Shown here: piece after piece, positions 1 to 64,000 of the stretch
Position numbering within the stretch: position 1 is the stretch's first letter
Layout of the letters: every line of letters starts with the position of its first letter
Assembly (NCBI RefSeq): GCF_009193215.1
Contig: NZ_VYVA01000001.1
Location: 496,001-560,000 of the forward strand
Length of the DNA: 64,000 nucleotides
Source of the DNA: Flavicella marina
Lineage (GTDB): Bacteria; Bacteroidota; Bacteroidia; Flavobacteriales; Flavobacteriaceae
Reading direction: 5' to 3'
Notes under the pieces: model-generated
Told to the model about the DNA's origin: nothing
The model's input: the letters and a program-made list of their open reading frames with translations, nothing else
The model's database searches: none
Program-made: the position numbers and the translations under genes

Positions 1-804
1 TTAAACGAATCTTTTACAAGTATCGTTACAAATGACGAGGCATTGTTTGAAGAAATCAACGACTATTTACAAGAAATATATCCTGAGAAACAGTCTATTT
101 TAAAAATGCACACTGGAAAATCTCCGATATTTGAAAAATACGGGATTGAAAGACAAATAAAATCTGCATTCGGACAAACTGTTTCTATGAACAAAGGTGC
201 TTATTTGGTAATTGAACATACCGAAGCATTGCATGTTATTGATGTAAATAGCGGAAACAGATCGAACAAAGCAAATTCTCAAGAAGAAAATGCCTTAGAA
301 GTAAATTTAATTGCAGCTACAGAAATAGCGCGTCAATTGCGTTTACGTGATATGGGAGGTATTATCGTAGTAGATTTCATCGATTTACATTCTAATGAAA
401 ATCGTCAGAAACTATACGAGCATTTAAAAAATGAGATGTCGTTCGACAGAACAAAACACAAAATATTACCGCCTAGTAAATTTGGATTGATTCAAATTAC
501 TAGACAGAGAGTACGTTCAGAGATGAACATCAAAACAAAAGAACCCAACCCAAGCGTAAAAGGTGAGGTTGAGGCACCGATTGTTATGATTGACAAATTT
601 GACGTAGAATTGAATCGATTACTAGCAAGCAAAAACAAAGACAAAAAAATTGAACTTCATGTTCATCCTTTCGTGGCTGCTTACTTGAAAAAAGGACTTA
701 TATCTGAACAAATAAAATGGTTCTTAAAACACAAAAAGTGGATCAAAGTAATACCAAGAGATGCTTATCAATATTTACAATACCGATTTAAATTTAATCG
801 TTAA
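1..804 (+). CDS. rng: Ribonuclease E/G family endoribonuclease, 3' part
   Basis: The reading frame is open from base 1, so this is the C-terminal 267 residues of a gene that begins before the window. It carries the catalytic core of RNase E/G: the two acidic metal-binding motifs V-I-D-V-N-S-G and V-V-D-F-I-D, followed by the I-T-R-Q-R motif. In E. coli RNase E the corresponding aspartates hold the catalytic Mg2+. The enzyme cleaves single-stranded RNA during rRNA maturation and mRNA turnover in the cytoplasm. The CPxC zinc-link that follows the RQR motif in proteobacterial RNase E/G is not present here; the stretch after it has no cysteines. The tail resembles the small domain of RNase G with no long scaffold region. 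The gene ends at a bidirectional terminator. Family assignment is firm; G versus E is by the short tail. Confidence 0.93.
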   Translation, partial: LNESFTSIVTNDEALFEEINDYLQEIYPEKQSILKMHTGKSPIFEKYGIERQIKSAFGQTVSMNKGAYLVIEHTEALHVIDVNSGNRSNKANSQEENALEVNLIAATEIARQLRLRDMGGIIVVDFIDLHSNENRQKLYEHLKNEMSFDRTKHKILPPSKFGLIQITRQRVRSEMNIKTKEPNPSVKGEVEAPIVMIDKFDVELNRLLASKNKDKKIELHVHPFVAAYLKKGLISEQIKWFLKHKKWIKVIPRDAYQYLQYRFKFNR

Positions 805-837
805 ACTGTAAGTATTAGCAAAATAATATATCAAAAA

Positions 838-873
838 AAAGCACCAAGTCTTCATTGACTTGGTGCTTTTTTG
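838..873. terminator. Bidirectional intrinsic terminator
   Basis: A perfect 10-bp stem (841-850 with 857-866, GCACCAAGTC/GACTTGGTGC) with a 6-base loop is flanked by A8 on the left and T6 on the right. It lies between the convergent RNase G and nitroreductase genes and can serve both. Confidence 0.9.
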
Positions 874-875
874 TT

Positions 876-1493
876 TTACAACACAACCTGTTTTGTATAA
901 TCATCAACAGATCCCTGCCTGCCTTTTAGAGCTCCTTTTTTAGTCTTACAACTACTAGTATCTGCATCAAATATAAAAATGCTTCCTAACAACTGTTCTT
1001 CTTCTGGTATACCTAATAAAGATTTGAATTGCACATCTCGAAGTGTACCACCACTAGACCAATAATTCTCATATCCTAAATCGGTTGCAGTTAATAACAT
1101 ATTTTGAATTGCAGCAGCCGTTGCTGCTACATGCTCAATATTTTGCAAAGCTACTTTTTCTGAATTGGTGCCATCTATCTCAGGAGTCCAAGTAACCTGA
1201 ATCAATGTTTGCGCAGCACGCAACATTTGAATTATCTTTCCGCCATCAATATCGTTCTTTATATAATAATCAGCCAATTTTCTACAACTCACACCATCCA
1301 ACACATAAAACCTCCAAGGCGCCAACGATTTCAACTCCTTAGAAGCGCTGTTAGGGTGGATATAATGGAAAGGTGCTTTACCTCCCATTTCTAAAATTTT
1401 TTGAACATCAGATTTTATGTCTCTGATTAGAATATTTTCATCACTCATCACCTTTAAGGTTCTCCGAGCTTCGATGACTTTTTGCAATTCCAT
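876..1493 (-). CDS. Nitroreductase family protein
   Basis: A 205-residue protein of the FMN-dependent nitroreductase fold. It starts with the family signature E-L-Q-K-V-I-E-A-R-R-T and has the typical central W-S-S-G-G and C-terminal L-G-I-P-E-E segments. Members reduce nitroaromatics, quinones or other acceptors with NAD(P)H. It lies 3 bp downstream of the aldo/keto reductase gene, so the two are almost certainly cotranscribed, which suggests a shared role in carbonyl or xenobiotic reduction (inference). The substrate cannot be read from the sequence. The start ATG at 1493 is the first one after the upstream stop. Confidence 0.85.
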   Translation of the reverse strand: MELQKVIEARRTLKVMSDENILIRDIKSDVQKILEMGGKAPFHYIHPNSASKELKSLAPWRFYVLDGVSCRKLADYYIKNDIDGGKIIQMLRAAQTLIQVTWTPEIDGTNSEKVALQNIEHVAATAAAIQNMLLTATDLGYENYWSSGGTLRDVQFKSLLGIPEEEQLLGSIFIFDADTSSCKTKKGALKGRQGSVDDYTKQVVL

Positions 1494-1496
1494 CTC

Positions 1497-2516
1497 TTAT
1501 TTTTCCAAGATTTTTTCAATTCTATTTAATGTCTCTGCATCAAAATCTAAACAATCAAGCGCTTTAACACTATCTAACAACTGTTCGCTTCGACTTGCTC
1601 CCACTAGAACAGAAGTTATTCTATCATCTCTTAAAATCCATGCTATTGCCATTTGGGCTAATGTCTGATTCCTCTCCTCAGCAATTATATTCAACTCTCT
1701 TACTTTATCTAAATATTCATTGATCTGTTCTTTTTTCAAATATCGACCGTCTTTTACAGCTCTTGAATTTTCAGGAAAACCATCTAAATATTTATTAGTT
1801 AACACACCTTGACGTAAAGGAGAAAACGCGATTCCGCCAACGCCATTATTCTCTAACACATCTAACAAACCATCTTCTACCCAACGATCTAGCATGTTAT
1901 AACGTGGCTGATGAATCAAACATGGAGTTCCCAATTCTTTCAACACCTTAAAAGCCTTATCAGCCTCTTCTGCTTTATAGTTAGACAAACCGACATATAG
2001 CGCTTTTCCTTGACGCACTATATGATCTAAAGCTCCCATTGTTTCTTCAATCGGCGTATCTGGATCTGGTCTATGGTGGTAAAAAATATCTACATATTCT
2101 AAATTCATTCGTTTCAAACTCTGATCTAAACTAGAAATTAAATATTTTCTAGATCCGAAATTTCCATAGGGTCCAGGCCACATATCAAACCCAGCTTTGG
2201 TAGAAATAATCAATTCATCTCTATATTGTTTAAAATCTTTATTGAAAATAGCACCGAAATTCTCTTCAGCACCTCCATACGGAGGACCATAATTATTTGC
2301 CAAATCAAAATGGGTAATTCCATTATCGAAAGCCGTTTGTAAAATAGTACGTGCATTCTGAAAATCATCTGTAACACTGAAATTATGCCACAACCCTAAA
2401 GACAACGCAGGCAACAACAAACCACTTTTTCCGGTTCTACGATACATCATTTTGTCATACCTCGTTTCTTTCGCTTGATATACCTCATCTTGAGGTACTC
2501 TATAATCTATACTCAT
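1497..2516 (-). CDS. yghZ: Aldo/keto reductase, YghZ/L-glyceraldehyde-3-phosphate reductase type
   Basis: A 339-residue TIM-barrel aldo/keto reductase. The catalytic tetrad is visible as D71, Y76, K107 and H147/H148 in the motifs F-D-L-A-N-N-Y-G, I-S-T-K-A-G and F-Y-H-H-R. The N-terminal M-x-Y-R-R-T-G-K-S-G-L and the W-P-G-P-Y-G motif match the AKR14 group, which reduces L-glyceraldehyde 3-phosphate and methylglyoxal with NADPH in the cytoplasm. It is the first gene of a two-gene operon with the nitroreductase. The voltage-gated K+ channel beta-subunit family is related, but the W-P-G-P-Y-G stretch favours YghZ. Confidence 0.88.
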   Translation of the reverse strand: MSIDYRVPQDEVYQAKETRYDKMMYRRTGKSGLLLPALSLGLWHNFSVTDDFQNARTILQTAFDNGITHFDLANNYGPPYGGAEENFGAIFNKDFKQYRDELIISTKAGFDMWPGPYGNFGSRKYLISSLDQSLKRMNLEYVDIFYHHRPDPDTPIEETMGALDHIVRQGKALYVGLSNYKAEEADKAFKVLKELGTPCLIHQPRYNMLDRWVEDGLLDVLENNGVGGIAFSPLRQGVLTNKYLDGFPENSRAVKDGRYLKKEQINEYLDKVRELNIIAEERNQTLAQMAIAWILRDDRITSVLVGASRSEQLLDSVKALDCLDFDAETLNRIEKILEK

Positions 2517-2625
2517 ACTGTAAAATTTAATGCGTAAACTTACTAAATTGTATTCTATTTTAAGAATTCATTTGTTATCAAATTAACGTAGTATTGTAAT
2601 TCTTTGTAAGTGCGTATCCTGTTTT

Positions 2626-3819
2626 ATGACCAACACCCAAATTACACCCATGAACATTCCCCAAAAAACACTTCCGCTAATCATAATATCGCAATTTTTA
2701 TGTACCTCACTCTGGTTTGCAGGAAATAGTATTATCTCTGATCTTATACAAGCATACAATCTAGACACAAATGCATTAAGTTATGTTACCTCATCAGTAC
2801 AATTTGGCTTTATACTCGGTACTTTATCTTTTGCTTTGTTAGCAATTAGTGACAAATATGCACCTTCCAAAATATTCTTTATTTGTGCCTTATTCGCAAG
2901 TATTTTCAATTTAGGCATTCTCATACCCACAAACACTCTCAGCAACATTTTGCTCTTTCGATTTCTAACAGGATTTTGTCTTGCTGGAATTTACCCGATT
3001 GGAATGAAAATAGCAGCGGACTACTTTGAAAAAGGACTTGGAAAGTCTCTCGGTTGGTTGGTGGGAGCACTTGTTTTAGGCACCGCTTTTCCACATTATA
3101 TTAAACTAATGGCTACCGATTACCCTTGGCAATATGTTCTTATCACAACTTCTTTATTGGCTTCATTTGGAGGTTTATTGGTTTTGATTTTTATAAAAAA
3201 AGGCCCCTATTTCAAAAAAAACAACAGCACACCGAAACTCAATAGCATCCCAATGCTATTCAAAAAGAAACGGTTCAAGCAAGCTGCGGTAGGATATTTT
3301 GGACACATGTGGGAATTGTATGCTTTTTGGGCGTTTGTTCCATTAATGATTGAAATTTTCAACAACACCACCCAAAATAACCTTTCGGTTCCTTTGTATT
3401 CTTTTGTTGTTATCGGTTTAGGGGGGCTATCTTGCGTAATTAGCGGATATCTTTCTGAACCTTTTGGTGTCAAAAAAACAGCTACCTACTTTTTGATCGT
3501 CTCAGGTATATGTTGCTGTATCTCTCCTTTTATTTTTCATTTTCCAAGCATTGCATTTCTAGCTTTTTTAAGTCTTTGGGGTTTTGTTGTGATAGGCGAC
3601 TCTCCTCTATTCTCCACTTTAATCGCGACGAATACTTCAGCAGAAACAAAAGGAACAGCTTTGACCATTGTAAATTGTATTGGGTTTTCTATCACAATCG
3701 TTAGTATTCAAACTTTGAGCTTTTTACATCTTTCATATGATACGAATTTCATATTTTTAATTTTGGCAATTGGCCCTATCATTGGAAGCGTCAACCTTCT
3801 ACAAAAAAATGAAAAATGA
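2626..3819 (+). CDS. MFS transporter
   Basis: A 397-residue protein with about twelve hydrophobic segments and a central charged loop (about residues 190-215), the layout of a major facilitator superfamily permease in the inner membrane. Segment 4 holds the usual R-F-L-T-G-F-C-L-A-G-I-Y-P sequence, and the family is close to the cyanate/nitrate-like MFS group by its W-F-A-G-N start. The substrate is not identifiable. The stop codon overlaps the start of the next gene by 4 bases (ATGA), so transporter and cupin lipoprotein are translationally coupled. It is divergent from the aldo/keto reductase operon. Confidence 0.85.
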   Translation: MTNTQITPMNIPQKTLPLIIISQFLCTSLWFAGNSIISDLIQAYNLDTNALSYVTSSVQFGFILGTLSFALLAISDKYAPSKIFFICALFASIFNLGILIPTNTLSNILLFRFLTGFCLAGIYPIGMKIAADYFEKGLGKSLGWLVGALVLGTAFPHYIKLMATDYPWQYVLITTSLLASFGGLLVLIFIKKGPYFKKNNSTPKLNSIPMLFKKKRFKQAAVGYFGHMWELYAFWAFVPLMIEIFNNTTQNNLSVPLYSFVVIGLGGLSCVISGYLSEPFGVKKTATYFLIVSGICCCISPFIFHFPSIAFLAFLSLWGFVVIGDSPLFSTLIATNTSAETKGTALTIVNCIGFSITIVSIQTLSFLHLSYDTNFIFLILAIGPIIGSVNLLQKNEK

Positions 3820-4343
3820 AAATTAAATTAATGCTGTTATTCACCTTGTTAGGATTGAGTATCGCCTGTAAAAAAGAACATTCCCATTCTCACAAAACCA
3901 CTACAAAACCGATTGTTGTTTTACCTGACGGAGGTAAAGAATGGAATGTATTTGGTGTAAAAATCATCGGAAAAATTTTAAGCGAAGACACACGAGGTGC
4001 CTATTCAGTAATCGTCACTGACACGCCGCCTATGGGTGGACCACCTCCTCACATACACAGTAACGAAGACGAACTGTTTTATGTGCTGAAAGGTCACTAT
4101 GAATTTTATTGTGGTAATCAAACCATAGATGCTCCACAAGGAAGTTTAATTCAATTGCCAAAAGGGATTGCGCACCATTTTAAAAATATAGATACTATCA
4201 CGGGAGTTACAATCAATACCATTACGCCTGGGGGATTTGAAAACTTCTTTGAAACCATTGCACAAATTTCAAAAAAAGGAAAACCGTCTAGACAGCAGAT
4301 TGACTCTATTGCTAATTCCTTTGGTATGAAATTTATGAATTAA
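3816..4343 (+). CDS. Cupin-domain lipoprotein
   Basis: A 175-residue protein with a lipoprotein signal ending L-S-I-A-C18, followed by a His-rich stretch (H-S-H-S-H) and one cupin domain. Both cupin motifs are seen: P-P-H-I-H-x4-E at about 80-90 and the P-K-G-I-A-H-H segment near 120, so the metal-binding His/Glu set is intact. It overlaps the MFS gene by 4 bases. A periplasmic metal-dependent dioxygenase, isomerase or sensor role is possible; none can be chosen from the sequence. The downstream side is the interspersed-repeat array, with no clear terminator. Confidence 0.75.
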   Translation: MKIKLMLLFTLLGLSIACKKEHSHSHKTTTKPIVVLPDGGKEWNVFGVKIIGKILSEDTRGAYSVIVTDTPPMGGPPPHIHSNEDELFYVLKGHYEFYCGNQTIDAPQGSLIQLPKGIAHHFKNIDTITGVTINTITPGGFENFFETIAQISKKGKPSRQQIDSIANSFGMKFMN

Positions 4344-4357
4344 GCATATTTTCAATA

Positions 4358-4762
4358 GGTACCCTTCGACAGGCTCAGGGTACCGACAGGCTCTTGATCC
4401 GTAAGTTTCAAGGTACATATGGAATACTCGAGATCGAACCTATTAATAGACGGGCTGAACTTGTCGAATCTTAGGCTGGGATAGTCAATTGGTAGGCTGA
4501 GCCTGTCGAAGCCTATCTCGAAATTTCGAATATGAGAATTCCTCTAGAAACTTGAAGACTCAGTTTATCGAATCTTTCACTGATTCAGTCTCTTTGGAGA
4601 TTGAGCTAGTCAATTGCAGGCTGAGCTTATCGAATCTTAGGCTGGAATGGTCAATTGGTAGGCTGAGCCTATCGAAGCCTATCTCAAAATTTCGTATATG
4701 AGAATTCCTCTAGAAACTTGAAGACTGAGCTTGTCCATTGGTAGACTGAGCTTGTCAAAGTC
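4358..4762. repeat. Array of flavobacterial REP-like elements
   Basis: At least eight copies of a short module related to CTTCGACAGGCTCAG or its complement CTGAGCCTGTCGAAG lie at about 4358-4384, 4384-4396, 4453-4470, 4493-4512, 4559-4574, 4619-4636, 4659-4678, 4724-4736 and 4742-4762. The first copy is a perfect dyad: GGTACCCT (4358-4365) and AGGGTACC (4377-4384) around an 11-base core. Later copies have degraded arms. Similar elements recur singly at 5373, 7682, 7807, 11428 and 31463, always outside genes. This is typical of a non-autonomous repetitive extragenic family. Confidence 0.85.
4453..4741. repeat. Imperfect tandem duplication, period 166 bp, within the repeat array
   Basis: The segment from 4453 to about 4575 is repeated from 4619 to 4741 with an offset of exactly 166 bases; for example CCTCTAGAAACTTGAAGACT is at 4541-4560 and again at 4707-4726. 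The copies differ at a scatter of positions, so the duplication is not recent. Confidence 0.85.
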
Positions 4763-4792
4763 TCACTTCCTAAAACTTAACTTTAACCCATA

Positions 4793-4819
4793 AAAAAGCG
4801 ACCCAGTAGGTCGCTTTTT
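4793..4819 (-). terminator. Intrinsic terminator of purE
   Basis: An 11-bp stem, AAAAAGCGACC (4793-4803) with GGTCGCTTTTT (4809-4819), and a 5-base loop sit just beyond the purE stop on the reverse strand; the A-run at the left gives the U tract of the reverse transcript. Confidence 0.85.
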
Positions 4820-4838
4820 AAAGTATATTCAATTTAAG

Positions 4839-5324
4839 TTATGCTTTTCTAACTCTTTCTGAAGCAGCAATTACTTTTTCTTTTAGACTTTGTTTGTAAG
4901 CAATTATTGTGTTTAATACTTCTGGGTTTGAAGCTCCGATAATTTGTGCCGCTAAAATCCCTGCATTTTTCGCTCCGTCCAAAGCTACTGTTGCTACTGG
5001 CACTCCACCAGGCATTTGCAATATAGATAAAACCGAATCCCATCCATCAATAGAATTTCTAGATTTCACCGGAACTCCAATTACAGGCAAAGGACTCATA
5101 GAAGCCACCATACCCGGTAAATGAGCTGCTCCTCCTGCTCCAGCAATGATTACAGAAACTCCTCTCAAATGTGCATTATTCGAAAATTCAACCAATTTTT
5201 CTGGAGTTCTATGCGCAGATACGATATCAACTTCATTCTCTATTCCAAATTCATTTAATATATCAATGGCATCTTGCATGATTGGAAGATCTGAATCGCT
5301 TCCCATTATAATCGCTACTTTCAT
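4839..5324 (-). CDS. purE: 5-(carboxyamino)imidazole ribonucleotide mutase
   Basis: A 161-residue class I PurE. It converts N5-CAIR to 4-carboxy-AIR in purine synthesis. The signature motifs are G-S-D-S-D-L-P (8-14), S-A-H-R-T-P (36-41, with the catalytic His38) and the A-G-A-G-G-A-A-H-L-P-G-M loop (61-72). The length is normal for the octameric bacterial enzyme. purK lies immediately upstream on the same strand, so the two successive steps are encoded together, but a repeat element is wedged into the 71-bp gap between them. A terminator follows. Confidence 0.97.
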   Translation of the reverse strand: MKVAIIMGSDSDLPIMQDAIDILNEFGIENEVDIVSAHRTPEKLVEFSNNAHLRGVSVIIAGAGGAAHLPGMVASMSPLPVIGVPVKSRNSIDGWDSVLSILQMPGGVPVATVALDGAKNAGILAAQIIGASNPEVLNTIIAYKQSLKEKVIAASERVRKA

Positions 5325-5372
5325 CTTTTATTTTTTATTGATTTTTTAGATAAACTCTACATTCTTTACCTT

Positions 5373-5395
5373 GGTACACTGAGACTGTCGAAGTG
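5373..5395. repeat. REP-like element between purK and purE
   Basis: The module CACTGAGACTGTCGAAGTG (5377-5395) forms a short hairpin and abuts the purK stop codon at 5396-5398. It is a variant of the family seen at 4358-4762, with CACT/AGTG arms instead of TACCCT/AGGGTA. Confidence 0.75.
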
Positions 5396-6541
5396 TTATT
5401 TACTAATTACTTTAATCGTATTTTTTACCTGTTCAGCAACTTTTCTTGCCTCAGAAATATCTTCATTTACGATGGTAACATGTCCCATTTTTCTGAAGGG
5501 TCTTGTTTCTTTCTTTCCGTAAATATGTGGTGTCACTCCTTTTAATTGCAATACCTCTTCCATGTTTTCATAAAAAACATTTCCAGAGTAACCTTCAGCT
5601 CCGACAAGATTGACCATAATACCAGCCATTTTACTAGCAGTACTTCCTAAAGGTAAATTTAAAACGGTACGCAAATGTTGTTCAAACTGACTCGTTATTG
5701 ATGCTTCAATACTATAATGCCCACTGTTGTGGGTACGAGGGGCTACCTCATTTACGATTACCTCGTCATCTTCTGTCTGAAACATCTCGACTGCCAACAA
5801 ACCAACATGCTCAAAAGCTGCTGCAACTTGCAGGGCGACAGCGTTGGCTTTAGCTGCTACTTCTTCTGAAATTCTTGCTGGACAAATCACATATTCTACT
5901 TGATTCGCTTCAGGATGAAATTCCATTTCCACAACAGGGTACGTCTTTACTTCTCCACTTGCATTTCTCGAAACAATAACTGCTAATTCATTTTTAAAAG
6001 GAATCAAAGCTTCCGTAATGCATTCAGTATCTGCCAAGGCATCAATATCAGATTGATTTCTCACAATTTTCACACCAATTCCATCGTAACCAAATTGTGC
6101 AGACTTCCAAACAAATGGAAAATCAAAACTTTCAGCTTGCAATTCTTCCAAAGAATCAAAACGCTTGTGTGGTGATGTAGGAATTCCCTTTGATGCATAA
6201 AAGTCTTTCTGTTTTCCTTTGTGCTGAATTATTTCAATTACATTCGGCTGAGGATACACTTTTACACCTTCTTTTTCTAGCTGATACAAAGCATCTATAT
6301 TTACATGCTCGATTTCAATAGTCAATATATCAACCTTTTTCCCGAATTGATAAACCGTATCAAAGTCTAATAAATCTCCTTGATGAAATTCATTACAATG
6401 TGCTGCACATGGAGCATCTGAAGATGGATCTAAAATTGCGGTATAAACATCAAATTTCTGTGTTTCAGCTAACAACATCTTACCCAGTTGTCCACCTCCT
6501 AAAACACCTAATTTAAAATCCGAAGAAAAGTATGCATTCAT
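5396..6541 (-). CDS. purK: 5-(carboxyamino)imidazole ribonucleotide synthase
   Basis: A 381-residue ATP-grasp enzyme that carboxylates AIR with bicarbonate and ATP to give N5-CAIR, the substrate of PurE. The N-terminal nucleotide-binding motif G-V-L-G-G-G-Q-L-G-K-M-L (12-23) and the late E-V-A-P-R-T-H-N-S-G-H (metal and substrate site of PurK) are present. The length is standard. It precedes purE on the same strand. The start ATG at 6541 follows a non-coding gap from the lipoprotein gene. Confidence 0.97.
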   Translation of the reverse strand: MNAYFSSDFKLGVLGGGQLGKMLLAETQKFDVYTAILDPSSDAPCAAHCNEFHQGDLLDFDTVYQFGKKVDILTIEIEHVNIDALYQLEKEGVKVYPQPNVIEIIQHKGKQKDFYASKGIPTSPHKRFDSLEELQAESFDFPFVWKSAQFGYDGIGVKIVRNQSDIDALADTECITEALIPFKNELAVIVSRNASGEVKTYPVVEMEFHPEANQVEYVICPARISEEVAAKANAVALQVAAAFEHVGLLAVEMFQTEDDEVIVNEVAPRTHNSGHYSIEASITSQFEQHLRTVLNLPLGSTASKMAGIMVNLVGAEGYSGNVFYENMEEVLQLKGVTPHIYGKKETRPFRKMGHVTIVNEDISEARKVAEQVKNTIKVISK

Positions 6542-6591
6542 AAAAAATAAATTTGATGCAAAAATAGGTATCTTTTTGAATTATCTAACTT

Positions 6592-7086
6592 TTAAAAGTT
6601 ACTAATTCTAAGTTCGTTTCCGCCACCCAATCGTTCAGCCTTGTATTGTTGTAAATCATATCTTACACCTGATACACTTATTTGATTTCCTTCGGCATCT
6701 TTCTCATAAGTTCTAGAGTAGCCCAATTGAAAGTCATAAAAAATTCCGTCTGAATCACAAGCATTGGTCATTTCAGGAAAATTACTGATATCCATTGGAT
6801 TCGCACAGGATGTCAATTCAATATGAGGACAGGCCAAATCAAATGCCACGAACTCATCAACACTTTGCTCACCATTTCCCATATTATAAACAATCACTCC
6901 GCGATGACCCATATTTGGATACACCACATATTGATTCGGAATCAACAAATTTTGATTCTGAGGCAAGTTTAAATTAATGGTTGTGCTAAAGACGATATTC
7001 GGAATGAAATTCGTGTCTTCATATCCATCATCATGACAACTGCTAACAGCAAACACTATAAAAAGTAGGTAAAAATATTTTTTCAT
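6592..7086 (-). CDS. Lipoprotein with degenerate Rieske-like cluster motif
   Basis: I start the gene at the ATG at 7086, because M-K-K-Y-F begins a clean lipoprotein signal ending A-V-S-S-C17; a longer frame to 7116 would add ten hydrophilic residues before it. The mature protein (about 147 residues) contains A-F-D-L-A-C-P-H (Cys86, His88), like the first half of a Rieske [2Fe-2S] site (CxH). The second half, normally CxxH, appears as C-D-S-D-G (Cys110) without the histidine. The C-terminal R-Y-D-L-Q-Q-Y end is also Rieske-like. I infer a cell-envelope protein with a Rieske fold that probably cannot hold a normal cluster. It is divergent from greA. Confidence 0.6.
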   Translation of the reverse strand: MKKYFYLLFIVFAVSSCHDDGYEDTNFIPNIVFSTTINLNLPQNQNLLIPNQYVVYPNMGHRGVIVYNMGNGEQSVDEFVAFDLACPHIELTSCANPMDISNFPEMTNACDSDGIFYDFQLGYSRTYEKDAEGNQISVSGVRYDLQQYKAERLGGGNELRISNF

Positions 7087-7135
7087 GATGCCTCGGGGTT
7101 TAAGGAAATTAGGCATGCAATTTACAAATAATTTG

Positions 7136-7143
7136 TATATTTG
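7136..7143 (+). promoter_or_regulatory. Bacteroidetes -7 box for greA
   Basis: TATATTTG matches the Bacteroidetes -7 consensus TAnnTTTG. No clear -33 TTTG is seen at the proper distance. The start codon of greA is 60 bases downstream. Confidence 0.5.
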
Positions 7144-7203
7144 TCATCAATCTCATTCGCTATTCTACGCAATGAGATTTTGTTTTTATAAAAAGTAAAG
7201 GTT

Positions 7204-7677
7204 ATGAGTGATATATCGTACTATTCACCTGAAGGGTTGAAAAAATTAAAAGATGAATTAGAGCATTTGGAATTGGTTGAAAGACCAAGAGTATCACAAG
7301 AAATCTCTGATGCCAGAGACAAGGGTGATTTGAGTGAAAATGCAGAATATCATGCCGCTAAAGAAGAGCAATCTTTATTAGAATTAAAAATTGCAAAACT
7401 AAAAAATGTGGTTGCCAATGCAAGAATTTTAGATGAGTCACAATTAGATTTGTCAAAAATATTGATTCATTCTGTGGTGAAACTTCGCAATACTGCAAAC
7501 AAAATGGAATTTACCTACACTTTGGTTGCCGATTCTGAAACAGATATTAAAAATGGTAAATTATCTGTAAACTCACCTATTGGTAAAGGTTTATTAGGAT
7601 TGAAAGTAGGTGAAATTGCCGAAATTCAAGTGCCTAGTGGAATCATGAAATTTGAAATTTTAGAAATTTCGAGATAG
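7204..7677 (+). CDS. greA: Transcription elongation factor GreA
   Basis: A 157-residue GreA/GreB protein. The N-terminal coiled-coil begins Y-Y-S-P-E-G-L-K-K-L-K-D-E-L; the acidic tip is in the D-A-R-D-K-G-D-L-S-E-N-A-E-Y motif, which delivers Mg2+ to the RNA polymerase secondary channel and stimulates cleavage of backtracked RNA. The C-terminal FKBP-like domain has S-P-I-G-K-G-L-L-G. Size and motifs are normal. Directly after the stop codon come two repeat elements and then a HIT gene. Confidence 0.96.
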   Translation: MSDISYYSPEGLKKLKDELEHLELVERPRVSQEISDARDKGDLSENAEYHAAKEEQSLLELKIAKLKNVVANARILDESQLDLSKILIHSVVKLRNTANKMEFTYTLVADSETDIKNGKLSVNSPIGKGLLGLKVGEIAEIQVPSGIMKFEILEISR

Positions 7678-7681
7678 GCGA

Positions 7682-7719
7682 CTTCGACAGGCTCAGTCTA
7701 CCAATTGACAAGCTCAGCC
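7682..7719. repeat. REP-like pair after greA
   Basis: The 28 bases 7682-7709 match the complement of 4484-4511 in the big array at all but one position, including the CCAATTGAC linker between two modules. A second module (GACAAGCTCAGCC) follows at 7707-7719. The shared linker shows that composite units, not just the 15-base core, have been copied. Confidence 0.8.
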
Positions 7720-7806
7720 AACTCATTTGTCAAGCGCAGACACAACCTAAAAAAATCCCGTCTAAATTTCGACAGATACTTGTTCTACCAAAATAATTTT
7801 AAAAAA

Positions 7807-7830
7807 GTACCCTGAGCTTGTCGAAGGGTA
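7807..7830. repeat. REP-like dyad, possible terminator
   Basis: TACCCT (7808-7813) and AGGGTA (7825-7830) flank the core GAGCTTGTCGA. A6 precedes and a T-rich run follows (7833-7839), so the element could terminate transcription leaving greA. Confidence 0.7.
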
Positions 7831-7873
7831 TATTTTTTTAAAACAAATAACTCAACAAACAAAACTTCAATTG

Positions 7874-8269
7874 ATGGAAACAATTTTCACTAAGATAATC
7901 AACGGAGACATTCCATCTTACAAAATCGCAGAGAATGAAAAATTTTACGCGTTTCTAGACATCAATCCAAATGCAAAAGGTCATACTTTGGTAATCCCTA
8001 AGACACCCGTTGACAAACTTTTTGATTTAGATGAAGCCACTTATAGCGCATTGTTCTCATACGCCAGAAAAATTTCTTTTGCCATCGAAAAAGTTGTGCC
8101 TTGTAACAGAATCGGATTGTCGGTAATCGGACTAGAAGTACCGCATGCTCACATACATTTGATCCCTTTAAACTCTATGCAAGATGCTAGCTTTTCAGCT
8201 CCAAAAACCAAAATGACACATGAAGAATTTGTTGCTCTTGCTGAAGAAATAGCCGAGAATGTAATTTAA
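7874..8269 (+). CDS. HIT family nucleotide hydrolase/transferase
   Basis: A 131-residue histidine-triad protein. The catalytic motif H91-A-H93-I-H95-L is intact, and the N-terminal I-F-T-K-I-I-N-G-D-I-P-S is typical of HinT-like enzymes that hydrolyse purine nucleoside phosphoramidates and AMP conjugates. I chose the ATG at 7874, since the frame upstream offers only a TTG directly before it. The stop codon overlaps that of the convergent histidine kinase gene by 4 bases. Confidence 0.92.
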   Translation: METIFTKIINGDIPSYKIAENEKFYAFLDINPNAKGHTLVIPKTPVDKLFDLDEATYSALFSYARKISFAIEKVVPCNRIGLSVIGLEVPHAHIHLIPLNSMQDASFSAPKTKMTHEEFVALAEEIAENVI

Positions 8270-9414
8270 ATTAAAGGCATTTGAACTTCAAACGTTGCTC
8301 CTTTATCTAATTCAGATTTACGAACAAAGATTCTACCCGAATGATAATCTTCAACAATTCGCTTCGAAAGAGACAAACCTAAGCCCCATCCTCTTTTTTT
8401 GGTAGTAAAACCTGGAGAAAATATTTTTTTGAAATTATTCTTTGCAATTCCTTTTCCAGTATCCTGGACCGTAAGGATTGCTTTTTTATCTTGACGTTTC
8501 AACGAAACTACAAGCTTCCCCTTGCCAGCCATAGCATCTATAGAATTTTTTATCAAATTCTCTAATACCCATGTAAAAAGTTGATCGTTTGCACTGAGCA
8601 AAACTTCTTGCTCTTCTGCACTAAATTCAAAGGATATATTTTTCGAACTTCTCGACTCAAAATAGGATAGCGTAGTTTCAAGAATCGGTACAATGTTTAG
8701 TTGCTTTTTCTCAGGTACGGATCCGATTTTCGAAAAACGCTCGGCAATCACATTCAAACGAACTACATCTTTCTCAATTTCTGGAACAATATCTGGGACC
8801 GCATTTTGTAATTTCATCAACTCAACCCACCCCAACAACGACGATAAAGGCGTACCTATTTGGTGCGCAGTTTCCTTAGCCATCCCGGTCCATAATTTAT
8901 TCTGCTCTGCAATTTTATTTGATTTCAACCCTAAATAAATCACTCCAGCAAACAAACTCAATATCAACAATAACAACAATGGGTAATACTGTAATCGTGT
9001 TAACAAATCAGAATTCCTATAATAAATTACATATTGTTTGTCTTCTAGGTAATTGATAGTAATAGGCGAGTTTTCACTCTTCATCAACTCTAACTGCTCT
9101 TGTAAATAAGCAACATCATTTTCTTTGTCTGTATCCAGATTTCGCTTCATTAAAATAGTACCGAGTTTATCAGTTACCAACATCGGAATATTGTGATTAC
9201 TTTCTATAATTTTAGCCTCGAGTGAAAAATCTTGATCCAAATCAGCTGCCCCAAAACGATCATAGGCTTTTGCCAGAATCTCCATTTTAGATCGCTCATT
9301 TGTTTTGAATTTTTTAGAGAAATCATAGGTATTCCATAGTATCGAAGCTACGATACCAAAAGAAACAATTACCAAGATATATTTTGAAATTAGTTTGCCG
9401 TAAAAATTATCCAT
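8266..9414 (-). CDS. Membrane sensor histidine kinase
   Basis: A 382-residue kinase. It has a membrane segment at about 11-28, an extracytoplasmic domain of about 110 residues, and a second membrane segment at about 144-164. The dimerisation/phosphoacceptor helix follows with His184 (A-H-Q-I-G-T-P-L-S-S-L). The ATPase domain shows the N box (L-E-N-L-I-K-N-S-I-D-A-M), G1 (D-T-G-K-G-I) and G2 (G-W-G-L-G-L-S-L-S-K). It would autophosphorylate in response to an envelope signal. No response regulator gene is adjacent, so it is an orphan kinase in this context. It converges on the HIT gene with overlapping stops. Confidence 0.93.
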   Translation of the reverse strand: MDNFYGKLISKYILVIVSFGIVASILWNTYDFSKKFKTNERSKMEILAKAYDRFGAADLDQDFSLEAKIIESNHNIPMLVTDKLGTILMKRNLDTDKENDVAYLQEQLELMKSENSPITINYLEDKQYVIYYRNSDLLTRLQYYPLLLLLILSLFAGVIYLGLKSNKIAEQNKLWTGMAKETAHQIGTPLSSLLGWVELMKLQNAVPDIVPEIEKDVVRLNVIAERFSKIGSVPEKKQLNIVPILETTLSYFESRSSKNISFEFSAEEQEVLLSANDQLFTWVLENLIKNSIDAMAGKGKLVVSLKRQDKKAILTVQDTGKGIAKNNFKKIFSPGFTTKKRGWGLGLSLSKRIVEDYHSGRIFVRKSELDKGATFEVQMPLI

Positions 9415-9561
9415 AAAAAAAAGTTACCCATGAAACTATAACAAGAACGAAAAAAAAAATCAATATTGCACATTATTTTCTAATAGTTTCGATTTTCAAC
9501 CTCTGTTAATAAGTAATTACAAGAGTTGGTAAAAAAAAGCGTCACAAATGATAAAATATTT

Positions 9562-9569
9562 TAAATTTG
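9562..9569 (+). promoter_or_regulatory. Candidate -7 box for the DUF3127 gene
   Basis: TAAATTTG fits TAnnTTTG and lies 54 bases before the start codon at 9624. A matching -33 box at normal spacing is not evident. Confidence 0.45.
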
Positions 9570-9623
9570 TGTTACTTCACCAAGCGTGAGTAGTTAGAAA
9601 AAACTAATTTAATTTATATAGAA

Positions 9624-9986
9624 ATGCAAGTAACAGGAAAAGTTAAATTGATTAATGCAGAGCAAACATTTGGAAGTAACGGATTCAGAAAACGTGAGTT
9701 GGTTGTTACTACTGATGAACAGTACCCACAACACATTTTAGTAGAATTTGTGCAAGACAAATGTGATTTATTAAACAACTTTAGCGTTGGGCAAGATGTA
9801 ACTGTATCGATCAACTTAAGAGGTAGAGAGTGGGTAAATCCACAGGGAGAAACTAAGTATTTCAACTCTATTCAAGGATGGAGAATCGAGGCAGCTCAAG
9901 CAGCAGGTGCTCCAGCAGGAAACAATTTTGAAACAACTAGCGCTCCAGCAGCTAGCAGCAATGAACCAGATGATTTACCATTCTAA
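9624..9986 (+). CDS. DUF3127 protein with SSB-like C-terminal tip
   Basis: A 120-residue protein. Residues 1-90 form a predicted OB-fold-like DUF3127 domain (M-Q-V-T-G-K-V start, F-V-Q-D-K-C-D-L-L, and the G-R-E-W-V-N-P-Q-G-E segment). A low-complexity Ala/Ser/Gly linker follows, ending in N-E-P-D-D-L-P-F. That acidic, Phe-terminated tip closely matches the D-D-I-P-F tail by which SSB recruits repair and replication proteins. I infer a single-stranded nucleic-acid-binding protein or an SSB-partner mimic. It is monocistronic with its own strong terminator. DUF3127 has no firmly established function that I know of. Confidence 0.85.
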   Translation: MQVTGKVKLINAEQTFGSNGFRKRELVVTTDEQYPQHILVEFVQDKCDLLNNFSVGQDVTVSINLRGREWVNPQGETKYFNSIQGWRIEAAQAAGAPAGNNFETTSAPAASSNEPDDLPF

Positions 9987-10004
9987 ATTCATTGAAAAAA
10001 TAAT

Positions 10005-10035
10005 AAAAAGCTGTCTTTCTTAGACAGCTTTTTTT
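10005..10035 (+). terminator. Intrinsic terminator after the DUF3127 gene
   Basis: A 12-bp stem, AAAAAGCTGTCT (10005-10016) with AGACAGCTTTTT (10022-10033), a TTCTT loop and a following T run. Confidence 0.9.
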
Positions 10036-10091
10036 TTGAGTATTTACTACAAGAATTCAACATTTCTTTTAGCAAAGATTCTCAAAAAACT

Positions 10092-10099
10092 TATATTTG
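10092..10099 (+). promoter_or_regulatory. -7 box of pyrH-frr
   Basis: TATATTTG is a full match to the Bacteroidetes -7 consensus, 20 bases ahead of the pyrH ATG. A TTTT at 10067-10070, 21 bases upstream, may serve as a weak -33. Confidence 0.65.
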
Positions 10100-10118
10100 C
10101 ACAAAAATTAAGCACATC

Positions 10119-10829
10119 ATGCAATACAAACGAATATTACTAAAATTGAGTGGAGAATCGTTAATGGGGAAAAACCAATATGGTATTGACCCTACAAGAC
10201 TTTCTGAATATGCTCAAGAAATAAAAGCCATCGTAGACAAAGGAATTGAAGTTGCCATTGTTATAGGAGGAGGAAATATTTTTAGAGGAGTTGCTGGTGC
10301 AAGTAATGGTATGGATCGTGTACAAGGTGACTACATGGGAATGCTTGCTACATGTATCAACGGATTGGCTTTGCAAAGCGCTATAGAATCTGCTGGAGTT
10401 AGTACTCGTTTGCAAACAGCCATTAAAATGGAACAAGTTGCTGAGCCATTTATCAAAAGAAAGGCAGTACGTCATTTAGAAAAAGGAAGAGTTGTTATAT
10501 TTGGTGCTGGTACAGGAAACCCTTATTTCACTACAGACACTGCAGCAGTTTTAAGAGCTATTGAAGTTTCGGCTGATGTAATTTTAAAAGGAACTCGTGT
10601 TGATGGTATCTATTCTGCAGATCCAGAAAAAGAACCAACTGCCACAAAATTCGATACAATTTCATACCAAAACGTTTTAGACAAAGGATTAAAAATAATG
10701 GACTTAACGGCTTTTACCTTGAGTCAAGAAAATAATTTACCTATTATTGTATTTGATATGGACACTGAAGGAAATTTACAAAAATTACTTTCTGGTGAAA
10801 AAATAGGTACTGTAGTATCAGATCAATAA
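10119..10829 (+). CDS. pyrH: UMP kinase
   Basis: A 236-residue amino-acid-kinase-fold protein that phosphorylates UMP to UDP with ATP. Motifs: L-K-L-S-G-E-S (8-14), [10 protein letters not shown] (UMP site), [13 protein letters not shown] (ATP and UMP contact), and the K-G-T-R-V-D-G-I-Y segment. The length is standard for the hexameric bacterial enzyme. frr follows after 19 bases, the usual pyrH-frr pairing. Confidence 0.98.
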
Positions 10830-10848
10830 CAACATATAAACACTGATT

Positions 10849-11403
10849 ATGAACGAAGAAATAGAATTTATCATTGATAGTGCAAAGGAGCAAATGAGCA
10901 ATGCTATCGATCATTTGACAAAAGAATTTAGCAATATTAGAGCAGGTAAAGCAAGTCCTGGTATGCTTGGAAGTGTTATGGTTGATTATTATGGAGCACA
11001 GACTAAATTGAGTCAGGTTGCCAATGTAAACACACCTGATGGTAGAACAATTACGGTACAACCTTGGGAGAAACAATTGATTCCTGAAATTGAAAAAGGG
11101 ATTATGCTTGCCAACTTAGGCTTCAACCCTATGAACAATGGTGAAAGTATAATTATCAACGTTCCTGCATTAACAGAAGAAAGAAGACGCGAGTTATCGA
11201 AAGTTGCCAAAGCTGCAGCTGAACACGCGAAAGTGAGTGTTCGTAACGCTCGAAAAGATGCAAATAACGAAATTAAAAAAACAGATGTTTCTGATGATGA
11301 AAAAAAGAATTCTGAAGCGGATGTTCAAACTTTAACTGATTCTTACATCAAAAAAATCGACGAGCAATATGCCGTAAAAGATGGAGAAATCATGAAAGTA
11401 TAA
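10849..11403 (+). CDS. frr: Ribosome recycling factor
   Basis: A 184-residue RRF. It splits post-termination ribosomes together with EF-G. The conserved L-T-K-E-F-S-N-I-R-A-G-K-A-S-P start of the three-helix bundle, the P-W-E-K-Q-L-I-P-E-I-E-K-G-I segment and the L-T-E-E-R-R-R-E-L motif are present. The length equals the family norm. It is the last gene of the pyrH operon and ends at a hairpin made by an interspersed repeat. Confidence 0.98.
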   Translation: MNEEIEFIIDSAKEQMSNAIDHLTKEFSNIRAGKASPGMLGSVMVDYYGAQTKLSQVANVNTPDGRTITVQPWEKQLIPEIEKGIMLANLGFNPMNNGESIIINVPALTEERRRELSKVAKAAAEHAKVSVRNARKDANNEIKKTDVSDDEKKNSEADVQTLTDSYIKKIDEQYAVKDGEIMKV

Positions 11404-11424
11404 TTTTCATAGATATAAACTTAT

Positions 11425-11460
11425 AAAAGTACCCTGAGCTTGTCGAAGGGTACTTTTTTT
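11425..11460 (+). terminator. REP-like element acting as frr terminator
   Basis: AAAAGTACCCT (11425-11435) pairs with AGGGTACTTTT (11447-11457) around the core GAGCTTGTCGA, followed by more T. This is the same repeat family as 4358-4384 and 7807-7830, and the arms are still fully complementary. It lies between convergent frr and the LytTR gene and looks like the only terminator there. Confidence 0.8.
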
Positions 11461-11471
11461 TTGCTCTAAAC

Positions 11472-12227
11472 TTAATTAATCCAATTTTTAAAATCTTTCA
11501 CCTTCTCCCTACTCACAATTATTTCATGTTCAGAAAAAGTATGCAATGCCAACTTCAAACGACTGTTTGTGTACGCCACAATATCTTTTATTGCGTTGAT
11601 ATTGACATAGAACTTTCTACTTACTCTAAAAAACTTCACCGGATCTAACTCGGCAGCTACTTCTTCTAACGTACCATCCATCAAAAAAACTCTATTGTTA
11701 GATGTTGCGACATAAGTACCTTTATTTTCGCTATAAAAACATTCGATTTCATCCGTTGAAAACATTTTGATATGCTGGCCTAACTTAACCGTAAAACGTT
11801 CTTTGTAATTTTTTTCTAGAGGATTGACCAGTAGTTTTCGAATCTGCTCTAAATCAACTTGAAGGGATTGTTTTTTCAATTGATTGTTCGAAAATTTTTC
11901 TATAGCAATTTCAAGTTCTTCTTGATCTATGGGTTTTAATAAATAATCTATACTATTTAATTTAAATGCTTTTAAAGCGTATTCATCGTAAGCGGTTGTA
12001 AATATTATTGCACTTTGCACTTCAACTTGCTCGAAAATCTCAAAACTCAACCCATCCGATAATTGGATATCTAATAATATCAAATCTGGATGCTCGTTTT
12101 GTTCAAACCATTCAATAGACTCTTCAACCGAATGTAATGTTGCCACAACACTTTTACCCAGTCCAGAAAGCATTCTAGTCAGTCGTCTTGCCGAAGGTTT
12201 TTCGTCTTCAATGATAATTGTTTTCAT
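11472..12227 (-). CDS. LytTR-family response regulator
   Basis: A 251-residue regulator. The receiver domain (about 1-115) has the acidic pocket E7-D8-E9, phosphoacceptor Asp53 (L-L-L-D-I-Q-L) and Lys98 (L-L-K-P-I). The C-terminal LytTR DNA-binding domain (about 145-251) has the usual E-C-F-Y-S-E-N-K and R-V-S-R-K-F-Y-V-N motifs. It is the last gene of the reverse-strand set TPR protein, kinase, 2TM protein, regulator, and the kinase of the same set is its expected partner. LytTR proteins bind direct repeats about two helical turns apart; such repeats are present at 14530-14560. Confidence 0.94.
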   Translation of the reverse strand: MKTIIIEDEKPSARRLTRMLSGLGKSVVATLHSVEESIEWFEQNEHPDLILLDIQLSDGLSFEIFEQVEVQSAIIFTTAYDEYALKAFKLNSIDYLLKPIDQEELEIAIEKFSNNQLKKQSLQVDLEQIRKLLVNPLEKNYKERFTVKLGQHIKMFSTDEIECFYSENKGTYVATSNNRVFLMDGTLEEVAAELDPVKFFRVSRKFYVNINAIKDIVAYTNSRLKLALHTFSEHEIIVSREKVKDFKNWIN

Positions 12228-12239
12228 AGCATTCTTCCC

Positions 12240-12521
12240 TTAAAAATTTTCATCATTCATATATTCCTGAATTTTTCTTTCTTCCCACCTAGATGTTTTT
12301 TTAAATACTCTAATCGCATGCATCAACAAACCAAATCCCCAGCCTCCGATAGGAAACCAAAACCAATAAAAGTTAGGACTATTTAAAACATTTAAATAAA
12401 TCAATAGTGGAATCACCACACAAAAAGCAATGGCATGACCGTAAAATTCTTTGATCTCTTTTACCTTAAGCATTGCTCTGGTATATTTCTCTTCTTCTGT
12501 TAAATTTCCGTTCCTATCCAT
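12240..12521 (-). CDS. 2TM domain protein
   Basis: I start at the ATG at 12521, two bases after the upstream stop (12524-12526); an earlier frame to 12572 would overlap the kinase gene by 49 bases. The 93-residue product is one 2TM domain: a charged helix (E-E-K-Y-T-R-A-M-L-K-V-K-E-I-K-E-F-Y), two membrane helices joined by a turn rich in W, F and G (F-Y-W-F-W-F-P-I-G-G-W-G-F-G), and an amphipathic tail R-W-E-E-R-K-I-Q-E-Y-M. It is clearly paralogous to the C-terminal domain of the adjacent kinase. Function unknown; probably an accessory of the kinase. Confidence 0.85.
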   Translation of the reverse strand: MDRNGNLTEEEKYTRAMLKVKEIKEFYGHAIAFCVVIPLLIYLNVLNSPNFYWFWFPIGGWGFGLLMHAIRVFKKTSRWEERKIQEYMNDENF

Positions 12522-12523
12522 AA

Positions 12524-13837
12524 TTAATAATTTTCTGAGTCCATAAATTCTTTTACTTTTCTCTGCTCCCATCCTTTATTGAAACCAATCAATCGAGCTC
12601 CCTGGATAGCCATTCCAAGTCCCCAACCTAACATTGGGTACCAAAACCATTTGTACCCCCAATAGGTTTGATAATTGATAAAAATAAGGAATGGAATTAC
12701 CACACAGTAAGAAACCAATCCATAATAGAAATTCTTTAATTCATCTACACGCTTTTTAGCACGTATATATTTTTCACTCTGATTTATATAATCTGTTTGC
12801 ATCACTTTAATTTCTTTGGTTAACAGAGGCAATTTCACTTGAAATTTTTCTGGATCTGAAACTACCTCAACTAGTTTTTTTGTAATCAAGCCATAACGCT
12901 GCTTGATATTCTTAAGTCCCACCTTGGTACTTTTTTCTAAAGATGCTTTTGGCCTATTGTTGTTCTCTACAACCAAATATCCATCTTTTTCGTAAATCTT
13001 TATTTGTAGTGGCTTATCTGAAGTAATCATATTATGTTTTACTGCATTTTCAAGCAACAACTGCAAAGACAACGGAACAATTTTAAAATCGGGATTACTC
13101 ACCTTTTCCGGAATAAAATATTCTACTCCATCTTCAAATCTCATTTTCAATAGCTGCATATAAGACTTTGCAAATTTCAATTCTTCTTCTAAAGGAATTA
13201 AATTTTTGTCTTTTTGCTCTAACACATAGCGATATACTTTTGAGAGTCCTGTAGTAAATTTCTCAGCATTTGCAGGGTTTTCTTCTATCAAAGAAGTCAA
13301 TACATTTAAACTATTGAATAAAAAATGTGGATCTAATTGATTTTTTAAAGACTCATATTTTGCTGTTTCTGTTTTTGCAACAATTTGCGACTCTGTTACT
13401 TTTCTCTCTTGGTTTCTTTTGTACCAGTATACGATGTGAAAAATAACTACTATGGTCAGCGAAATCCATAATCCAAAAGAATAATACCCCCATTTTTCTC
13501 TACTTAAAAATTCAGAAAAAGTAATTTCCTTTAAATACATTCCTGTAAACAGCCTCAGAAAAAATAACGCCAACAGAGTAACTCCTACTGCTCCAAAAAT
13601 TCCGAGAGCCACTCTTAATGGCCATTGTTTCTCTTTCCATTTGAATTTGTTTAAATAATAGAAAAAACCAACATTTGAAAAACTCAACACAAAGGAATAC
13701 AATTGGTTTATTCCAAAATTTCGCAACAATTCTTCTGCAGAATTAAATTGGAAATCTCCATAAAAATAACTTCCCAAGAGAAAAGCCACTACCCCCATTA
13801 CAAAGGCAAGCAATACGTTTTTCAAAAATCTATTCAT
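12524..13837 (-). CDS. LytS-type histidine kinase fused to a C-terminal 2TM domain
   Basis: A 437-residue protein. Residues 1-140 hold about four membrane helices. The His_kinase domain follows, with phosphoacceptor His171 in L-D-P-H-F-L-F-N-S-L-N, and an ATPase region with the N box L-L-L-E-N-A-V-K-H-N. The kinase domain ends near L-P-L-L-T-K (about 340). Then comes a second module (about 346-437) with W-F-W-Y-P-M-L-G-W-G-L-G and W-E-Q-R-K-V-K-E-F-M, which is a 2TM domain. An in-frame ATG at 12802 (M346) sits exactly at the junction, so internal initiation could yield a free 2TM protein. The gene is 2 bp from the next and from the TPR gene. Confidence 0.92.
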   Translation of the reverse strand: MNRFLKNVLLAFVMGVVAFLLGSYFYGDFQFNSAEELLRNFGINQLYSFVLSFSNVGFFYYLNKFKWKEKQWPLRVALGIFGAVGVTLLALFFLRLFTGMYLKEITFSEFLSREKWGYYSFGLWISLTIVVIFHIVYWYKRNQERKVTESQIVAKTETAKYESLKNQLDPHFLFNSLNVLTSLIEENPANAEKFTTGLSKVYRYVLEQKDKNLIPLEEELKFAKSYMQLLKMRFEDGVEYFIPEKVSNPDFKIVPLSLQLLLENAVKHNMITSDKPLQIKIYEKDGYLVVENNNRPKASLEKSTKVGLKNIKQRYGLITKKLVEVVSDPEKFQVKLPLLTKEIKVMQTDYINQSEKYIRAKKRVDELKNFYYGLVSYCVVIPFLIFINYQTYWGYKWFWYPMLGWGLGMAIQGARLIGFNKGWEQRKVKEFMDSENY

Positions 13838-13839
13838 TT

Positions 13840-14463
13840 CTATGATTTATAACTTTCAAGTAAGACCTTTGCACGTTCTTCACCCCAGTTAGGATAAAAA
13901 GGAGAAGGCAATTCAAATGTAGCAAAAAGATCTAAAGATTTTTCTAAGTCTTTTACAAATGGTTGAATATCATTACCAAAAAACTTTGCAGCTCCAATAT
14001 TCCATTCGGCATGGCAATACGCAGCTCTTGGGTTTTCCGGTGCAATTTTCTCCGCTTTTTCGTACAATTTATTTATTTTTTTTGAATATTTTCTTCCATA
14101 GGTAGCTCCATCATAAGCAACCCATGCGGTGTATAATAGTGCCTGTAGAACAAGTAATTCTGGATTGTCTTTTGAAATAGTCATAGCTTTATCTAAATAA
14201 AGTTGCCCTTTTTTTAAATTTGCATCTAGGACTGTAACATCTTTCTCTCCAAAACTAGAAGTAACTTCAACTTGTGCTGCATAATAATAAGGCACCCAAT
14301 TTGTTTGCTCTGCATTGGCGATTCGTTCAAACATATGCACCGCTTCAGTATTTTTTTGTTGCCCCCACAAACCAAAAGCTTGTTGCATTCCTTCGTGATA
14401 ATTAGTTTGACTGCTTATCGTTAAGCTGACACTAAAGATTAAAATTGTAATAATGTTTCTCAT
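13840..14463 (-). CDS. Exported tetratricopeptide-like protein
   Basis: A 207-residue protein with a signal peptide (1-19, ending I-S-S-Q). The rest is helical, with TPR-like alternation (G-M-Q-Q-A-F-G-L-W-G-Q-Q-K-N-T-E-A-V-H-M, A-R-A-L-type helices) and A-P-E-N-P-R-A-A-Y, a typical TPR turn. It is separated from the kinase gene by 2 bases, so it is probably translated from the same message and could be a periplasmic sensor partner or a target of the system. No enzymatic motif is seen. Confidence 0.75.
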   Translation of the reverse strand: MRNIITILIFSVSLTISSQTNYHEGMQQAFGLWGQQKNTEAVHMFERIANAEQTNWVPYYYAAQVEVTSSFGEKDVTVLDANLKKGQLYLDKAMTISKDNPELLVLQALLYTAWVAYDGATYGRKYSKKINKLYEKAEKIAPENPRAAYCHAEWNIGAAKFFGNDIQPFVKDLEKSLDLFATFELPSPFYPNWGEERAKVLLESYKS

Positions 14464-14529
14464 AATAAATTGTTTTTAAGTTGCTACAAAGATGTTGTGT
14501 TATTCAGTTTTTAAAAAAACATAGAAACC

Positions 14530-14560
14530 GAATTGTAATATTTCAACGATGAATTGTAAT
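14530..14560 (-). promoter_or_regulatory. Candidate LytTR binding site: 21-bp-spaced direct repeats
   Basis: GAATTGTAAT occurs at 14530-14539 and again at 14551-14560, perfectly conserved, with start-to-start spacing of 21 bases (two helical turns). The pair lies about 70 bases upstream of the start of the TPR-kinase-2TM-regulator set, and just past the stop of the TonB receptor gene. LytTR regulators such as AgrA bind 9-bp direct repeats with this spacing. Confidence 0.5.
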
Positions 14561-14563
14561 TCT

Positions 14564-16720
14564 CTACAAATTATCCAGCTGATTGTCGGTTCCTTTTTCA
14601 CTTATGGTCCAGAAAAAACCAACAAAAAAGAAACTATCAGCTGCAGGTAACAAAGGTCTGCTTTCAAAAACACCAGGCCCATTTGGAGTATTGGCATATT
14701 GATATCCATTGATATTTTGCCTTCCTAAAACATTATTCACCGACAGGTATAGGATTTTCTGTTGTGTTAATAAGTAAGCCCAATTCATGCTTAAACTACC
14801 ATAGGGAGTAGTTTTCTGATTCAAAAAACCAGTTTTATTGGGATCTGTATATGTTCTTCCAGAGGCATAAGTGTAGCTCAAGCCAATCTGACTTTTCCAG
14901 TCTTCTATCCAATGCTTTACAACGACAGAAAAATTATGGGTATTCACAAAATTTGGTTGCGCCTCATTTTCATAATTCTTGAAATCTCGTTTGCTATCTA
15001 AATAACTATAGCTCAACCAATAATCCGTATTTTTTATTGTTGTATTATCTCTCCAAAACACATCCAATCCGTTTGCAAAACCATAGCCTTCAGTAGAATA
15101 GTAACTACCATGATATGGAAGTTCAGTATCATACTTTATTAAATCGTCATAATTTTTAGCATACAGTTCTGCTCTTAAGATTCTACCATTCTTATTGAAC
15201 TGGTAATTGAAGATATAATGCTGTGTTTGAGCAGAACTTAGTTTGTTATTAAATTTTAAATAGGTGTTGGATGCCGCTTGTAGAAAATCACCATAAGCAA
15301 AAGAAACCTGACCAAATTTTGATACTTTGTAAGCCAATGATGCTCGCGGAGACAGGGAAGCTCTTTTTTCTAAATCTGAATATTCGCCGCGAAGTCCAGC
15401 CTTTAATGCTAGGTTCTTCGAGAAAAACAAATCAAATTCTGCGTATGAGGCAACAATATTTTTCTGAAATCCAACTATATATGAAGGAATATTTTCATCT
15501 AAAAAATCTTCTTCAAAATTTGTCGTAAAATATTCTGCCCCCAAACTAAATTGAAATCTATTGGAGAAAAACCTTTTGAACTTCACCTTCGCATGTAAAG
15601 AATTCTCTTTATCCGTAATATCGCTTAGCTGGTAATCAACCTTGGTATCTGCGTAGGTATAACTAAGTCCAGTCATTATAGACCAATTTTCAGTCAATAT
15701 TCCTTTGTAAGAACCATTAAAATAGAAATTATCATTTTGCAGACCATATCTCAATCCTTCACTAAAGTTGATATCCTCTTGAACAACCTCTAGTCTAGAA
15801 GCATCAAAAGCCGTATATAATTTCAACAACCCATTTTTAAACACATGCCTATAAACAGTTTCTCCAGACAAAGCTTCATAGGGTTTTATCCATTCATTTC
15901 TGTCGTAAAAAATAGAATTGTAAGGAGCTAAATTTAGATAAGAAACATTTACGCTTAAAGATTTTTTATTCCATATCTGTGTATTTCCAACCGTAGCACC
16001 CACACTCATAATTCCGACATCTGTCTTTTCCTGTTCTGGCTCATTAATCGTGTTTAATAATAGAACACCGGACAATGCTTGTCCGTATTCGGCAGAATAA
16101 CCTCCGGTTGAAAAAGTCATTCCCTCAAATAAAAAGGGTGAATAACGACCTCTTGTTGGGGTATTATTTGCGGTGGCTAAATACGGAGTAAAAACTCTTA
16201 TCCCATCAATAAATATTTGGGTTTCATCTGCCTCTCCACCTCTAACAAACAAACGTCCATCTTCAGCAACTGTTGAAGTACCTGGCATAGTTTGAAAAGC
16301 CGCGATTGGGTCGCCTAGAGCACTTGCCGTTGTTACTACATCCAAAGGTTTAAGCGTAGCAACCTTGCTATTATCACCTGATGAAAATGTACCTGCAGCA
16401 ATCACGACAGCATCCAAAGAGTTAACATCTTCTTTTAGTTTCACTTCTAAAGACAGCATCTTTGAAACATCCAACACCAACTCTTTTGTTTCAAAAGAGA
16501 CATAGGAAACCACGAGTGTTTGTTTGCCTTTAGATTGGGTAGCGAATTCAAAATGACCTGTATCGTCTGTCATTCCACCTGAATAAGTACCTTTTAAATA
16601 CACATTGGCTCCAATGATCGGCTCCTTATTTTGATTCAAAACAAATCCGTCGATATTCGTTTGACTAGAGCCTGAAATCGAAAGCATTAATAAGCATGAT
16701 ATTACTATAAAACGTTTCAT
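14564..16720 (-). CDS. TonB-dependent receptor with carboxypeptidase-like regulatory domain
   Basis: A 718-residue outer-membrane receptor. It has a signal peptide (about 1-19), a CarboxypepD_reg-like beta-sandwich (about 22-100, I-I-G-A-N-V-Y-L-K-G-T and G-G-M-T-D-D-T-G-H-F), a plug domain (about 115-230, with L-F-V-R-G-G-E-A-D-E-T-Q-I-F-I-D-G) and a 22-strand barrel ending in an aromatic-rich terminus. It imports a ligand larger than porins allow, driven by TonB. No SusD gene is adjacent, so a siderophore, vitamin or peptide ligand is likelier than a glycan. It lies upstream of the LytTR set on the same strand, 100 bases away. Confidence 0.92.
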   Translation of the reverse strand: MKRFIVISCLLMLSISGSSQTNIDGFVLNQNKEPIIGANVYLKGTYSGGMTDDTGHFEFATQSKGKQTLVVSYVSFETKELVLDVSKMLSLEVKLKEDVNSLDAVVIAAGTFSSGDNSKVATLKPLDVVTTASALGDPIAAFQTMPGTSTVAEDGRLFVRGGEADETQIFIDGIRVFTPYLATANNTPTRGRYSPFLFEGMTFSTGGYSAEYGQALSGVLLLNTINEPEQEKTDVGIMSVGATVGNTQIWNKKSLSVNVSYLNLAPYNSIFYDRNEWIKPYEALSGETVYRHVFKNGLLKLYTAFDASRLEVVQEDINFSEGLRYGLQNDNFYFNGSYKGILTENWSIMTGLSYTYADTKVDYQLSDITDKENSLHAKVKFKRFFSNRFQFSLGAEYFTTNFEEDFLDENIPSYIVGFQKNIVASYAEFDLFFSKNLALKAGLRGEYSDLEKRASLSPRASLAYKVSKFGQVSFAYGDFLQAASNTYLKFNNKLSSAQTQHYIFNYQFNKNGRILRAELYAKNYDDLIKYDTELPYHGSYYSTEGYGFANGLDVFWRDNTTIKNTDYWLSYSYLDSKRDFKNYENEAQPNFVNTHNFSVVVKHWIEDWKSQIGLSYTYASGRTYTDPNKTGFLNQKTTPYGSLSMNWAYLLTQQKILYLSVNNVLGRQNINGYQYANTPNGPGVFESRPLLPAADSFFFVGFFWTISEKGTDNQLDNL

Positions 16721-16808
16721 AAAAATTGATTTTTTTTCAAAAATCTAACGAAACTGTCTTTATAGGAAGTAATACATACCCAACTGTAGAATTAGGGAGA
16801 TGAGCTGT

Positions 16809-17525
16809 TTATTTTCTGGCTTTTCTAGTGCGCTTTCTTAATTTGAATATCCTGTCTGCATAGTACATTTTTAATTCTTCCAGAAAATCCATGGGGTTAT
16901 CATAGGTGGTCATCACAATATAGGTTTGTTTCTTTTTAAAAGCACGCAACTCTAAAGTGATTTTTTGAAATTGAATTTCTAAATATTCATTAGGATCAAT
17001 ATCTAATTTTGATACTGGCACACTATCAAACTCTACTAAATTTCCGCTCATTACATAGGCATGAAAAGCCATAAGTTCTTCCAAACTCCCATTGTTATAC
17101 AATTCTATCAACTGACTTGCCGCATCTGTAGCCAAATCTTTTTGATCACTTTCCAAAGAAAATTTATCTGGATGCACATAAATCATAGCTTCTCGATACA
17201 AATATTTTCTTTGTTTCTTTTCATAATCTGACGCTACTTCTTTATAAGATGGAATAGGAACCACAGCCTCTTGAGGAACATAATTCTTCCCTTTTTGCTT
17301 TTGTAAAAGACGTTTTTGCTTTTTCTCTTTTTGGATTTTTTTATACAGAGCTGTCAACTCCTGAACCTCCACAATCTCAGACTCTAACGCTTTAATTAGC
17401 TCATTTTCAAAAGGCGCCAACAATTTCTCTAAACGTTCTAATTCCGATTTTTTATCAGAAATTTTAGCTAATAATTCTTCCTTTTGAGTGTTATTTGAAC
17501 TAGGGAAATTTTCCATTTTACGCAT
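16809..17525 (-). CDS. Coiled-coil protein with J-domain-like HPD motif
   Basis: A 238-residue cytoplasmic protein. Residues about 13-80 are a highly charged coiled coil. Residues about 105-160 resemble a DnaJ J-domain: a basic helix (K-Y-L-Y-R-E-A-M-I-Y) followed by V-H118-P-D120-K-F, the HPD motif that stimulates Hsp70. No zinc-finger or substrate domain of DnaJ is present. It may be a specialised Hsp70 co-chaperone (inference). The start could also be the ATG at 17516. The neighbouring T9SS adhesin gene is divergent and shares the upstream gap. Confidence 0.6.
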   Translation of the reverse strand: MRKMENFPSSNNTQKEELLAKISDKKSELERLEKLLAPFENELIKALESEIVEVQELTALYKKIQKEKKQKRLLQKQKGKNYVPQEAVVPIPSYKEVASDYEKKQRKYLYREAMIYVHPDKFSLESDQKDLATDAASQLIELYNNGSLEELMAFHAYVMSGNLVEFDSVPVSKLDIDPNEYLEIQFQKITLELRAFKKKQTYIVMTTYDNPMDFLEELKMYYADRIFKLRKRTRKARK

Positions 17526-17650
17526 GCGAAATTTTATCGTGTCGAAGTTGAAACTATTTTACAAAACTAAGTGAATCTGTATACATCTTTCCTTAAACAT
17601 TTACATAAGTTAATAGTAAACTATATTTAGCAAACAATAACACCTTTAAA

Positions 17651-17681
17651 TTGGCAAATTGTCTTATTTCAGTTAATTTTG
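17651..17681 (+). promoter_or_regulatory. Promoter of the T9SS adhesin gene
   Basis: TTG (17651-17653), a 20-base spacer and TAATTTTG (17674-17681) fit the Bacteroidetes -33/-7 pattern. The implied 5' leader before the ATG at 17803 is about 115 bases. Confidence 0.7.
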
Positions 17682-17802
17682 CAGTTAACCAACTAACTTA
17701 ACTTGTGAAAATTATTATAACAACAAGCAACTAAATGTAAAATAACCTTCCTATTTAGGGTTTATCAATTGTTTGCTGTTTTATAGTATAAATAAAGTTA
17801 GC

Positions 17803-20800
17803 ATGGTGAAAAAACACTACGTACATATTATTGCCTTATTCTTACTTTTTCTTGGTAATCAAGTTAAGGCTCAAGACTATTGTACCCCAACAAACATTGG
17901 TACTAATAATCAATATCATATTTCTAATGTTACTTTAGAAGATATCAACAATGATAGTAATAACAGTTCTGCGGTATATGAATATTACGACACAGTTTCT
18001 ACTGAACTAGAAAGCGGAAACAACTACAGCGGTTCTGTAACCTACAGAGCATCTAGATACAATACAATTTATTTAAAAATTTGGATAGATTTTAACAACG
18101 ATGGCACCTTTGATGAAGCTACCGAAGAAGTATATGCCTTTTCTGGATTAGAAACTAAAAATGGTAATTACACCAAAAACTTTACTGTAAATGTACCGAA
18201 TGATGTTGTGATTGCAACCTCACGCATGCGTGTCGCAATCAAACACAATCAATCCATTACTGACCCTTGTGAACTGCAGTATCAAGCTGGTGAGGTCGAA
18301 GATTACGACATAATTTTCGGATCTACGAATCAAGCTCCAACTGCGAATTGTATTGAAAATTTAGATATTTCATTGGATGTATCAGGAAACGCAGTAATTA
18401 CTCCTCAAGAAATTGACAACGGTTCTACAGATGACAATGACGCTCCAGAAAATTTACTATTAAGTCTAGACAGAACAACTTTTGACTGTTTGGATGTTGG
18501 TACTCCTGTTACGGTTACACTTACCGTTGAAGATTCGCAAGGTTTAACTGATACTTGTACTACAACAGTAAGCATTTCTAACTATTCTGGTGATTTTGAA
18601 GCGCCCACTATAGATGCTGTTACAAGTTATTGTAATTATTCTGCACCTACTCCTGTTTTAGACTACCAATGTGGTCAACAAATAACTGCAACAACATCAG
18701 ACCCAACAGAATTTAACACTGTAGGTAGTTATACCATTGATTGGCTGTTCAATAACGGAAGTACAACCGTAACCAGTACTCAGAATATTACTATAGAAAA
18801 CCCTATTACTCCAACTAATCTTTCGGTGAGTGATGTAACTGAAAATGCTGCAACTATTTCATGGGATGACACCGGATCTAGTTATAAGATAAGGTACAAA
18901 CACACAGCCAATAGTACTTGGATTGAAGACACTTCTGACACGAATTCTCTTTTATTAACAGGACTCGATGATGGGATTGAATACGAGGTTCAAGTAGCAA
19001 TCGATGCAAGTTGTGCATCATTTTCTAGTTCGGTAGAATTTACAACTATTGACGTTGAATATTGTGACAGCGAAGTAAATATTGGTACAAACAACAATTA
19101 TTACATTACTAATGTAAACATTGGAAGTATCAATAATAGCAGTGATAATTCTGCAGATATTTACACCTATTACAGTGGTGTCTCTACAACAATAACAGCG
19201 GACGAAACTTTTTCTGGTAGTGTTACTTACTCACGTTCTGATTACAACGTATCTGGACTCGTGATATGGATAGATTACAATAATGATGGAGATTTTGACG
19301 ATTCTGGTGAGGAAATATTCAGTGAAATTGCTCCAGGAGATCCGACTTCAGAAATCACAGTAAATCTAACAGGCATATTAGTTCCAGCAACTGCTGTTGA
19401 AGGAAAAACAAGAATGCGTATCGGAGTTAGACATAATGGCTTACCAAGTAATGCTTGTGATTTTGACTATCAAAATGGAGAAATCGAAGATTATGATATT
19501 TTTATAAACCCACAAGACACAAGTGCTTTTGAAGCAGCTATTTTTACACAAGTTTATGATGACAACAGCACTGAAAAATGGCTTGAAATTAGCAACAACA
19601 GTTCTGAGAGTATTCCCGCCAATACCTTGATCATTGCACTGTACGAAAATGCTTCTGGCAATCAATCCGGAAATACACCTTCAGCAACTTATACTATTAC
19701 TAATGCCATTGCTGGAAATTCATCGCTATTGATAAAAAACAATAGTTCTAGTTTTTCTAATTACCAATCTACAGTTGAAACAAATGATGCAATTACAAAT
19801 TTCTCTAACTCAGATGATATCCTTATTATTTCTTTAACAGATGACAGCACTGCATGGGATAATCGATTTGATGTGATTTCAAATATTCCTTCAAATGCTT
19901 CAATGGTTAGAAAAGATGAAATATCTATTTACAATTCAGAGTTTAATTCTGACGAATGGGTAAACTTTGTAGATGATAATTTAGATCCCTATCGAGATTT
20001 ATCTGAAGGGGGACCTGAAAGACATCCACATGCTCCGTTGGTATCAGAAGTCGTCAATACTGCATCAAACACAAATATCCAGTTAGGAAGTCACTCTTTT
20101 GGAAGTACACAAATTCAGAGTGATAGTTGGAGCAATGGTATTCCGGATAGATCTAGAGCTGTTGTAATAAATCAAGATTATGAAATTAGCACTGCTTTTG
20201 CAGCGAGAACACTTCAGGTAGCTTCTGGAAACAAACTTACAATAACTGACAATTCTCTAATAGTATCTGAAACAGTAACGATAAACTTAAATGCAGAAAT
20301 TCGTTTGGCAGGAAGTTCTCAAATGATTCAAACACATGAATCGCTAACGCAGGTTTCAGGTTCAGGAAAATTATACATCGATCAAAAATCGAACATTGCA
20401 AGTATCTACAGATTCAACTATTTGAGTTCACCTGTTAACACTATTGGGGCTTCAAGCTATACTGTTGAGAATATTCTCAAAGACGGTTCGGAAGTTACAG
20501 CAGCGGATTCAACACCTTTAGACATCAATTTTATTGCTGGTTATGACGGAAATACTGGAAATCCTATTTCCATAGCAGAATATTGGATTTACACCTATAC
20601 AAACGGAGATGGAGGTCGCTCAAGTTGGTCTAGAAAAGGAGCCGATGGATCTATAGGTCAAGTAGATGGATTTACACTAAAAGGCCCCGGAACAGCACAG
20701 AATTATACATTTGTGGGAACGCCTAAGGATGGTAACCTTACTACAACTATTGGTGGGTATCAATCGTATCTTGTGGGAAACCCGTATGCTTCAGCTATCA

Positions 20801-21900
20801 GTGCAAAAAAGTTTATTGAAGACAATAAGGATGCTATCGACGGTACGCTTTATTTTTGGGAACATGCAGGAATTCAAGACGATAGTAGCTCTGATACATC
20901 TGGACACAATTACTCAGGATACATAGGTGGTTATGGAACTCGAAATGCATCCATGGGACTCGCGGCAAACAAAGTATCTTCTAACGACAACTCAGACCCG
21001 AACACACCTTCACTTGGAAATGGTACCTATACGGAACCTAAAGAATATATAGCAGTAGGGCAAGGATTTTTCGTATCTAGTGACGTAGATGGAGGTACCA
21101 TAACTTTCAACAACAGTCAACGCGAATTTATTGAATTGGGAGATAAATCGATCTTTTTCAAAAATGGGAAATCGAAAAAAGAAGACACAAAACGCACCAA
21201 TAATTCGGATTTACCTATTATAAAACTAGGAATGGATTATTACAACAATGACGACGTAAAAATGCATCGTCAAATTGGAATTTCTTTCAGCAAAAACAAT
21301 TCTTTTGCATACGACAATGGATACGACTCACAAGTTTTTGATCTAGGCGCAACTGATGTCTATTGGAAATTCCCAGACAACGACACTAAATACATTATTT
21401 CCGGAGTTCAAGAAATATCAAACGACCTAGAAGTGCCATTAACTGTTGAAATGGGTTATTCTGGTGAGGTTTCTTTTACAATTGACGAATGGCAAGCAAT
21501 CGATCGCGATGTCTTTTTAACAGACAAAACAACCAACATTTCATATAAAATCAATCACAATAAAGAAACTCTTTATCTAGATCAAGGAACCTACGAAAAC
21601 CGTTTTGTAATAACATTTGCCAGCGATGACACTTTGCACAACGATGACTCTAGTTTTGATGATGCATTTTTGGTATACTTCAACAAGTATGATCAGAATT
21701 TGGTAATAGAACATTCTAACAAACTGTTAATCGACACCGTAAACCTATACAATACAATGGGTACTCTTGTAAAATCTTGGAATGAGTTTGAAAAAAACCA
21801 AAAAGAAAATTTGGCAATCCCGGAATTAAACAAAGGAGTTTATGTTGTAAAAATAAATTTTGAAGGCACCTCAATTTCTAAAAAAATAATAGTACACTAG
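17803..21900 (+). CDS. Large secreted adhesin-like protein with T9SS type A sorting domain
   Basis: A 1365-residue protein. I start at the ATG at 17803, since the signal peptide begins there (M-V-K-K-H-Y to V-K-A-Q). Domains in order: a GEVEDY domain ending G-E-V-E-D-Y (163-168); a HYR-like module (about 180-260); a Cys-containing linker; a fibronectin III domain (about 336-420); a second GEVEDY domain ending G-E-I-E-D-Y near 557; a lamin-tail-like module (about 570-720); a beta-rich region with T-I-T-F-N-N-S-Q repeats; and a C-terminal Por-type sorting domain (last 80 residues, ending G-V-Y-V-V-K-I and K-K-I-I-V-H). The type IX system would export it and anchor it to the surface. Ligand unknown. 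Confidence 0.9.
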   Translation: MVKKHYVHIIALFLLFLGNQVKAQDYCTPTNIGTNNQYHISNVTLEDINNDSNNSSAVYEYYDTVSTELESGNNYSGSVTYRASRYNTIYLKIWIDFNNDGTFDEATEEVYAFSGLETKNGNYTKNFTVNVPNDVVIATSRMRVAIKHNQSITDPCELQYQAGEVEDYDIIFGSTNQAPTANCIENLDISLDVSGNAVITPQEIDNGSTDDNDAPENLLLSLDRTTFDCLDVGTPVTVTLTVEDSQGLTDTCTTTVSISNYSGDFEAPTIDAVTSYCNYSAPTPVLDYQCGQQITATTSDPTEFNTVGSYTIDWLFNNGSTTVTSTQNITIENPITPTNLSVSDVTENAATISWDDTGSSYKIRYKHTANSTWIEDTSDTNSLLLTGLDDGIEYEVQVAIDASCASFSSSVEFTTIDVEYCDSEVNIGTNNNYYITNVNIGSINNSSDNSADIYTYYSGVSTTITADETFSGSVTYSRSDYNVSGLVIWIDYNNDGDFDDSGEEIFSEIAPGDPTSEITVNLTGILVPATAVEGKTRMRIGVRHNGLPSNACDFDYQNGEIEDYDIFINPQDTSAFEAAIFTQVYDDNSTEKWLEISNNSSESIPANTLIIALYENASGNQSGNTPSATYTITNAIAGNSSLLIKNNSSSFSNYQSTVETNDAITNFSNSDDILIISLTDDSTAWDNRFDVISNIPSNASMVRKDEISIYNSEFNSDEWVNFVDDNLDPYRDLSEGGPERHPHAPLVSEVVNTASNTNIQLGSHSFGSTQIQSDSWSNGIPDRSRAVVINQDYEISTAFAARTLQVASGNKLTITDNSLIVSETVTINLNAEIRLAGSSQMIQTHESLTQVSGSGKLYIDQKSNIASIYRFNYLSSPVNTIGASSYTVENILKDGSEVTAADSTPLDINFIAGYDGNTGNPISIAEYWIYTYTNGDGGRSSWSRKGADGSIGQVDGFTLKGPGTAQNYTFVGTPKDGNLTTTIGGYQSYLVGNPYASAISAKKFIEDNKDAIDGTLYFWEHAGIQDDSSSDTSGHNYSGYIGGYGTRNASMGLAANKVSSNDNSDPNTPSLGNGTYTEPKEYIAVGQGFFVSSDVDGGTITFNNSQREFIELGDKSIFFKNGKSKKEDTKRTNNSDLPIIKLGMDYYNNDDVKMHRQIGISFSKNNSFAYDNGYDSQVFDLGATDVYWKFPDNDTKYIISGVQEISNDLEVPLTVEMGYSGEVSFTIDEWQAIDRDVFLTDKTTNISYKINHNKETLYLDQGTYENRFVITFASDDTLHNDDSSFDDAFLVYFNKYDQNLVIEHSNKLLIDTVNLYNTMGTLVKSWNEFEKNQKENLAIPELNKGVYVVKINFEGTSISKKIIVH

Positions 21901-21927
21901 TTCAATTCAATTACCTATTTTAGTCTA

Positions 21928-22431
21928 ATGACAAGAAAAGATTTTTTAATTCAAGAACTTGAACTAAACGCCCATCCAGAAGGAGGGTTCTATAAAGAAA
22001 CCTATAGAAGTGAAGGTTCTATTTCTGAGAACCATCTACCAGAAAAATTTAAAGGAGATAGAAATTATTGTACATCAATATATTTTCTACTTTCTAGAAC
22101 CGACTTTTCTGCTTTTCATAAAATCAACCAAGACGAAACATGGCATTTTTACGAAGGATCGAGTATTACTATACACCAAATATCACCCGAAGGTATTTAC
22201 TCAAAAATAATTTTAGGTAACAATCTCTTAGAAAAAGAAATGTTTCAATACACGGTAAAAGGTGGATTTTGGTTTGGTGCAACTGTAAACAAAACAAATA
22301 GTTACACTTTAGTAGGATGCACCGTAGCCCCTGGATTTGACTTCAATGATTTCGAACTTGCAAACAGAATCAAGCTCCAAAAAAAATTCCCCAATCATAA
22401 AAGAATAATTGAGGAACTTACACGTGTGTAA
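21928..22431 (+). CDS. Cupin DUF985 protein
   Basis: A 167-residue cytoplasmic protein of the DUF985 cupin group. It has the characteristic start L-x-L-N-A-H-P-E-G-G-F-Y-K-E-T-Y-R-S, then T-S-I-Y-F-L-L, the F-H-K-I-N-Q-D-E-T-W-H-F-Y-E-G cupin motif and a V-A-P-G-F-D-F-x-D-F-E end. The conserved His and Glu residues suggest a metal site; no reaction is established. It follows the adhesin by 27 bases and may be read through from it. Its stop lies 2 bases from that of the convergent rsmG. Confidence 0.88.
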   Translation: MTRKDFLIQELELNAHPEGGFYKETYRSEGSISENHLPEKFKGDRNYCTSIYFLLSRTDFSAFHKINQDETWHFYEGSSITIHQISPEGIYSKIILGNNLLEKEMFQYTVKGGFWFGATVNKTNSYTLVGCTVAPGFDFNDFELANRIKLQKKFPNHKRIIEELTRV

Positions 22432-22433
22432 TA

Positions 22434-23069
22434 CTATTTAGTTGGCTTATATTTAATAGGCAAATGAACCACTTTTTTCGTTTCAAAAAAGTCTTCTTCA
22501 AAATAGGTTGGTAAATCATACAATTTAGCACTAGTAAAAAGCGCTAACTCTTCTGCCAAATCACCTCCCTTTAAATATAAAATTCCGTTTCTTAAGTCGT
22601 GTTGTTGCTTTTTAGCAACTTTTTTACGCACCCATTTTACAAAGTCTGGCATTGCAGTTACCGCTCTACTAACGATAAAATCAAATTCGCCCTTTACCTT
22701 TTCAGCGCGCATATGATCTGCTTTTACATTTTGTAATCCTAGCGCATCAACAACTCCTTGAACTACTTTTATTTTTTTCCCTATAGAATCTACCAATTGA
22801 AATTCAGTTTCAGGAAAAAGAATCGCCAAAGGGACTCCTGGAAAACCTCCTCCTGTACCTACATCCAAAACTTTCGAGCCTGGAACAAACTTTTGAACTT
22901 TCGCTATTCCCAACGAATGCAACACATGACGTAAGTATAATTCGTCAATATCTTTACGAGAAATCACATTGATTTTCGCATTCCATTCTTTGTATAATTC
23001 TTCTAATTTTTCAAATTGACTGACTTGCAAGTCAGTAAGTTCAGGAAAGTATTTTTTTATAATTTTCAT
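22434..23069 (-). CDS. rsmG: 16S rRNA (guanine527-N7)-methyltransferase
   Basis: A 211-residue SAM-dependent methyltransferase that modifies G527 of 16S rRNA. Motifs: the N-terminal N-V-I-S-R-K-D, the SAM-binding V-L-D-V-G-T-G-G-G-F-P-G-V-P-L-A-I, and S-R-A-V at the catalytic region. Length and layout match RsmG (GidB). A reverse-strand -7 box TACTTTTG (complement of 23089-23096) precedes it by about 20 bases, so it is probably monocistronic. Confidence 0.96.
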   Translation of the reverse strand: MKIIKKYFPELTDLQVSQFEKLEELYKEWNAKINVISRKDIDELYLRHVLHSLGIAKVQKFVPGSKVLDVGTGGGFPGVPLAILFPETEFQLVDSIGKKIKVVQGVVDALGLQNVKADHMRAEKVKGEFDFIVSRAVTAMPDFVKWVRKKVAKKQQHDLRNGILYLKGGDLAEELALFTSAKLYDLPTYFEEDFFETKKVVHLPIKYKPTK

Positions 23070-23088
23070 AATCCCATTAATTAAGGGT

Positions 23089-23096
23089 CAAAAGTA
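23089..23096 (-). promoter_or_regulatory. -7 box of rsmG
   Basis: Read on the reverse strand, TACTTTTG fits TAnnTTTG; it ends 20 bases before the rsmG start. No clear -33 box. Confidence 0.5.
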
Positions 23097-23162
23097 ACAT
23101 CTTTTAACTATTTAATAGGTTATTATTATGAAATATTGAATTATTTTGAGCCAAAAATTGGT

Positions 23163-23170
23163 TATTTTTG
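23163..23170 (+). promoter_or_regulatory. -7 box of the desaturase gene
   Basis: TATTTTTG fits TAnnTTTG. It lies only 8 bases before the ATG at 23178 and 20 before that at 23190, which argues for the latter start and a very short leader. Confidence 0.55.
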
Positions 23171-23189
23171 CAGACTGATGAACAAACAC

Positions 23190-24281
23190 ATGAAAAAAAT
23201 TAATTTCTCTAGAATAGACAAAGCAAAGTTTTTTAGAACTTTGAACAAACGTGTCAACGGCTATTTCAAAGAGCAAAAAATAGCAAAGACAGGTAATTGG
23301 AAACTCTATTCAAAAGCAATACTAATGTTCGCTTTGTTGTTTGTTCCTTTCCTTTTCATTCTTACGGTTGACATGCCACAATGGACCATGTTACTTTTAA
23401 TGGTCATTTGCGGTATCGGAATGGCTGGAGTTGGAATGAATGTGATGCATGATAGCAACCATGGCTCATTTTCTAGTAAAAAATGGGTAAATAAATTGAT
23501 GGGAAGTAGCATGTATATTCTTGCTGGAAATGTATACAATTGGAAAGTACAACACAATGTATTGCACCATACTTTTACGAACATCAAAGGTCATGATGAA
23601 GATATCGATGCCGGAAGAATTATTCGATTTTCGAAACATTCAAAATGGTTAAAAATTCATCATCTTCAAAAATATTATTCTGTTTTTGTATACGGATTGT
23701 TAACAATTAACTGGGCGATCACAACCGACTTTAAACAAATGAGAAGGTATCTGAAAAAAGGACTCTCTTACGGAGACTTCCCAAACCCAACGGTACAATG
23801 GATTATTTTAGTTGTTACTAAAGTCTTGTATTATTCATTCTGGGTTGCATTGCCTATGATCGTTTTAGATATCGCTTGGTGGAAGGTATTGATAGGATTT
23901 TTTGTAATGCACTATACGGCAGGATTAATTTTGAGTCTCGTATTCCAATTGGCTCATGTAGTTCCTACTACTGAGATGCCACTACCAGACAAAGAAGGAA
24001 ACCTTGAGCATACTTGGGCGATTCACCAATTATACACAACTTCAAATTTTGCACCTGACAATAAATTTGTTTCTTTTTGGACAGGAGGATTGAACCATCA
24101 AGTTGAGCATCATATTTTTCCAAATATTTCCCATATTCACTATGGGCGAATTGCTAAAATTGTGAAAGAAACTGCCAAAGAGTTTAACTTGCCTTATCAT
24201 GAATACAAGACCATGACCAAAGCTTTGAAAGAACACTTTAAACAATTAAAAACATTAGGAGTCAATCCTGCATATCACTAA
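23190..24281 (+). CDS. Membrane fatty acid desaturase
   Basis: A 363-residue (from 23190) integral-membrane di-iron desaturase. The three histidine boxes are intact: H87-D-S-N-H91, H122-N-V-L-H126-H127, and H-Q-V-E-H-H near residue 303. Hydrophobic pairs flank them at about 45-82 and 185-240. The Q-V-E-H-H third box is the type found in acyl-CoA/acyl-lipid front-end desaturases, which use O2 and a reductase to introduce a double bond, adjusting membrane fluidity. I chose 23190 because of the -7 box; the ATG at 23178 is also possible. The gene stands alone. Confidence 0.9.
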   Translation: MKKINFSRIDKAKFFRTLNKRVNGYFKEQKIAKTGNWKLYSKAILMFALLFVPFLFILTVDMPQWTMLLLMVICGIGMAGVGMNVMHDSNHGSFSSKKWVNKLMGSSMYILAGNVYNWKVQHNVLHHTFTNIKGHDEDIDAGRIIRFSKHSKWLKIHHLQKYYSVFVYGLLTINWAITTDFKQMRRYLKKGLSYGDFPNPTVQWIILVVTKVLYYSFWVALPMIVLDIAWWKVLIGFFVMHYTAGLILSLVFQLAHVVPTTEMPLPDKEGNLEHTWAIHQLYTTSNFAPDNKFVSFWTGGLNHQVEHHIFPNISHIHYGRIAKIVKETAKEFNLPYHEYKTMTKALKEHFKQLKTLGVNPAYH

Positions 24282-24338
24282 TAAAAAACGCTAAAAGGTT
24301 TTTGACCTTTACACTTAAATAATCAACATTTATCAAAA

Positions 24339-25523
24339 ATGAAACAATTATCAAACAGAATTAACAGCTTACCAACTTCTGCAACTTTAGCAATGGCTGC
24401 TAAAGCAAGAGAATTGAAAGAACAAGGAAAAGACATTATTAGTCTTAGTTTAGGAGAACCTGATTTTAACACTCCTGAATTTATCAAAGATGCTGCTATT
24501 CAAGCTGTAAATGACAACTATAACTCTTACAGTCCTGTAAATGGATATTTAGATTTACGTGAGTCTATTTGCAAAAAATTTAAAAGAGACAACAACCTAT
24601 CATACAACCCTAATCAAGTGGTAGTTTCTACTGGGGCAAAGCAATCAATTGCTAACATAGCACAAGTACTATTAAATCCTGGTGACGAAGTATTGCTACC
24701 AGCTCCATATTGGGTGAGCTATTCAGCAATATCAACATTGGCAGAGGCAACTTTCGTTGAAATTCCTTCTTCTATTGATACTGATTTCAAAATCACTCCA
24801 GAACAATTAGAAGCTGCAATCACTCCAAAATCTAAATTGATATTCTTCAATTCACCAAACAACCCAAGTGGTTCAATTTATACAGAAGAAGAATACAGAG
24901 CATTGGCAAAGGTTTTAGAAAAACACCCGCAAATTTTTGTAGTTTCAGATGAAATCTATGAGCACATCAACTACGGAACTCCAAACTTTAGTTTTGCAGC
25001 AATCGAAAGTATGTACGATAGAACAATCACTGTTAATGGTGTTGCAAAAGCATTCGCTATGACTGGATGGAGAATTGGATACATCGGAGCACCTGAATGG
25101 ATTGCAAAAGCTTGTAACAAATTGCAAGGTCAAGTTACTTCTGGTGCGAACTGTATCGCACAAAGAGCTACAATTACAGCCTTAGATGCACCTGTTACAA
25201 AAATAGGATATATGGTGGATGAATTTCACAAAAGAAGAGATATCGTTTTAGATTTATTAGGAAAAATCAAAGGATTTAAATTAAACATTCCAAAAGGAGC
25301 TTTTTATGTTTTCCCTGATGTTTCGTATTTCTTTGGTAAAACGATCAAAGGAACTAAAATTAAAAACGCTTCTGACTTCTCTATGTACTTATTAGAGAAT
25401 GCAAATGTCGCAACAGTAACCGGTGAAGCTTTTGGTGCACCTGACTGTATACGTATGTCTTACGCAGCTTCAGAAGAACAATTAAGAGAAGCTATTGAAA
25501 GAATTAAAAAGGCACTTGCTTAA
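24339..25523 (+). CDS. Pyridoxal-phosphate aminotransferase, aspartate aminotransferase type
   Basis: A 394-residue class I aminotransferase. It shows N-x-P-N-N-P-S-G (about 171-178), S-D204-E-I-Y-E (binding the pyridine nitrogen), and the PLP lysine K237 in N-G-V-A-K-A-F-A-M-T-G-W-R-I-G-Y. The final arginine for the substrate carboxylate is in C-I-R-M-S-Y-A. This class I-gamma type in Bacteroidetes is usually annotated AspC/AatA and moves amino groups between aspartate or aromatic acids and 2-oxoglutarate. Specificity cannot be fixed from sequence. It is monocistronic with a terminator. Confidence 0.92.
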   Translation: MKQLSNRINSLPTSATLAMAAKARELKEQGKDIISLSLGEPDFNTPEFIKDAAIQAVNDNYNSYSPVNGYLDLRESICKKFKRDNNLSYNPNQVVVSTGAKQSIANIAQVLLNPGDEVLLPAPYWVSYSAISTLAEATFVEIPSSIDTDFKITPEQLEAAITPKSKLIFFNSPNNPSGSIYTEEEYRALAKVLEKHPQIFVVSDEIYEHINYGTPNFSFAAIESMYDRTITVNGVAKAFAMTGWRIGYIGAPEWIAKACNKLQGQVTSGANCIAQRATITALDAPVTKIGYMVDEFHKRRDIVLDLLGKIKGFKLNIPKGAFYVFPDVSYFFGKTIKGTKIKNASDFSMYLLENANVATVTGEAFGAPDCIRMSYAASEEQLREAIERIKKALA

Positions 25524-25540
25524 TATTTTTTCAAAAAACC

Positions 25541-25576
25541 AAAAAAAACTCACATTTATCAATGTGAGTTTTTTTA
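25541..25576 (+). terminator. Intrinsic terminator of the aminotransferase gene
   Basis: AACTCACATT (25547-25556) pairs with AATGTGAGTT (25561-25570), loop TATC, with flanking A and T runs. Confidence 0.9.
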
Positions 25577-25665
25577 TTTCTAAAATTAAATAAATATAGT
25601 TCGTATATTTTCGATATTTTAGTATTTTTATAGTGCCTTCCCCTTGAAAAAAATGCTATCCATCT

Positions 25666-25992
25666 ATGTCAGAAGAACAAAGTATTCTTGAATTAGAAAA
25701 ATCGATCAAATCAAACAAAACAGCTATTAAAACCAAGAAAAAAAGAATACCTATTACCATTAGTGGTTTGGTATTGGCGTACCTTCTTATTTTCAATCTA
25801 TCATCAATTGTTCTCTCGGATTATATCGACAATCAAATTGAATTCATAAAACTTATTTCTATTGTATTCGTAGTTCTACTATTTCTATATGTAATTGTAA
25901 CTATATACTCAATTTCAAGATTAAACACTATCAACAAAGAGCAAAACATTTCTCTATACAAAGTTGCCAAACTAAAAGAAGAGGTGTCTTAA
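25666..25992 (+). CDS. Small two-helix membrane protein, unknown
   Basis: A 108-residue protein I do not recognise. A charged N-terminal helix (E-L-E-K-S-I-K-S-N-K-T-A-I-K-T-K-K-K) leads to two membrane segments at about 28-50 and 62-82, then a charged tail. Both ends would lie in the cytoplasm. It has an ATG start, a clean stop and a codon pattern like its neighbours. It is flanked by the aminotransferase terminator and a promoter at 26035, so it is probably a single-gene unit. Confidence 0.6.
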   Translation: MSEEQSILELEKSIKSNKTAIKTKKKRIPITISGLVLAYLLIFNLSSIVLSDYIDNQIEFIKLISIVFVVLLFLYVIVTIYSISRLNTINKEQNISLYKVAKLKEEVS

Positions 25993-26034
25993 CCCCTATT
26001 TTTAGGGAGTTTTAATTTTCATACTTAACAACTA

Positions 26035-26065
26035 TTGTAAATAGTAGTTGATTCCTATATTTTTG
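26035..26065 (+). promoter_or_regulatory. Promoter of the small T9SS-tail gene
   Basis: TTG (26035-26037), a 20-base spacer and TATTTTTG (26058-26065) fit the Bacteroidetes pattern, 17 bases before the ATG at 26083. Confidence 0.65.
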
Positions 26066-26082
26066 ATTCTATAGAAAATGAT

Positions 26083-26424
26083 ATGAAACACTCCTACCCC
26101 TTTGTTTTCATTATTGTAATACTGACGTTGTTTTCTTTTAGAGCTACTTCTTTTCCTATAGAAGCGCACTATAAAGAGGCCTATGTATCAGCACCTCCAA
26201 TTTTAAAAATACATGCGCATCAAAAAAACAACGAATTGGTTTTTACAGGTGAAGATGTAAAAAAAATTAATTGGATTTATATCTACAATATCTCTGGAAA
26301 TCTTGCACTCAAAAGTAAATTTACAAAAACACCTATCCCTACTTTTGGGTTAAAAACCGGAATTTATTATCTGAAGGTTGAAACGGCCGAAGGCATGCTC
26401 ACGAAAAGATTGATTGTCAACTAA
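26083..26424 (+). CDS. Small exported protein made mostly of a T9SS-like sorting domain
   Basis: A 113-residue protein. After a signal peptide (about 1-22) and a short linker, residues about 40-113 match the type A C-terminal sorting domain: I-Y-I-Y-N-I-S-G-N-L, G-L-K-T-G-I-Y-Y-L-K-V-E-T and the terminal K-R-L-I-V-N. There is virtually no cargo ahead of it. It is either a remnant of a larger gene, a free sorting-domain protein, or a small secreted peptide carrier. It has its own promoter, which argues against simple decay. Confidence 0.7.
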   Translation: MKHSYPFVFIIVILTLFSFRATSFPIEAHYKEAYVSAPPILKIHAHQKNNELVFTGEDVKKINWIYIYNISGNLALKSKFTKTPIPTFGLKTGIYYLKVETAEGMLTKRLIVN

Positions 26425-26482
26425 CAATGTAAACAGATTAGATGTTTTAAAAAAGATTTTATCTTTACCTAAAACTCAATCT

Positions 26483-26842
26483 ATGAATTCATTTACAACC
26501 TTGCTTATCGTTATAGTTGCCATCATTCATTTTTATTTTTTGTATTTAGAAATGTTTTTATGGACCAAACCGATAGGCCTTAAAACTTTCGGAATCACCA
26601 AAGAGTTTGCTGAACAATCTAAAATCATGGCAGCCAATCAAGGATTGTACAATGGATTTCTCGCTTCAGGTCTATTATGGTCGTTATTCACAGCACAGGT
26701 TAATACTCAAATTTTCTTTCTTAGTTGTGTAATTGTGGCCGGGATTTATGGAAGTATAAGCTTAAAGAAAAAGGCCGTATTTTTCTTTCAATCTGTCCCT
26801 GCTATTTTAACGATATTGATTATTTTTATCAATAAACTATAA
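26483..26842 (+). CDS. DUF1304 membrane protein
   Basis: A 119-residue protein (start ATG at 26483; the frame upstream has no ATG and would overlap the preceding gene). Four hydrophobic segments are seen. The sequence H-F-Y-F-L-Y-L-E-M-F-L-W and N-Q-G-L-Y-N-G-F-L-A-S-G-L identify the DUF1304 family of small inner-membrane proteins, whose function is not known to me. mscS follows after 12 bases, so the two are likely cotranscribed. A TATCTTTA close to a -7 box lies at 26460-26467. Confidence 0.85.
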   Translation: MNSFTTLLIVIVAIIHFYFLYLEMFLWTKPIGLKTFGITKEFAEQSKIMAANQGLYNGFLASGLLWSLFTAQVNTQIFFLSCVIVAGIYGSISLKKKAVFFFQSVPAILTILIIFINKL

Positions 26843-26854
26843 AAACACTTCAAC

Positions 26855-27694
26855 ATGGATGAAATAGAAGATATTACAGAAGACATTTCACAAATCGACT
26901 ATGCTAAGTACACTGAACTAGCCATAGAGTTTGGTATGAAAATCGCAATAGGACTGTTAATTTTAATCGTCGGTCTTTGGATCATTAAAAAGGTCATCAA
27001 AATCATCAACGGCCTAATGAAAAAGGCTGAAGTTGAAACCAGTCTTCGAAAATTTTTATCACACTTGTTTACTTGGACCTTGAAAATAGTTCTTTTTATT
27101 AGTGTTTTAAACCAAATAGGAATTGCTACTACTTCGTTTATGGCCATCATTGGTGCTGCTGGTTTAGCAGTTGGTTTAGCCTTACAAGGTTCGTTTAGTA
27201 ATTTTGCGGGTGGAGTTCTTATCTTACTTTTCAAACCCTTTAAAGTAGGCGATTTGATCGAAGCACATGGTGAATTCGGAGAAGTTAAAGAAATTCAGAT
27301 TTTTGTGACAAAATTAATCACAGTAAAAAATAGAGTTGCTATCATACCTAACGGAATTTTATCAAATGGAATTATTAAAAATTTTACAGAAGAAGGCAAA
27401 TTAAGAGTTGATATTGCAATTGGTATCAGCTATGATTCAAACATTAAAGAAGCAAAAGATATTTTGTTAAACATTATCAAAAGCCATCCTTTAACACTAA
27501 AAGAACCAGCCCCAGTTGTAAATGTATTGGATTTAGGAGATAGTTCAGTGAATTTAGGGGTACGTCCTTATGCAACACCAGAAGATTACTGGACTGTATA
27601 TTTTGAATGCATTGAACAATGTAAAGAAGCGCTTGATGAAGCAAATATTACAATCCCGTTCCCGCAACGAGATGTTCATATGATTACAAAATAA
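26855..27694 (+). CDS. mscS: Small-conductance mechanosensitive channel (MscS family)
   Basis: A 279-residue protein with three membrane segments (about 24-46, 66-88, 90-115). The third contains the pore-lining G/A-rich helix G-A-A-G-L-A-V-G-L-A-L-Q-G-S-F-S-N-F-A-G-G, and the following beta domain has F-K-P-F-K-V-G-D-L-I-E and V-K-E-I-Q. These are the MscS hallmarks. The channel opens under membrane tension to release solutes during hypo-osmotic shock. The length matches E. coli MscS. It ends in a strong bidirectional terminator shared with der. Confidence 0.95.
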   Translation: MDEIEDITEDISQIDYAKYTELAIEFGMKIAIGLLILIVGLWIIKKVIKIINGLMKKAEVETSLRKFLSHLFTWTLKIVLFISVLNQIGIATTSFMAIIGAAGLAVGLALQGSFSNFAGGVLILLFKPFKVGDLIEAHGEFGEVKEIQIFVTKLITVKNRVAIIPNGILSNGIIKNFTEEGKLRVDIAIGISYDSNIKEAKDILLNIIKSHPLTLKEPAPVVNVLDLGDSSVNLGVRPYATPEDYWTVYFECIEQCKEALDEANITIPFPQRDVHMITK

Positions 27695-27701
27695 TACAAA
27701 T

Positions 27702-27733
27702 AAAAAAAGCCGCTATTAAAGCGGCTTTTTTTA
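27702..27733. terminator. Bidirectional terminator between mscS and der
   Basis: A7-GCCGCT (27702-27714) pairs with AGCGGC-T7 (27720-27732), loop ATTAA. A and T runs on both sides serve both convergent genes, and the right arm reaches into the der stop codon region. Confidence 0.92.
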
Positions 27734-29044
27734 TTTCTGTCTAAAATATATGGTTAGCGGTACCCCACTAAAATCATAAATTTCTCTCAACTTATTTTCT
27801 AAATACCTTCTATAAGGCTCTCTAACATACTGCGGTAAGTTGGCAAAAAACGCAAACTGTGGCGTATGTGTTGGTAGCTGCATGCAGTATTTAATTTTTA
27901 CAAATTTTCCTTTTACTGCAGGTGGTCCGTATTGCTGAATGATTTCTAGCATCGTTTCATTCAACTTACTTGTAGGAATTCTACGTTTTTTATTTTCGAA
28001 AACCTCAACAGCTGTTTCAATCGCTTTTAACAAACGTTGTTTGGTAACAGTAGATGTAAAAATTACAGGCACATCTGTGAATGGTGCTATTTCTCTTTTT
28101 ACATAAGCTTCAAATTCTTTCATCGTATTGGTTTCTTTATCAACCAAATCCCACTTGTTTACCAAGACAACAATTCCTTTTCTATTTTTCTCCGCCAGCC
28201 AAAAAATATTCTGGTCTTGGGCTTCAAAACCACGAGTAGCATCTATCATTAAAATAGCAACATCACAATGCTCAATAGCTCTAACCGCTCGCATCACAGA
28301 GTAAAATTCTAAATCTTCTGATACTTTAGACTTTTTTCTAATTCCAGCGGTATCGACCAAATTAAATTTAAATCCGAATCTCGTATATTCAGTATCAATA
28401 GCATCACGAGTTGTTCCAGCTACGTTGGTAACGATATTTCTTTCTTCACCAATTAACGCATTTATAAAAGAAGATTTTCCAGCATTAGGCCTTCCTACAA
28501 CAGCAAATCTAGGCAGTTCTTCTTTTGCGTCTTCCTCAAACTCTTCTGGTGCAGCCATGTCTTCAACCAAAGCATCTAATAACTCACCTGTTCCAGAACC
28601 GTTGATCGCAGAAAAGCTATAGTACTCTCCTAATCCCAAATTATAAAACTCATATGCATCTTCTTCACGCATAGAATTATCTACTTTATTTACCGCTAAA
28701 TAAATTGGTTTTTTTGACTTGCGAAGCAATTTTGCCACAGCATCATCCAATGGAGTGATTCCCTGTGTAACATCAACCACAAAAACAATTTTATCGCATT
28801 CTTCCAGGGCTAATTCTACTTGTTTACGGATTTCACCTTCAAACACATCATCTGAACCTGTAACGTATCCACCAGTATCAATTAAAGAAAACTCTTTTCC
28901 ATTCCAATCACTTTTCCCGTAATGTCTGTCTCTAGTTACTCCACTTACCGAATCAACGATAGCTTCTCTTCGTTGAACGAGTCTGTTAAACAAAGTTGAC
29001 TTCCCAACATTGGGTCTTCCTACGATGGCTACAATAGTATTCAT
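27731..29044 (-). CDS. der: Ribosome biogenesis GTPase Der
   Basis: A 437-residue protein with two GTPase domains and a KH-like domain. The first G domain shows G-R-P-N-V-G-K-S-T (8-16) and N-K-V-D, the second G-R-P-N-A-G-K-S-S and N-K-W-D. The C-terminal part has the R-P-type K-I-K-Y-C-M-Q segment typical of Der. It is essential for 50S assembly. Length matches EngA/Der. A reverse-strand TAATTTTG box (complement of 29062-29069) lies just upstream. Confidence 0.98.
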
Positions 29045-29061
29045 TGTGTTTTAATTTTTTG

Positions 29062-29069
29062 CAAAATTA
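29062..29069 (-). promoter_or_regulatory. -7 box of der
   Basis: Reverse-strand TAATTTTG, 17 bases before the der start, fits TAnnTTTG. Confidence 0.5.
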
Positions 29070-29106
29070 CGCTTTTTTAATTTGGAAATCACATTAAAAT
29101 TATGCG

Positions 29107-29146
29107 CAAAAAAAAGCCCGAATTACTAGATAGTAATTCGGGCTTT
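29107..29146 (-). terminator. Intrinsic terminator of the choice-of-anchor I gene
   Basis: A 15-bp perfect stem, AAAGCCCGAATTACT (29113-29127) with its complement (29132-29146), loop AGAT. The A-run on the left provides the U tract for the reverse strand. Confidence 0.9.
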
Positions 29147-29168
29147 AGGTATTATTAATCAAACACAA

Positions 29169-30728
29169 TTAATTGTTCTCATAGATACTCACTGTACCAC
29201 TTACTTCGTTAGAAACAATTAATAAATCTTTACCTGATGGACTGTCAGCAGCAGGTACTACAAGTAATCCCTCTGGACCGATATCTCCGTCATGAGAAAG
29301 GATATCTAAGAATCCTGGTGCGATTGGGTTAGAAATATCATAGATCAATACTTGATTGTTTCTTTCCAAACCAACAAACAATATATGACGGTTCCCTAAA
29401 CTTAAAGTAGTCACACTTTCTGGCTCCGCTCCTTTATCATCACTTCTTTTATCTCCACCGTTAAACACGTCAGGTGTTTCAATCAAAGTTTCTTTTGCAA
29501 TATCATTTCCACTATCATATACCAAAGATCCATTTGCAGACCAAATAGAAAACGAACGTGCGCCATAAGAATAGATTTGTTCTACCTTGTTATCATTATT
29601 TGCATCTCCCAAAGTGGTAGTTGTTTTCAATCTACCTAAATTTATTTCATTTAAGAAATCTCCTTCCAAAGGATATACCGTTTCATCTAACTGTAAATCA
29701 TCCAACCTAACTTCTTCACTATACCCATCATAATCTCTAGCATCACCTTCGTTTGCAGAAATCACATATTCTGTTCCACCGATATTAATCGCTGTAATCG
29801 CATCTGGCTGATAGATTCCTTTTACGTTCCAGTTTTTCAATTGCTTTACTCCATCCTTATCACTAGCATCAATAGAATTTCCTGCCAAATTATAATCTTT
29901 AAATCCTAATGGATAAATTGCCTCTATAGACTTAGATTCAATATTAACTTTCGCAATTCCGTTGTTCTCTTGCAAAGAAACCCAAGCAGTTTTAGAATCT
30001 TCAGAAACTGCAATATATTCTGGCTCTACATCTTTCGCTAAATCTGCATTTGGTCCGAAAACTCTGAACCCATCAGACTCCAATGAAGCTTCTGAAGCAT
30101 TAAAAGCGGTGAAATCTAAAGTTGTTACAACATCTGTATCAACATCGATAATACTAATAGTACCTTGAGGATCGTTATCATACGCATCGTTTGGCTCTCC
30201 TTCATTCGCTGAAAGAATAAACTTACCGTCTTTTGTATACGTTACCATATCTGGTAACGCACCTACCGTATATTGTTTTTCTAGCGCTTCTGTCGCAGCA
30301 TTAAAAACCAAAATCTTACCGTTGTTTTGTTTTACATCTGCCTCTACAGCTACAGCAATTTTTCCATCATACACTGCAACACTATTAGGTGCTCCATATG
30401 CATCAAGATTTATCGAACTCGACTTTTGAGGGTTGTTTACATCTGATAGATTGACAATTGATATTTCGTTGATTTCAACATTTACCACAAATAACTTCTT
30501 AGATACTGGATCAAAAGCAGCAATTTCAGCCGCTCCTTCTGAATCATCTTCACCGGCAGGACCTGTTCTTAATGTGATTGTTTTTTTATAGTTGAAATCG
30601 ACTGTAGTATCAACTACCTCATCTTTTATTTCATCTACAATCTCTTTGATATTTTCTTTTGCTTCATCATTACATGAGAACATCCCAATTGACAATGCTA
30701 CTAGAAATACTTTACTCGTAAGTTTCAT
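29169..30728 (-). CDS. Choice-of-anchor I family lipoprotein (beta-propeller)
   Basis: A 519-residue protein from the ATG at 30728, which starts a lipoprotein signal ending G-M-F-S-C-N-D. A charged spacer (E-N-I-K-E-I-V-D-E-I-K-D-E-V) separates lipid and domain. The rest is a repetitive beta-propeller of the LVIVD/YncE kind, with V-A-V-Y-D-G-K-I-A-V-A, G-K-F-I-L-S-A-N-E-G-E-P-N-D-A-Y and V-I-S-A-N-E-G-D-A-R-D-Y-D-G-Y. These last motifs mark the family annotated choice-of-anchor I or alkaline-phosphatase-like. A surface metal-binding or esterase role is suggested by relatives but not shown here. Confidence 0.85.
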   Translation of the reverse strand: MKLTSKVFLVALSIGMFSCNDEAKENIKEIVDEIKDEVVDTTVDFNYKKTITLRTGPAGEDDSEGAAEIAAFDPVSKKLFVVNVEINEISIVNLSDVNNPQKSSSINLDAYGAPNSVAVYDGKIAVAVEADVKQNNGKILVFNAATEALEKQYTVGALPDMVTYTKDGKFILSANEGEPNDAYDNDPQGTISIIDVDTDVVTTLDFTAFNASEASLESDGFRVFGPNADLAKDVEPEYIAVSEDSKTAWVSLQENNGIAKVNIESKSIEAIYPLGFKDYNLAGNSIDASDKDGVKQLKNWNVKGIYQPDAITAINIGGTEYVISANEGDARDYDGYSEEVRLDDLQLDETVYPLEGDFLNEINLGRLKTTTTLGDANNDNKVEQIYSYGARSFSIWSANGSLVYDSGNDIAKETLIETPDVFNGGDKRSDDKGAEPESVTTLSLGNRHILFVGLERNNQVLIYDISNPIAPGFLDILSHDGDIGPEGLLVVPAADSPSGKDLLIVSNEVSGTVSIYENN

Positions 30729-30913
30729 AATATTAGATTTTATTTGAGGCAATATTAGAACTAACCAGTAAACAAATGTTTATCTAGAAAAAAAGTAAAG
30801 GTTATGAAAACTTGTTTGTAGGTAAAGAAAAAGTAACTGTAATATTACGAATGTAAACTATAGGTAAATTTGTTTTTATAAATTGTTTATCTTTCTGAAC
30901 TAAGCGACTCACA

Positions 30914-31417
30914 ATGAAAGAAGAAAAAAACAGTCCTATTTTTTTACGACCAAGATTTAGTATTGAGCTGCCAAAAAGCAAAACTGAACTTTTAAAAAAT
31001 TTTTCTGAAGCTTTTTCTCAAACAGATTGTCCTTTTGTGGGTAAAATTGTAGATGGACACGTGGTGGTAGACATCCCTATTACAGAAAATCACTTCTGGT
31101 CGCCACAATTGCATTTAGAAATTGAAGCTACCGATACCAAAAATTCTATTGCAAAAGGATTATTCGGACCAAAACCTCAAGTATGGACACTTTTCATGTT
31201 TTTGCATTCGAGTGTTGCTTTTACCTTTATTGGAGTACTTATTTATGCATATACAAAATGGACACTCAAAGAAGATGTTACTATTTCTATTGCTATTTTA
31301 ATTGCTTTACCTATTTTTTGGTTTGTGATGTATTTTTTAGGACGTATTGGAAAAAAAACAGGTCACTCACAAATGGAGGACCTGCATGATTTTATGATTT
31401 CTATACTAGAAAAATAA
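30914..31417 (+). CDS. Two-helix membrane protein, unknown
   Basis: A 167-residue protein I do not recognise. A soluble N-terminal part of about 90 residues (F-L-R-P-R-F-S-I-E-L, V-D-I-P-I-T-E-N-H-F-W-S-P-Q-L-H-L-E-I) leads to two membrane segments at about 92-113 and 122-143 and a short charged tail. Such proteins occur in Flavobacteriaceae as GTP-ase-neighbour hypotheticals. It converges on era with a degenerate repeat between them. Confidence 0.6.
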   Translation: MKEEKNSPIFLRPRFSIELPKSKTELLKNFSEAFSQTDCPFVGKIVDGHVVVDIPITENHFWSPQLHLEIEATDTKNSIAKGLFGPKPQVWTLFMFLHSSVAFTFIGVLIYAYTKWTLKEDVTISIAILIALPIFWFVMYFLGRIGKKTGHSQMEDLHDFMISILEK

Positions 31418-31441
31418 CAGTCGTATCTGAAACCTGAATCT

Positions 31442-31485
31442 ATTAGAAGTCGAAGCACGAAACACTAAGCACAGTCGAAGTGTAC
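31442..31485. repeat. Degenerate REP-like element before era
   Basis: CACTAAGCACAGTCGAAGTG (31463-31482) is a variant of the element at 5373-5395, with CACT/AGTG arms; a partial copy (GAAGTCGAAGCAC) lies just left of it. It occupies the gap between the stop codons of the convergent genes. Confidence 0.65.
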
Positions 31486-31526
31486 TTATGGACCCATATA
31501 CTTTTTAGAATCAGGGAATATATGAT

Positions 31527-32408
31527 TTATTCTTTGTATCCAAAACGTTTTAACTGACGAGAATCATTTCTCCAGTTTTTATTCACCTTTACATAGAGGT
31601 CTAAAAATATTTTTTTATCGAAAAACTTTTCTAAATCTTTTCTAGCTTCCATTCCCACTCTTTTTAAGGCAGCGCCTTTATGACCTATGATAATTCCTTT
31701 TTGAGTTTCACGTTCAACCATGATAATCGCACGAATCTTGATAATTTTATCATCTTCGATAAACTCTTCAGTTTCAATTTCTACTGCATATGGAATTTCC
31801 TTTTTATAATGCATCAGAATTTTTTCACGAATACACTCGTTCACAAAAAATCGTTCTGGCTTATCGGTCAATTGATCCTTTGGATAGAAGGCAGGAGACT
31901 CTGGTAATATTTCGATAATTTTATTCAACACTCCTTCCACCCCAAAATTTTCCAAAGCAGAAATCAGGTATACATTGGCATTTGGAACCTTGTCTTGCCA
32001 ATACGCCAACTTTTCTTCAACTTCTTCTTGGTTTGATTTATCGATTTTATTGATCAGTAATAACACAGGGATTTTAGCATTTTTAATCTTACTAAAAAAC
32101 ACCTCATCTTTCAACTCCAACTCACCAACTTCAACCATATAAATTAACACATCTGCATCTTCAAAAGCTGATTTTACAAAATCCATCATTGACGATTGTA
32201 AATCATATGCTGGTTTGATAATCCCAGGAGTATCAGAAAACAGTATTTGAAAATCTTCACCGTTCACAATTCCCAAAATTCTATGACGGGTTGTTTGTGC
32301 CTTAGAGGTTATGATTGACAAGCGTTCGCCCACCAACGCATTCATTAATGTTGATTTACCTACGTTCGGATTTCCAATAATATTTACAAAACCTGCTTTA
32401 TGTGCCAT
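31527..32408 (-). CDS. era: GTPase Era
   Basis: A 293-residue protein: an N-terminal G domain (G-N-P-N-V-G-K-S-T, S-D-T-P-G-I, N-K-I-D) and a C-terminal KH domain (G-H-K-G-A-A-L-K-R-V-G-M-E-A-R-K-D-L-E). Era binds the 3' end of 16S rRNA and couples 30S maturation to growth. Length is normal. A reverse-strand TATCTTTG (complement of 32426-32433) with TTTC 19 bases further up forms a good promoter. Confidence 0.98.
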   Translation of the reverse strand: MAHKAGFVNIIGNPNVGKSTLMNALVGERLSIITSKAQTTRHRILGIVNGEDFQILFSDTPGIIKPAYDLQSSMMDFVKSAFEDADVLIYMVEVGELELKDEVFFSKIKNAKIPVLLLINKIDKSNQEEVEEKLAYWQDKVPNANVYLISALENFGVEGVLNKIIEILPESPAFYPKDQLTDKPERFFVNECIREKILMHYKKEIPYAVEIETEEFIEDDKIIKIRAIIMVERETQKGIIIGHKGAALKRVGMEARKDLEKFFDKKIFLDLYVKVNKNWRNDSRQLKRFGYKE

Positions 32409-32425
32409 AATCGATAATTAAAGTG

Positions 32426-32456
32426 CAAAGATACTCTCTTTTAACAGAGTTTGAAA
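32426..32456 (-). promoter_or_regulatory. Promoter of era
   Basis: Reverse-strand TTTC, a 19-base spacer and TATCTTTG (complement of 32426-32433), close to the -33/-7 consensus. The start codon is 18 bases downstream. Confidence 0.65.
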
Positions 32457-32547
32457 CTTATTCTCTTTTTGTTTACATTTCCAAACAAGCTATCAATCAG
32501 CCTATTGAAAAGGATATTTAAAATACTTCAAAAAAACTCCTATTTTA

Positions 32548-32580
32548 TTTGGAAAAAACATTTTAATTGATGTATCTTTG
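32548..32580 (+). promoter_or_regulatory. Promoter of tRNA-Met
   Basis: TTTG (32548-32551), a 21-base spacer and TATCTTTG (32573-32580) match the Bacteroidetes consensus. The tRNA begins 12 bases later. Confidence 0.75.
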
Positions 32581-32591
32581 CAGCACGAAAT

Positions 32592-32648
<57 letters not shown>

Positions 32649-32664
<16 letters not shown>

Positions 32665-32790
32665 CTAAAACGACAAAGCAGTTACAGTAAAATGTAGCTG
32701 CTTTTTTTATGTGGTTATAGCAACCCAAGACTAAGATTGGACGAGAAGTTTATCCTGAGCTTTTGACGAAGAAAGTCCAGTTCACGATAC
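32649..32790 (+). repeat. Partial second copy of the tRNA-Met 3' end
   Basis: The 17 bases 32649-32665 (end of the T arm through the acceptor end) recur at 32774-32790 with 15 identities, 125 bases downstream. The sequence after both copies is A-rich. Confidence 0.5.
32675..32707 (+). terminator. Terminator of tRNA-Met
   Basis: AAAGCAGTTACA (32675-32686) pairs with TGTAGCTGCTTT (32693-32704) with one G-T pair, loop GTAAAA, followed by T7. Confidence 0.85.
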
Positions 32791-32792
32791 AA

Positions 32793-32823
32793 AAAAAAGC
32801 TTCAGTTTCACTGAAGCTTTTTT
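32793..32823 (-). terminator. Terminator of the CE2-like esterase gene
   Basis: AAAAAAGCTTCAGT (32793-32806) with ACTGAAGCTTTTTT (32810-32823), a 14-bp stem with a 3-base loop just past the stop on the reverse strand. Confidence 0.85.
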
Positions 32824-32846
32824 ATTTTATATCTATGCTTACAATC

Positions 32847-33926
32847 TTAAATCTGTTTCAAGTAACCAATCAATTTTTCTGCTATCGCTGCTTGCTCATA
32901 AACTTTTGGATGCCCCGGTGAATCTTTATAAGACACAAATAGCGTATGCATTTTTTTATCTCCTGTTTTAGCAACTGCTTGTTTTACAAATTCTGGCCAT
33001 TGAGAACCTTTTTTGGTTACATCCATATTTCCTAGAATACACACTATTTCAGCCTTTGGATAGTGAGAACGTATTTTTTGAACAAAAGAAACATAACTAT
33101 CGATTATATACTCGTCTGAAGGCGCTTCAACACCAAATCGCCTTTTAAATTGCGGATGATTATTTCTTTTTACCAACCATGAATCATTCTGAAATAAATT
33201 GACAACTACGATATCAGCTTGTTTCTTAGAAAAATCCCAAGAATCATTTGCATCTTCCGGATTCCACCGATCAAACTCTTCTGGCATAGTCAAATCATCC
33301 CAACTTACCATAATACCAATTCCACTATGAGCAATGCATGAATACTCAGCATTCAAAGCTCTTGCGGTTAGTGCGCCGTATGCTAAATAATTATTGGTAA
33401 CATCACCAGTAGAACGATCTTTGCCTGTAGTATCCTCGTTACCATACCCTACAGTTATTGAATCCCCATAAAACTCAATAAAGGTTTCTTTTTTTGTTAT
33501 ATCTAATAGAGTATCGCCTTTGTATTGATAGGCATAAAAAAGCGTTTTTCCATGTATCCAATCATTGCGTTTATGCAACTCAATCTGATGAACCGTATCA
33601 GCTAAATTTTCAGCCAAAACATATTCTTTTTTCCCTTGGGACAAAGCTAAAACCGAAATCTGTTTACCATCTAAAACAACCGTGAAATAATTCTCTCCTT
33701 TTTCATCCTCTAGAACAGCCGATACAGCAGTTCCTTTGAACTTCAACGAAACCGAAGTTCCAGGCCAATACATTTCTGTTGCTTTTATTTGATTGTTGGG
33801 TTTGACTCTTCCTTCGTAATACAACTTTGTATTATCAAATGAAATTTCTGATTGTTTACCTGTACTTTTCTGTACAGGTTGACAAGCAATTAAGAATAAA
33901 AACAGGCTTGTAAGTAAAACTCTCAT
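32847..33926 (-). CDS. SGNH/GDSL hydrolase lipoprotein, CE2 acetylesterase-like
   Basis: A 359-residue protein with a lipobox ending F-L-I-A-C15. A jelly-roll domain (about 30-140, including P-G-T-S-V-S-L-K-F-K-G) precedes the SGNH fold. The nucleophile is Ser156 in F-Y-G-D-S-I-T-V-G-Y-G; the N-D of N-L-F-Q-N-D-S-W is the fourth block; the catalytic His is probably His339 in S-P-G-H-P-K. This two-domain arrangement is that of carbohydrate esterase family 2, which removes acetyl groups from polysaccharides. It would act in the periplasm or on the surface. No glycoside hydrolase gene is adjacent. Confidence 0.85.
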   Translation of the reverse strand: MRVLLTSLFLFLIACQPVQKSTGKQSEISFDNTKLYYEGRVKPNNQIKATEMYWPGTSVSLKFKGTAVSAVLEDEKGENYFTVVLDGKQISVLALSQGKKEYVLAENLADTVHQIELHKRNDWIHGKTLFYAYQYKGDTLLDITKKETFIEFYGDSITVGYGNEDTTGKDRSTGDVTNNYLAYGALTARALNAEYSCIAHSGIGIMVSWDDLTMPEEFDRWNPEDANDSWDFSKKQADIVVVNLFQNDSWLVKRNNHPQFKRRFGVEAPSDEYIIDSYVSFVQKIRSHYPKAEIVCILGNMDVTKKGSQWPEFVKQAVAKTGDKKMHTLFVSYKDSPGHPKVYEQAAIAEKLIGYLKQI

Positions 33927-34092
33927 AAAAATTTCAGATTAAATAATTTTGAGCATAAAACTAAGTAAAAATATATGATTTATTATGACTTAAAATTCCA
34001 GAAGAATCTACAAGAGGATAAAATTAAAAAATACATCTAAACTAACTTCAAATTTTTCACTCTCAAAAAAACAAAAAACCAAAGACTATTCA

Positions 34093-34100
34093 TACTTTTG
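34093..34100 (+). promoter_or_regulatory. -7 box of the TonB receptor gene
   Basis: TACTTTTG fits TAnnTTTG. It merges with the left arm of the palindrome at 34096-34126, so the expected transcription start lies inside the palindrome. Confidence 0.55.
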
Positions 34101-34126
34101 AGACATCGTAAAACGATGTCTCAAAA
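34096..34126. promoter_or_regulatory. Perfect palindrome over the promoter of a TonB receptor gene
   Basis: A 14-bp arm, TTTTGAGACATCGT (34096-34109), is followed by AAA and its exact complement ACGATGTCTCAAAA (34113-34126). No T-run or gene end lies upstream, so it is not a terminator. Overlap with the -7 box and the start region fits an operator for a dimeric repressor, or a 5' leader hairpin. Confidence 0.75.
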
Positions 34127-34146
34127 AATAAAACTTATTGATTTCT

Positions 34147-36363
34147 ATGAGAAAATATCTTTCGTTACTAGTTTGTTTGATGGGTGTTTTTTTTCTAAAA
34201 GCTCAAAAACTATCTGGTGTCGTTTTAAATACTAGCAAAACTAAAATTCATTCTGTTAGTATTTTAAATATTAGCAGTGGAAAACATACACACACAGATG
34301 AAAAAGGTAAATTTTCACTGGAAACCAAAAAAGGAGACACCCTACAGTTTTCTCATCTAAGCTATAAATCGAAAGATATTATTATCTCAGACACAAACTC
34401 TTCAATACAAATTGTATTAACTAAAAACTCCTTTAATCTAGATGAAGTAATTATTGGCTCAAGAGTGAATGCCCTTTCTGTAATCAGCGATATCGATATT
34501 GAAACAAATCCCGTAAATTCTTCTCAAGAATTGTTACGAAAAGTTCCAGGATTGTTCATTGGACAACATGCGGGTGGCGGAAAAGCTGAACAAATATTTT
34601 TAAGAGGGTTTGATGTAGATCATGGTACAGATATCAACATCAGTGTGGACGGTCTACCAGTAAACATGGTCTCTCATGCTCATGGACAAGGTTATGCCGA
34701 TTTACATTTTGTCATTCCTGAAACCTTACAAAACATTGATTTTGGAAAAGGACCCTATTACCAAAACAAAGGAAACTTCAACACAGCAGGATACGTAAAC
34801 TTTACTACCAAAAACCAAATTGATCGAAATAGTATCAAGATGGAATTTGGTCAATTTGACACCTTTCGTTTGTGCGGAATGTTTAATATTCTGCAAACTG
34901 CTACCCAAAACGCATATCTTGCTACAGAGTACATAAGTACTGATGGCCCCTTTGAAAGCCCTCAAAACTTCAACAGAATCAACCTATTTGGAAAATATAG
35001 AGGTTCCGTATCAGCTACTGATATATTGGGAATCACCCTATCTCATTTTACGAGTAAATGGGACGCATCTGGTCAGATTCCTCAAAGAGCTGTAGACAGT
35101 GGATTGATTACCCGATGGGGTGCCATTGACGATACCGAAGGGGGAATAACCTCTAGAAGCAATCTAGTAATCGATTTCGATAAAAATCTAGATGCCAATA
35201 CAACGATTAAAAACAAAATTTTTTACAGTACATACGGCTTTGAACTCTTTTCAAACTTCACATTCTTCCTCGATGACCCTATAAATGGTGATCAAATTAA
35301 GCAAAAAGAAAAAAGAAATATCTATGGTTTTCGCAGTGACTTCAATAAAGATTTCGATCTAAACAAGCTATATGGTAGTTGGCAAGCTGGTATTAGCATT
35401 AGACATGATCAAAGTAAAAACAATGAGCTTTCACACACTGCAAACAGAAAAGAAACTCTTGAAAACATAAAGCTTGGAGACATTCAAGAAAGCAACCTCA
35501 GCGGTTATCTCGGTGTAAAATTAGAATTCGATCGTTGGATCATCAATCCGGCATTGCGAATAGATCATTTCAACTTTCAATATAATGATGCCTTACAAAC
35601 CACCTACGAAACTCAAAACAAACAAGATCTTATAGTAAGCCCGAAACTAAACATCCTTTTTAACCCAACAAACGACCTGCAATTGTACACCAAATTTGGA
35701 AAAGGATTTCACTCTAATGATACGCGCGTTGTAATTGAAGAAAATGGAAAACAAACGCTACCAGGAGCTTACGGATTTGACGCTGGTTTTATTTGGAAAC
35801 CCACAACTTCAATGCTCCTTAATATTGCTTATTGGTATTTATACCTAGAACAAGAGTTTGTTTATGTAGGTGATGCAGGTATTGTTGAACCAAGCGAAAA
35901 AACCAAAAGACAAGGAATTGAATTGAGCTATCGTTACCAACCACTACCTTGGTTGTATTGGAATATTGATGTAAACTATACACATGCAAGGGCTATCGAA
36001 GAAAACAAGGGCGAAGATTATATTCCCCTAGCTCCTGACTTTACGCTTGTTAGTGGACTAAACATACTCCATAAATCAGGTTTCTTTGGAGGTCTTAACC
36101 TCCGTCACATAAAAGATCGACCTGCAAATGAAGACAATTCTATCAATGCGATTGGGTACACAGTAACTGACTTAAACGCTGGGTATAATTGGGATAATTT
36201 TAGTCTAAGTATTCAAATTGAAAACCTATTCAATACGAATTGGAATGAGACTCAATTTGCTACGCTATCACGTTTACGTGGAGAAGTTACACCTGTAGAA
36301 GAAATTCACTTTACACCTGGAACACCCTTATTTTTAAAGACCATCTTAACCTACCGATTCTAA
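34147..36363 (+). CDS. TonB-dependent receptor, possible metal transporter
   Basis: A 738-residue receptor; I start at the ATG at 34147. It has a signal peptide (about 1-20), a short carboxypeptidase-regulatory-like domain (about 22-95), a plug (about 110-225) with F-L-R-G-F-D-V-D-H-G-T-D-I and S-V-D-G-L-P-V-N-M, then a barrel ending L-T-Y-R-F. The plug carries V-S-H177-A-H179-G-Q-G-Y-A-D-L-H187, a His cluster that hints at a metal or metal-complex ligand (inference). The palindrome on its promoter suggests tight ligand-responsive control. The stop converges on the OprB-like gene, 22 bases away. Confidence 0.9.
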   Translation: MRKYLSLLVCLMGVFFLKAQKLSGVVLNTSKTKIHSVSILNISSGKHTHTDEKGKFSLETKKGDTLQFSHLSYKSKDIIISDTNSSIQIVLTKNSFNLDEVIIGSRVNALSVISDIDIETNPVNSSQELLRKVPGLFIGQHAGGGKAEQIFLRGFDVDHGTDINISVDGLPVNMVSHAHGQGYADLHFVIPETLQNIDFGKGPYYQNKGNFNTAGYVNFTTKNQIDRNSIKMEFGQFDTFRLCGMFNILQTATQNAYLATEYISTDGPFESPQNFNRINLFGKYRGSVSATDILGITLSHFTSKWDASGQIPQRAVDSGLITRWGAIDDTEGGITSRSNLVIDFDKNLDANTTIKNKIFYSTYGFELFSNFTFFLDDPINGDQIKQKEKRNIYGFRSDFNKDFDLNKLYGSWQAGISIRHDQSKNNELSHTANRKETLENIKLGDIQESNLSGYLGVKLEFDRWIINPALRIDHFNFQYNDALQTTYETQNKQDLIVSPKLNILFNPTNDLQLYTKFGKGFHSNDTRVVIEENGKQTLPGAYGFDAGFIWKPTTSMLLNIAYWYLYLEQEFVYVGDAGIVEPSEKTKRQGIELSYRYQPLPWLYWNIDVNYTHARAIEENKGEDYIPLAPDFTLVSGLNILHKSGFFGGLNLRHIKDRPANEDNSINAIGYTVTDLNAGYNWDNFSLSIQIENLFNTNWNETQFATLSRLRGEVTPVEEIHFTPGTPLFLKTILTYRF

Positions 36364-36385
36364 AAGAATAATAACTAGAAATTCG

Positions 36386-37576
36386 CTAATATGTAAGCAT
36401 CATCCTTAACCCTGGAATAATTGCCACATTTTTTGACACGGTTTGATATCCTTGCAAACTTCCTGCTACGGTTACCCAATCTTGTAAAAATATTTTATAG
36501 AAAGTATCAATTCCATACTCATATTGTCCATTCAACTCGTTAACCACAAAAGCAGCTCCTGCTTGATCTCCCGAACGGTTAAACGTATTTTTTAGAATAA
36601 AACCAGCAGTATAAGCTCCGTTGTATTTTAATACCCTGCCTGTACCTTTTGACAATTTCATTGTCAATATTAAATCATCTGAAACTCCCTGATTACCAAT
36701 ATACATCCACCCATTTCCCGCAGCTTTTTCTTGACTCTGAGGATAGGTATACAGATTGAATACATGGTAACTATAATACTTCTTTTTTGAAGGGATGGCC
36801 CAACGAACAAATCCTTGGTAATTGTATTTTGTATTCCCAAAGAAATTGGCAACATCTAAAACTTCGTTTTTAGGTGTGTCATCTAGTATTTGACCACCGA
36901 CAGATATATAATCCGAAATATTAACTTCGGCATACACACCAAAAGCGGCATCCATGTCGGGAACAGGATCTGACGATGCCGTTTTGCTAAACAGCGTTAG
37001 TTTATCCCAGGCGCTATATTTCGTAAATGACATGTAAAAAGTGGGTTCTAACTTACCAACAGTTACATCTAACAAACCATCGAAAAAGAAATTCTCGAAG
37101 TGTAAATATTCTAAAGATAAACCAGAAGTAGTTTCATCATTAGCATTAGGTACAGTAAACATTTTCAACTTTTTGGCAAAAGCTTTCGGATCACTTCCAA
37201 ACACTAAATTTGTATGCTCTACCCACCCATGAAAATTTAATTTGTAGTTTTTAGTTTTTACCCATTTGCCTTGATACAACACACCCAAATCGTAGTGAAA
37301 TGTATTGGCAGTTAAGCCACTTGAAAACCCACCTTGTGCAATTGAACCTAAATACCCAACAAAAGCATGGGTCTTTTGAGAATACATCCAGTGTTCAAAA
37401 TTGGTTTTTTGCTCTCTATGGTATTCTTTTTTCTCTGATTCTATAGCCGCTATTGGGTGGGGCTTTAAAGGTGTATCAAAGTTTTTTTCTTGAGCAGCAA
37501 CAAGCTGAACTAACAAAAAAAACACAGGTAAAAAAAACTTGTTTGCGTTATAAAATGAAGAGAATTTTAGTTTCAT
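36386..37576 (-). CDS. Outer-membrane porin-like protein, OprB type
   Basis: A 396-residue protein with a signal peptide (about 1-28, L-V-A-A-Q). The mature part is beta-strand-rich with W-V-E-H-T-N-L-V-F-G, the region G-K-L-E-P-T-F-Y and an aromatic end M-M-L-T-Y. This resembles the OprB carbohydrate-porin family. A charged N-terminal stretch (E-S-E-K-K-E-Y-H-R-E-Q-K) precedes the barrel. It is convergent with the TonB receptor, and a joint role in uptake is possible but unproven. Substrate unknown. Confidence 0.65.
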   Translation of the reverse strand: MKLKFSSFYNANKFFLPVFFLLVQLVAAQEKNFDTPLKPHPIAAIESEKKEYHREQKTNFEHWMYSQKTHAFVGYLGSIAQGGFSSGLTANTFHYDLGVLYQGKWVKTKNYKLNFHGWVEHTNLVFGSDPKAFAKKLKMFTVPNANDETTSGLSLEYLHFENFFFDGLLDVTVGKLEPTFYMSFTKYSAWDKLTLFSKTASSDPVPDMDAAFGVYAEVNISDYISVGGQILDDTPKNEVLDVANFFGNTKYNYQGFVRWAIPSKKKYYSYHVFNLYTYPQSQEKAAGNGWMYIGNQGVSDDLILTMKLSKGTGRVLKYNGAYTAGFILKNTFNRSGDQAGAAFVVNELNGQYEYGIDTFYKIFLQDWVTVAGSLQGYQTVSKNVAIIPGLRMMLTY

Positions 37577-37702
37577 AAATTATATATTGTTTACATATAA
37601 AGGTAATAACAGCTACCTAACCAAAACAGCGCAATAACCAACCAATAACCCTAAAAACACATATAAACTCTCAACGGGATACTTTTTTAGTAAGTATTTA
37701 AA

Positions 37703-38074
37703 TCACACATGTTGATCAATTAATATAGGATTACCATCTGGATCGATTACTACAATATTAGCAGGTCCCGAACCCTTTTCAGAAATTTTATTCTCTATAT
37801 GAATGCCTGCATCTAACAGCTCTTGTTGTATTTTTCTAACATCATCAAAATTTTCCAAGGTATTAGCATCTGCATCCCAACCAGGATTAAAAGTCAAAAT
37901 ATTATGCTCGAACATGTTTTCAAACAAACCAATAAGTGTGCTTTCATTTTTCATGATCAAATAATTACTCTCAATCGCACCTGCAAAAACTTCAAAACCT
38001 AAGGTCTCGTAAAATTTTTTTGACACCATCAAATCTTTTACATTTAAACTAACTGAAAACGCTCCTAATTTCAT
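37703..38074 (-). CDS. VOC family (glyoxalase/bleomycin-resistance fold) protein
   Basis: A 123-residue protein with two beta-alpha-beta-beta-beta units. Start F-S-V-S-L-N-V-K-D-L-M-V-S-K-K-F-Y-E-T-L-G-F, then V-V-I-D-P-D-G-N-P-I-L-I-D-Q-H near the end are the family signatures. The His of the C-terminal I-D-Q-H and residues near N-V-K-D may bind a metal. The reaction cannot be stated. It stands alone on the reverse strand, divergent from the next gene. Confidence 0.88.
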   Translation of the reverse strand: MKLGAFSVSLNVKDLMVSKKFYETLGFEVFAGAIESNYLIMKNESTLIGLFENMFEHNILTFNPGWDADANTLENFDDVRKIQQELLDAGIHIENKISEKGSGPANIVVIDPDGNPILIDQHV

Positions 38075-38221
38075 TTTTATAATGCTTTTTAATTGTAAAT
38101 CTAAACTACAAAATTTTACCTAGCTATACCAAAAACACATAGTTATCCATTAGAAAAATTCTTTTTTATAACTTAGCCTAGTGTTTTATATCCATTTTTG
38201 AATACTAGATACATCTATGCT

Positions 38222-39370
38222 ATGAAAAATAAACTTGCAGTAATCTTTTGCTTTCTCTGTTCGATACACCTTTTGTTTTCTCAAAAAGAAGAAAACAGAA
38301 TTATTGACAGTATTACTACCAATGCATTACGTGCAAAATATTATAAAAAACTAAACCCAACGGACACCTTAAGAAGACCCACATTTAACACCTACCCATT
38401 TATATCGTATACACCAGAAACCGATGTGACTTTTGGAGCAGGTGGAATTTTGATTTATTATACCGGAAAAGAAAAAATTCTAAACCCATCTAAATTAGGC
38501 TTCGGAGGATATTATTCATTGAACAACCAATATCGGATAAGCATGGATAATGATATGTATTTTTTTAAAAATCGACTCAACATTAAACTACCCATGAATT
38601 ATGGTTTTTATGTAAATAAATTTTGGGGAGTTGGAGATGATGCCGCCGATTATAGCAATGCGGCCTATTCAGCAACGACATTTGCCACGACATTGACCAT
38701 CCAAATTCCGACATCTTGGTTTTCTGCTGACCGAGCAGGTATGATTTTTGACTACAACCACACAGAAATTGTAGACAAAAAAGGAAATGAATTTATAGAC
38801 GATCCACTAATCTACGGAGGATTGGGAGGACAAATGATTGGTTTTGGAGGAGATTTAGTATGGGATAGTAGAGAACATCTTTTCACTCCAAAAAGTGGAA
38901 GTTATCAATATTTCAAAGCGGTAATTTACCCAGGTGTAAGTGATTTTAATTTTGCCTTTTTTGAATTTGACGTCAGAAATTATGTTTCTTTTAAAAATGG
39001 CGGAGTTCTGGCAAGTAATTTCTTTATACAATCTGCTACTGGAGAAACACCTTTTTACAAATTGCCCTCTCTAGGTGGTAAGCAAATGCGTGGTTATTTC
39101 TTCGGAAGGTATCGAGATAATTTTTATGGAATGGCACAACTAGAATATCGAAAGAGTTTTGCAAAACGCTGGGGGTATGTTCTCTTTGGTACCGTTGGAA
39201 ACGTATCAGAAAGTATTATCGATTATAACTTCCAATCCCTTAAATACAGTTTTGGTTCTGGTCTACGCTATATGTTTAACAAAAAAGAACGCGTAAATTT
39301 AAGAGCTGATATTGGAATCGGTGCCGATGGAAACAGCGGAGTTTATTTCGGTATTGAGGAGGCTTTTTAA
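38222..39370 (+). CDS. BamA/TamA-family outer-membrane protein (surface antigen D15)
   Basis: A 382-residue protein (ATG at 38222). A signal peptide (about 1-21, L-L-F-S-Q) is followed by a short linker with no POTRA repeats and a 16-strand-like barrel of about 320 residues. W-D-S-R-E-H-L-F-T-P, G-G-K-Q-M-R-G-Y-F and F-G-R-Y-R-D show the Bac_surface_Ag barrel signatures. The absence of POTRA domains separates it from BamA itself, so it may be an export channel or an envelope structural protein. Its stop is 3 bases from that of the convergent gene. Confidence 0.85.
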   Translation: MKNKLAVIFCFLCSIHLLFSQKEENRIIDSITTNALRAKYYKKLNPTDTLRRPTFNTYPFISYTPETDVTFGAGGILIYYTGKEKILNPSKLGFGGYYSLNNQYRISMDNDMYFFKNRLNIKLPMNYGFYVNKFWGVGDDAADYSNAAYSATTFATTLTIQIPTSWFSADRAGMIFDYNHTEIVDKKGNEFIDDPLIYGGLGGQMIGFGGDLVWDSREHLFTPKSGSYQYFKAVIYPGVSDFNFAFFEFDVRNYVSFKNGGVLASNFFIQSATGETPFYKLPSLGGKQMRGYFFGRYRDNFYGMAQLEYRKSFAKRWGYVLFGTVGNVSESIIDYNFQSLKYSFGSGLRYMFNKKERVNLRADIGIGADGNSGVYFGIEEAF

Positions 39371-39373
39371 AAA

Positions 39374-39601
39374 TTACAACAAATCAAATTTTGCTTTTTT
39401 ATCATCCATCCAAGCCTTCATAGCCTCAGGAGTTTGCATCAAAGCTTGCATGGCTTCCATCGCCTGTAAATGTGGCACATCGTTTTGTTGAAACATCTCC
39501 ATTCCATGTTCTTTACTCATCTTCGCAATTTCATCAAAAGTTTCAGCAGTGAATTTTTTATTGCACGCTCCTCCCAATTGCTTACAAGTCATTGTTTTCA
39601 T
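39374..39601 (-). CDS. DUF1059-like small protein
   Basis: A 75-residue protein starting at the ATG at 39601; a longer frame to 39694 would run into the divergent promoter and is unlikely. The start M-T-C-K-Q-L-G-G-A-C-N-K-K-F-T-A resembles the DUF1059 signature, followed by helices and Q-N-D-V-P-H-L-Q-A-M. The two N-terminal cysteines could bind a metal. Function unknown to me. Confidence 0.6.
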   Translation of the reverse strand: MKTMTCKQLGGACNKKFTAETFDEIAKMSKEHGMEMFQQNDVPHLQAMEAMQALMQTPEAMKAWMDDKKAKFDLL

Positions 39602-39654
39602 ACCTATAATTATTTTTGAGTTACTATCAAATATACGATTTAATTTATTCTCTA

Positions 39655-39683
39655 TTGCTTCAGCCATATTTTGAGTATTTTTG
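39655..39683 (+). promoter_or_regulatory. Promoter of the 268-residue outer-membrane protein gene
   Basis: TTG (39655-39657), an 18-base spacer and TATTTTTG (39676-39683), 26 bases before the ATG at 39710. This supports that start. Confidence 0.65.
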
Positions 39684-39709
39684 CTAACCAACACAACCTA
39701 ATACTTCTC

Positions 39710-40513
39710 ATGAAAACATTACTACGTTTATCAATAGTACTTTTGATTTTGATGTTTAATACACAACTTACAGCACAAGAAACTGCATCAGATTTCAAGT
39801 CTTCTAAAAAATCTGAAAAAAAATGGAGGTTTAGTATTACTCCTTATGCTTTATTCGCAGCGCAATCAACCGACGTTGGAGGTGAATCCATACGTCAAAA
39901 CTTCAACGACTTATCATCTATGACAAATTGGGGATTTCAAATTATAACAACAGTAAGATACGACAGATTTTCTTTTTCTTTTGATGGTACCTTTGCAAAT
40001 CTTGGTGGCAGTGGAGAAGTAAAACCTCTAAAAGCTGACCTATCTATAGATCAAAAAATATTCGACTTAAAAGCAGGATACAAAGTCTATGACAATTTTA
40101 AACTAAACAGTGACCAAGCAATAACCGGTTGGTCGATAGACTTCAGTCTTGGTGGAAAATACATGTTAAACGATGTCTCACTTGATTATTTTATTTATCT
40201 AGGTGACAATCTCATATTTGACGGAACTTTCAAAAAAAGACTTGAATGGTGGGACCTTATGGTTGGAGTAAATACTAAATTTATCGTTAGTCCGAAATTC
40301 TTGGTGAGCGTAGCGTACAATGCTGGGGGCTTCGGAATTGGTAATTCTTCGAAATTTGCTTCTGATTTTACTTATATAAACTCTTTCAAAGTACACAAAT
40401 ACGTACTTGTAAATGCAGGGTTTCGATCTTTTGGCTACGACAGGTTTGATGACGGAGTTGAAACAAACGTAAGAGTATTAGGTCCGATGCTAGGAGTTTC
40501 CGCAATTTTTTAA
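39710..40513 (+). CDS. Outer-membrane beta-barrel protein, unknown
   Basis: A 268-residue protein with a signal peptide (about 1-22, Q-L-T-A-Q). The remainder is alternating beta-strand sequence with W-R-F-S-I-T-P-Y-A-L-F-A and a C-terminal aromatic strand ending V-S-A-I-F. The layout is that of an 8-12 strand porin-like barrel. No catalytic motif. A terminator follows, so it is monocistronic. Confidence 0.75.
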   Translation: MKTLLRLSIVLLILMFNTQLTAQETASDFKSSKKSEKKWRFSITPYALFAAQSTDVGGESIRQNFNDLSSMTNWGFQIITTVRYDRFSFSFDGTFANLGGSGEVKPLKADLSIDQKIFDLKAGYKVYDNFKLNSDQAITGWSIDFSLGGKYMLNDVSLDYFIYLGDNLIFDGTFKKRLEWWDLMVGVNTKFIVSPKFLVSVAYNAGGFGIGNSSKFASDFTYINSFKVHKYVLVNAGFRSFGYDRFDDGVETNVRVLGPMLGVSAIF

Positions 40514-40544
40514 AAACAAATAAAAAGCCTAGTTCTAAAAAGCA

Positions 40545-40577
40545 AAAAACGCAATCTCAATGAGATTGCGTTTTTTT
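40545..40577. terminator. Bidirectional terminator
   Basis: AAAAACGCAATCTC (40545-40558) with GAGATTGCGTTTTT (40562-40575), 14 bp with loop AAT, then more T. It can stop the outer-membrane protein gene and the tRNA-Gln transcript. Confidence 0.9.
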
Positions 40578-40578
40578 G

Positions 40579-40649
40579 TTGACCCACAAGGACTCGAACC
40601 TTGACTGACGATACCAAAAACCGGAGTGCTACCATTACACCATGGGTCA
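40579..40649 (-). tRNA. tRNA-Gln (TTG)
   Basis: Reverse strand. The acceptor arms TGACCCA and TGGGTCA pair perfectly, the D arm is GTGTAATGGTAGCAC, and the T loop is TTCGAGT. The anticodon loop reads TT-TTG-GT, giving anticodon TTG (Gln). The anticodon stem CCGGT/ATCGT pairs C-G, G-C, G-T and T-A but has a C-T mismatch at its outer end. CCA is not encoded. Confidence 0.93.
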
Positions 40650-40666
40650 ATTGCTTATTGCGGGTG

Positions 40667-40697
40667 CAAATTTAAGGTAAACTTTCAATTCTACAAA
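40667..40697 (-). promoter_or_regulatory. Promoter of tRNA-Gln
   Basis: On the reverse strand, TTTG (complement of 40694-40697), a 19-base spacer and TAAATTTG (complement of 40667-40674) fit the consensus; the tRNA starts 18 bases later. Confidence 0.7.
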
Positions 40698-40870
40698 TAA
40701 TTTTTTATTTTTTTTACATATTTTTTTCATTCAAAACAGCAACCTCCAAAAAACCAGATATTTGTTAAAAAAAATAGAAATAAATCTTCTCAGCGCACCT
40801 TACCAAAGCTTTTATGCAAGTATTCACTTTAAATTATTAAATTCGCACACATATATTACAAAACAGCACT

Positions 40871-43800
40871 ATGTTTTTAACAAATTACAAGAAAATAAAC
40901 ATCATTTTAGGGTGGCTAACTTTTGCCATAGCCCTAATTACATATACGCTTACTTTAGAACCAACAGTTAGTTATTGGGATTGTGGAGAATACATCGCAA
41001 CCTCTGTAAAACTTGAAGTAGGTCACCCTCCAGGAGCACCTCTATTCCAAATGTTAGGTGCCTTTTTTGCCATGTTTACCTCCGATGTAACTCAAATAGC
41101 AAAAATGGTGAATTTCATGTCTGGTCTAGCGAGTGCATTTACAATTTTGTTTATGTTTTGGACAATTACCAATTTGGCAAAAAAACTTGCTTTAAAATCA
41201 GGTGCTTTTTCAGAAAGTAAGGCAATTGCTATTCTTGGTAGTGGATTGGTAGGCTCATTGGCCTATACATTTTCAGATAGTTTTTGGTTCAGTGCGGTAG
41301 AAGCAGAAGTTTATGCCATGTCGTCATTTTTAATGGCACTATTATTTTGGCTAGCCTTGAAATGGGAAAACGAAATGCTTACTCCTAGAGGTCATAAGTG
41401 GCTTTTGTTAATTTCATTTATTGTTGGATTGTCATTCGGAGTTCATATACTCTCTCTTTTGGTAATTCCGGCGATTGTATTTATTTATATCTACAAGCAC
41501 TACGAAAACCTAAACACAAAACAGTTTATTATTGCAAATGCAGTTGCTATCTTAGTGCTAGCTTTTGTATTTAAATTTTTATTCCCTTTTACTTTAAAGT
41601 TTTTCAGTGTTTCAGAAATTTTCTTCGTGAACACAGTCGGACTTCCATTTAACTCTGGAAGTATCATAGCAGGTATAATACTAGCCGCTGCATTTTTTTA
41701 TGGGTTGAAATACACACGATCTAAAAAGAAAGTAATTGCCAATACATTGATATTATCGGTACTGTTTATCATGATCGGTTTTTCATGTTGGTTAATGCTG
41801 CCGATACGTTCGAATGCTAACACAACCATCAACGAAAACAACCCTGCTAGTGCTAGAGAACTATTGGCCTATTACAACCGTGAACAATACGGAGACGCCA
41901 ATGTGTTTTACGACACCTACTACTCAATCACCTACAATAGACAACAAAAGAAAGACGCTGCTGGAAATTCTATCTACAAAGATGAAAAACCAAAATACGA
42001 GCAAGACGAAAAAACAGGAAAATATGTGATTGTAAACAACTATAAAAATGCGACTCCTGTTTACACCGATGAACACAAAGGTTTTATTCCTAGAATGACA
42101 AATCCTGCTGTTATTAACAACTACAAATCCATCGTAGGTATCGACCCTAAAAGCAAAGAAAGACCTTCATTTGCTCAAAACATCGAATTCATGCTAAGCT
42201 ACCAATTCGGTTATATGTATGGACGTTATTTGATGTGGAATTTTGTAGGACGCCAAAACGACGAGCAAGGTAATCTTGATTTATTTAACGGAAACTGGTT
42301 GAGTGGGATTGATTTTATAGACGAATTTAGACTAGGTCCTCAAACAGACTTACCTTCAGACGTAAAAAACAACAAAGGAAGAAATAAGTATTACTTTTTT
42401 CCACTTATATTCGGAATCATTGGGTTGATTTTTCAATTGAAAAAAGACCAAAACAATTTTTACACCTTGTTCTTGTTTTTTGCATTTACAGGATTGGCTA
42501 TTATTTTTTACACGAATCCAAAACCGTTCGAGCCAAGAGAAAGAGACTACGCAGTTGTCGGTTCATTCTATATTTTTGCCATCTGGGTTGGGTTTGGTGT
42601 ATACGCAATTTACGATGCACTAAAAAAATACATGAGTCCAAGAAATGTTGCCATGATTACAAGTGTTGTAGCCTTGTTTGCCGTGCCCGTATTAATGGCC
42701 TCAGAAAACTGGGACGATCACGACAGATCTGGCAAATACACCGCACATTTCAACGCAAAAACTTATTTAGATTCTTGTGATGAAAACGCTATAATGTTTA
42801 CTATTGGTGACAATGACACCTTCCCACTTTGGTACATGCAAGAAGTTGAAAACTATCGAACAGACATCAAACTGATCAATACCAGCCTTTTTGCTACCGA
42901 CTGGTATATCGATCAAATGAAACGAAAAACCTACAATGCAGACCCGATTCCATCGCAGTTAACGCATGAGCAATACAAACACGGATCTTTAGATGTAGCT
43001 TATCATTTTCCACAGACGGAAAACCGTTGGAACATCACTGATTTCATGAAATGGATTGCTTCCACTGATGAACGCACCTACATAGAAACAGAAAATGGTC
43101 ACAAAGAAAAATTTTACCCTACCAACAAAATAAGACTCACTGTTGACAAACAAAAAGTTTTAGAAAGTGGATTGGTACCTGCAAAAGACTCAACCTTAAT
43201 TGTGCCATATATCGACATTGATGTTGACCAACAAGGGTTGACAAAAAACAGAATTTTAATGCTTGACATATTGGCAAACAACAATTGGAAACACCCTATC
43301 TACTTTACAGGAGGTGCCAATGCTGATGAAGAGTATTTATGGATGAAAGACTATTTACAGCTAGATGGATTATGCTACAAGTTTATCCCAGTTAAAACAA
43401 AAAACCAAGGAAGTATGTTTGACATGGGGAAAATTTATTCTGATAGCATGTATGAAAAAGTTACGAGCTGGGATTGGTCTGAAATCAATTCAAAAGATAT
43501 TTATTTAGACGTAGAGTCGCGTAAAAACTCGATCTCATTTAGAAATAATTTAATGCGACTTACTGAAGTATTGATTTCAGAAAAACAATTTGAAAAAGCA
43601 GAAGAAATATTAGATTTAAGTCTTGCTGAAATGCCTATCGAAGATTATGGACATTATGGTATTTGTTTAGGTTATACTGAATATTACTACCAAATAAACA
43701 AACCAGAAAAGGCAAGAGCGGTCTCTGAAACACTTATAGCTATTTTTCAAGAAAAATTGCTTTACTATAGTAGGTTTGATGACTCATGGCTAAATGCTAC

Positions 43801-43945
43801 TTTTGACGAAATCGAAAGAACGCTAAATATGTACAGAAGTGTTATGAGAGATATCGATGCCAATGACCAAGATCCAAGCTATATCGCCGAAGCAGAAGAC
43901 AGTTTTATAAAGCATGTAAAATTATTTCAAAGCTTGATGGAATAA
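40871..43945 (+). CDS. DUF2723 membrane protein (glycosyltransferase GT117 type)
   Basis: A 1024-residue protein. Residues 1-330 and about 500-620 contain around ten membrane helices; the rest is soluble. The N-terminal L-E-P-T-V-S-Y-W-D-C-G-E-Y-I-A-T-S and V-G-H-P-P-G-A-P identify DUF2723, a Bacteroidetes family related to protein O-mannosyltransferases, with an acidic pair after the first helix. The C-terminal 200 residues are helical and TPR-like. It probably transfers a sugar from a lipid donor on the periplasmic side (inference from the fold). A polysaccharide deacetylase gene follows after 8 bases. Confidence 0.92.
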   Translation: MFLTNYKKINIILGWLTFAIALITYTLTLEPTVSYWDCGEYIATSVKLEVGHPPGAPLFQMLGAFFAMFTSDVTQIAKMVNFMSGLASAFTILFMFWTITNLAKKLALKSGAFSESKAIAILGSGLVGSLAYTFSDSFWFSAVEAEVYAMSSFLMALLFWLALKWENEMLTPRGHKWLLLISFIVGLSFGVHILSLLVIPAIVFIYIYKHYENLNTKQFIIANAVAILVLAFVFKFLFPFTLKFFSVSEIFFVNTVGLPFNSGSIIAGIILAAAFFYGLKYTRSKKKVIANTLILSVLFIMIGFSCWLMLPIRSNANTTINENNPASARELLAYYNREQYGDANVFYDTYYSITYNRQQKKDAAGNSIYKDEKPKYEQDEKTGKYVIVNNYKNATPVYTDEHKGFIPRMTNPAVINNYKSIVGIDPKSKERPSFAQNIEFMLSYQFGYMYGRYLMWNFVGRQNDEQGNLDLFNGNWLSGIDFIDEFRLGPQTDLPSDVKNNKGRNKYYFFPLIFGIIGLIFQLKKDQNNFYTLFLFFAFTGLAIIFYTNPKPFEPRERDYAVVGSFYIFAIWVGFGVYAIYDALKKYMSPRNVAMITSVVALFAVPVLMASENWDDHDRSGKYTAHFNAKTYLDSCDENAIMFTIGDNDTFPLWYMQEVENYRTDIKLINTSLFATDWYIDQMKRKTYNADPIPSQLTHEQYKHGSLDVAYHFPQTENRWNITDFMKWIASTDERTYIETENGHKEKFYPTNKIRLTVDKQKVLESGLVPAKDSTLIVPYIDIDVDQQGLTKNRILMLDILANNNWKHPIYFTGGANADEEYLWMKDYLQLDGLCYKFIPVKTKNQGSMFDMGKIYSDSMYEKVTSWDWSEINSKDIYLDVESRKNSISFRNNLMRLTEVLISEKQFEKAEEILDLSLAEMPIEDYGHYGICLGYTEYYYQINKPEKARAVSETLIAIFQEKLLYYSRFDDSWLNATFDEIERTLNMYRSVMRDIDANDQDPSYIAEAEDSFIKHVKLFQSLME

Positions 43946-43953
43946 CGGTTGCA

Positions 43954-44595
43954 ATGAATTCATTATTTGTACATATCCCTAAGTGGATAGAAAAAATATT
44001 CAACAACCAGATTTGGTCTATTCCAACAAATAATAAAGACATTTACTTAACATTTGACGACGGACCTACTCCAGAAATTACGGAGTGGGTTTTAAGTCAA
44101 TTGGACCAATACAGTGCAAAAGCTACTTTTTTTTGCATAGGCAAAAACATAGAAGCACACCCAGAACTCGCAAAAAAACTTATAACAAAAGGACACACCA
44201 TTGGCAACCACACTTTCAATCATTTAAAAGGATGGAAAACTAACAATGCTTTATATGTTGAAAACATTGATAAAACTGACAAGCTAATACAACAATACCA
44301 ATTACCTAACGAGCCAAAATTTTTTAGACCCCCCTATGGAAAAATCAAACCTATACAGACAAAAATCCTGACTAAAAAAGGTTACAAAATAATTATGTGG
44401 GATGTGTTAAGTGCTGATTTTGACAACAACACAAGAGAAGAAAACTGCTTTTCAAATGTTGTGAAAAACGCAGCAAAAGGTTCTATTATCGTATTTCACG
44501 ACAGCATAAAAGCTAAGAAAAACCTGCAATATGCACTCCCTAAAGTACTTGAATATTTCAGTAAAAAAGGCTATAAATTTAAAGCGCTTGCTTAG
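43954..44595 (+). CDS. NodB-type polysaccharide deacetylase
   Basis: A 213-residue carbohydrate esterase 4 protein. The motifs are T-F-D-D-G-P-T-P (general base and metal Asp), H-T-I-G-N-H-T-F-N-H (metal His pair), R-P-P-Y-G and the late F-H-D-S. These are the five NodB catalytic motifs. It would deacetylate N-acetylated sugars of peptidoglycan or an envelope glycan. No signal peptide is obvious; an N-terminal amphipathic segment precedes the domain. It is the second gene of the DUF2723 unit, and its stop overlaps that of the thioredoxin gene by 4 bases. Confidence 0.93.
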   Translation: MNSLFVHIPKWIEKIFNNQIWSIPTNNKDIYLTFDDGPTPEITEWVLSQLDQYSAKATFFCIGKNIEAHPELAKKLITKGHTIGNHTFNHLKGWKTNNALYVENIDKTDKLIQQYQLPNEPKFFRPPYGKIKPIQTKILTKKGYKIIMWDVLSADFDNNTREENCFSNVVKNAAKGSIIVFHDSIKAKKNLQYALPKVLEYFSKKGYKFKALA

Positions 44596-44888
44596 GCATA
44601 TTTCTGTACCAAACCAATCAAAGTATTTGCATCCAGTTCACCTGATTGCCTCCATTTCATTTGACCTTGCTTGTAAATAATAAATGTAGGATTTGCCTTT
44701 ACTTTCAAGGCATCGGCAAGAATTTCATTTTTTTCAATATCAATTTTTATCACCTTTGCTTTATCCCCTAAAGCAGCAACCACATCTCGCAAAACCTCAT
44801 TAGGGTTTTCCCCTGTCTTATCCCATTCAAAATAAAAATCAATAAGCACAGGAATGTCTAAATTAATAAGTTCTCCAAATTTTGTCAT
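44592..44888 (-). CDS. Thioredoxin-fold protein without cysteines
   Basis: A 98-residue protein aligned along the whole length of thioredoxin: V-L-I-D-F-Y-F-E-W (for V-D-F-W-A-x-W), then D-K-T-G-E in place of C-G-P-C-K, and A-N-P-T-F-I-I-Y-K-Q-G with the cis-proline. There is no cysteine anywhere in the protein, so it cannot act as a disulfide reductase. Binding, chaperone or adaptor functions are possible. It is conserved in length, so it is not a decaying gene. Confidence 0.85.
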   Translation of the reverse strand: MTKFGELINLDIPVLIDFYFEWDKTGENPNEVLRDVVAALGDKAKVIKIDIEKNEILADALKVKANPTFIIYKQGQMKWRQSGELDANTLIGLVQKYA

Positions 44889-45092
44889 GATTACGTTTGC
44901 AAGCTTTTAATTTATTCTTAATTATTCGATGTTTCAAATACCAAAACAGCAAAAAAACACCATGCAATATACTGTATTTATGTTACTTATAAAAATAATT
45001 TTTCATTCACAGCACGAGACGTTATTTAATATATTTTTTTGTTCTTTTGTAAACATAAAATAACGAGTTTCAAAAAATAAAATTTCTCAAAA

Positions 45093-45611
45093 ATGATTAT
45101 TGTTTTAATAGGATATATGGGATCAGGAAAATCTTCAATTGGTAGAAAGTTATCAAAAAAACTTAACTATAAATTGGTTGATTTAGATGATTTTATTGTA
45201 GAAAAAGAAGAAGCAAGCGTCAAAGAAATTTTCGAGTCTAAAGGAGAGATTTATTTCAGAAAAAAAGAAGAAGAATACCTACAAGAACTTCTAAAAACTG
45301 ACGATGATATTATTCTCTCTTTAGGAGGAGGTACACCATGTTTTGGAAAAAACATGGATCTTATACTGGATTCTAAAAACACAAAAAGCTTTTACCTTAG
45401 AGGGTCTGTTTCAAAACTAACAGACAAGCTTATCCTCAAAAAAGCCAAACGCCCTCTAATTGCAAATATTGAAACCAAAGAAGAATTGGCAGAGTTTATT
45501 GGCAAACATTTATTTGAGCGTTCTGCATTCTACAGTCGAGCAGAATACCAAATAACAACTGACAACAAAACAAAAAAAGAAGTTGTAGCGGATATTTTGA
45601 ATATAGTATAA
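45093..45611 (+). CDS. aroK: Shikimate kinase
   Basis: A 172-residue P-loop kinase that phosphorylates shikimate in aromatic amino acid synthesis. Walker A is G7-Y-M-G-S-G-K13-S-S; D-L-D-D-F-I is the shikimate and Mg2+ site; F-R-K-K-E-E-E-Y and the L-S-L-G-G-G-T-P substrate motif follow; the lid has K-R-P-L. Size is standard. aroA, the next step but one, lies at 53.8 kb in the same orientation. Confidence 0.96.
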   Translation: MIIVLIGYMGSGKSSIGRKLSKKLNYKLVDLDDFIVEKEEASVKEIFESKGEIYFRKKEEEYLQELLKTDDDIILSLGGGTPCFGKNMDLILDSKNTKSFYLRGSVSKLTDKLILKKAKRPLIANIETKEELAEFIGKHLFERSAFYSRAEYQITTDNKTKKEVVADILNIV

Positions 45612-45693
45612 TTTATTATTCTGCCTTTATCACTGCTAATCTAGCTTCTTAAACCACCTAGAGTATCGTTTATTTCATTTGATGAACTGAGTT

Positions 45694-45708
45694 TAACTTT
45701 CAAAGTTA
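45694..45708. promoter_or_regulatory. Short palindrome upstream of polA
   Basis: TAACTTT-C-AAAGTTA is a perfect 7-bp-arm inverted repeat 38 bases before the polA ATG. It may be an operator but is AT-rich and short. Confidence 0.25.
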
Positions 45709-45745
45709 TTTCTGTACATTTACATTCTTATTAAAATTCTATTCC

Positions 45746-48556
45746 ATGTCGAGCAAAAAGAAGGTGTTTTTATTAGATGCATTTGCACTAATTTTTAGAG
45801 GATATTATGCACTAATTAAAAATCCACGAATCAATTCTAAAGGTATGGATACTTCAGCAATTTTAGGGTTTACGAACTCTTTGCTCGATGTTATTCGTAG
45901 AGAAAAACCAGATTTGCTTGCAGTGGCTTTTGACAAAGGTGGTTCAGATGCTCGAAACGAAGCTTTTCCTGAATATAAATCAAACCGCCAAGAGACTCCA
46001 GAAGCAATTAAAATTGCCGTTCCCTATATTCAAGAAATCCTTAAAGCAATGAATATCCCAATCGTTGAACACAAAGGAATCGAAGCAGATGATTTGATTG
46101 GAACCTTATCAAAGCAAGCTGAAAAACAAGGCTATCAAGTTTACATGGTAACTCCAGATAAAGACTATGCTCAACTGGTCTCTGAAAATATCTTTATGTA
46201 CCGTCCTGCTCGTATGGGAAATGGTATTGAGATTTGGGATGTGGAAAAGGTTAAAGAAAAATTTGAGATTGAAGACCCTCTTCAGGTAATAGATTATTTG
46301 GGAATGATGGGAGATGCCGTTGACAACATTCCTGGACTTCCGGGTGTAGGAGACAAAACAGCAAAAAAATTCTTGAAACAATACGGTAGTATGGAAGGTC
46401 TTTTAGCAAACACACACGAGCTAAAAGGGAAAATGAAAGAAAAAGTTGAAGCTAACAAAGAGCTTGGAATTCTTTCAAAGCAACTCGCCACGATTATCCT
46501 CGACTGCCCGGTAGAATTTCATGCAGAAGACTACACGATGTGTCCACCTGATTTTCAAAAAGTATCTGATATCTTTCAAGAATTAGAATTTAGAAGGACT
46601 TTAGACACCATCCATAAACTTTTTAAAGCTCCGGAAGAAACCGTTAACGACGCAACCACTCCGGAAACTAAAATAACTCCGGATTCACCCTCAGAAAATA
46701 GCCAATTAGATTTATTCGCTTCACCATTCAAACAAGAGGAAGTTCATACAGGCTATCAAAATATTGAGACAAAAAATCATGTATACCAATTTGTGAACAA
46801 TCCGTTTTCACGAAGAAAACTACTTGAAAACCTCAACAAGCAACAAGAAGTATGTTTTGAAGTAGTTACGGATACATCTGAATTAATTATCACAGGAATC
46901 TCATTTACTTACGACTCAGGAAAAGGGTATTATCTGACATTGCCTACCGATGAAAAAGAAAATGAAAACATTTTACAACAATTTTCTCCTTTTTTCGAAA
47001 ATACAAACATCTTAAAAATAGGTCACAATCTAAAAAGAGACATCAAAATTTTAGGACAATTCGGTATTGCAGTAAAAGGTGAATTGTTCGACACCGCACT
47101 TGCACATTATTTGATCAACCCAGACATGAGGCATCAAATAAACGTCTTGGCTGAAAATTATTTAAATTACCAACCTCAAAAAATTGAAAGTATTATTGGT
47201 AAAGGTAAAAGTGCGATTCAATTTTCAGATGCAGAGCTAAGCAAACAGAGAGAATTTTTAGTTGAAAACACTGATTTAGCATTTCAACTTAAAACGGTTT
47301 TTGAAAAAGAATTAGAAGAAAATGGTTTGACGACACTTTATAAAGACGTTGAAATTCCTTTATTGAAAGTGTTGGCAAAAATGGAAATAGAAGGAATCAA
47401 TATCGACACCGACTACTTACATAAACTTTCGGAAACCATCACCAAAGACATTGATGTGCTTGAAAAAAGCATCTACAGCCAAGCAGGTGAAGATTTTAAT
47501 TTAGCTTCTCCAAAACAACTAGGTATTGTATTGTTTGAAAAAATGAATTTGGTAGAAAAACCAAAAAAAACAAAAACAGGTCAATACGCAACAAACGAAG
47601 ATGTACTTTCTAAACTTGCAGCAGAGCACAAAATAGTAGAAGAAATTATGGAATGGCGTGGTTTGGTAAAATTAAAAAGCACGTACATCGATGCTTTACC
47701 AAACGAAGTAAACCCAAAGACAAAAAGAATTCACACAACTTATGGACAAACTGTGGCTGCCACAGGTAGACTGAGTTCAAACAATCCGAATTTGCAAAAC
47801 ATTCCTATTCGAACAGAGCGAGGAAAACAAGTTCGAGAATCATTTGTTCCAAAAAACGAAAACTTTGTATTATTTGCAGCCGATTACTCGCAAATAGAAT
47901 TGAGAATTATAGCAGCATTGAGTGAGGAAGAAAACATGATTCAAGCCTTCAAAGATAAGCAAGACATTCATGCCACTACAGCAGCAAAAGTTTTTGGAGT
48001 GCCTTTAAAAGAAGTTACAAGAGAACAACGAGGAAGAGCAAAAGCAGTAAACTTCGGAATCCTATACGGTCAAGGTGCCTTTACTTTAGCAGACCAGACA
48101 GGAATGACTCGTAAAGAAGCCAAAGCACTAATTGAAGCCTATTACGAAACCTACCCGACATTAAAAGCCTACATGGCAAAACAAGTTGATTTCGCAAGAG
48201 ACAATGGCTATGTGGAAACTATATCAGGGAGAAGGCGATATTTAAAAAACATCAATTCTCAAAACGGAATGGTGAGATCTGGCGACGAACGAAATGCCGT
48301 AAATGCTCCTATTCAAGGGAGTGCAGCTGACATTATAAAAATAGCAATGATCAATATCCAAAAACACTTTGATCAAAACAACTACCAATCAAAAATGTTA
48401 TTACAAGTACATGATGAATTGGTGTTTGATATGCACAAAGAAGAGCTTTCAACCTTAGAACCCATCATCCAAAAAGAAATGGAAAACGCTTTTAAGCTGT
48501 CTGTACCTTTAGACGTAGAAGTTGGAATTGGAGAAAACTGGCTACAAGCTCATTAA
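45746..48556 (+). CDS. polA: DNA polymerase I
   Basis: A 936-residue family A polymerase. The N-terminal 5' nuclease domain (about 1-290) is intact: L-D-A-F-A, F-D-K-G, E-A-D-D-L-I-G, T-P-D-K-D-Y, G-D-A-V-D-N-I-P-G. The C-terminal polymerase domain shows motif A (D-Y-S-Q-I-E-L-R), the O helix R-G-R-A-K-A-V-N-F-G-I-L-Y-G and motif C (Q-V-H-D-E-L-V-F). The central 3'-5' exonuclease fold is present but its first metal motif reads F-E372-V-V-T instead of F-D-x-E-T, and the third-motif Asp is N508; N-L-K-x-D of the second motif remains. Proofreading is probably lost. Confidence 0.96.
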   Translation: MSSKKKVFLLDAFALIFRGYYALIKNPRINSKGMDTSAILGFTNSLLDVIRREKPDLLAVAFDKGGSDARNEAFPEYKSNRQETPEAIKIAVPYIQEILKAMNIPIVEHKGIEADDLIGTLSKQAEKQGYQVYMVTPDKDYAQLVSENIFMYRPARMGNGIEIWDVEKVKEKFEIEDPLQVIDYLGMMGDAVDNIPGLPGVGDKTAKKFLKQYGSMEGLLANTHELKGKMKEKVEANKELGILSKQLATIILDCPVEFHAEDYTMCPPDFQKVSDIFQELEFRRTLDTIHKLFKAPEETVNDATTPETKITPDSPSENSQLDLFASPFKQEEVHTGYQNIETKNHVYQFVNNPFSRRKLLENLNKQQEVCFEVVTDTSELIITGISFTYDSGKGYYLTLPTDEKENENILQQFSPFFENTNILKIGHNLKRDIKILGQFGIAVKGELFDTALAHYLINPDMRHQINVLAENYLNYQPQKIESIIGKGKSAIQFSDAELSKQREFLVENTDLAFQLKTVFEKELEENGLTTLYKDVEIPLLKVLAKMEIEGINIDTDYLHKLSETITKDIDVLEKSIYSQAGEDFNLASPKQLGIVLFEKMNLVEKPKKTKTGQYATNEDVLSKLAAEHKIVEEIMEWRGLVKLKSTYIDALPNEVNPKTKRIHTTYGQTVAATGRLSSNNPNLQNIPIRTERGKQVRESFVPKNENFVLFAADYSQIELRIIAALSEEENMIQAFKDKQDIHATTAAKVFGVPLKEVTREQRGRAKAVNFGILYGQGAFTLADQTGMTRKEAKALIEAYYETYPTLKAYMAKQVDFARDNGYVETISGRRRYLKNINSQNGMVRSGDERNAVNAPIQGSAADIIKIAMINIQKHFDQNNYQSKMLLQVHDELVFDMHKEELSTLEPIIQKEMENAFKLSVPLDVEVGIGENWLQAH

Positions 48557-48570
48557 AAAAATCTAACTGT

Positions 48571-49461
48571 ATGTATTATCTACCTCACATTAAATTTATT
48601 AAGAATAAAATTTGTTTTTTATTCTTTCTATGCCTTGTAAATATTATTTCCAATTGCTCCTCTTCAGATAAAATAGAAGAAACATCAATAGAAATTAACG
48701 GTACCTTTAATGGAGATGTTGAATTACTTTCTCAACAAGAAGTAAATAATTTTGCAGCAAAAAAATATGCAAAAATAACAGGTAGTCTCTCCATAGGATA
48801 TGGCTCAATTACTAAAAAGAATACAGATATTAATAATCTAAAAGGCATATCGAATTTAACAGATATAGGAGGCACATTAGACATCATTCGAAACCCTCTG
48901 TTACTTAATCTTAATGGCCTACAAAACCTCAACAATGTTGGTAAAGACATTTTTATCGACGACAATTGGAGACTTGAATCAATTACTGCTTTAAGCAAAA
49001 TTAACATTGTTAAACATTCATTGTACATCGGAAACAATAGATCGTTAAAAAGTCTCGAAGGTCTTGAAAAAATAACTTCGGTTGGCTTCAGTTTGAATAT
49101 TTTTAACAACGACAAAATAACCACATTAAGTCCATTAAAAAACATATATTCTGTTGGAGGGAGCCTAGAGATAGATTACAATGACAAATTATCGAGCCTT
49201 GAAGGCTTAAACAATCTCAATTCTATACATAGAAATCTTATCATTGATGATAATACTGTACTTACAACTCTCAATTCTTTAGAAAACATTAGAGAAATTG
49301 GGGGATATATAAACATTGAGAACAACCCTATTCTAAACGATTTCTGCGGGCTCAAACCATTTTTCATCAACCTTACTCGCAACCATATTAGTTTTGATGT
49401 ATCTAACAACCTATACAATCCTAGCAAGCAAAACATGTTAACTGAAACTTGTAAGAATTAA
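48571..49461 (+). CDS. Lipoprotein with receptor-L/leucine-rich repeats
   Basis: A 296-residue protein. The N-terminus has a membrane anchor (about 12-30) ending I-I-S-N-C-S-S, a lipobox-like site. Residues about 60-290 contain about seven repeats of the form L-x-x-L-x-G-L-x-N-L-x-x-I-G-x-x-L-x-I, as in receptor L-domains, ending with a conserved C-G-L-K-P-F cap. It is probably a surface binding protein. The two cysteines near the end (F-C-G-L and E-T-C-K) may cap the fold. The start is 14 bases after polA, and the two may be cotranscribed. Confidence 0.75.
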   Translation: MYYLPHIKFIKNKICFLFFLCLVNIISNCSSSDKIEETSIEINGTFNGDVELLSQQEVNNFAAKKYAKITGSLSIGYGSITKKNTDINNLKGISNLTDIGGTLDIIRNPLLLNLNGLQNLNNVGKDIFIDDNWRLESITALSKINIVKHSLYIGNNRSLKSLEGLEKITSVGFSLNIFNNDKITTLSPLKNIYSVGGSLEIDYNDKLSSLEGLNNLNSIHRNLIIDDNTVLTTLNSLENIREIGGYINIENNPILNDFCGLKPFFINLTRNHISFDVSNNLYNPSKQNMLTETCKN

Positions 49462-49543
49462 CAACTCCATTCCTTAACCAACAGGTATATTAGCACAATA
49501 ACTACCAAACATTTCACACAACTTATATTTTTTCAAAACACTA

Positions 49544-49574
49544 TTGTTCAAGTAGATTATAAGTTCTATATTTG
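49544..49574 (+). promoter_or_regulatory. Promoter of the rplM-rpsI operon
   Basis: TTG (49544-49546), a 20-base spacer and TATATTTG (49567-49574), a full consensus -7. The leader to the rplM ATG is about 45 bases. Confidence 0.8.
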
Positions 49575-49577
49575 CAG

Positions 49578-49591
49578 CCCTTTAAGAAGGG
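49578..49591 (+). promoter_or_regulatory. Small hairpin in the rplM leader
   Basis: CCCTT (49578-49582) and AAGGG (49587-49591) around TAAG sit at the expected 5' end of the rplM message. It may take part in autogenous control by a ribosomal protein; the stem is only 5 bp. Confidence 0.35.
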
Positions 49592-49629
49592 AAAAATATT
49601 TTATTAATCTATACAAAAACTAATAGTGT

Positions 49630-50085
49630 ATGAACACATTAAGTTACAAAACAGTATCGGCAAACAAAGAAACTGCTAATAAAGAGTGGTTGGTTGTTGA
49701 TGCGGACGGACAAACATTGGGTCGTTTTGCTTCTAAAGTAGCAATGCTAATTAGAGGTAAGTACAAAACGAATTATACTCCTCACGTTGATTGTGGAGAT
49801 AACGTTGTTGTAATCAATGCAGACAAAATTATTTTAACTGGAAAAAAGTGGACTGACAAGTCTTACATCCGTCACACGGGATATCCAGGAGGTCAAAGAT
49901 CTTTAACAGCAACAGAAATGTTCGAAAAAGATCCTACTCGTTTAGTCGAGAAAGCTGTAAAAGGAATGTTACCTAAAAACAAATTAGGTGCTGCACTTTT
50001 CAGAAACTTATATGTATATGCTGGAGCTGAGCACCAACAATCTGCTCAAGAGCCAAAACCATTTAACGTAAACGACCTAAGATAA
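49630..50085 (+). CDS. rplM: Ribosomal protein L13 (uL13)
   Basis: A 151-residue L13, an early 50S assembly protein. The core [19 protein letters not shown] and [10 protein letters not shown] are conserved, ending with the Bacteroidetes tail [12 protein letters not shown]. First gene of the operon with rpsI, separated by 2 bases. Confidence 0.98.
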
Positions 50086-50087
50086 TT

Positions 50088-50474
50088 ATGGAAATAGTTC
50101 ACAAAATAGGAAGAAGAAAGACGGCTGTAGCCCGTGTTTACTTATCAGAAGGAAAAGGAAATATTACTGTTAACAAAAGAAGTTTAGATAACTACTTTAC
50201 TACTTCTACGTTACGTTATAAAGTACAACAACCATTAGCATTGACTGACAATGTTGAAACTTTCGACATTACTGTAAATGTATTTGGTGGAGGTGTAACT
50301 GGACAAGCTGAAGCAATTCGTTTAGCAATCTCTAGAGCATTGTGCGAAATTGATGCAGACAACAGAGCAATCTTGAAACCAGAAGGATTACTTACTAGAG
50401 ACCCAAGAATGGTTGAGCGTAAGAAATTCGGTCAAAAGAAAGCAAGAAAGAAATTCCAATTCTCGAAACGTTAA
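50088..50474 (+). CDS. rpsI: Ribosomal protein S9 (uS9)
   Basis: A 128-residue S9. It starts with [12 protein letters not shown] and ends in the basic C-terminal tail K-K-F-Q-F-S-K-R, which reaches the P-site tRNA anticodon. Also [11 protein letters not shown]. Length normal. A structured gap follows before rpsB. Confidence 0.98.
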
Positions 50475-50542
50475 TCCGTTTTATTGGATTTTTTATTCAA
50501 AGTCTACAGACTTACAAAAAATTAAATATAATCAAGTTATCG

Positions 50543-50564
50543 AAACCCTGTTTAGGCAGGGTTT
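50543..50564 (+). terminator. Hairpin after rpsI, possible terminator or attenuator
   Basis: AAACCCTG (50543-50550) pairs with CAGGGTTT (50557-50564), loop TTTAGG, followed by TGTTTAG. The U-tract is weak, so partial termination is possible before rpsB. Confidence 0.55.
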
Positions 50565-50576
50565 GTTTAGCATCTA

Positions 50577-50616
50577 AATAAGTAAGACCGTAAAACAACA
50601 ACGCTACTTACTTATT
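50577..50616 (+). promoter_or_regulatory. Candidate structured leader of rpsB
   Basis: AATAAGTAAG (50577-50586) pairs perfectly with CTTACTTATT (50607-50616), with a 20-base loop, 32 bases before the rpsB ATG. No consensus -7 box lies between rpsI and rpsB, so the leader would be part of a read-through or independent message. Candidate site for regulation by S2. Confidence 0.5.
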
Positions 50617-50648
50617 GCTATTCTCAGAGAACGTAAACAAATAACAAA

Positions 50649-51419
50649 ATGGCAAACATCGAAATTAAAGAATTATTGGATGCAGGTGTACACTTCGGAC
50701 ACTTGACAAGAAAATGGAATCCAAACATGGCTCCTTATATCTATACTGAGCGTAATGGAGTTCATATTATTGACCTTTACAAAACAGCGGCTAAGATTGA
50801 AGAATCTGCAGTAGCTTTAGAAAAAATCGCTGCTTCAGGAAGAAAAGTTCTTTTCGTAGCAACGAAAAAACAAGCTAAAGATATCATCGCTGACAAGGCT
50901 GCATCTGTAAACATGCCTTATATTACTGAAAGATGGCCTGGAGGAATGTTAACTAACTTTGTAACGATTAGAAAAGCTGTTAAGAAAATGGCTCAAATCG
51001 ATAGAATGAAAGTTGACGGATCTTTCGCTGCTTTATCTAAAAGAGAGCAATTACAAATCAACCGTCAAAGAGCTAAATTAGAAAAGAACTTAGGTTCTAT
51101 TGCTGATATGACTCGTTTGCCTGCTGCTTTATTTGTAGTTGACGTTAAGAAAGAGCACATTGCTGTTTCTGAAGCTCAAAAATTAAACATTCCAGTATTT
51201 GCTTTGGTTGATACAAACTCTGACCCTAAAGCGGTTGATTTTGTAATTCCTGCAAATGATGATGCTTCTAAATCAATTGAAAAAGTATTGAGTTACTTAA
51301 TTGATTCAGTTGCCAACGGTTTAAACAACAGAAAATCTGCAAAAGATAAAACTGAGGCTGCTCCGGCTGCTGAAGCTGCTGTAGAAACTGCTGCTCCAGA
51401 AGCTAAAGAAGAAAAATAA
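50649..51419 (+). CDS. rpsB: Ribosomal protein S2 (uS2)
   Basis: A 256-residue S2. The signature L-L-D-A-G-V-H-F-G-H, W-N-P-N-M-A-P-Y-I-Y and L-P-A-A-L-F-V-V-D-V are present; the tail is Ala/Glu-rich (A-A-P-A-A-E-A-A-V-E), as is common in Bacteroidetes. It is cotranscribed with tsf after 36 bases, the classical pairing. Confidence 0.98.
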   Translation: MANIEIKELLDAGVHFGHLTRKWNPNMAPYIYTERNGVHIIDLYKTAAKIEESAVALEKIAASGRKVLFVATKKQAKDIIADKAASVNMPYITERWPGGMLTNFVTIRKAVKKMAQIDRMKVDGSFAALSKREQLQINRQRAKLEKNLGSIADMTRLPAALFVVDVKKEHIAVSEAQKLNIPVFALVDTNSDPKAVDFVIPANDDASKSIEKVLSYLIDSVANGLNNRKSAKDKTEAAPAAEAAVETAAPEAKEEK

Positions 51420-51455
51420 TTATTGTTTTTAATCAAAAAATAAAAGTATAATATC

Positions 51456-52424
51456 ATGGCAGAAATAAAAGCTGCAGACGTTATGAAGTTGCGTAAAGCA
51501 ACTGGGTCTGGAATGATGGATTGTAAAAAAGCTTTAGTAGAAGCTGAAGGTGATTTTGACAAAGCAATTGAAATCCTTAGAAAAAAAGGACAAAAAATTG
51601 CTGCTAAAAGAGCTGACAGAGAATCTTCTGAAGGAGCTGCAATTGCAAAAGTAAACGCTGACAATACAGTAGGTGTATCTATCGTATTAGGATGTGAAAC
51701 TGACTTCGTAGGAAAGAATGAAAGTTTCGTGGAAATGGCTACTAAATTAGCTGAACACGCTTTAAACTTTGCTACTAAAGAAGAATTTTTAGCTTCTGAC
51801 TTCGGAGGAATTACTGTTGCTGAAAAATTAATCGAGCAAACTGGTGTTATCGGTGAAAAAATCGATATCAACGACTTTACAAGAGTAGAAGCTCCTTACG
51901 TAGGTTCTTATATCCACGTTGGAAATAAAATCGCTTCTTTAGTTGGTTTATCTGCTTCTATTGACGGTATTGAAAACTTAGCTAAAGATTTAGCTATGCA
52001 AGCTGCTTCAATGGGTGCTACTTCTTTGTCTTACAAAGATTTCGACCCTGCTTATGTTGCTGCTGAAACTGAAGCGCGTATTGCTGTAATCGAAAAAGAC
52101 AATATCGAATTAGGAAGATTAGGTAAAACATTGAAAAATGTACCTCAATTTATTTCTAGATCTCAATTGACTGACGAAGTATTGGCGCAAGCTGAAGAAA
52201 ATGCAAAAGCTGAATTGGCTGCTGAAGGAAAACCAGAAAAAATCTGGGATAGAATTTTACCAGGAAAATTGGAAAGATTCGTTTCTGACAACACTACTTT
52301 AGATCAAGAGCAATGCTTATTAGATCAAAAATTCATCAAAGATGAAAAGAAAACTGTTGCTGAGTACGTAAGTTCTTTAGGTGACGTTTCTATCGTAAAT
52401 TTCTCTAGAGTTTCTTTAGGATAA
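51456..52424 (+). CDS. tsf: Elongation factor Ts
   Basis: A 322-residue EF-Ts. The N-terminal UBA-like part has V-M-K-L-R-K-A-T-G-S-G-M-M-D-C-K-K-A-L and the core contains T-D-F-V-G-K-N-E-S-F, the contact with EF-Tu. It reloads EF-Tu with GTP. Slightly longer than E. coli EF-Ts (283 residues), by insertions in the core domain, as in other Bacteroidetes. Ends at a strong terminator. Confidence 0.98.
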   Translation: MAEIKAADVMKLRKATGSGMMDCKKALVEAEGDFDKAIEILRKKGQKIAAKRADRESSEGAAIAKVNADNTVGVSIVLGCETDFVGKNESFVEMATKLAEHALNFATKEEFLASDFGGITVAEKLIEQTGVIGEKIDINDFTRVEAPYVGSYIHVGNKIASLVGLSASIDGIENLAKDLAMQAASMGATSLSYKDFDPAYVAAETEARIAVIEKDNIELGRLGKTLKNVPQFISRSQLTDEVLAQAEENAKAELAAEGKPEKIWDRILPGKLERFVSDNTTLDQEQCLLDQKFIKDEKKTVAEYVSSLGDVSIVNFSRVSLG

Positions 52425-52441
52425 TTTACCAATCATATCTT

Positions 52442-52473
52442 AAAAGGCTGTTTGTTCTCAAACAGCCTTTTTT
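52442..52473 (+). terminator. Terminator of rpsB-tsf
   Basis: AAAAGGCTGTTTG (52442-52454) pairs with CAAACAGCCTTTT (52459-52471), loop TTCT, followed by a T run. Confidence 0.93.
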
Positions 52474-52502
52474 GTTTTTATAAACTCTTGTATTTTTACT
52501 TT

Positions 52503-53153
52503 ATGATTTGGCTTACAGAGACTGACCAACCCTTCCCTCCCCTATCTGAAACAACTGAAGAAGGAATCATTGCTCTTGGAGGAGACCTAAGCAACGAGAG
52601 ATTAATTGACGCATATAAGCAAGGGATCTTTCCTTGGTATTGCGAAGGTGAACCTATTATTTGGTACTGTCCCGACCCAAGGATGGTCTTGTTTTTTGAT
52701 AACTTAAAAATTTCAAAAAGCATGCGTGGTATCCTTCGAAAAAATAACTTTACCGTTACCTTCAATCAAAATTTCGAGTCCGTAATTGCCAATTGCAAAA
52801 CCATTGATCGCAAGGATGGACTGGGTACTTGGATTACAAAAGACATGCAACAAGCATACATAGAGCTGCATAAAAAAGGAATTGCACAATCTGTTGAAGT
52901 GTGGCAAAACGACGAACTTGTTGGCGGTCTTTATGGCATCGATCAAGGTCATGTGTTTTGCGGAGAAAGCATGTTTAGCAAAGTAAGCAATGCCTCAAAA
53001 ATTGCCTTTATATATTTGGTAGAGAAACTCAAGAGAGAAAAGTATGCGCTTTTAGATTGTCAAGTCTACAACGATCATTTAGCAAGTCTAGGTGCCGAAG
53101 AAATCACTAGAGATATCTTTTTACAGATTCTAAAAAACAAAAGCATTTCATAA
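52503..53153 (+). CDS. aat: Leucyl/phenylalanyl-tRNA--protein transferase
   Basis: A 216-residue Aat; I start at the ATG at 52503, where the conserved I-W-L-T-E-T-D-Q-P-F-P-P begins, instead of a TTG frame upstream that overlaps the tsf terminator. It attaches Leu or Phe from aminoacyl-tRNA to N-terminal Arg/Lys of proteins, marking them for ClpAP (N-end rule). L-G-G-D-L, Q-G-I-F-P-W-Y and G-G-L-Y-G-I, F-C-G-E-S-M-F are the signatures. Length normal. Confidence 0.97.
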   Translation: MIWLTETDQPFPPLSETTEEGIIALGGDLSNERLIDAYKQGIFPWYCEGEPIIWYCPDPRMVLFFDNLKISKSMRGILRKNNFTVTFNQNFESVIANCKTIDRKDGLGTWITKDMQQAYIELHKKGIAQSVEVWQNDELVGGLYGIDQGHVFCGESMFSKVSNASKIAFIYLVEKLKREKYALLDCQVYNDHLASLGAEEITRDIFLQILKNKSIS

Positions 53154-53209
53154 AATTCTCTTAGGGATTCTTTGTGATTTTCGGTAGCTTTTATCTTAAA
53201 AGACTTGCT

Positions 53210-53217
53210 TATATTTG
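53210..53217 (+). promoter_or_regulatory. -7 box of the MazG-like-aroA operon
   Basis: TATATTTG is a full match to TAnnTTTG, 22 bases before the ATG at 53240. A -33 box is not clear. Confidence 0.55.
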
Positions 53218-53239
53218 CTGTGCTTAAACAAAAGTGAAT

Positions 53240-53566
53240 ATGGACATTAAAAACGCACAATTAGCCGTTGATAAATGGATTAAAGAACATGGTGTTCGCT
53301 ATTTTAACGAACTCACCAACATGGCTCAGCTAACAGAAGAAGTAGGTGAAGTTGCGAGAATTATCGCGAGACGTTATGGTGAGCAAAGCGAAAAAGAAAG
53401 TGATAAAAATAAAGATCTTGGTGAAGAATTAGCAGATGTAGTATTTGTGGTTTTATGCTTAGCAAATCAAACAGGAATTGACTTACAAGCTTCATTCGAT
53501 AAAAAACTAAATATTAAAACAGAAAGAGATCACGATCGTCACCACAACAACGAAAAATTAAAATAA
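53240..53566 (+). CDS. MazG-like nucleotide pyrophosphohydrolase
   Basis: A 108-residue all-alpha NTP-PPase (start ATG 53240; a GTG at 53234 adds two residues). The metal-binding acidic residues appear as T-E-E-V-G-E-V-A-R and G-E-E-L-A-D-V-V-F-V-V, the E-x2-E and E-x2-D signature. It would hydrolyse non-canonical or surplus NTPs to NMP and pyrophosphate. The next gene starts one base after the stop. First gene of a three-gene set with aroA. Confidence 0.9.
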   Translation: MDIKNAQLAVDKWIKEHGVRYFNELTNMAQLTEEVGEVARIIARRYGEQSEKESDKNKDLGEELADVVFVVLCLANQTGIDLQASFDKKLNIKTERDHDRHHNNEKLK

Positions 53567-53567
53567 T

Positions 53568-53825
53568 ATGAATCAAAATATATTAGAAGTTCCATTTTGG
53601 AAAGTTGCCTTACGATTTACTGTTAGTTTTTTAGTACTATTGACTTTAGTATTAACGGGTGCCACCTACTTTAAAAACGGAAATTTAGAGGCAATTAATA
53701 AAAGTGTTGCAGACGGAACTTGGACTCAATTTGTACTCGCAAGAGTTGCGATAGGGATCGTATACGGAGTAGCAATGACATATTTTTCAAGAAGAAGAGC
53801 GAAACTAGCACAAGGAAAGAGATAA
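53568..53825 (+). CDS. Small two-helix membrane protein, unknown
   Basis: An 85-residue protein with membrane segments at about 12-30 and 58-75 and a basic C-terminal tail (S-R-R-R-A-K-L-A-Q-G-K-R) that would lie in the cytoplasm. It sits one base after the MazG-like gene and one base before aroA, so it is translated from the same message. I know no function. The tight packing argues that it is a real gene. Confidence 0.7.
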   Translation: MNQNILEVPFWKVALRFTVSFLVLLTLVLTGATYFKNGNLEAINKSVADGTWTQFVLARVAIGIVYGVAMTYFSRRRAKLAQGKR

Positions 53826-53826
53826 G

Positions 53827-55038
53827 ATGAATAGCTTAAAATTACACCACTACACAGGAGAAATCAACAAAGAAATTCAAATCACTGGTTCGAAAAGTGA
53901 AACAAATCGCTTGTTGATTTTACAACAATTATATCCAAATTTAGAAATAGACAATATTTCTAATTCAGACGATAGCAAACTAATGATGAATGCTTTGGCT
54001 TCAAAAGACGAAGAAATCAACATTGGTCATGCAGGTACTACCATGCGTTTTTTAACTAGTTTTCTATCCATTAAAGAAGGGTCTGATGTTATTTTAACAG
54101 GTTCTGGGAGAATGAAAGAAAGACCTATTGGAATTCTTGTTGATGCCCTAAAAACATTGGGTGCTGATATTTCTTATGTAGAGAATGAAGGTTTTGCCCC
54201 ATTGAGAATTAAAGGAACAAAACTAAAAGGAGGTAAAGTAACTATTGATGGAAATGTAAGTAGTCAGTATATTTCTTCTATATTATTGATAGCTGCTAGT
54301 CTTGAAAATGGAATCGAATTAGAATTCGAAGGTGCCATTACTTCAATCCCCTATATTCAAATGACATTAAGTTTATTGAATGAAGTAGGTATTGAAACTT
54401 CTTTTGAAGGTCAATTCATAAAAATATCTCCAAAAGCAACGATTGAAGATAAAAAAATTACTGTAGAATCTGATTGGAGTTCTGCATCGTATTACTACAG
54501 CTTGGTTGCTTTGAGCGAAAATGGAAAAATTACATTGAATGCCTACAAACAAAAAAGTTTGCAAGGAGACAGTGTACTTTCTGAAATTTATAAAAGTTTT
54601 GGTGTACAAACCACTTTTAGAGAAAACAGCATTACCTTAGAAAAAATTAAAGATTTTAAAAATCCTGATAACGTAAATTTCGATTTGATAAAAGCACCAG
54701 ACACGGCACAAACTATTGCTGTAACGGCTTTCGGAATGGGCATTGCTTGTGAACTAACAGGTTTGCATACTTTAAAAATTAAAGAAACAGATCGTTTGGT
54801 TGCTTTGGATGTAGAGTTAAAAAAACTAGGAGCAAATATCTATGTAACAAACAACAGTTTACACTTACAGCAATCTACAGAAATCAAAAGTGATATCGCT
54901 ATTGACACCTATCAAGATCACAGAATGGCAATGGCATTCGCACCATTACTACTAAAAACTTCAATCATCATTAACGAAGCAGAAGTTGTATCTAAATCGT
55001 ACCCAACATTCTGGGAAGATTTTTCGAATTTTCAGTAA
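53827..55038 (+). CDS. aroA: 3-phosphoshikimate 1-carboxyvinyltransferase (EPSP synthase)
   Basis: A 403-residue enzyme that transfers enolpyruvate from PEP to shikimate 3-phosphate. Motifs: G-S-K-S-E-T-N-R (about 20-27), G-H-A-G-T-T-M-R-F (PEP site), G-S-G-R-M-K-E-R-P, I-K-E-T-D-R-L and D-H-R-M-A-M-A-F. Somewhat shorter than the 427-residue E. coli enzyme, as usual in Flavobacteria. Terminal gene of the operon, followed by a terminator. Confidence 0.97.
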   Translation: MNSLKLHHYTGEINKEIQITGSKSETNRLLILQQLYPNLEIDNISNSDDSKLMMNALASKDEEINIGHAGTTMRFLTSFLSIKEGSDVILTGSGRMKERPIGILVDALKTLGADISYVENEGFAPLRIKGTKLKGGKVTIDGNVSSQYISSILLIAASLENGIELEFEGAITSIPYIQMTLSLLNEVGIETSFEGQFIKISPKATIEDKKITVESDWSSASYYYSLVALSENGKITLNAYKQKSLQGDSVLSEIYKSFGVQTTFRENSITLEKIKDFKNPDNVNFDLIKAPDTAQTIAVTAFGMGIACELTGLHTLKIKETDRLVALDVELKKLGANIYVTNNSLHLQQSTEIKSDIAIDTYQDHRMAMAFAPLLLKTSIIINEAEVVSKSYPTFWEDFSNFQ

Positions 55039-55059
55039 TTCTAGAACACATAAAATTGT

Positions 55060-55096
55060 AAAGCCTAAGCAAATATTTAATGCTTAGGCTTTTATT
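55060..55096 (+). terminator. Terminator of aroA
   Basis: AAAGCCTAAGCA (55060-55071) pairs with TGCTTAGGCTTT (55081-55092), loop of nine bases, then T-rich sequence. Confidence 0.85.
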
Positions 55097-55128
55097 TTTA
55101 AATTCGTCAAAATTAAATAGGCAAACAC

Positions 55129-55160
55129 TTGACAACCCCTATACGGATATCGTATATTTG
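55129..55160 (+). promoter_or_regulatory. Promoter of queA
   Basis: TTG (55129-55131), a 21-base spacer and TATATTTG (55153-55160). An inverted repeat ATACG-GATAT-CGTAT (55141-55155) overlaps the 5' side of the -7 box and might be an operator. Confidence 0.75.
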
Positions 55161-55184
55161 CCAACTATTTTCTAAAACACACAA

Positions 55185-56234
55185 ATGAAATTATCTGCAT
55201 TTAACTTTGAATTGCCAGAAGACAGATTAGCAGAATATCCTGCTGAGCATAGAGATGAAGCTCGTTTAATGGTATTAAACAGAAAAGAACAAACAATAGA
55301 GCACAAACATTTTAAAGACCTAATCGATTATTTCGACGATGGAGATTTGATGTTATTAAACGATACGAAAGTATTCCCTGCTCGTTTGTATGGAAATAAA
55401 GAAAAAACTGGAGCGAGAATTGAAGTTTTCTTATTAAGAGAACTGAATGCCGAAAACAGACTTTGGGATGTTTTGGTAGATCCAGCTCGTAAAATAAGAA
55501 TTGGTAACAAGTTATTTTTCGGAGACGATGATAGTTTGGTAGCTGAGGTAATCGACAATACAACTTCTAGAGGACGTACTTTGCGTTTCTTGTTCGATGG
55601 GTCGTACGAAGAATTTAGAGACAAATTAACTTCTTTGGGTGAAACTCCAATTCCAAAATATATCAAAAGAGAAGTTGAAGAAAGTGATGCTGAGCGTTAC
55701 CAAACAATCTATGCTAAAAACGAAGGTGCAGTAGCAGCTCCAACTGCTGGTTTGCACTTTTCAAAACATTTGATGAAACGTTTAGAAATCAAAGGAGTTG
55801 ATTTTGAAGCCTTGACTTTACATGTTGGTTTAGGAACATTCAGCCCTGTTGAAGTTGAAGATTTATCAAAACACAAAATGGACTCTGAGCAAGTAATCAT
55901 TACGCAAGATTCTGCTGACAAAGTAAACAAAACTTTAGATCGTAAAAAAAGAGTTTGTGCGGTAGGAACTACTGTAATGAGAGCGATTGAATCTTCTGTA
56001 TCTGCAAATGCTAGATTGAATCCTTATGATGGTTGGACGCATAAATTTATCTTCCCTCCATACAATTTCAGTATTGCAAATGCAATGATTACAAACTTCC
56101 ATACACCTAAATCTACTTTGATGATGATGACGGCTGCTTTTGCTGGGTATGACTTTTTAATGAAAGCCTATGACGAAGCTGTAAAAGAAGGATATCAATT
56201 CTATTCTTATGGTGATGCTATGTTAATCATCTAA
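55185..56234 (+). CDS. queA: S-adenosylmethionine:tRNA ribosyltransferase-isomerase
   Basis: A 349-residue QueA. It transfers the ribosyl part of SAM to preQ1 in tRNA, giving epoxyqueuosine. The signatures [40 protein letters not shown] and H-V-G-L-G-T-F are present. Length normal. Single gene with promoter and terminator. Confidence 0.97.
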
Positions 56235-56286
56235 AAAATCAGAAAAACTACCTTAAACAAACACAAGGTATAATTCTCATATAAAA

Positions 56287-56320
56287 TTATCTCGTATCTC
56301 TTCAGGTACGAGATTTTTTT
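56287..56320 (+). terminator. Terminator of queA
   Basis: ATCTCGTA (56289-56296) pairs with TACGAGAT (56307-56314), 10-base loop, followed by T7. Confidence 0.85.
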
Positions 56321-56371
56321 ATAAATAAGGAGTATCTTTACCGACATATTTTTATTTGAATATTCTACCGC

Positions 56372-57421
56372 ATGACAGCTAAAAAGAAAGACATTCGCGC
56401 ATTGACTAAAGACCAACTACGAGCATTTTTTGTAGAAAATGGAGACAAGGCTTTTCGCGGTAATCAAGTATATGAATGGTTGTGGTCAAAATCGGCCCAT
56501 AAATTCGAAGACATGACCAATATTTCTTTAGCAACTAGAACCATGCTTGAAGAACATTTTGTAATCAATCATATTCAGGTTGACGACATGCAGCGTAGTA
56601 GTGATGGTACCGTAAAAAATGCCGTTCGATTACACGATGGGTTGATTGTTGAATCTGTTTTGATTCCAACCGAATCTAGAACAACCGCTTGTGTTTCTAG
56701 CCAAGTTGGTTGCAGTTTAGATTGCAAATTCTGTGCTACTGCTCGATTAAAACGCATGCGAAATTTAAATCCTGATGAGATTTACGATCAAGTAGCAGCT
56801 ATCAACCAAGAAAGTTTGTTGTATTTCAACCATAAATTATCAAATATTGTATTTATGGGCATGGGTGAACCTCTAATGAATTACAATAACGTACTAGCCT
56901 CAATCGAAAAAATCACTTCACCCGAAGGCTTAGGAATGTCTCCTAAAAGAATCACCGTATCTACTTCTGGAGTACCCAAAATGATTAAAAAATTAGCTGA
57001 TGACGAAGTAAAATTCAACCTTGCAATTTCATTGCATTCAGCTATCGATGAAGTACGAACGAAAATTATGCCTTTCAATGTAAAATTCCCATTAGCTGAT
57101 TTGCGTGAAGCTTTAGAATATTGGTATCAAAAAACCAAAAGAGCTGTCACCTATGAATATGTAGTTTGGGATGGTATCAACGACAACAAAGAAGCGATAA
57201 GAGCATTGGTGAAGTTTTGTAAATACATTCCGTCTAAAGTGAACATCATAGAATACAACCCTATAGACGATGGAGAGTTTCAACAAGCAAGCAAAAAAGC
57301 AATCAGCGATTATGTAAGTGTTTTAGAAATGAATGATATTACCGTTAATGTAAGAAGAAGTAGAGGTAAAGATATTGACGCTGCTTGTGGACAATTGGCA
57401 AATAAAAGCACAAAAGCTTAA
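56372..57421 (+). CDS. rlmN: 23S rRNA (adenine2503-C2)-methyltransferase
   Basis: A 349-residue radical-SAM enzyme that methylates A2503 of 23S rRNA and A37 of some tRNAs. The cluster motif is C114-x3-C118-x2-C121 (G-C-S-L-D-C-K-F-C); the two mechanistic cysteines correspond to C107 (T-A-C-V-S-S-Q) and C339 (A-A-C-G-Q-L). G-M-G-E-P-L binds SAM. Full length with an N-terminal accessory domain. It is the start of a same-strand run with the polyprenyl synthase gene. Confidence 0.97.
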   Translation: MTAKKKDIRALTKDQLRAFFVENGDKAFRGNQVYEWLWSKSAHKFEDMTNISLATRTMLEEHFVINHIQVDDMQRSSDGTVKNAVRLHDGLIVESVLIPTESRTTACVSSQVGCSLDCKFCATARLKRMRNLNPDEIYDQVAAINQESLLYFNHKLSNIVFMGMGEPLMNYNNVLASIEKITSPEGLGMSPKRITVSTSGVPKMIKKLADDEVKFNLAISLHSAIDEVRTKIMPFNVKFPLADLREALEYWYQKTKRAVTYEYVVWDGINDNKEAIRALVKFCKYIPSKVNIIEYNPIDDGEFQQASKKAISDYVSVLEMNDITVNVRRSRGKDIDAACGQLANKSTKA

Positions 57422-57488
57422 TATTTAATTGAGAATGTTTTAAGTTTACATTTCTTAATTTTAGAATTTTAGAGAACACCTTTCATCA

Positions 57489-58466
57489 ATGAAAGCAGTA
57501 GAGCAAATTAAATTTCCGATCAGTACAGAAATGGAACTCTTTGAAGAAAAGTTCAAAGACGCTATGCTCTCTAAAGTACCACTGCTCAACAGAATAACCT
57601 ATTATATTGTTCGTAGAAAAGGAAAACAAATGCGACCTATGTTTGTTTTTTTAGTTGCAAAAATGGTATCTAAAGGTAACTTTTCTGACAGGACGTATCG
57701 AGGTGCTTCTGTAATAGAATTGATACATACTGCGACACTAGTTCACGATGATGTTGTTGATGATAGCAACCGAAGACGTGGATTTTTCTCTATCAATGCA
57801 CTCTGGAAAAATAAAATTGCTGTTTTAGTTGGTGATTTCTTACTTTCTAAAGGCCTATTGCTTTCTATCGACAACGACGATTTTGATTTGCTAAAATTGA
57901 TTTCTGTTGCTGTACGTGAAATGAGTGAAGGAGAATTGTTACAAATTGAAAAAGCGAGAAGACTCGACATTACAGAAGAGGTTTATTTTGATATTATCCG
58001 TCAGAAAACAGCGACATTAATTGCAGCTTGTTGTGCGATTGGAGCTGCGTCGGTTGGCGCGAATGATGATGAAATTGCTAAGATGCATGAATTTGGTGAA
58101 TTGATTGGAATTGCTTTTCAAATCAAGGATGATTTATTTGACTACACTGAAAGTAATATTGGCAAACCTACGGGTATTGATATCAAAGAGCAAAAAATGA
58201 CACTACCTTTGATTCATACATTGAACACTTGTTCTGAAAAAGACAAAAAATGGCTGATCAACTCTGTTAAAAAGCACAACAAAAACAAAAAAAGAGTCAA
58301 AGAGGTAATCGCTTTTGTAAAAGCAAATGGAGGTATTGAATATACCACTGAAAAAATGAAAGATTACCAATCTAAAGCGCTGTCTATTTTAAAAGACTAT
58401 CCGGAATCTGATTATAAAAATTCTTTAATTACCATGATCAATTATGTGGTAGATCGAAAAAAATAA
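57489..58466 (+). CDS. Polyprenyl diphosphate synthase
   Basis: A 325-residue trans-isoprenyl synthase. First Asp-rich motif D87-D-V-V-D91-D; second D-D-L-F-D near 213-217; K-G-K-Q-M-R-P at 44-50 binds the pyrophosphate of IPP. The bulky side chains expected before the first motif are small (T-A-T-L-V-H), which suggests a long-chain (C30-C40) product such as the side chain of menaquinone. The stop codon is directly adjacent to that of the convergent GH3 gene. Confidence 0.93.
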   Translation: MKAVEQIKFPISTEMELFEEKFKDAMLSKVPLLNRITYYIVRRKGKQMRPMFVFLVAKMVSKGNFSDRTYRGASVIELIHTATLVHDDVVDDSNRRRGFFSINALWKNKIAVLVGDFLLSKGLLLSIDNDDFDLLKLISVAVREMSEGELLQIEKARRLDITEEVYFDIIRQKTATLIAACCAIGAASVGANDDEIAKMHEFGELIGIAFQIKDDLFDYTESNIGKPTGIDIKEQKMTLPLIHTLNTCSEKDKKWLINSVKKHNKNKKRVKEVIAFVKANGGIEYTTEKMKDYQSKALSILKDYPESDYKNSLITMINYVVDRKK

Positions 58467-60005
58467 TCAATTTCTAACCTTCACTGCTACCTGAGCATTT
58501 AACTCTAATAATTCTTCCATCAATATTCTACTGTTAGACAACCTAGGTATTTTATGCTGCCCTCCTAATTTATCTTTCGATTTTAACCAATCATAAAATA
58601 AATTTTCTCTTGAAAAATGAATTTTCGGAAAACTCAACGTCATATTTTTATATCGCTTTGCTTCATAATCAGAATTTACTTCTTGCAGGGCTAAATCTAA
58701 ATCTTTCGCGAATTGTTCGGTACACGTTGGTTCTTTTTTAAACTCAATCATCCATTCGTGTGAACCTTTTTCGTTTGCTTCCATAAAAATAGGTGCTACT
58801 GTATAATCAGAAATTTCAGCGTTGCATTTGGTACACGCAATTTCCAAAGCTCTTTCTGTGTTTTCAATAATCAATTCCTCACCAAAAACATTGATAAAGT
58901 GCTTTGTTCTTCCTGTGATTTGAATTCGAAAGGGATCTAAACTTGTAAACTTCACGGTATCACCAACCATATAGCGCCACAAACCAGAATTGGTCGTAAT
59001 TACTATAGCATAGTTGACTCCTAATTCAACTTTGTCCAAAGGGACAGCAATAGAATTTTCACAATTGTAGGTAGACATTGGAATGAATTCATAAAAAATC
59101 CCATAATCCAACATTAATAGCAACTCATTAGAATTGTTCTGATCTTGAATTGCGAAAAATCCTTCAGACGCATTGTAAGTTTCACAATACCTAAATTTAT
59201 CACTCGGAATAATTTTTTTATACTGCTCTTTATAAGGAGTAAAATTTACACCTCCATGAAAGTATACTTGAAGATTGGGCCAAACTTCTAATATATTGTC
59301 TTTTCCAGTTACTTCTAATACTTTATGTAACAACACCAACATCCAAGAAGGTACTCCTGCCAAACTTGTAATATCTTCATGGATGGTTTCTTGTACGATG
59401 GCATTCATTTTTTCTTCCCATTCTCCCATCAATGCGGTTTTCTGTTTTGGAGCACTGCTAAAATCGGCCCAAAACGGCATGTTCTCAATAATTATAGCCG
59501 AAAGATCTCCGAAATAAGTATTGTTATCCTCATAAACTGCACTACTACCTCCCAATCGTAAACCTTTTCCCGAAAACAAATCAGCTTCTGGATTGTTATT
59601 TAAAAATAAACACAGCATATCTTTACCCGCATTCATGTGACAATATTCAATTGCCTCATCACTCACGGGAATAAACTTACTTTTTGAACTTGTTGTTCCA
59701 CTAGATTTCGCGAACCATTTGATAAGCGAAGGCCAAAAAACATTCTGTTCTCCTTTTCTAGTTCGCTCTAACAAGTTCTCAATGCTTTCGTACTTTTGAA
59801 TGGGAATTCGCTCAGAAAATTCTTGATAAGATGTTATTTCTCTAAACCCATACTTTTTACCTATCTCTGTATTTCTAGCTGTATAAAGTAAGTTCAACAA
59901 CAACTCATTTTGTACCTCAACAGGATATTTGATAAATAAATCTAACTGGTGTTTCCTCTTTTTTAAAAACCAAGAGATGATAGAACTTACAAATAAAAAT
60001 TTCAT
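58467..60005 (-). CDS. GH3 auxin-responsive promoter family protein
   Basis: A 512-residue protein of the GH3 fold. It begins with a short membrane-like helix (S-S-I-I-S-W-F-L-K-K) and continues with K-S-S-G-T-T-S-S-K-S-K (P-loop-like ATP motif), Y-G-D-L-S-A-I, Y-N-A-S-E-G-F-F and R-Y-M-V-G-D-T-V-K-F (AMP-binding). In plants GH3 enzymes conjugate amino acids to jasmonate or auxin through an acyl-adenylate. Bacterial homologs are of unknown substrate. The ATP-binding residues look intact, so acyl-adenylate chemistry is likely. No partner gene is adjacent apart from the polyprenyl synthase. Confidence 0.88.
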   Translation of the reverse strand: MKFLFVSSIISWFLKKRKHQLDLFIKYPVEVQNELLLNLLYTARNTEIGKKYGFREITSYQEFSERIPIQKYESIENLLERTRKGEQNVFWPSLIKWFAKSSGTTSSKSKFIPVSDEAIEYCHMNAGKDMLCLFLNNNPEADLFSGKGLRLGGSSAVYEDNNTYFGDLSAIIIENMPFWADFSSAPKQKTALMGEWEEKMNAIVQETIHEDITSLAGVPSWMLVLLHKVLEVTGKDNILEVWPNLQVYFHGGVNFTPYKEQYKKIIPSDKFRYCETYNASEGFFAIQDQNNSNELLLMLDYGIFYEFIPMSTYNCENSIAVPLDKVELGVNYAIVITTNSGLWRYMVGDTVKFTSLDPFRIQITGRTKHFINVFGEELIIENTERALEIACTKCNAEISDYTVAPIFMEANEKGSHEWMIEFKKEPTCTEQFAKDLDLALQEVNSDYEAKRYKNMTLSFPKIHFSRENLFYDWLKSKDKLGGQHKIPRLSNSRILMEELLELNAQVAVKVRN

Positions 60006-60192
60006 AAGGTATTGGTTATCTAGTTTCGTTAGTTTTGCAATTATTTCTGCACAAACCGTGCATCAAGACAGGTTGTATTTCTCGAGTAATATTTTTTATA
60101 CTAAAAATACATACCTATCTTTATCCTGTTAAATTTAGTGTTTTTTTTGAAAGTGCAAACACTAATATTTTTTGATCTCAAACCCTATCCAA

Positions 60193-60987
60193 ATGAAATA
60201 TCAAGGAGTTTTAAAAAAAATGAATACCGTATTTGCAGATACTATTGAGTATTACTTAGAAATGGAAAATGATTTTTTAAACTTCAATCAATTGCTCGAC
60301 CGAAAACTAGAAATACAATTTGAAAGTTACCAGTGTTTGTCTTGCTCAAAACAAAAGAAAATATTTCGACAAGGATTTTGCTATGATTGTTTTTACGAGC
60401 AACCCTCTGTTGGGGATTGGGTAATGAAACCTGAATTGAGTACAGCTCATTTAGGCATTGAAGATCGAGATCTAGAATTTGAAAAATCAGTACAACTCAA
60501 ACCTCATATCGTTTATTTGGCTCTTGCGAGTGAAATTAAAGTAGGTGTTACAAGAAAAACACAAGTCCCTACAAGATGGATTGATCAAGGTGCCAGCAAA
60601 GCATTGGCAATTTTAGAAACTCCGAATAGGTATTTGGCTGGTATCGCCGAGGTTGCTTTAAAACAATATGTTAGCGACAAAACAAGCTGGCAAAAAATGC
60701 TTAAAAACGTTGTTTTTGACGGAGATTTACTATTAAAAAAGCAAGAATTATTAGCTTATTTACCGGAAGAGGTGAAACCTTATGTATTAAGTGACGACGA
60801 AACTATTCTAAACTTGCAATATCCGGTTCAACAATACCCATCAAAAATAAAAAGTTTAAATATTGAAAAAGCACAGTCTTTTGAAGGAGTCTTAAAAGGT
60901 GTAAAAGGACAGTATTTATTATTTGAAGATGGCACTGTCTTTAACATTAGAAATAATGAAGGTTTGGTAGTTTCAATAACACTGTAG
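60193..60987 (+). CDS. DUF2797 protein with zinc ribbon
   Basis: A 264-residue protein (ATG at 60193). Cys48-x2-Cys51 and Cys63-x2-Cys66 form a zinc ribbon (C-L-S-C and C-Y-D-C). The following P-H-I-V-Y-L-A-L-A-S-E-I-K-V-G-V-T-R-K-T-Q, R-W-I-D-Q-G-A and A-G-I-A-E-V-A-L-K resemble a GIY-YIG-like nuclease core, with Y and R in place. It may be a nucleic-acid-binding or nuclease protein. The next gene begins 3 bases after the stop. Confidence 0.82.
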   Translation: MKYQGVLKKMNTVFADTIEYYLEMENDFLNFNQLLDRKLEIQFESYQCLSCSKQKKIFRQGFCYDCFYEQPSVGDWVMKPELSTAHLGIEDRDLEFEKSVQLKPHIVYLALASEIKVGVTRKTQVPTRWIDQGASKALAILETPNRYLAGIAEVALKQYVSDKTSWQKMLKNVVFDGDLLLKKQELLAYLPEEVKPYVLSDDETILNLQYPVQQYPSKIKSLNIEKAQSFEGVLKGVKGQYLLFEDGTVFNIRNNEGLVVSITL

Positions 60988-60990
60988 GGT

Positions 60991-61938
60991 ATGGACACCA
61001 ATATATTTCGAACGGTTTTTAAACCTCAAGAAGAAAAGAACCAATTGAGCTATGATTCGAAAACAATTCTTTTTGGCTCTTGTTTTTCTGAAAATATAGG
61101 TGAAAAATTAAGCTATTATAAATTTGATTGCTTTACAAATCCATATGGAATATTGTTCAACCCAATCGCTATAAAAAATGCGATTTCTGAGATTGTCGAA
61201 AAAAAAATATATTGTGAAGATGACATTTTTCAATACAATGACCTATGGCATAGTTTTCAACACCATTCCTGTTTTTCAACACCAAATAAAAATGCAGGCT
61301 TAAAAAAAATAAACGAGTCGATACAAACGGCACATTCAACCTTAAAAAATGCTTCACACATAATAATTACTCTTGGTACATCTTGGGTATATGAAAACAA
61401 AGAAACAGAAACCATTGTAGCCAATTGCCATAAAGTACCTCAAAAATCATTCAATAAAAAGCTATTATCAGTTTCAGAAATCACATCAACACTAGATAGC
61501 ATTGAAAAAAGCATACATAAAATAAATTCAAATGCGACCCTCATATACACTGTTAGTCCAGTTCGTCATTTAAAAGACGGAATGATTGAAAATGCTTTGA
61601 GCAAGGCAAATTTATTAGCGGCAATTCATCAAAAGCTTACTAAGAACACCTATTATTTTCCTTCTTTTGAAATAATAATGGATGATTTAAGAGATTATCG
61701 TTTTTATGAGAAAGACATGCTTCACCCTAACGAAATCGCAATTGATTATATCTGGGAAATATTCGCTCAAACATGGATCACGAAAGAATCAGCACCCATA
61801 TTAAAAGAGGTAGATACCATACAAAAAGGACTTTCACACAAACCGTTTAATGAGCATAGTGAAGCGCATCAAAACTTCTTAAAAAATTTAAATAAAAAAA
61901 TTGAAGTTTTAAAAAAATCTCAAAACATTAATTTCTGA
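60991..61938 (+). CDS. GSCFA family protein
   Basis: A 315-residue protein of the GSCFA family, related to SGNH hydrolases. The family name motif G29-S-C-F-S-E occurs with F-T-N-P-Y-G-I-L-F-N-P, I-I-T-L-G-T-S-W-V-Y, T-V-S-P-V-R-H and D-M-L-H-P-N, so nucleophile and His are kept. The substrate is unknown; relatives occur with surface glycan genes. It is cotranscribed with the DUF2797 gene. Confidence 0.9.
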   Translation: MDTNIFRTVFKPQEEKNQLSYDSKTILFGSCFSENIGEKLSYYKFDCFTNPYGILFNPIAIKNAISEIVEKKIYCEDDIFQYNDLWHSFQHHSCFSTPNKNAGLKKINESIQTAHSTLKNASHIIITLGTSWVYENKETETIVANCHKVPQKSFNKKLLSVSEITSTLDSIEKSIHKINSNATLIYTVSPVRHLKDGMIENALSKANLLAAIHQKLTKNTYYFPSFEIIMDDLRDYRFYEKDMLHPNEIAIDYIWEIFAQTWITKESAPILKEVDTIQKGLSHKPFNEHSEAHQNFLKNLNKKIEVLKKSQNINF

Positions 61939-61984
61939 AGCCTAATATTTTAGTATATTTACCTGAGCCGCAAAAAAAAATAAC

Positions 61985-62344
61985 ATGAACAAGATTATTA
62001 TCGGATTACTTGCAGGTGCCTTGATTGGCATGATGATAAGTAATTATTTTGTGAATGAGTTCACGTATGAAAAAGTTGTATACACAAAAATAACGTTGAG
62101 CTCTATTATCAGTGGTGTTCTTTGTGGTTTTTATTCGTTATACTCTAAAAACTCATTCAATTTATTTATCGGCTGTTTGCTGATTGGCGTTGCTGTTTTC
62201 TACATCAAATACTTGATTACAGGACACCATTTTGACCCTGTAAATATGGGAACATTTACAGGTGCTATTTTAGGATTTATCTTTTATGCCGGACAGAAAA
62301 GCAAAAAATACCGAAGATTTATACAGTATTACTTTCGTAATTAA
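61985..62344 (+). CDS. Small four-helix membrane protein, unknown
   Basis: A 119-residue protein with four hydrophobic segments (about 3-18, 33-53, 57-75, 92-108) containing G-A-L-I-G and G-A-I-L-G-F glycine zippers. A basic tail (K-S-K-K-Y-R-R) follows. I know no function. It lies 46 bases after the GSCFA gene and ends at a terminator shared with the convergent rhodanese gene. Confidence 0.65.
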   Translation: MNKIIIGLLAGALIGMMISNYFVNEFTYEKVVYTKITLSSIISGVLCGFYSLYSKNSFNLFIGCLLIGVAVFYIKYLITGHHFDPVNMGTFTGAILGFIFYAGQKSKKYRRFIQYYFRN

Positions 62345-62350
62345 GCATAA

Positions 62351-62383
62351 AAAAAGGATTGATAATTTATCAATCCTTTTTTT
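62351..62383. terminator. Bidirectional terminator
   Basis: AAAAAGGATTGATA (62351-62364) pairs with TATCAATCCTTTTT (62368-62381), loop ATT, between convergent genes. Confidence 0.92.
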
Positions 62384-62386
62384 ATT

Positions 62387-62674
62387 TTAAACGTATTGGT
62401 CAACATTTTCCCAAGGACCTCCGTTGATTATATCAACCCCATGTTGTTTCAAGAAGTCGGTTGCTTGACCACTTCTAGCTCCACTTCTACAAACAGCAAT
62501 AATTTGCTTTCCAAAATCTTTCACAGTTTGAATATTCCCTGGAATTCTATCCAAAACTATATGTTCTGAACCTGGCACATGCCCTTCAGCATACTCAGCA
62601 TCTGTTCTCACATCCAAAACAACAGCGCCGCTTTTTAAATATTCTTGAATTTTTTCATTGTCAAAATTTGCCAT
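62387..62674 (-). CDS. Single-domain rhodanese-like protein
   Basis: A 95-residue rhodanese. The CH2A motif V-L-D-V-R-T-D-A-E-Y, the V-P-G-S-E-H-I segment and the active loop C62-R-S-G-A-R-S are complete. It transfers sulfur through a persulfide on Cys62 (PspE/GlpE type). It is cytoplasmic, without a signal peptide, and monocistronic. Confidence 0.94.
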   Translation of the reverse strand: MANFDNEKIQEYLKSGAVVLDVRTDAEYAEGHVPGSEHIVLDRIPGNIQTVKDFGKQIIAVCRSGARSGQATDFLKQHGVDIINGGPWENVDQYV

Positions 62675-62836
62675 TTTTTTCTTTTTTTAAAAGTTGTTTC
62701 GAACAAAATTAACAATTAGATTATTAAAATCCATATTATTTTTAGAATCCTTTTTTGATTCGATTCTAACATATAACAAACGCAAACGAATTCGTTAATA
62801 ATTCATACTATTTAGCCTTTATTGACAAATCCTTTT

Positions 62837-62844
62837 TATCTTTG
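62837..62844 (+). promoter_or_regulatory. -7 box of gpmI
   Basis: TATCTTTG fits TAnnTTTG, 22 bases before the gpmI ATG. No convincing -33 box. Confidence 0.55.
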
Positions 62845-62866
62845 GAGGAATTAAATTTCAGACAAA

Positions 62867-64000
62867 ATGAACAAGAAAGTAATCTTAATGATATTAGACG
62901 GATGGGGAGTTACACAAGACCCAAAAGTCTCTGCTGTTTTCAATGCTAAAACATCTTATATTGATAGCTTATACAATAAATTTCCGAATGCTACTTTGCG
63001 TACCGATGGTGAACATGTAGGTTTACCAGAAGGACAAATGGGAAATTCTGAAGTTGGACACATGAATTTAGGTGCTGGTAGAATTGTATATCAAAACTTA
63101 GCACGTATCAACAAAGCAGTAAAAGAAAAAACATTAGGACAAGAAAAAGTATTGTTAGATACTTTAAAGTACGCTAAAGAAAACAACAAAAAAGTTCATT
63201 TGTTAGGTTTGCTTTCGAATGGTGGAATTCACGCGCATATTGATCACTTAAAAGGTCTTTTAGATGTTGCTAAAGAAAATGAAGTAAATAATGTTTACTT
63301 ACACGCCTTTACAGACGGACGTGATTGCGACCCTAAATCTGGAGCTTATTTTGTGAACGACATTCAAGAGTACATGAAAGGAAGCACAGGTGAATTGGCT
63401 TCTATTACAGGTAGATATTATGCTATGGATAGAGACAATCGTTGGGAAAGAGTAAAATTAGCTTACGATGCTGTTGTAAAAGCAGCGGGAACAAAATCTA
63501 CAGATGCAGTTGCTTCATTAAAAGAAAACTATGAAGCTGATATTACAGATGAATTTATCAAACCTATTATCTGTACAGACGAAAATGGAAACCCAAAAGC
63601 TCAAATTGAAAAAGACGATGTTGTAATTTTCTTTAACTATCGTACAGATAGAGGAAGAGAGTTGACTGCAGCATTATCGCAACAAGATTTCCCTGAGCAT
63701 GATATGAAAAAATTAGACTTGTATTACACTACAATTACTTTGTACGACGAAAGTTTCAAAGGAATTAATGTAATTTACAATAACGACAATATTAAAAACA
63801 CTTTAGGTGAAGTATTATCAGCTGCCGGAAAAAAACAAATTCGAATTGCTGAAACTGAAAAGTACCCACACGTTACATTCTTTTTCTCTGGTGGACAAGA
63901 AGAACCTTTCGAAGGAGAATCTAGAATTCTACGTAACTCGCCAAAAGTAGCTACCTATGATTTACAACCTGAAATGAGTGCTTTCGAATTGAAAGATGCT
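62867..64000 (+). CDS. gpmI: 2,3-bisphosphoglycerate-independent phosphoglycerate mutase, 5' part
   Basis: The gene starts at the ATG at 62867 and runs off the window; 378 residues of about 505 are present. The N-terminal I-L-M-I-L-D-G-W-G holds the metal aspartate; the phosphoserine nucleophile is in G-N-S-E-V-G-H; the H-I-D-H and D-G-R-D-C-D-P motifs of the substrate site are present, as is F-N-Y-R-T-D-R-G-R-E. It interconverts 3- and 2-phosphoglycerate in glycolysis with two Mn2+ ions. All motifs are normal for a complete gene. Confidence 0.97.
   Translation, partial: MNKKVILMILDGWGVTQDPKVSAVFNAKTSYIDSLYNKFPNATLRTDGEHVGLPEGQMGNSEVGHMNLGAGRIVYQNLARINKAVKEKTLGQEKVLLDTLKYAKENNKKVHLLGLLSNGGIHAHIDHLKGLLDVAKENEVNNVYLHAFTDGRDCDPKSGAYFVNDIQEYMKGSTGELASITGRYYAMDRDNRWERVKLAYDAVVKAAGTKSTDAVASLKENYEADITDEFIKPIICTDENGNPKAQIEKDDVVIFFNYRTDRGRELTAALSQQDFPEHDMKKLDLYYTTITLYDESFKGINVIYNNDNIKNTLGEVLSAAGKKQIRIAETEKYPHVTFFFSGGQEEPFEGESRILRNSPKVATYDLQPEMSAFELKDA

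Follow-up and report, generated by a model that had tools for sequence, protein, structure and literature searches.

A perfect dyad at the predicted promoter of a TonB-dependent receptor gene in Flavicella marina: a putative lineage-specific operator

The window analyzed here, a 64,000-nucleotide stretch of the Flavicella marina genome, carries a gene for a TonB-dependent receptor of 738 aa (34147-36363, plus strand) with Pfam matches to CarboxypepD_reg_2, Plug and beta-barrel domains and weak NCBIfam matches to several TonB-receptor models, all under their cut-offs. STN domains have a role in sigma/anti-sigma surface signaling; Pfam lists none for this receptor and, therefore, signaling of that kind is not suggested for it. 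To its left lies a CE2-type carbohydrate esterase gene (32847-33926, minus strand; Pfam, with a weak NCBIfam AxeC2 match below cut-off), and to its right a convergent gene (36386-37576, minus strand) has no Pfam match and only weakly matches the NCBIfam porin AaxA, at 29.9 bits relative to a cut-off of 600. The 220-bp intergenic region between the esterase and receptor genes (33927-34146) contains the perfect dyad TTTTGAGACATCGT-AAA-ACGATGTCTCAAAA (34096-34126, no strand assigned), a candidate operator on the basis of shuffles and of comparisons of promoter boxes and dyad polarity. Its two 14-nt arms (34096-34109 and 34113-34126) show 100% complementarity, and the receptor ATG (34147) is 20 nt past its end. 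The first-pass annotation, made from the sequence alone, had described a 31-base exact dyad with 14-bp arms, a 3-base centre and no gene end 5' of it. This description stands: the centre is AAA, and no gene ends upstream because the left gene (32847-33926) is read divergently, from the minus strand.

The dyad is genuine, non-random and well placed. When 33927-34146 was shuffled 2000 times with dinucleotides preserved (loops of up to 10), no perfect arm was longer than 12, a length seen once, relative to 14 in the real dyad; an arm of at least 13 occurred in 0/2000 shuffles, so that the inverted repeat exceeds chance. A repeat search also paired 34061-34075 with the end of the right arm (34119-34133) as an A-rich direct repeat of 15 nt (87% alike), which we took for chance, and a mobile-element remnant as the origin of the dyad was rejected after inspection by eye found no flank duplication. 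The longest perfect dyad listed in the window lies elsewhere (62347-62385; 19-nt arms, 1-nt centre) and is A+T-rich.

The left arm runs into TACTTTTG (34093-34100, plus strand), a motif match to the sigma-A type -7 box (TAnnTTTG); the overlap had been proposed at first pass, and the last five bases of the box are indeed covered. For comparison we used a 464-kb survey consisting of the window and the 400 kb to its left, with an ORF model of ATG starts and at least 60 aa. In this survey 137/375 genes have TAnnTTTG in the 150 nt before them (reversed motif, 55/375), and the motif is most dense 21-40 nt ahead of the start codon. It is this enrichment and placement that make TACTTTTG credible as a candidate -7 box. 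There is no TTG 17-23 nt upstream of TACTTTTG; likewise, in a study of Flavobacterium johnsoniae (PMC7366714), a -33 motif was not identifiable. A study of Flavobacterium psychrophilum (PMC9723704) places the box at -12 to -5, and if that spacing is applied to TACTTTTG, the predicted transcription start is at about 34105 (plus strand), inside the left arm, giving a leader of 42 nt and a dyad that would be centred near +7 and cover about -9 to +22. We infer from these data both that TACTTTTG is the promoter and that transcription starts at about 34105. Among the 118 TAnnTTTG boxes within 90 nt upstream of genes, TACTTTTG has the top dyad score, 16.5, with the second at 10.5 and the median at 5.25.

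The dyad could also act in the mRNA. If transcription began further upstream, for instance from TAATTTTG (33944-33951, plus strand), a possible second promoter box by motif match that the first-pass annotation had not mentioned, the leader would carry a 14-bp stem-loop ending 20 nt ahead of the start codon that might modulate translation or stability. Consistent with this, the plus-strand RNA of 34090-34135 folds to exactly the dyad stem (-18.7 kcal/mol, z -8.56, equaled by 0/200 shuffles), and the second box could supply RNA with the whole stem. However, RNA from 34105 keeps five left-arm bases and can form there a 5-bp stem, and the full leader hairpin is disfavored for the TACTTTTG promoter because its predicted start is inside the left arm; use of the box at 33944 would leave room for it. 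In addition, no Rfam family reaches threshold at the dyad, the window matches being two tRNAs only, and a known RNA element was discarded as a candidate since nothing matched over the dyad at gathering score. The stem is also missing from the 29 orthologous loci described below, and we consider a leader hairpin unlikely.

The receptor itself is widespread, being present in 104/249 family-sample genomes, its own included (E ≤1e-120). We read the 300 bases before the 29 best loci besides its own, using script-chosen start codons of which some may be off, and found a related dyad upstream of the receptor in none of the 29, the same-genus one included. Dyads of other kinds do occur: L039 has an unrelated one with 11-bp arms just 5' of its TACTTTTG, and those of L040, L043 and L060 bear no sequence relation to the dyad in the window. 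The 8-bp-arm dyad of L065, at -161, has a partial, slight likeness (ACATC/GATGT) and lies within the preceding gene; it was rejected as a relative. Exact 7-base pieces of the arms were found within 200 nt upstream in one of the 29 (L054, at -158). As to the box, TACTTTTG is present upstream of L005 and L039, and also of L045, L048, L049, L050 and L056; it is absent from L038, and L040 has TATTTTTG. Finding the box before an ortholog is therefore of little evidential weight: that of L049, L050 and L056 plainly belongs to the coding sequence of the preceding gene.

In 17 of the 29 orthologous loci (L041, L044-L052, L055-L058, L060, L062 and L065), the receptor lies 2-32 nt behind an open frame that is 433-453 codons long and resembles its counterparts at the C-terminus, and in L053 the distance is 71 nt. 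The three preceding frames that were fully translated look like TPR lipoproteins, to judge by their predicted products. The receptor in the window has no TPR-lipoprotein-like gene before it and stands alone behind a divergent gene. Further upstream in one such ortholog neighborhood is a protein that we presume to be DUF4331-like; a DUF4331 search gave 0 matches in the F. marina genome and 0 in control genomes too, so that the result is no evidence for its absence.

Did the dyad simply arise by accident? It may be that an imperfect promoter-proximal repeat was lately perfected by template switching in replication and has no regulatory role. The same-genus ortholog L005 (64% protein identity) aligns across the region with a local score of 38, matched by 6/1000 shuffles, relative to 105/1000 for L039 and 253/1000 for L038, which align no better than chance. 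L005 shares TACTTTTG, ATCGT and AAAAAATAA with the window, the remaining arm bases differ, and despite the alignment the dyad is absent, a pattern that agrees with such an origin. So does the absence of the dyad from other sampled genomes, in which there are four partial matches at 2 mismatches, as expected of a young feature. Against it, a single ortholog at this protein identity cannot give the direction of change, and a dyad at a start site, even an accidental one, would probably affect promoter or mRNA. We regard an accidental origin with no regulatory role as doubtful.

Perfect dyads are common in this genome, with 60 in the 464 kb surveyed (perfect arms of at least 12, loops of up to 10). 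At 56 of these at least one flanking gene ends, three are between divergent genes and one is within coding sequence; the dyad at 34096-34126 is one of the three. When polarity was judged by the five outermost bases on the left-arm side, 44 were of the terminator type and 15 were mixed, several of which start AAAG and may also be terminators; the single reverse case was the dyad at 34096-34126, whose order of T-run, stem and A-run is the opposite of that of an intrinsic terminator. Although the setting of those 56 would favor a terminator or one member of a dispersed repeat family, either is highly improbable here, as a T-run is absent after the stem on both strands, so that polarity speaks against an intrinsic terminator on either strand, and the genome has no second copy at up to 3 mismatches in the 20 inner arm bases, which speaks against a dispersed repeat. 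The first-pass annotation had thought a terminator unlikely, and the polarity, together with a terminator scan of 33600-34600 that returned no site, agrees.

How far is the dyad, or a part of it, repeated elsewhere? In the whole of its own genome, a 3.16-Mb draft, the 20 inner arm bases with up to 3 mismatches are found at 34096-34126 only. GACATCG half-sites with up to 2 mismatches likewise match nowhere but at the dyad, although the reversed control has one match too. With up to 3 mismatches and the spacing kept, the outer half-sites occur at nine places including the dyad, relative to six for the reversed pattern. The closest of these, at C7:105977-106007, has 1 mismatch and the same 13-base spacing and lies within an esterase coding sequence; we took it for chance, and it is still the best candidate second site. 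Inverted half-site pairs with up to 1 mismatch and a spacing of 0-40 number four in the 464 kb: the dyad, C7:105977-106007 and two more that are spaced differently. An exact TGAGACATCGT occurs in the window once more, at 40170, inside an open frame. The first-pass annotation had proposed seeking the dyad elsewhere in the genome and upstream of orthologs, and neither place yielded one (up to 3 mismatches in 20 bases; 0/29 loci); the lack of further sites in the genome is not decisive because many operators have one site. As an observation apart, the region of C7 at about 102.5-112.1 kb (L067 6492-16092) encodes, by reading, a ferredoxin reductase, a ferredoxin, a P450, an esterase and an alcohol dehydrogenase, and adjoins an AraC-type regulator and two glycoside-hydrolase-like genes. 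On the strength of gene names assigned by reading and recall, we take these genes to resemble a porphyran 6-O-methyl-galactose demethylation cluster.

Beyond F. marina, the 20 inner arm bases with up to 3 mismatches are in 0/5 congeners, and with up to 2 mismatches in 5/397 family-sample genomes (reversed control, 2), these being its own genome and the four partial matches mentioned above. The full 28 arm bases with up to 3 mismatches are in 1/395 order-sample genomes, which is its own (0/394 others). The 22 inner bases had no exact match in a genome-contig collection, which may leave out the F. marina genome, and a scan of the same collection with the receptor protein confirmed no relative. 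The 16 inner bases are present in four viral contigs, which, given the large collection, we take for chance. Receptor homologs are also found on plasmids (70 records), and these are of no use for promoter comparison because all are below 60% identity.

What, then, is the most probable function of the dyad? An operator for a dimeric repressor would, in our judgment, fit its position, symmetry and polarity best, since the dyad overlaps the predicted box and start, a classical position for a repressor. We give about an even chance to its being a lineage-specific, still putative, operator of this type. A DNA-binding repressor, acting as a homodimer and encoded at some other place in the genome, would bind the two GAGACATCGT half-sites and, by occupying the -7 box and start site, would bar RNA polymerase from the receptor promoter, until a signal, perhaps a nutrient or nutrient shortage, freed it. 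Against a conserved regulon are the single genomic copy, 0/5 congeners, 0/394 order-sample genomes, 0/29 orthologs and the lack of a neighboring regulator: a Pfam scan (E ≤0.001) gave 0 matches to transcription-factor families over the full set of 25 ORF-model genes at 21928-49461 plus one at 16809, although a nearby regulator gene is not a required feature of an operator. Of the two functions offered at first pass, operator or leader hairpin, the operator is favored by position and polarity, the full hairpin from TACTTTTG is not, and the genome and ortholog searches count against conservation of function. Unlikely, in our view, is the more specific proposal of a private, single-target operator, in which a repressor of this lineage gained one perfect site at the promoter of a widespread receptor. 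Control would then have been rewired when the receptor gene, which in many relatives directly follows a TPR-lipoprotein-like one, came to form a transcription unit by itself. The probability remaining beyond the readings listed falls to other causes.

We found no such operator described for flavobacteria in the open-access literature searched; PMC1790865 concerns Xanthomonas receptors. Similarly, among the matches listed for the letters GAGACATCG, no title pointed to bacterial promoters. If the dyad is an operator, it could serve as bait to isolate a repressor from flavobacteria, and it exemplifies new control of a common receptor family. If it is not, then a long perfect promoter dyad need not be conserved or regulatory.

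Repressor operators that overlap the promoter core are well known for regulators of the TetR, MarR and LacI types, and perfect arms of 14 bp exceed what most operators need, a point against the operator reading. Relative to these systems, we found here no repressor, no convincing second site and no conservation, and no specific consensus was matched; what is shared is the placing of a long dyad across the candidate -7 box and the predicted start, so that a dimer bound there would stand in the way of polymerase. The predicted promoter is similarly familiar, as TACTTTTG is the same TAnnTTTG box as in the sigma-A promoters of Bacteroidota (PMC9723704, PMC7366714), and the predicted leader of 42 nt compares with a mean of 65 and a median of 24 bp in F. 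psychrophilum (PMC9723704). What sets this predicted promoter apart is the dyad at its box, of a strength that is exceptional among the 118 boxes scored here.
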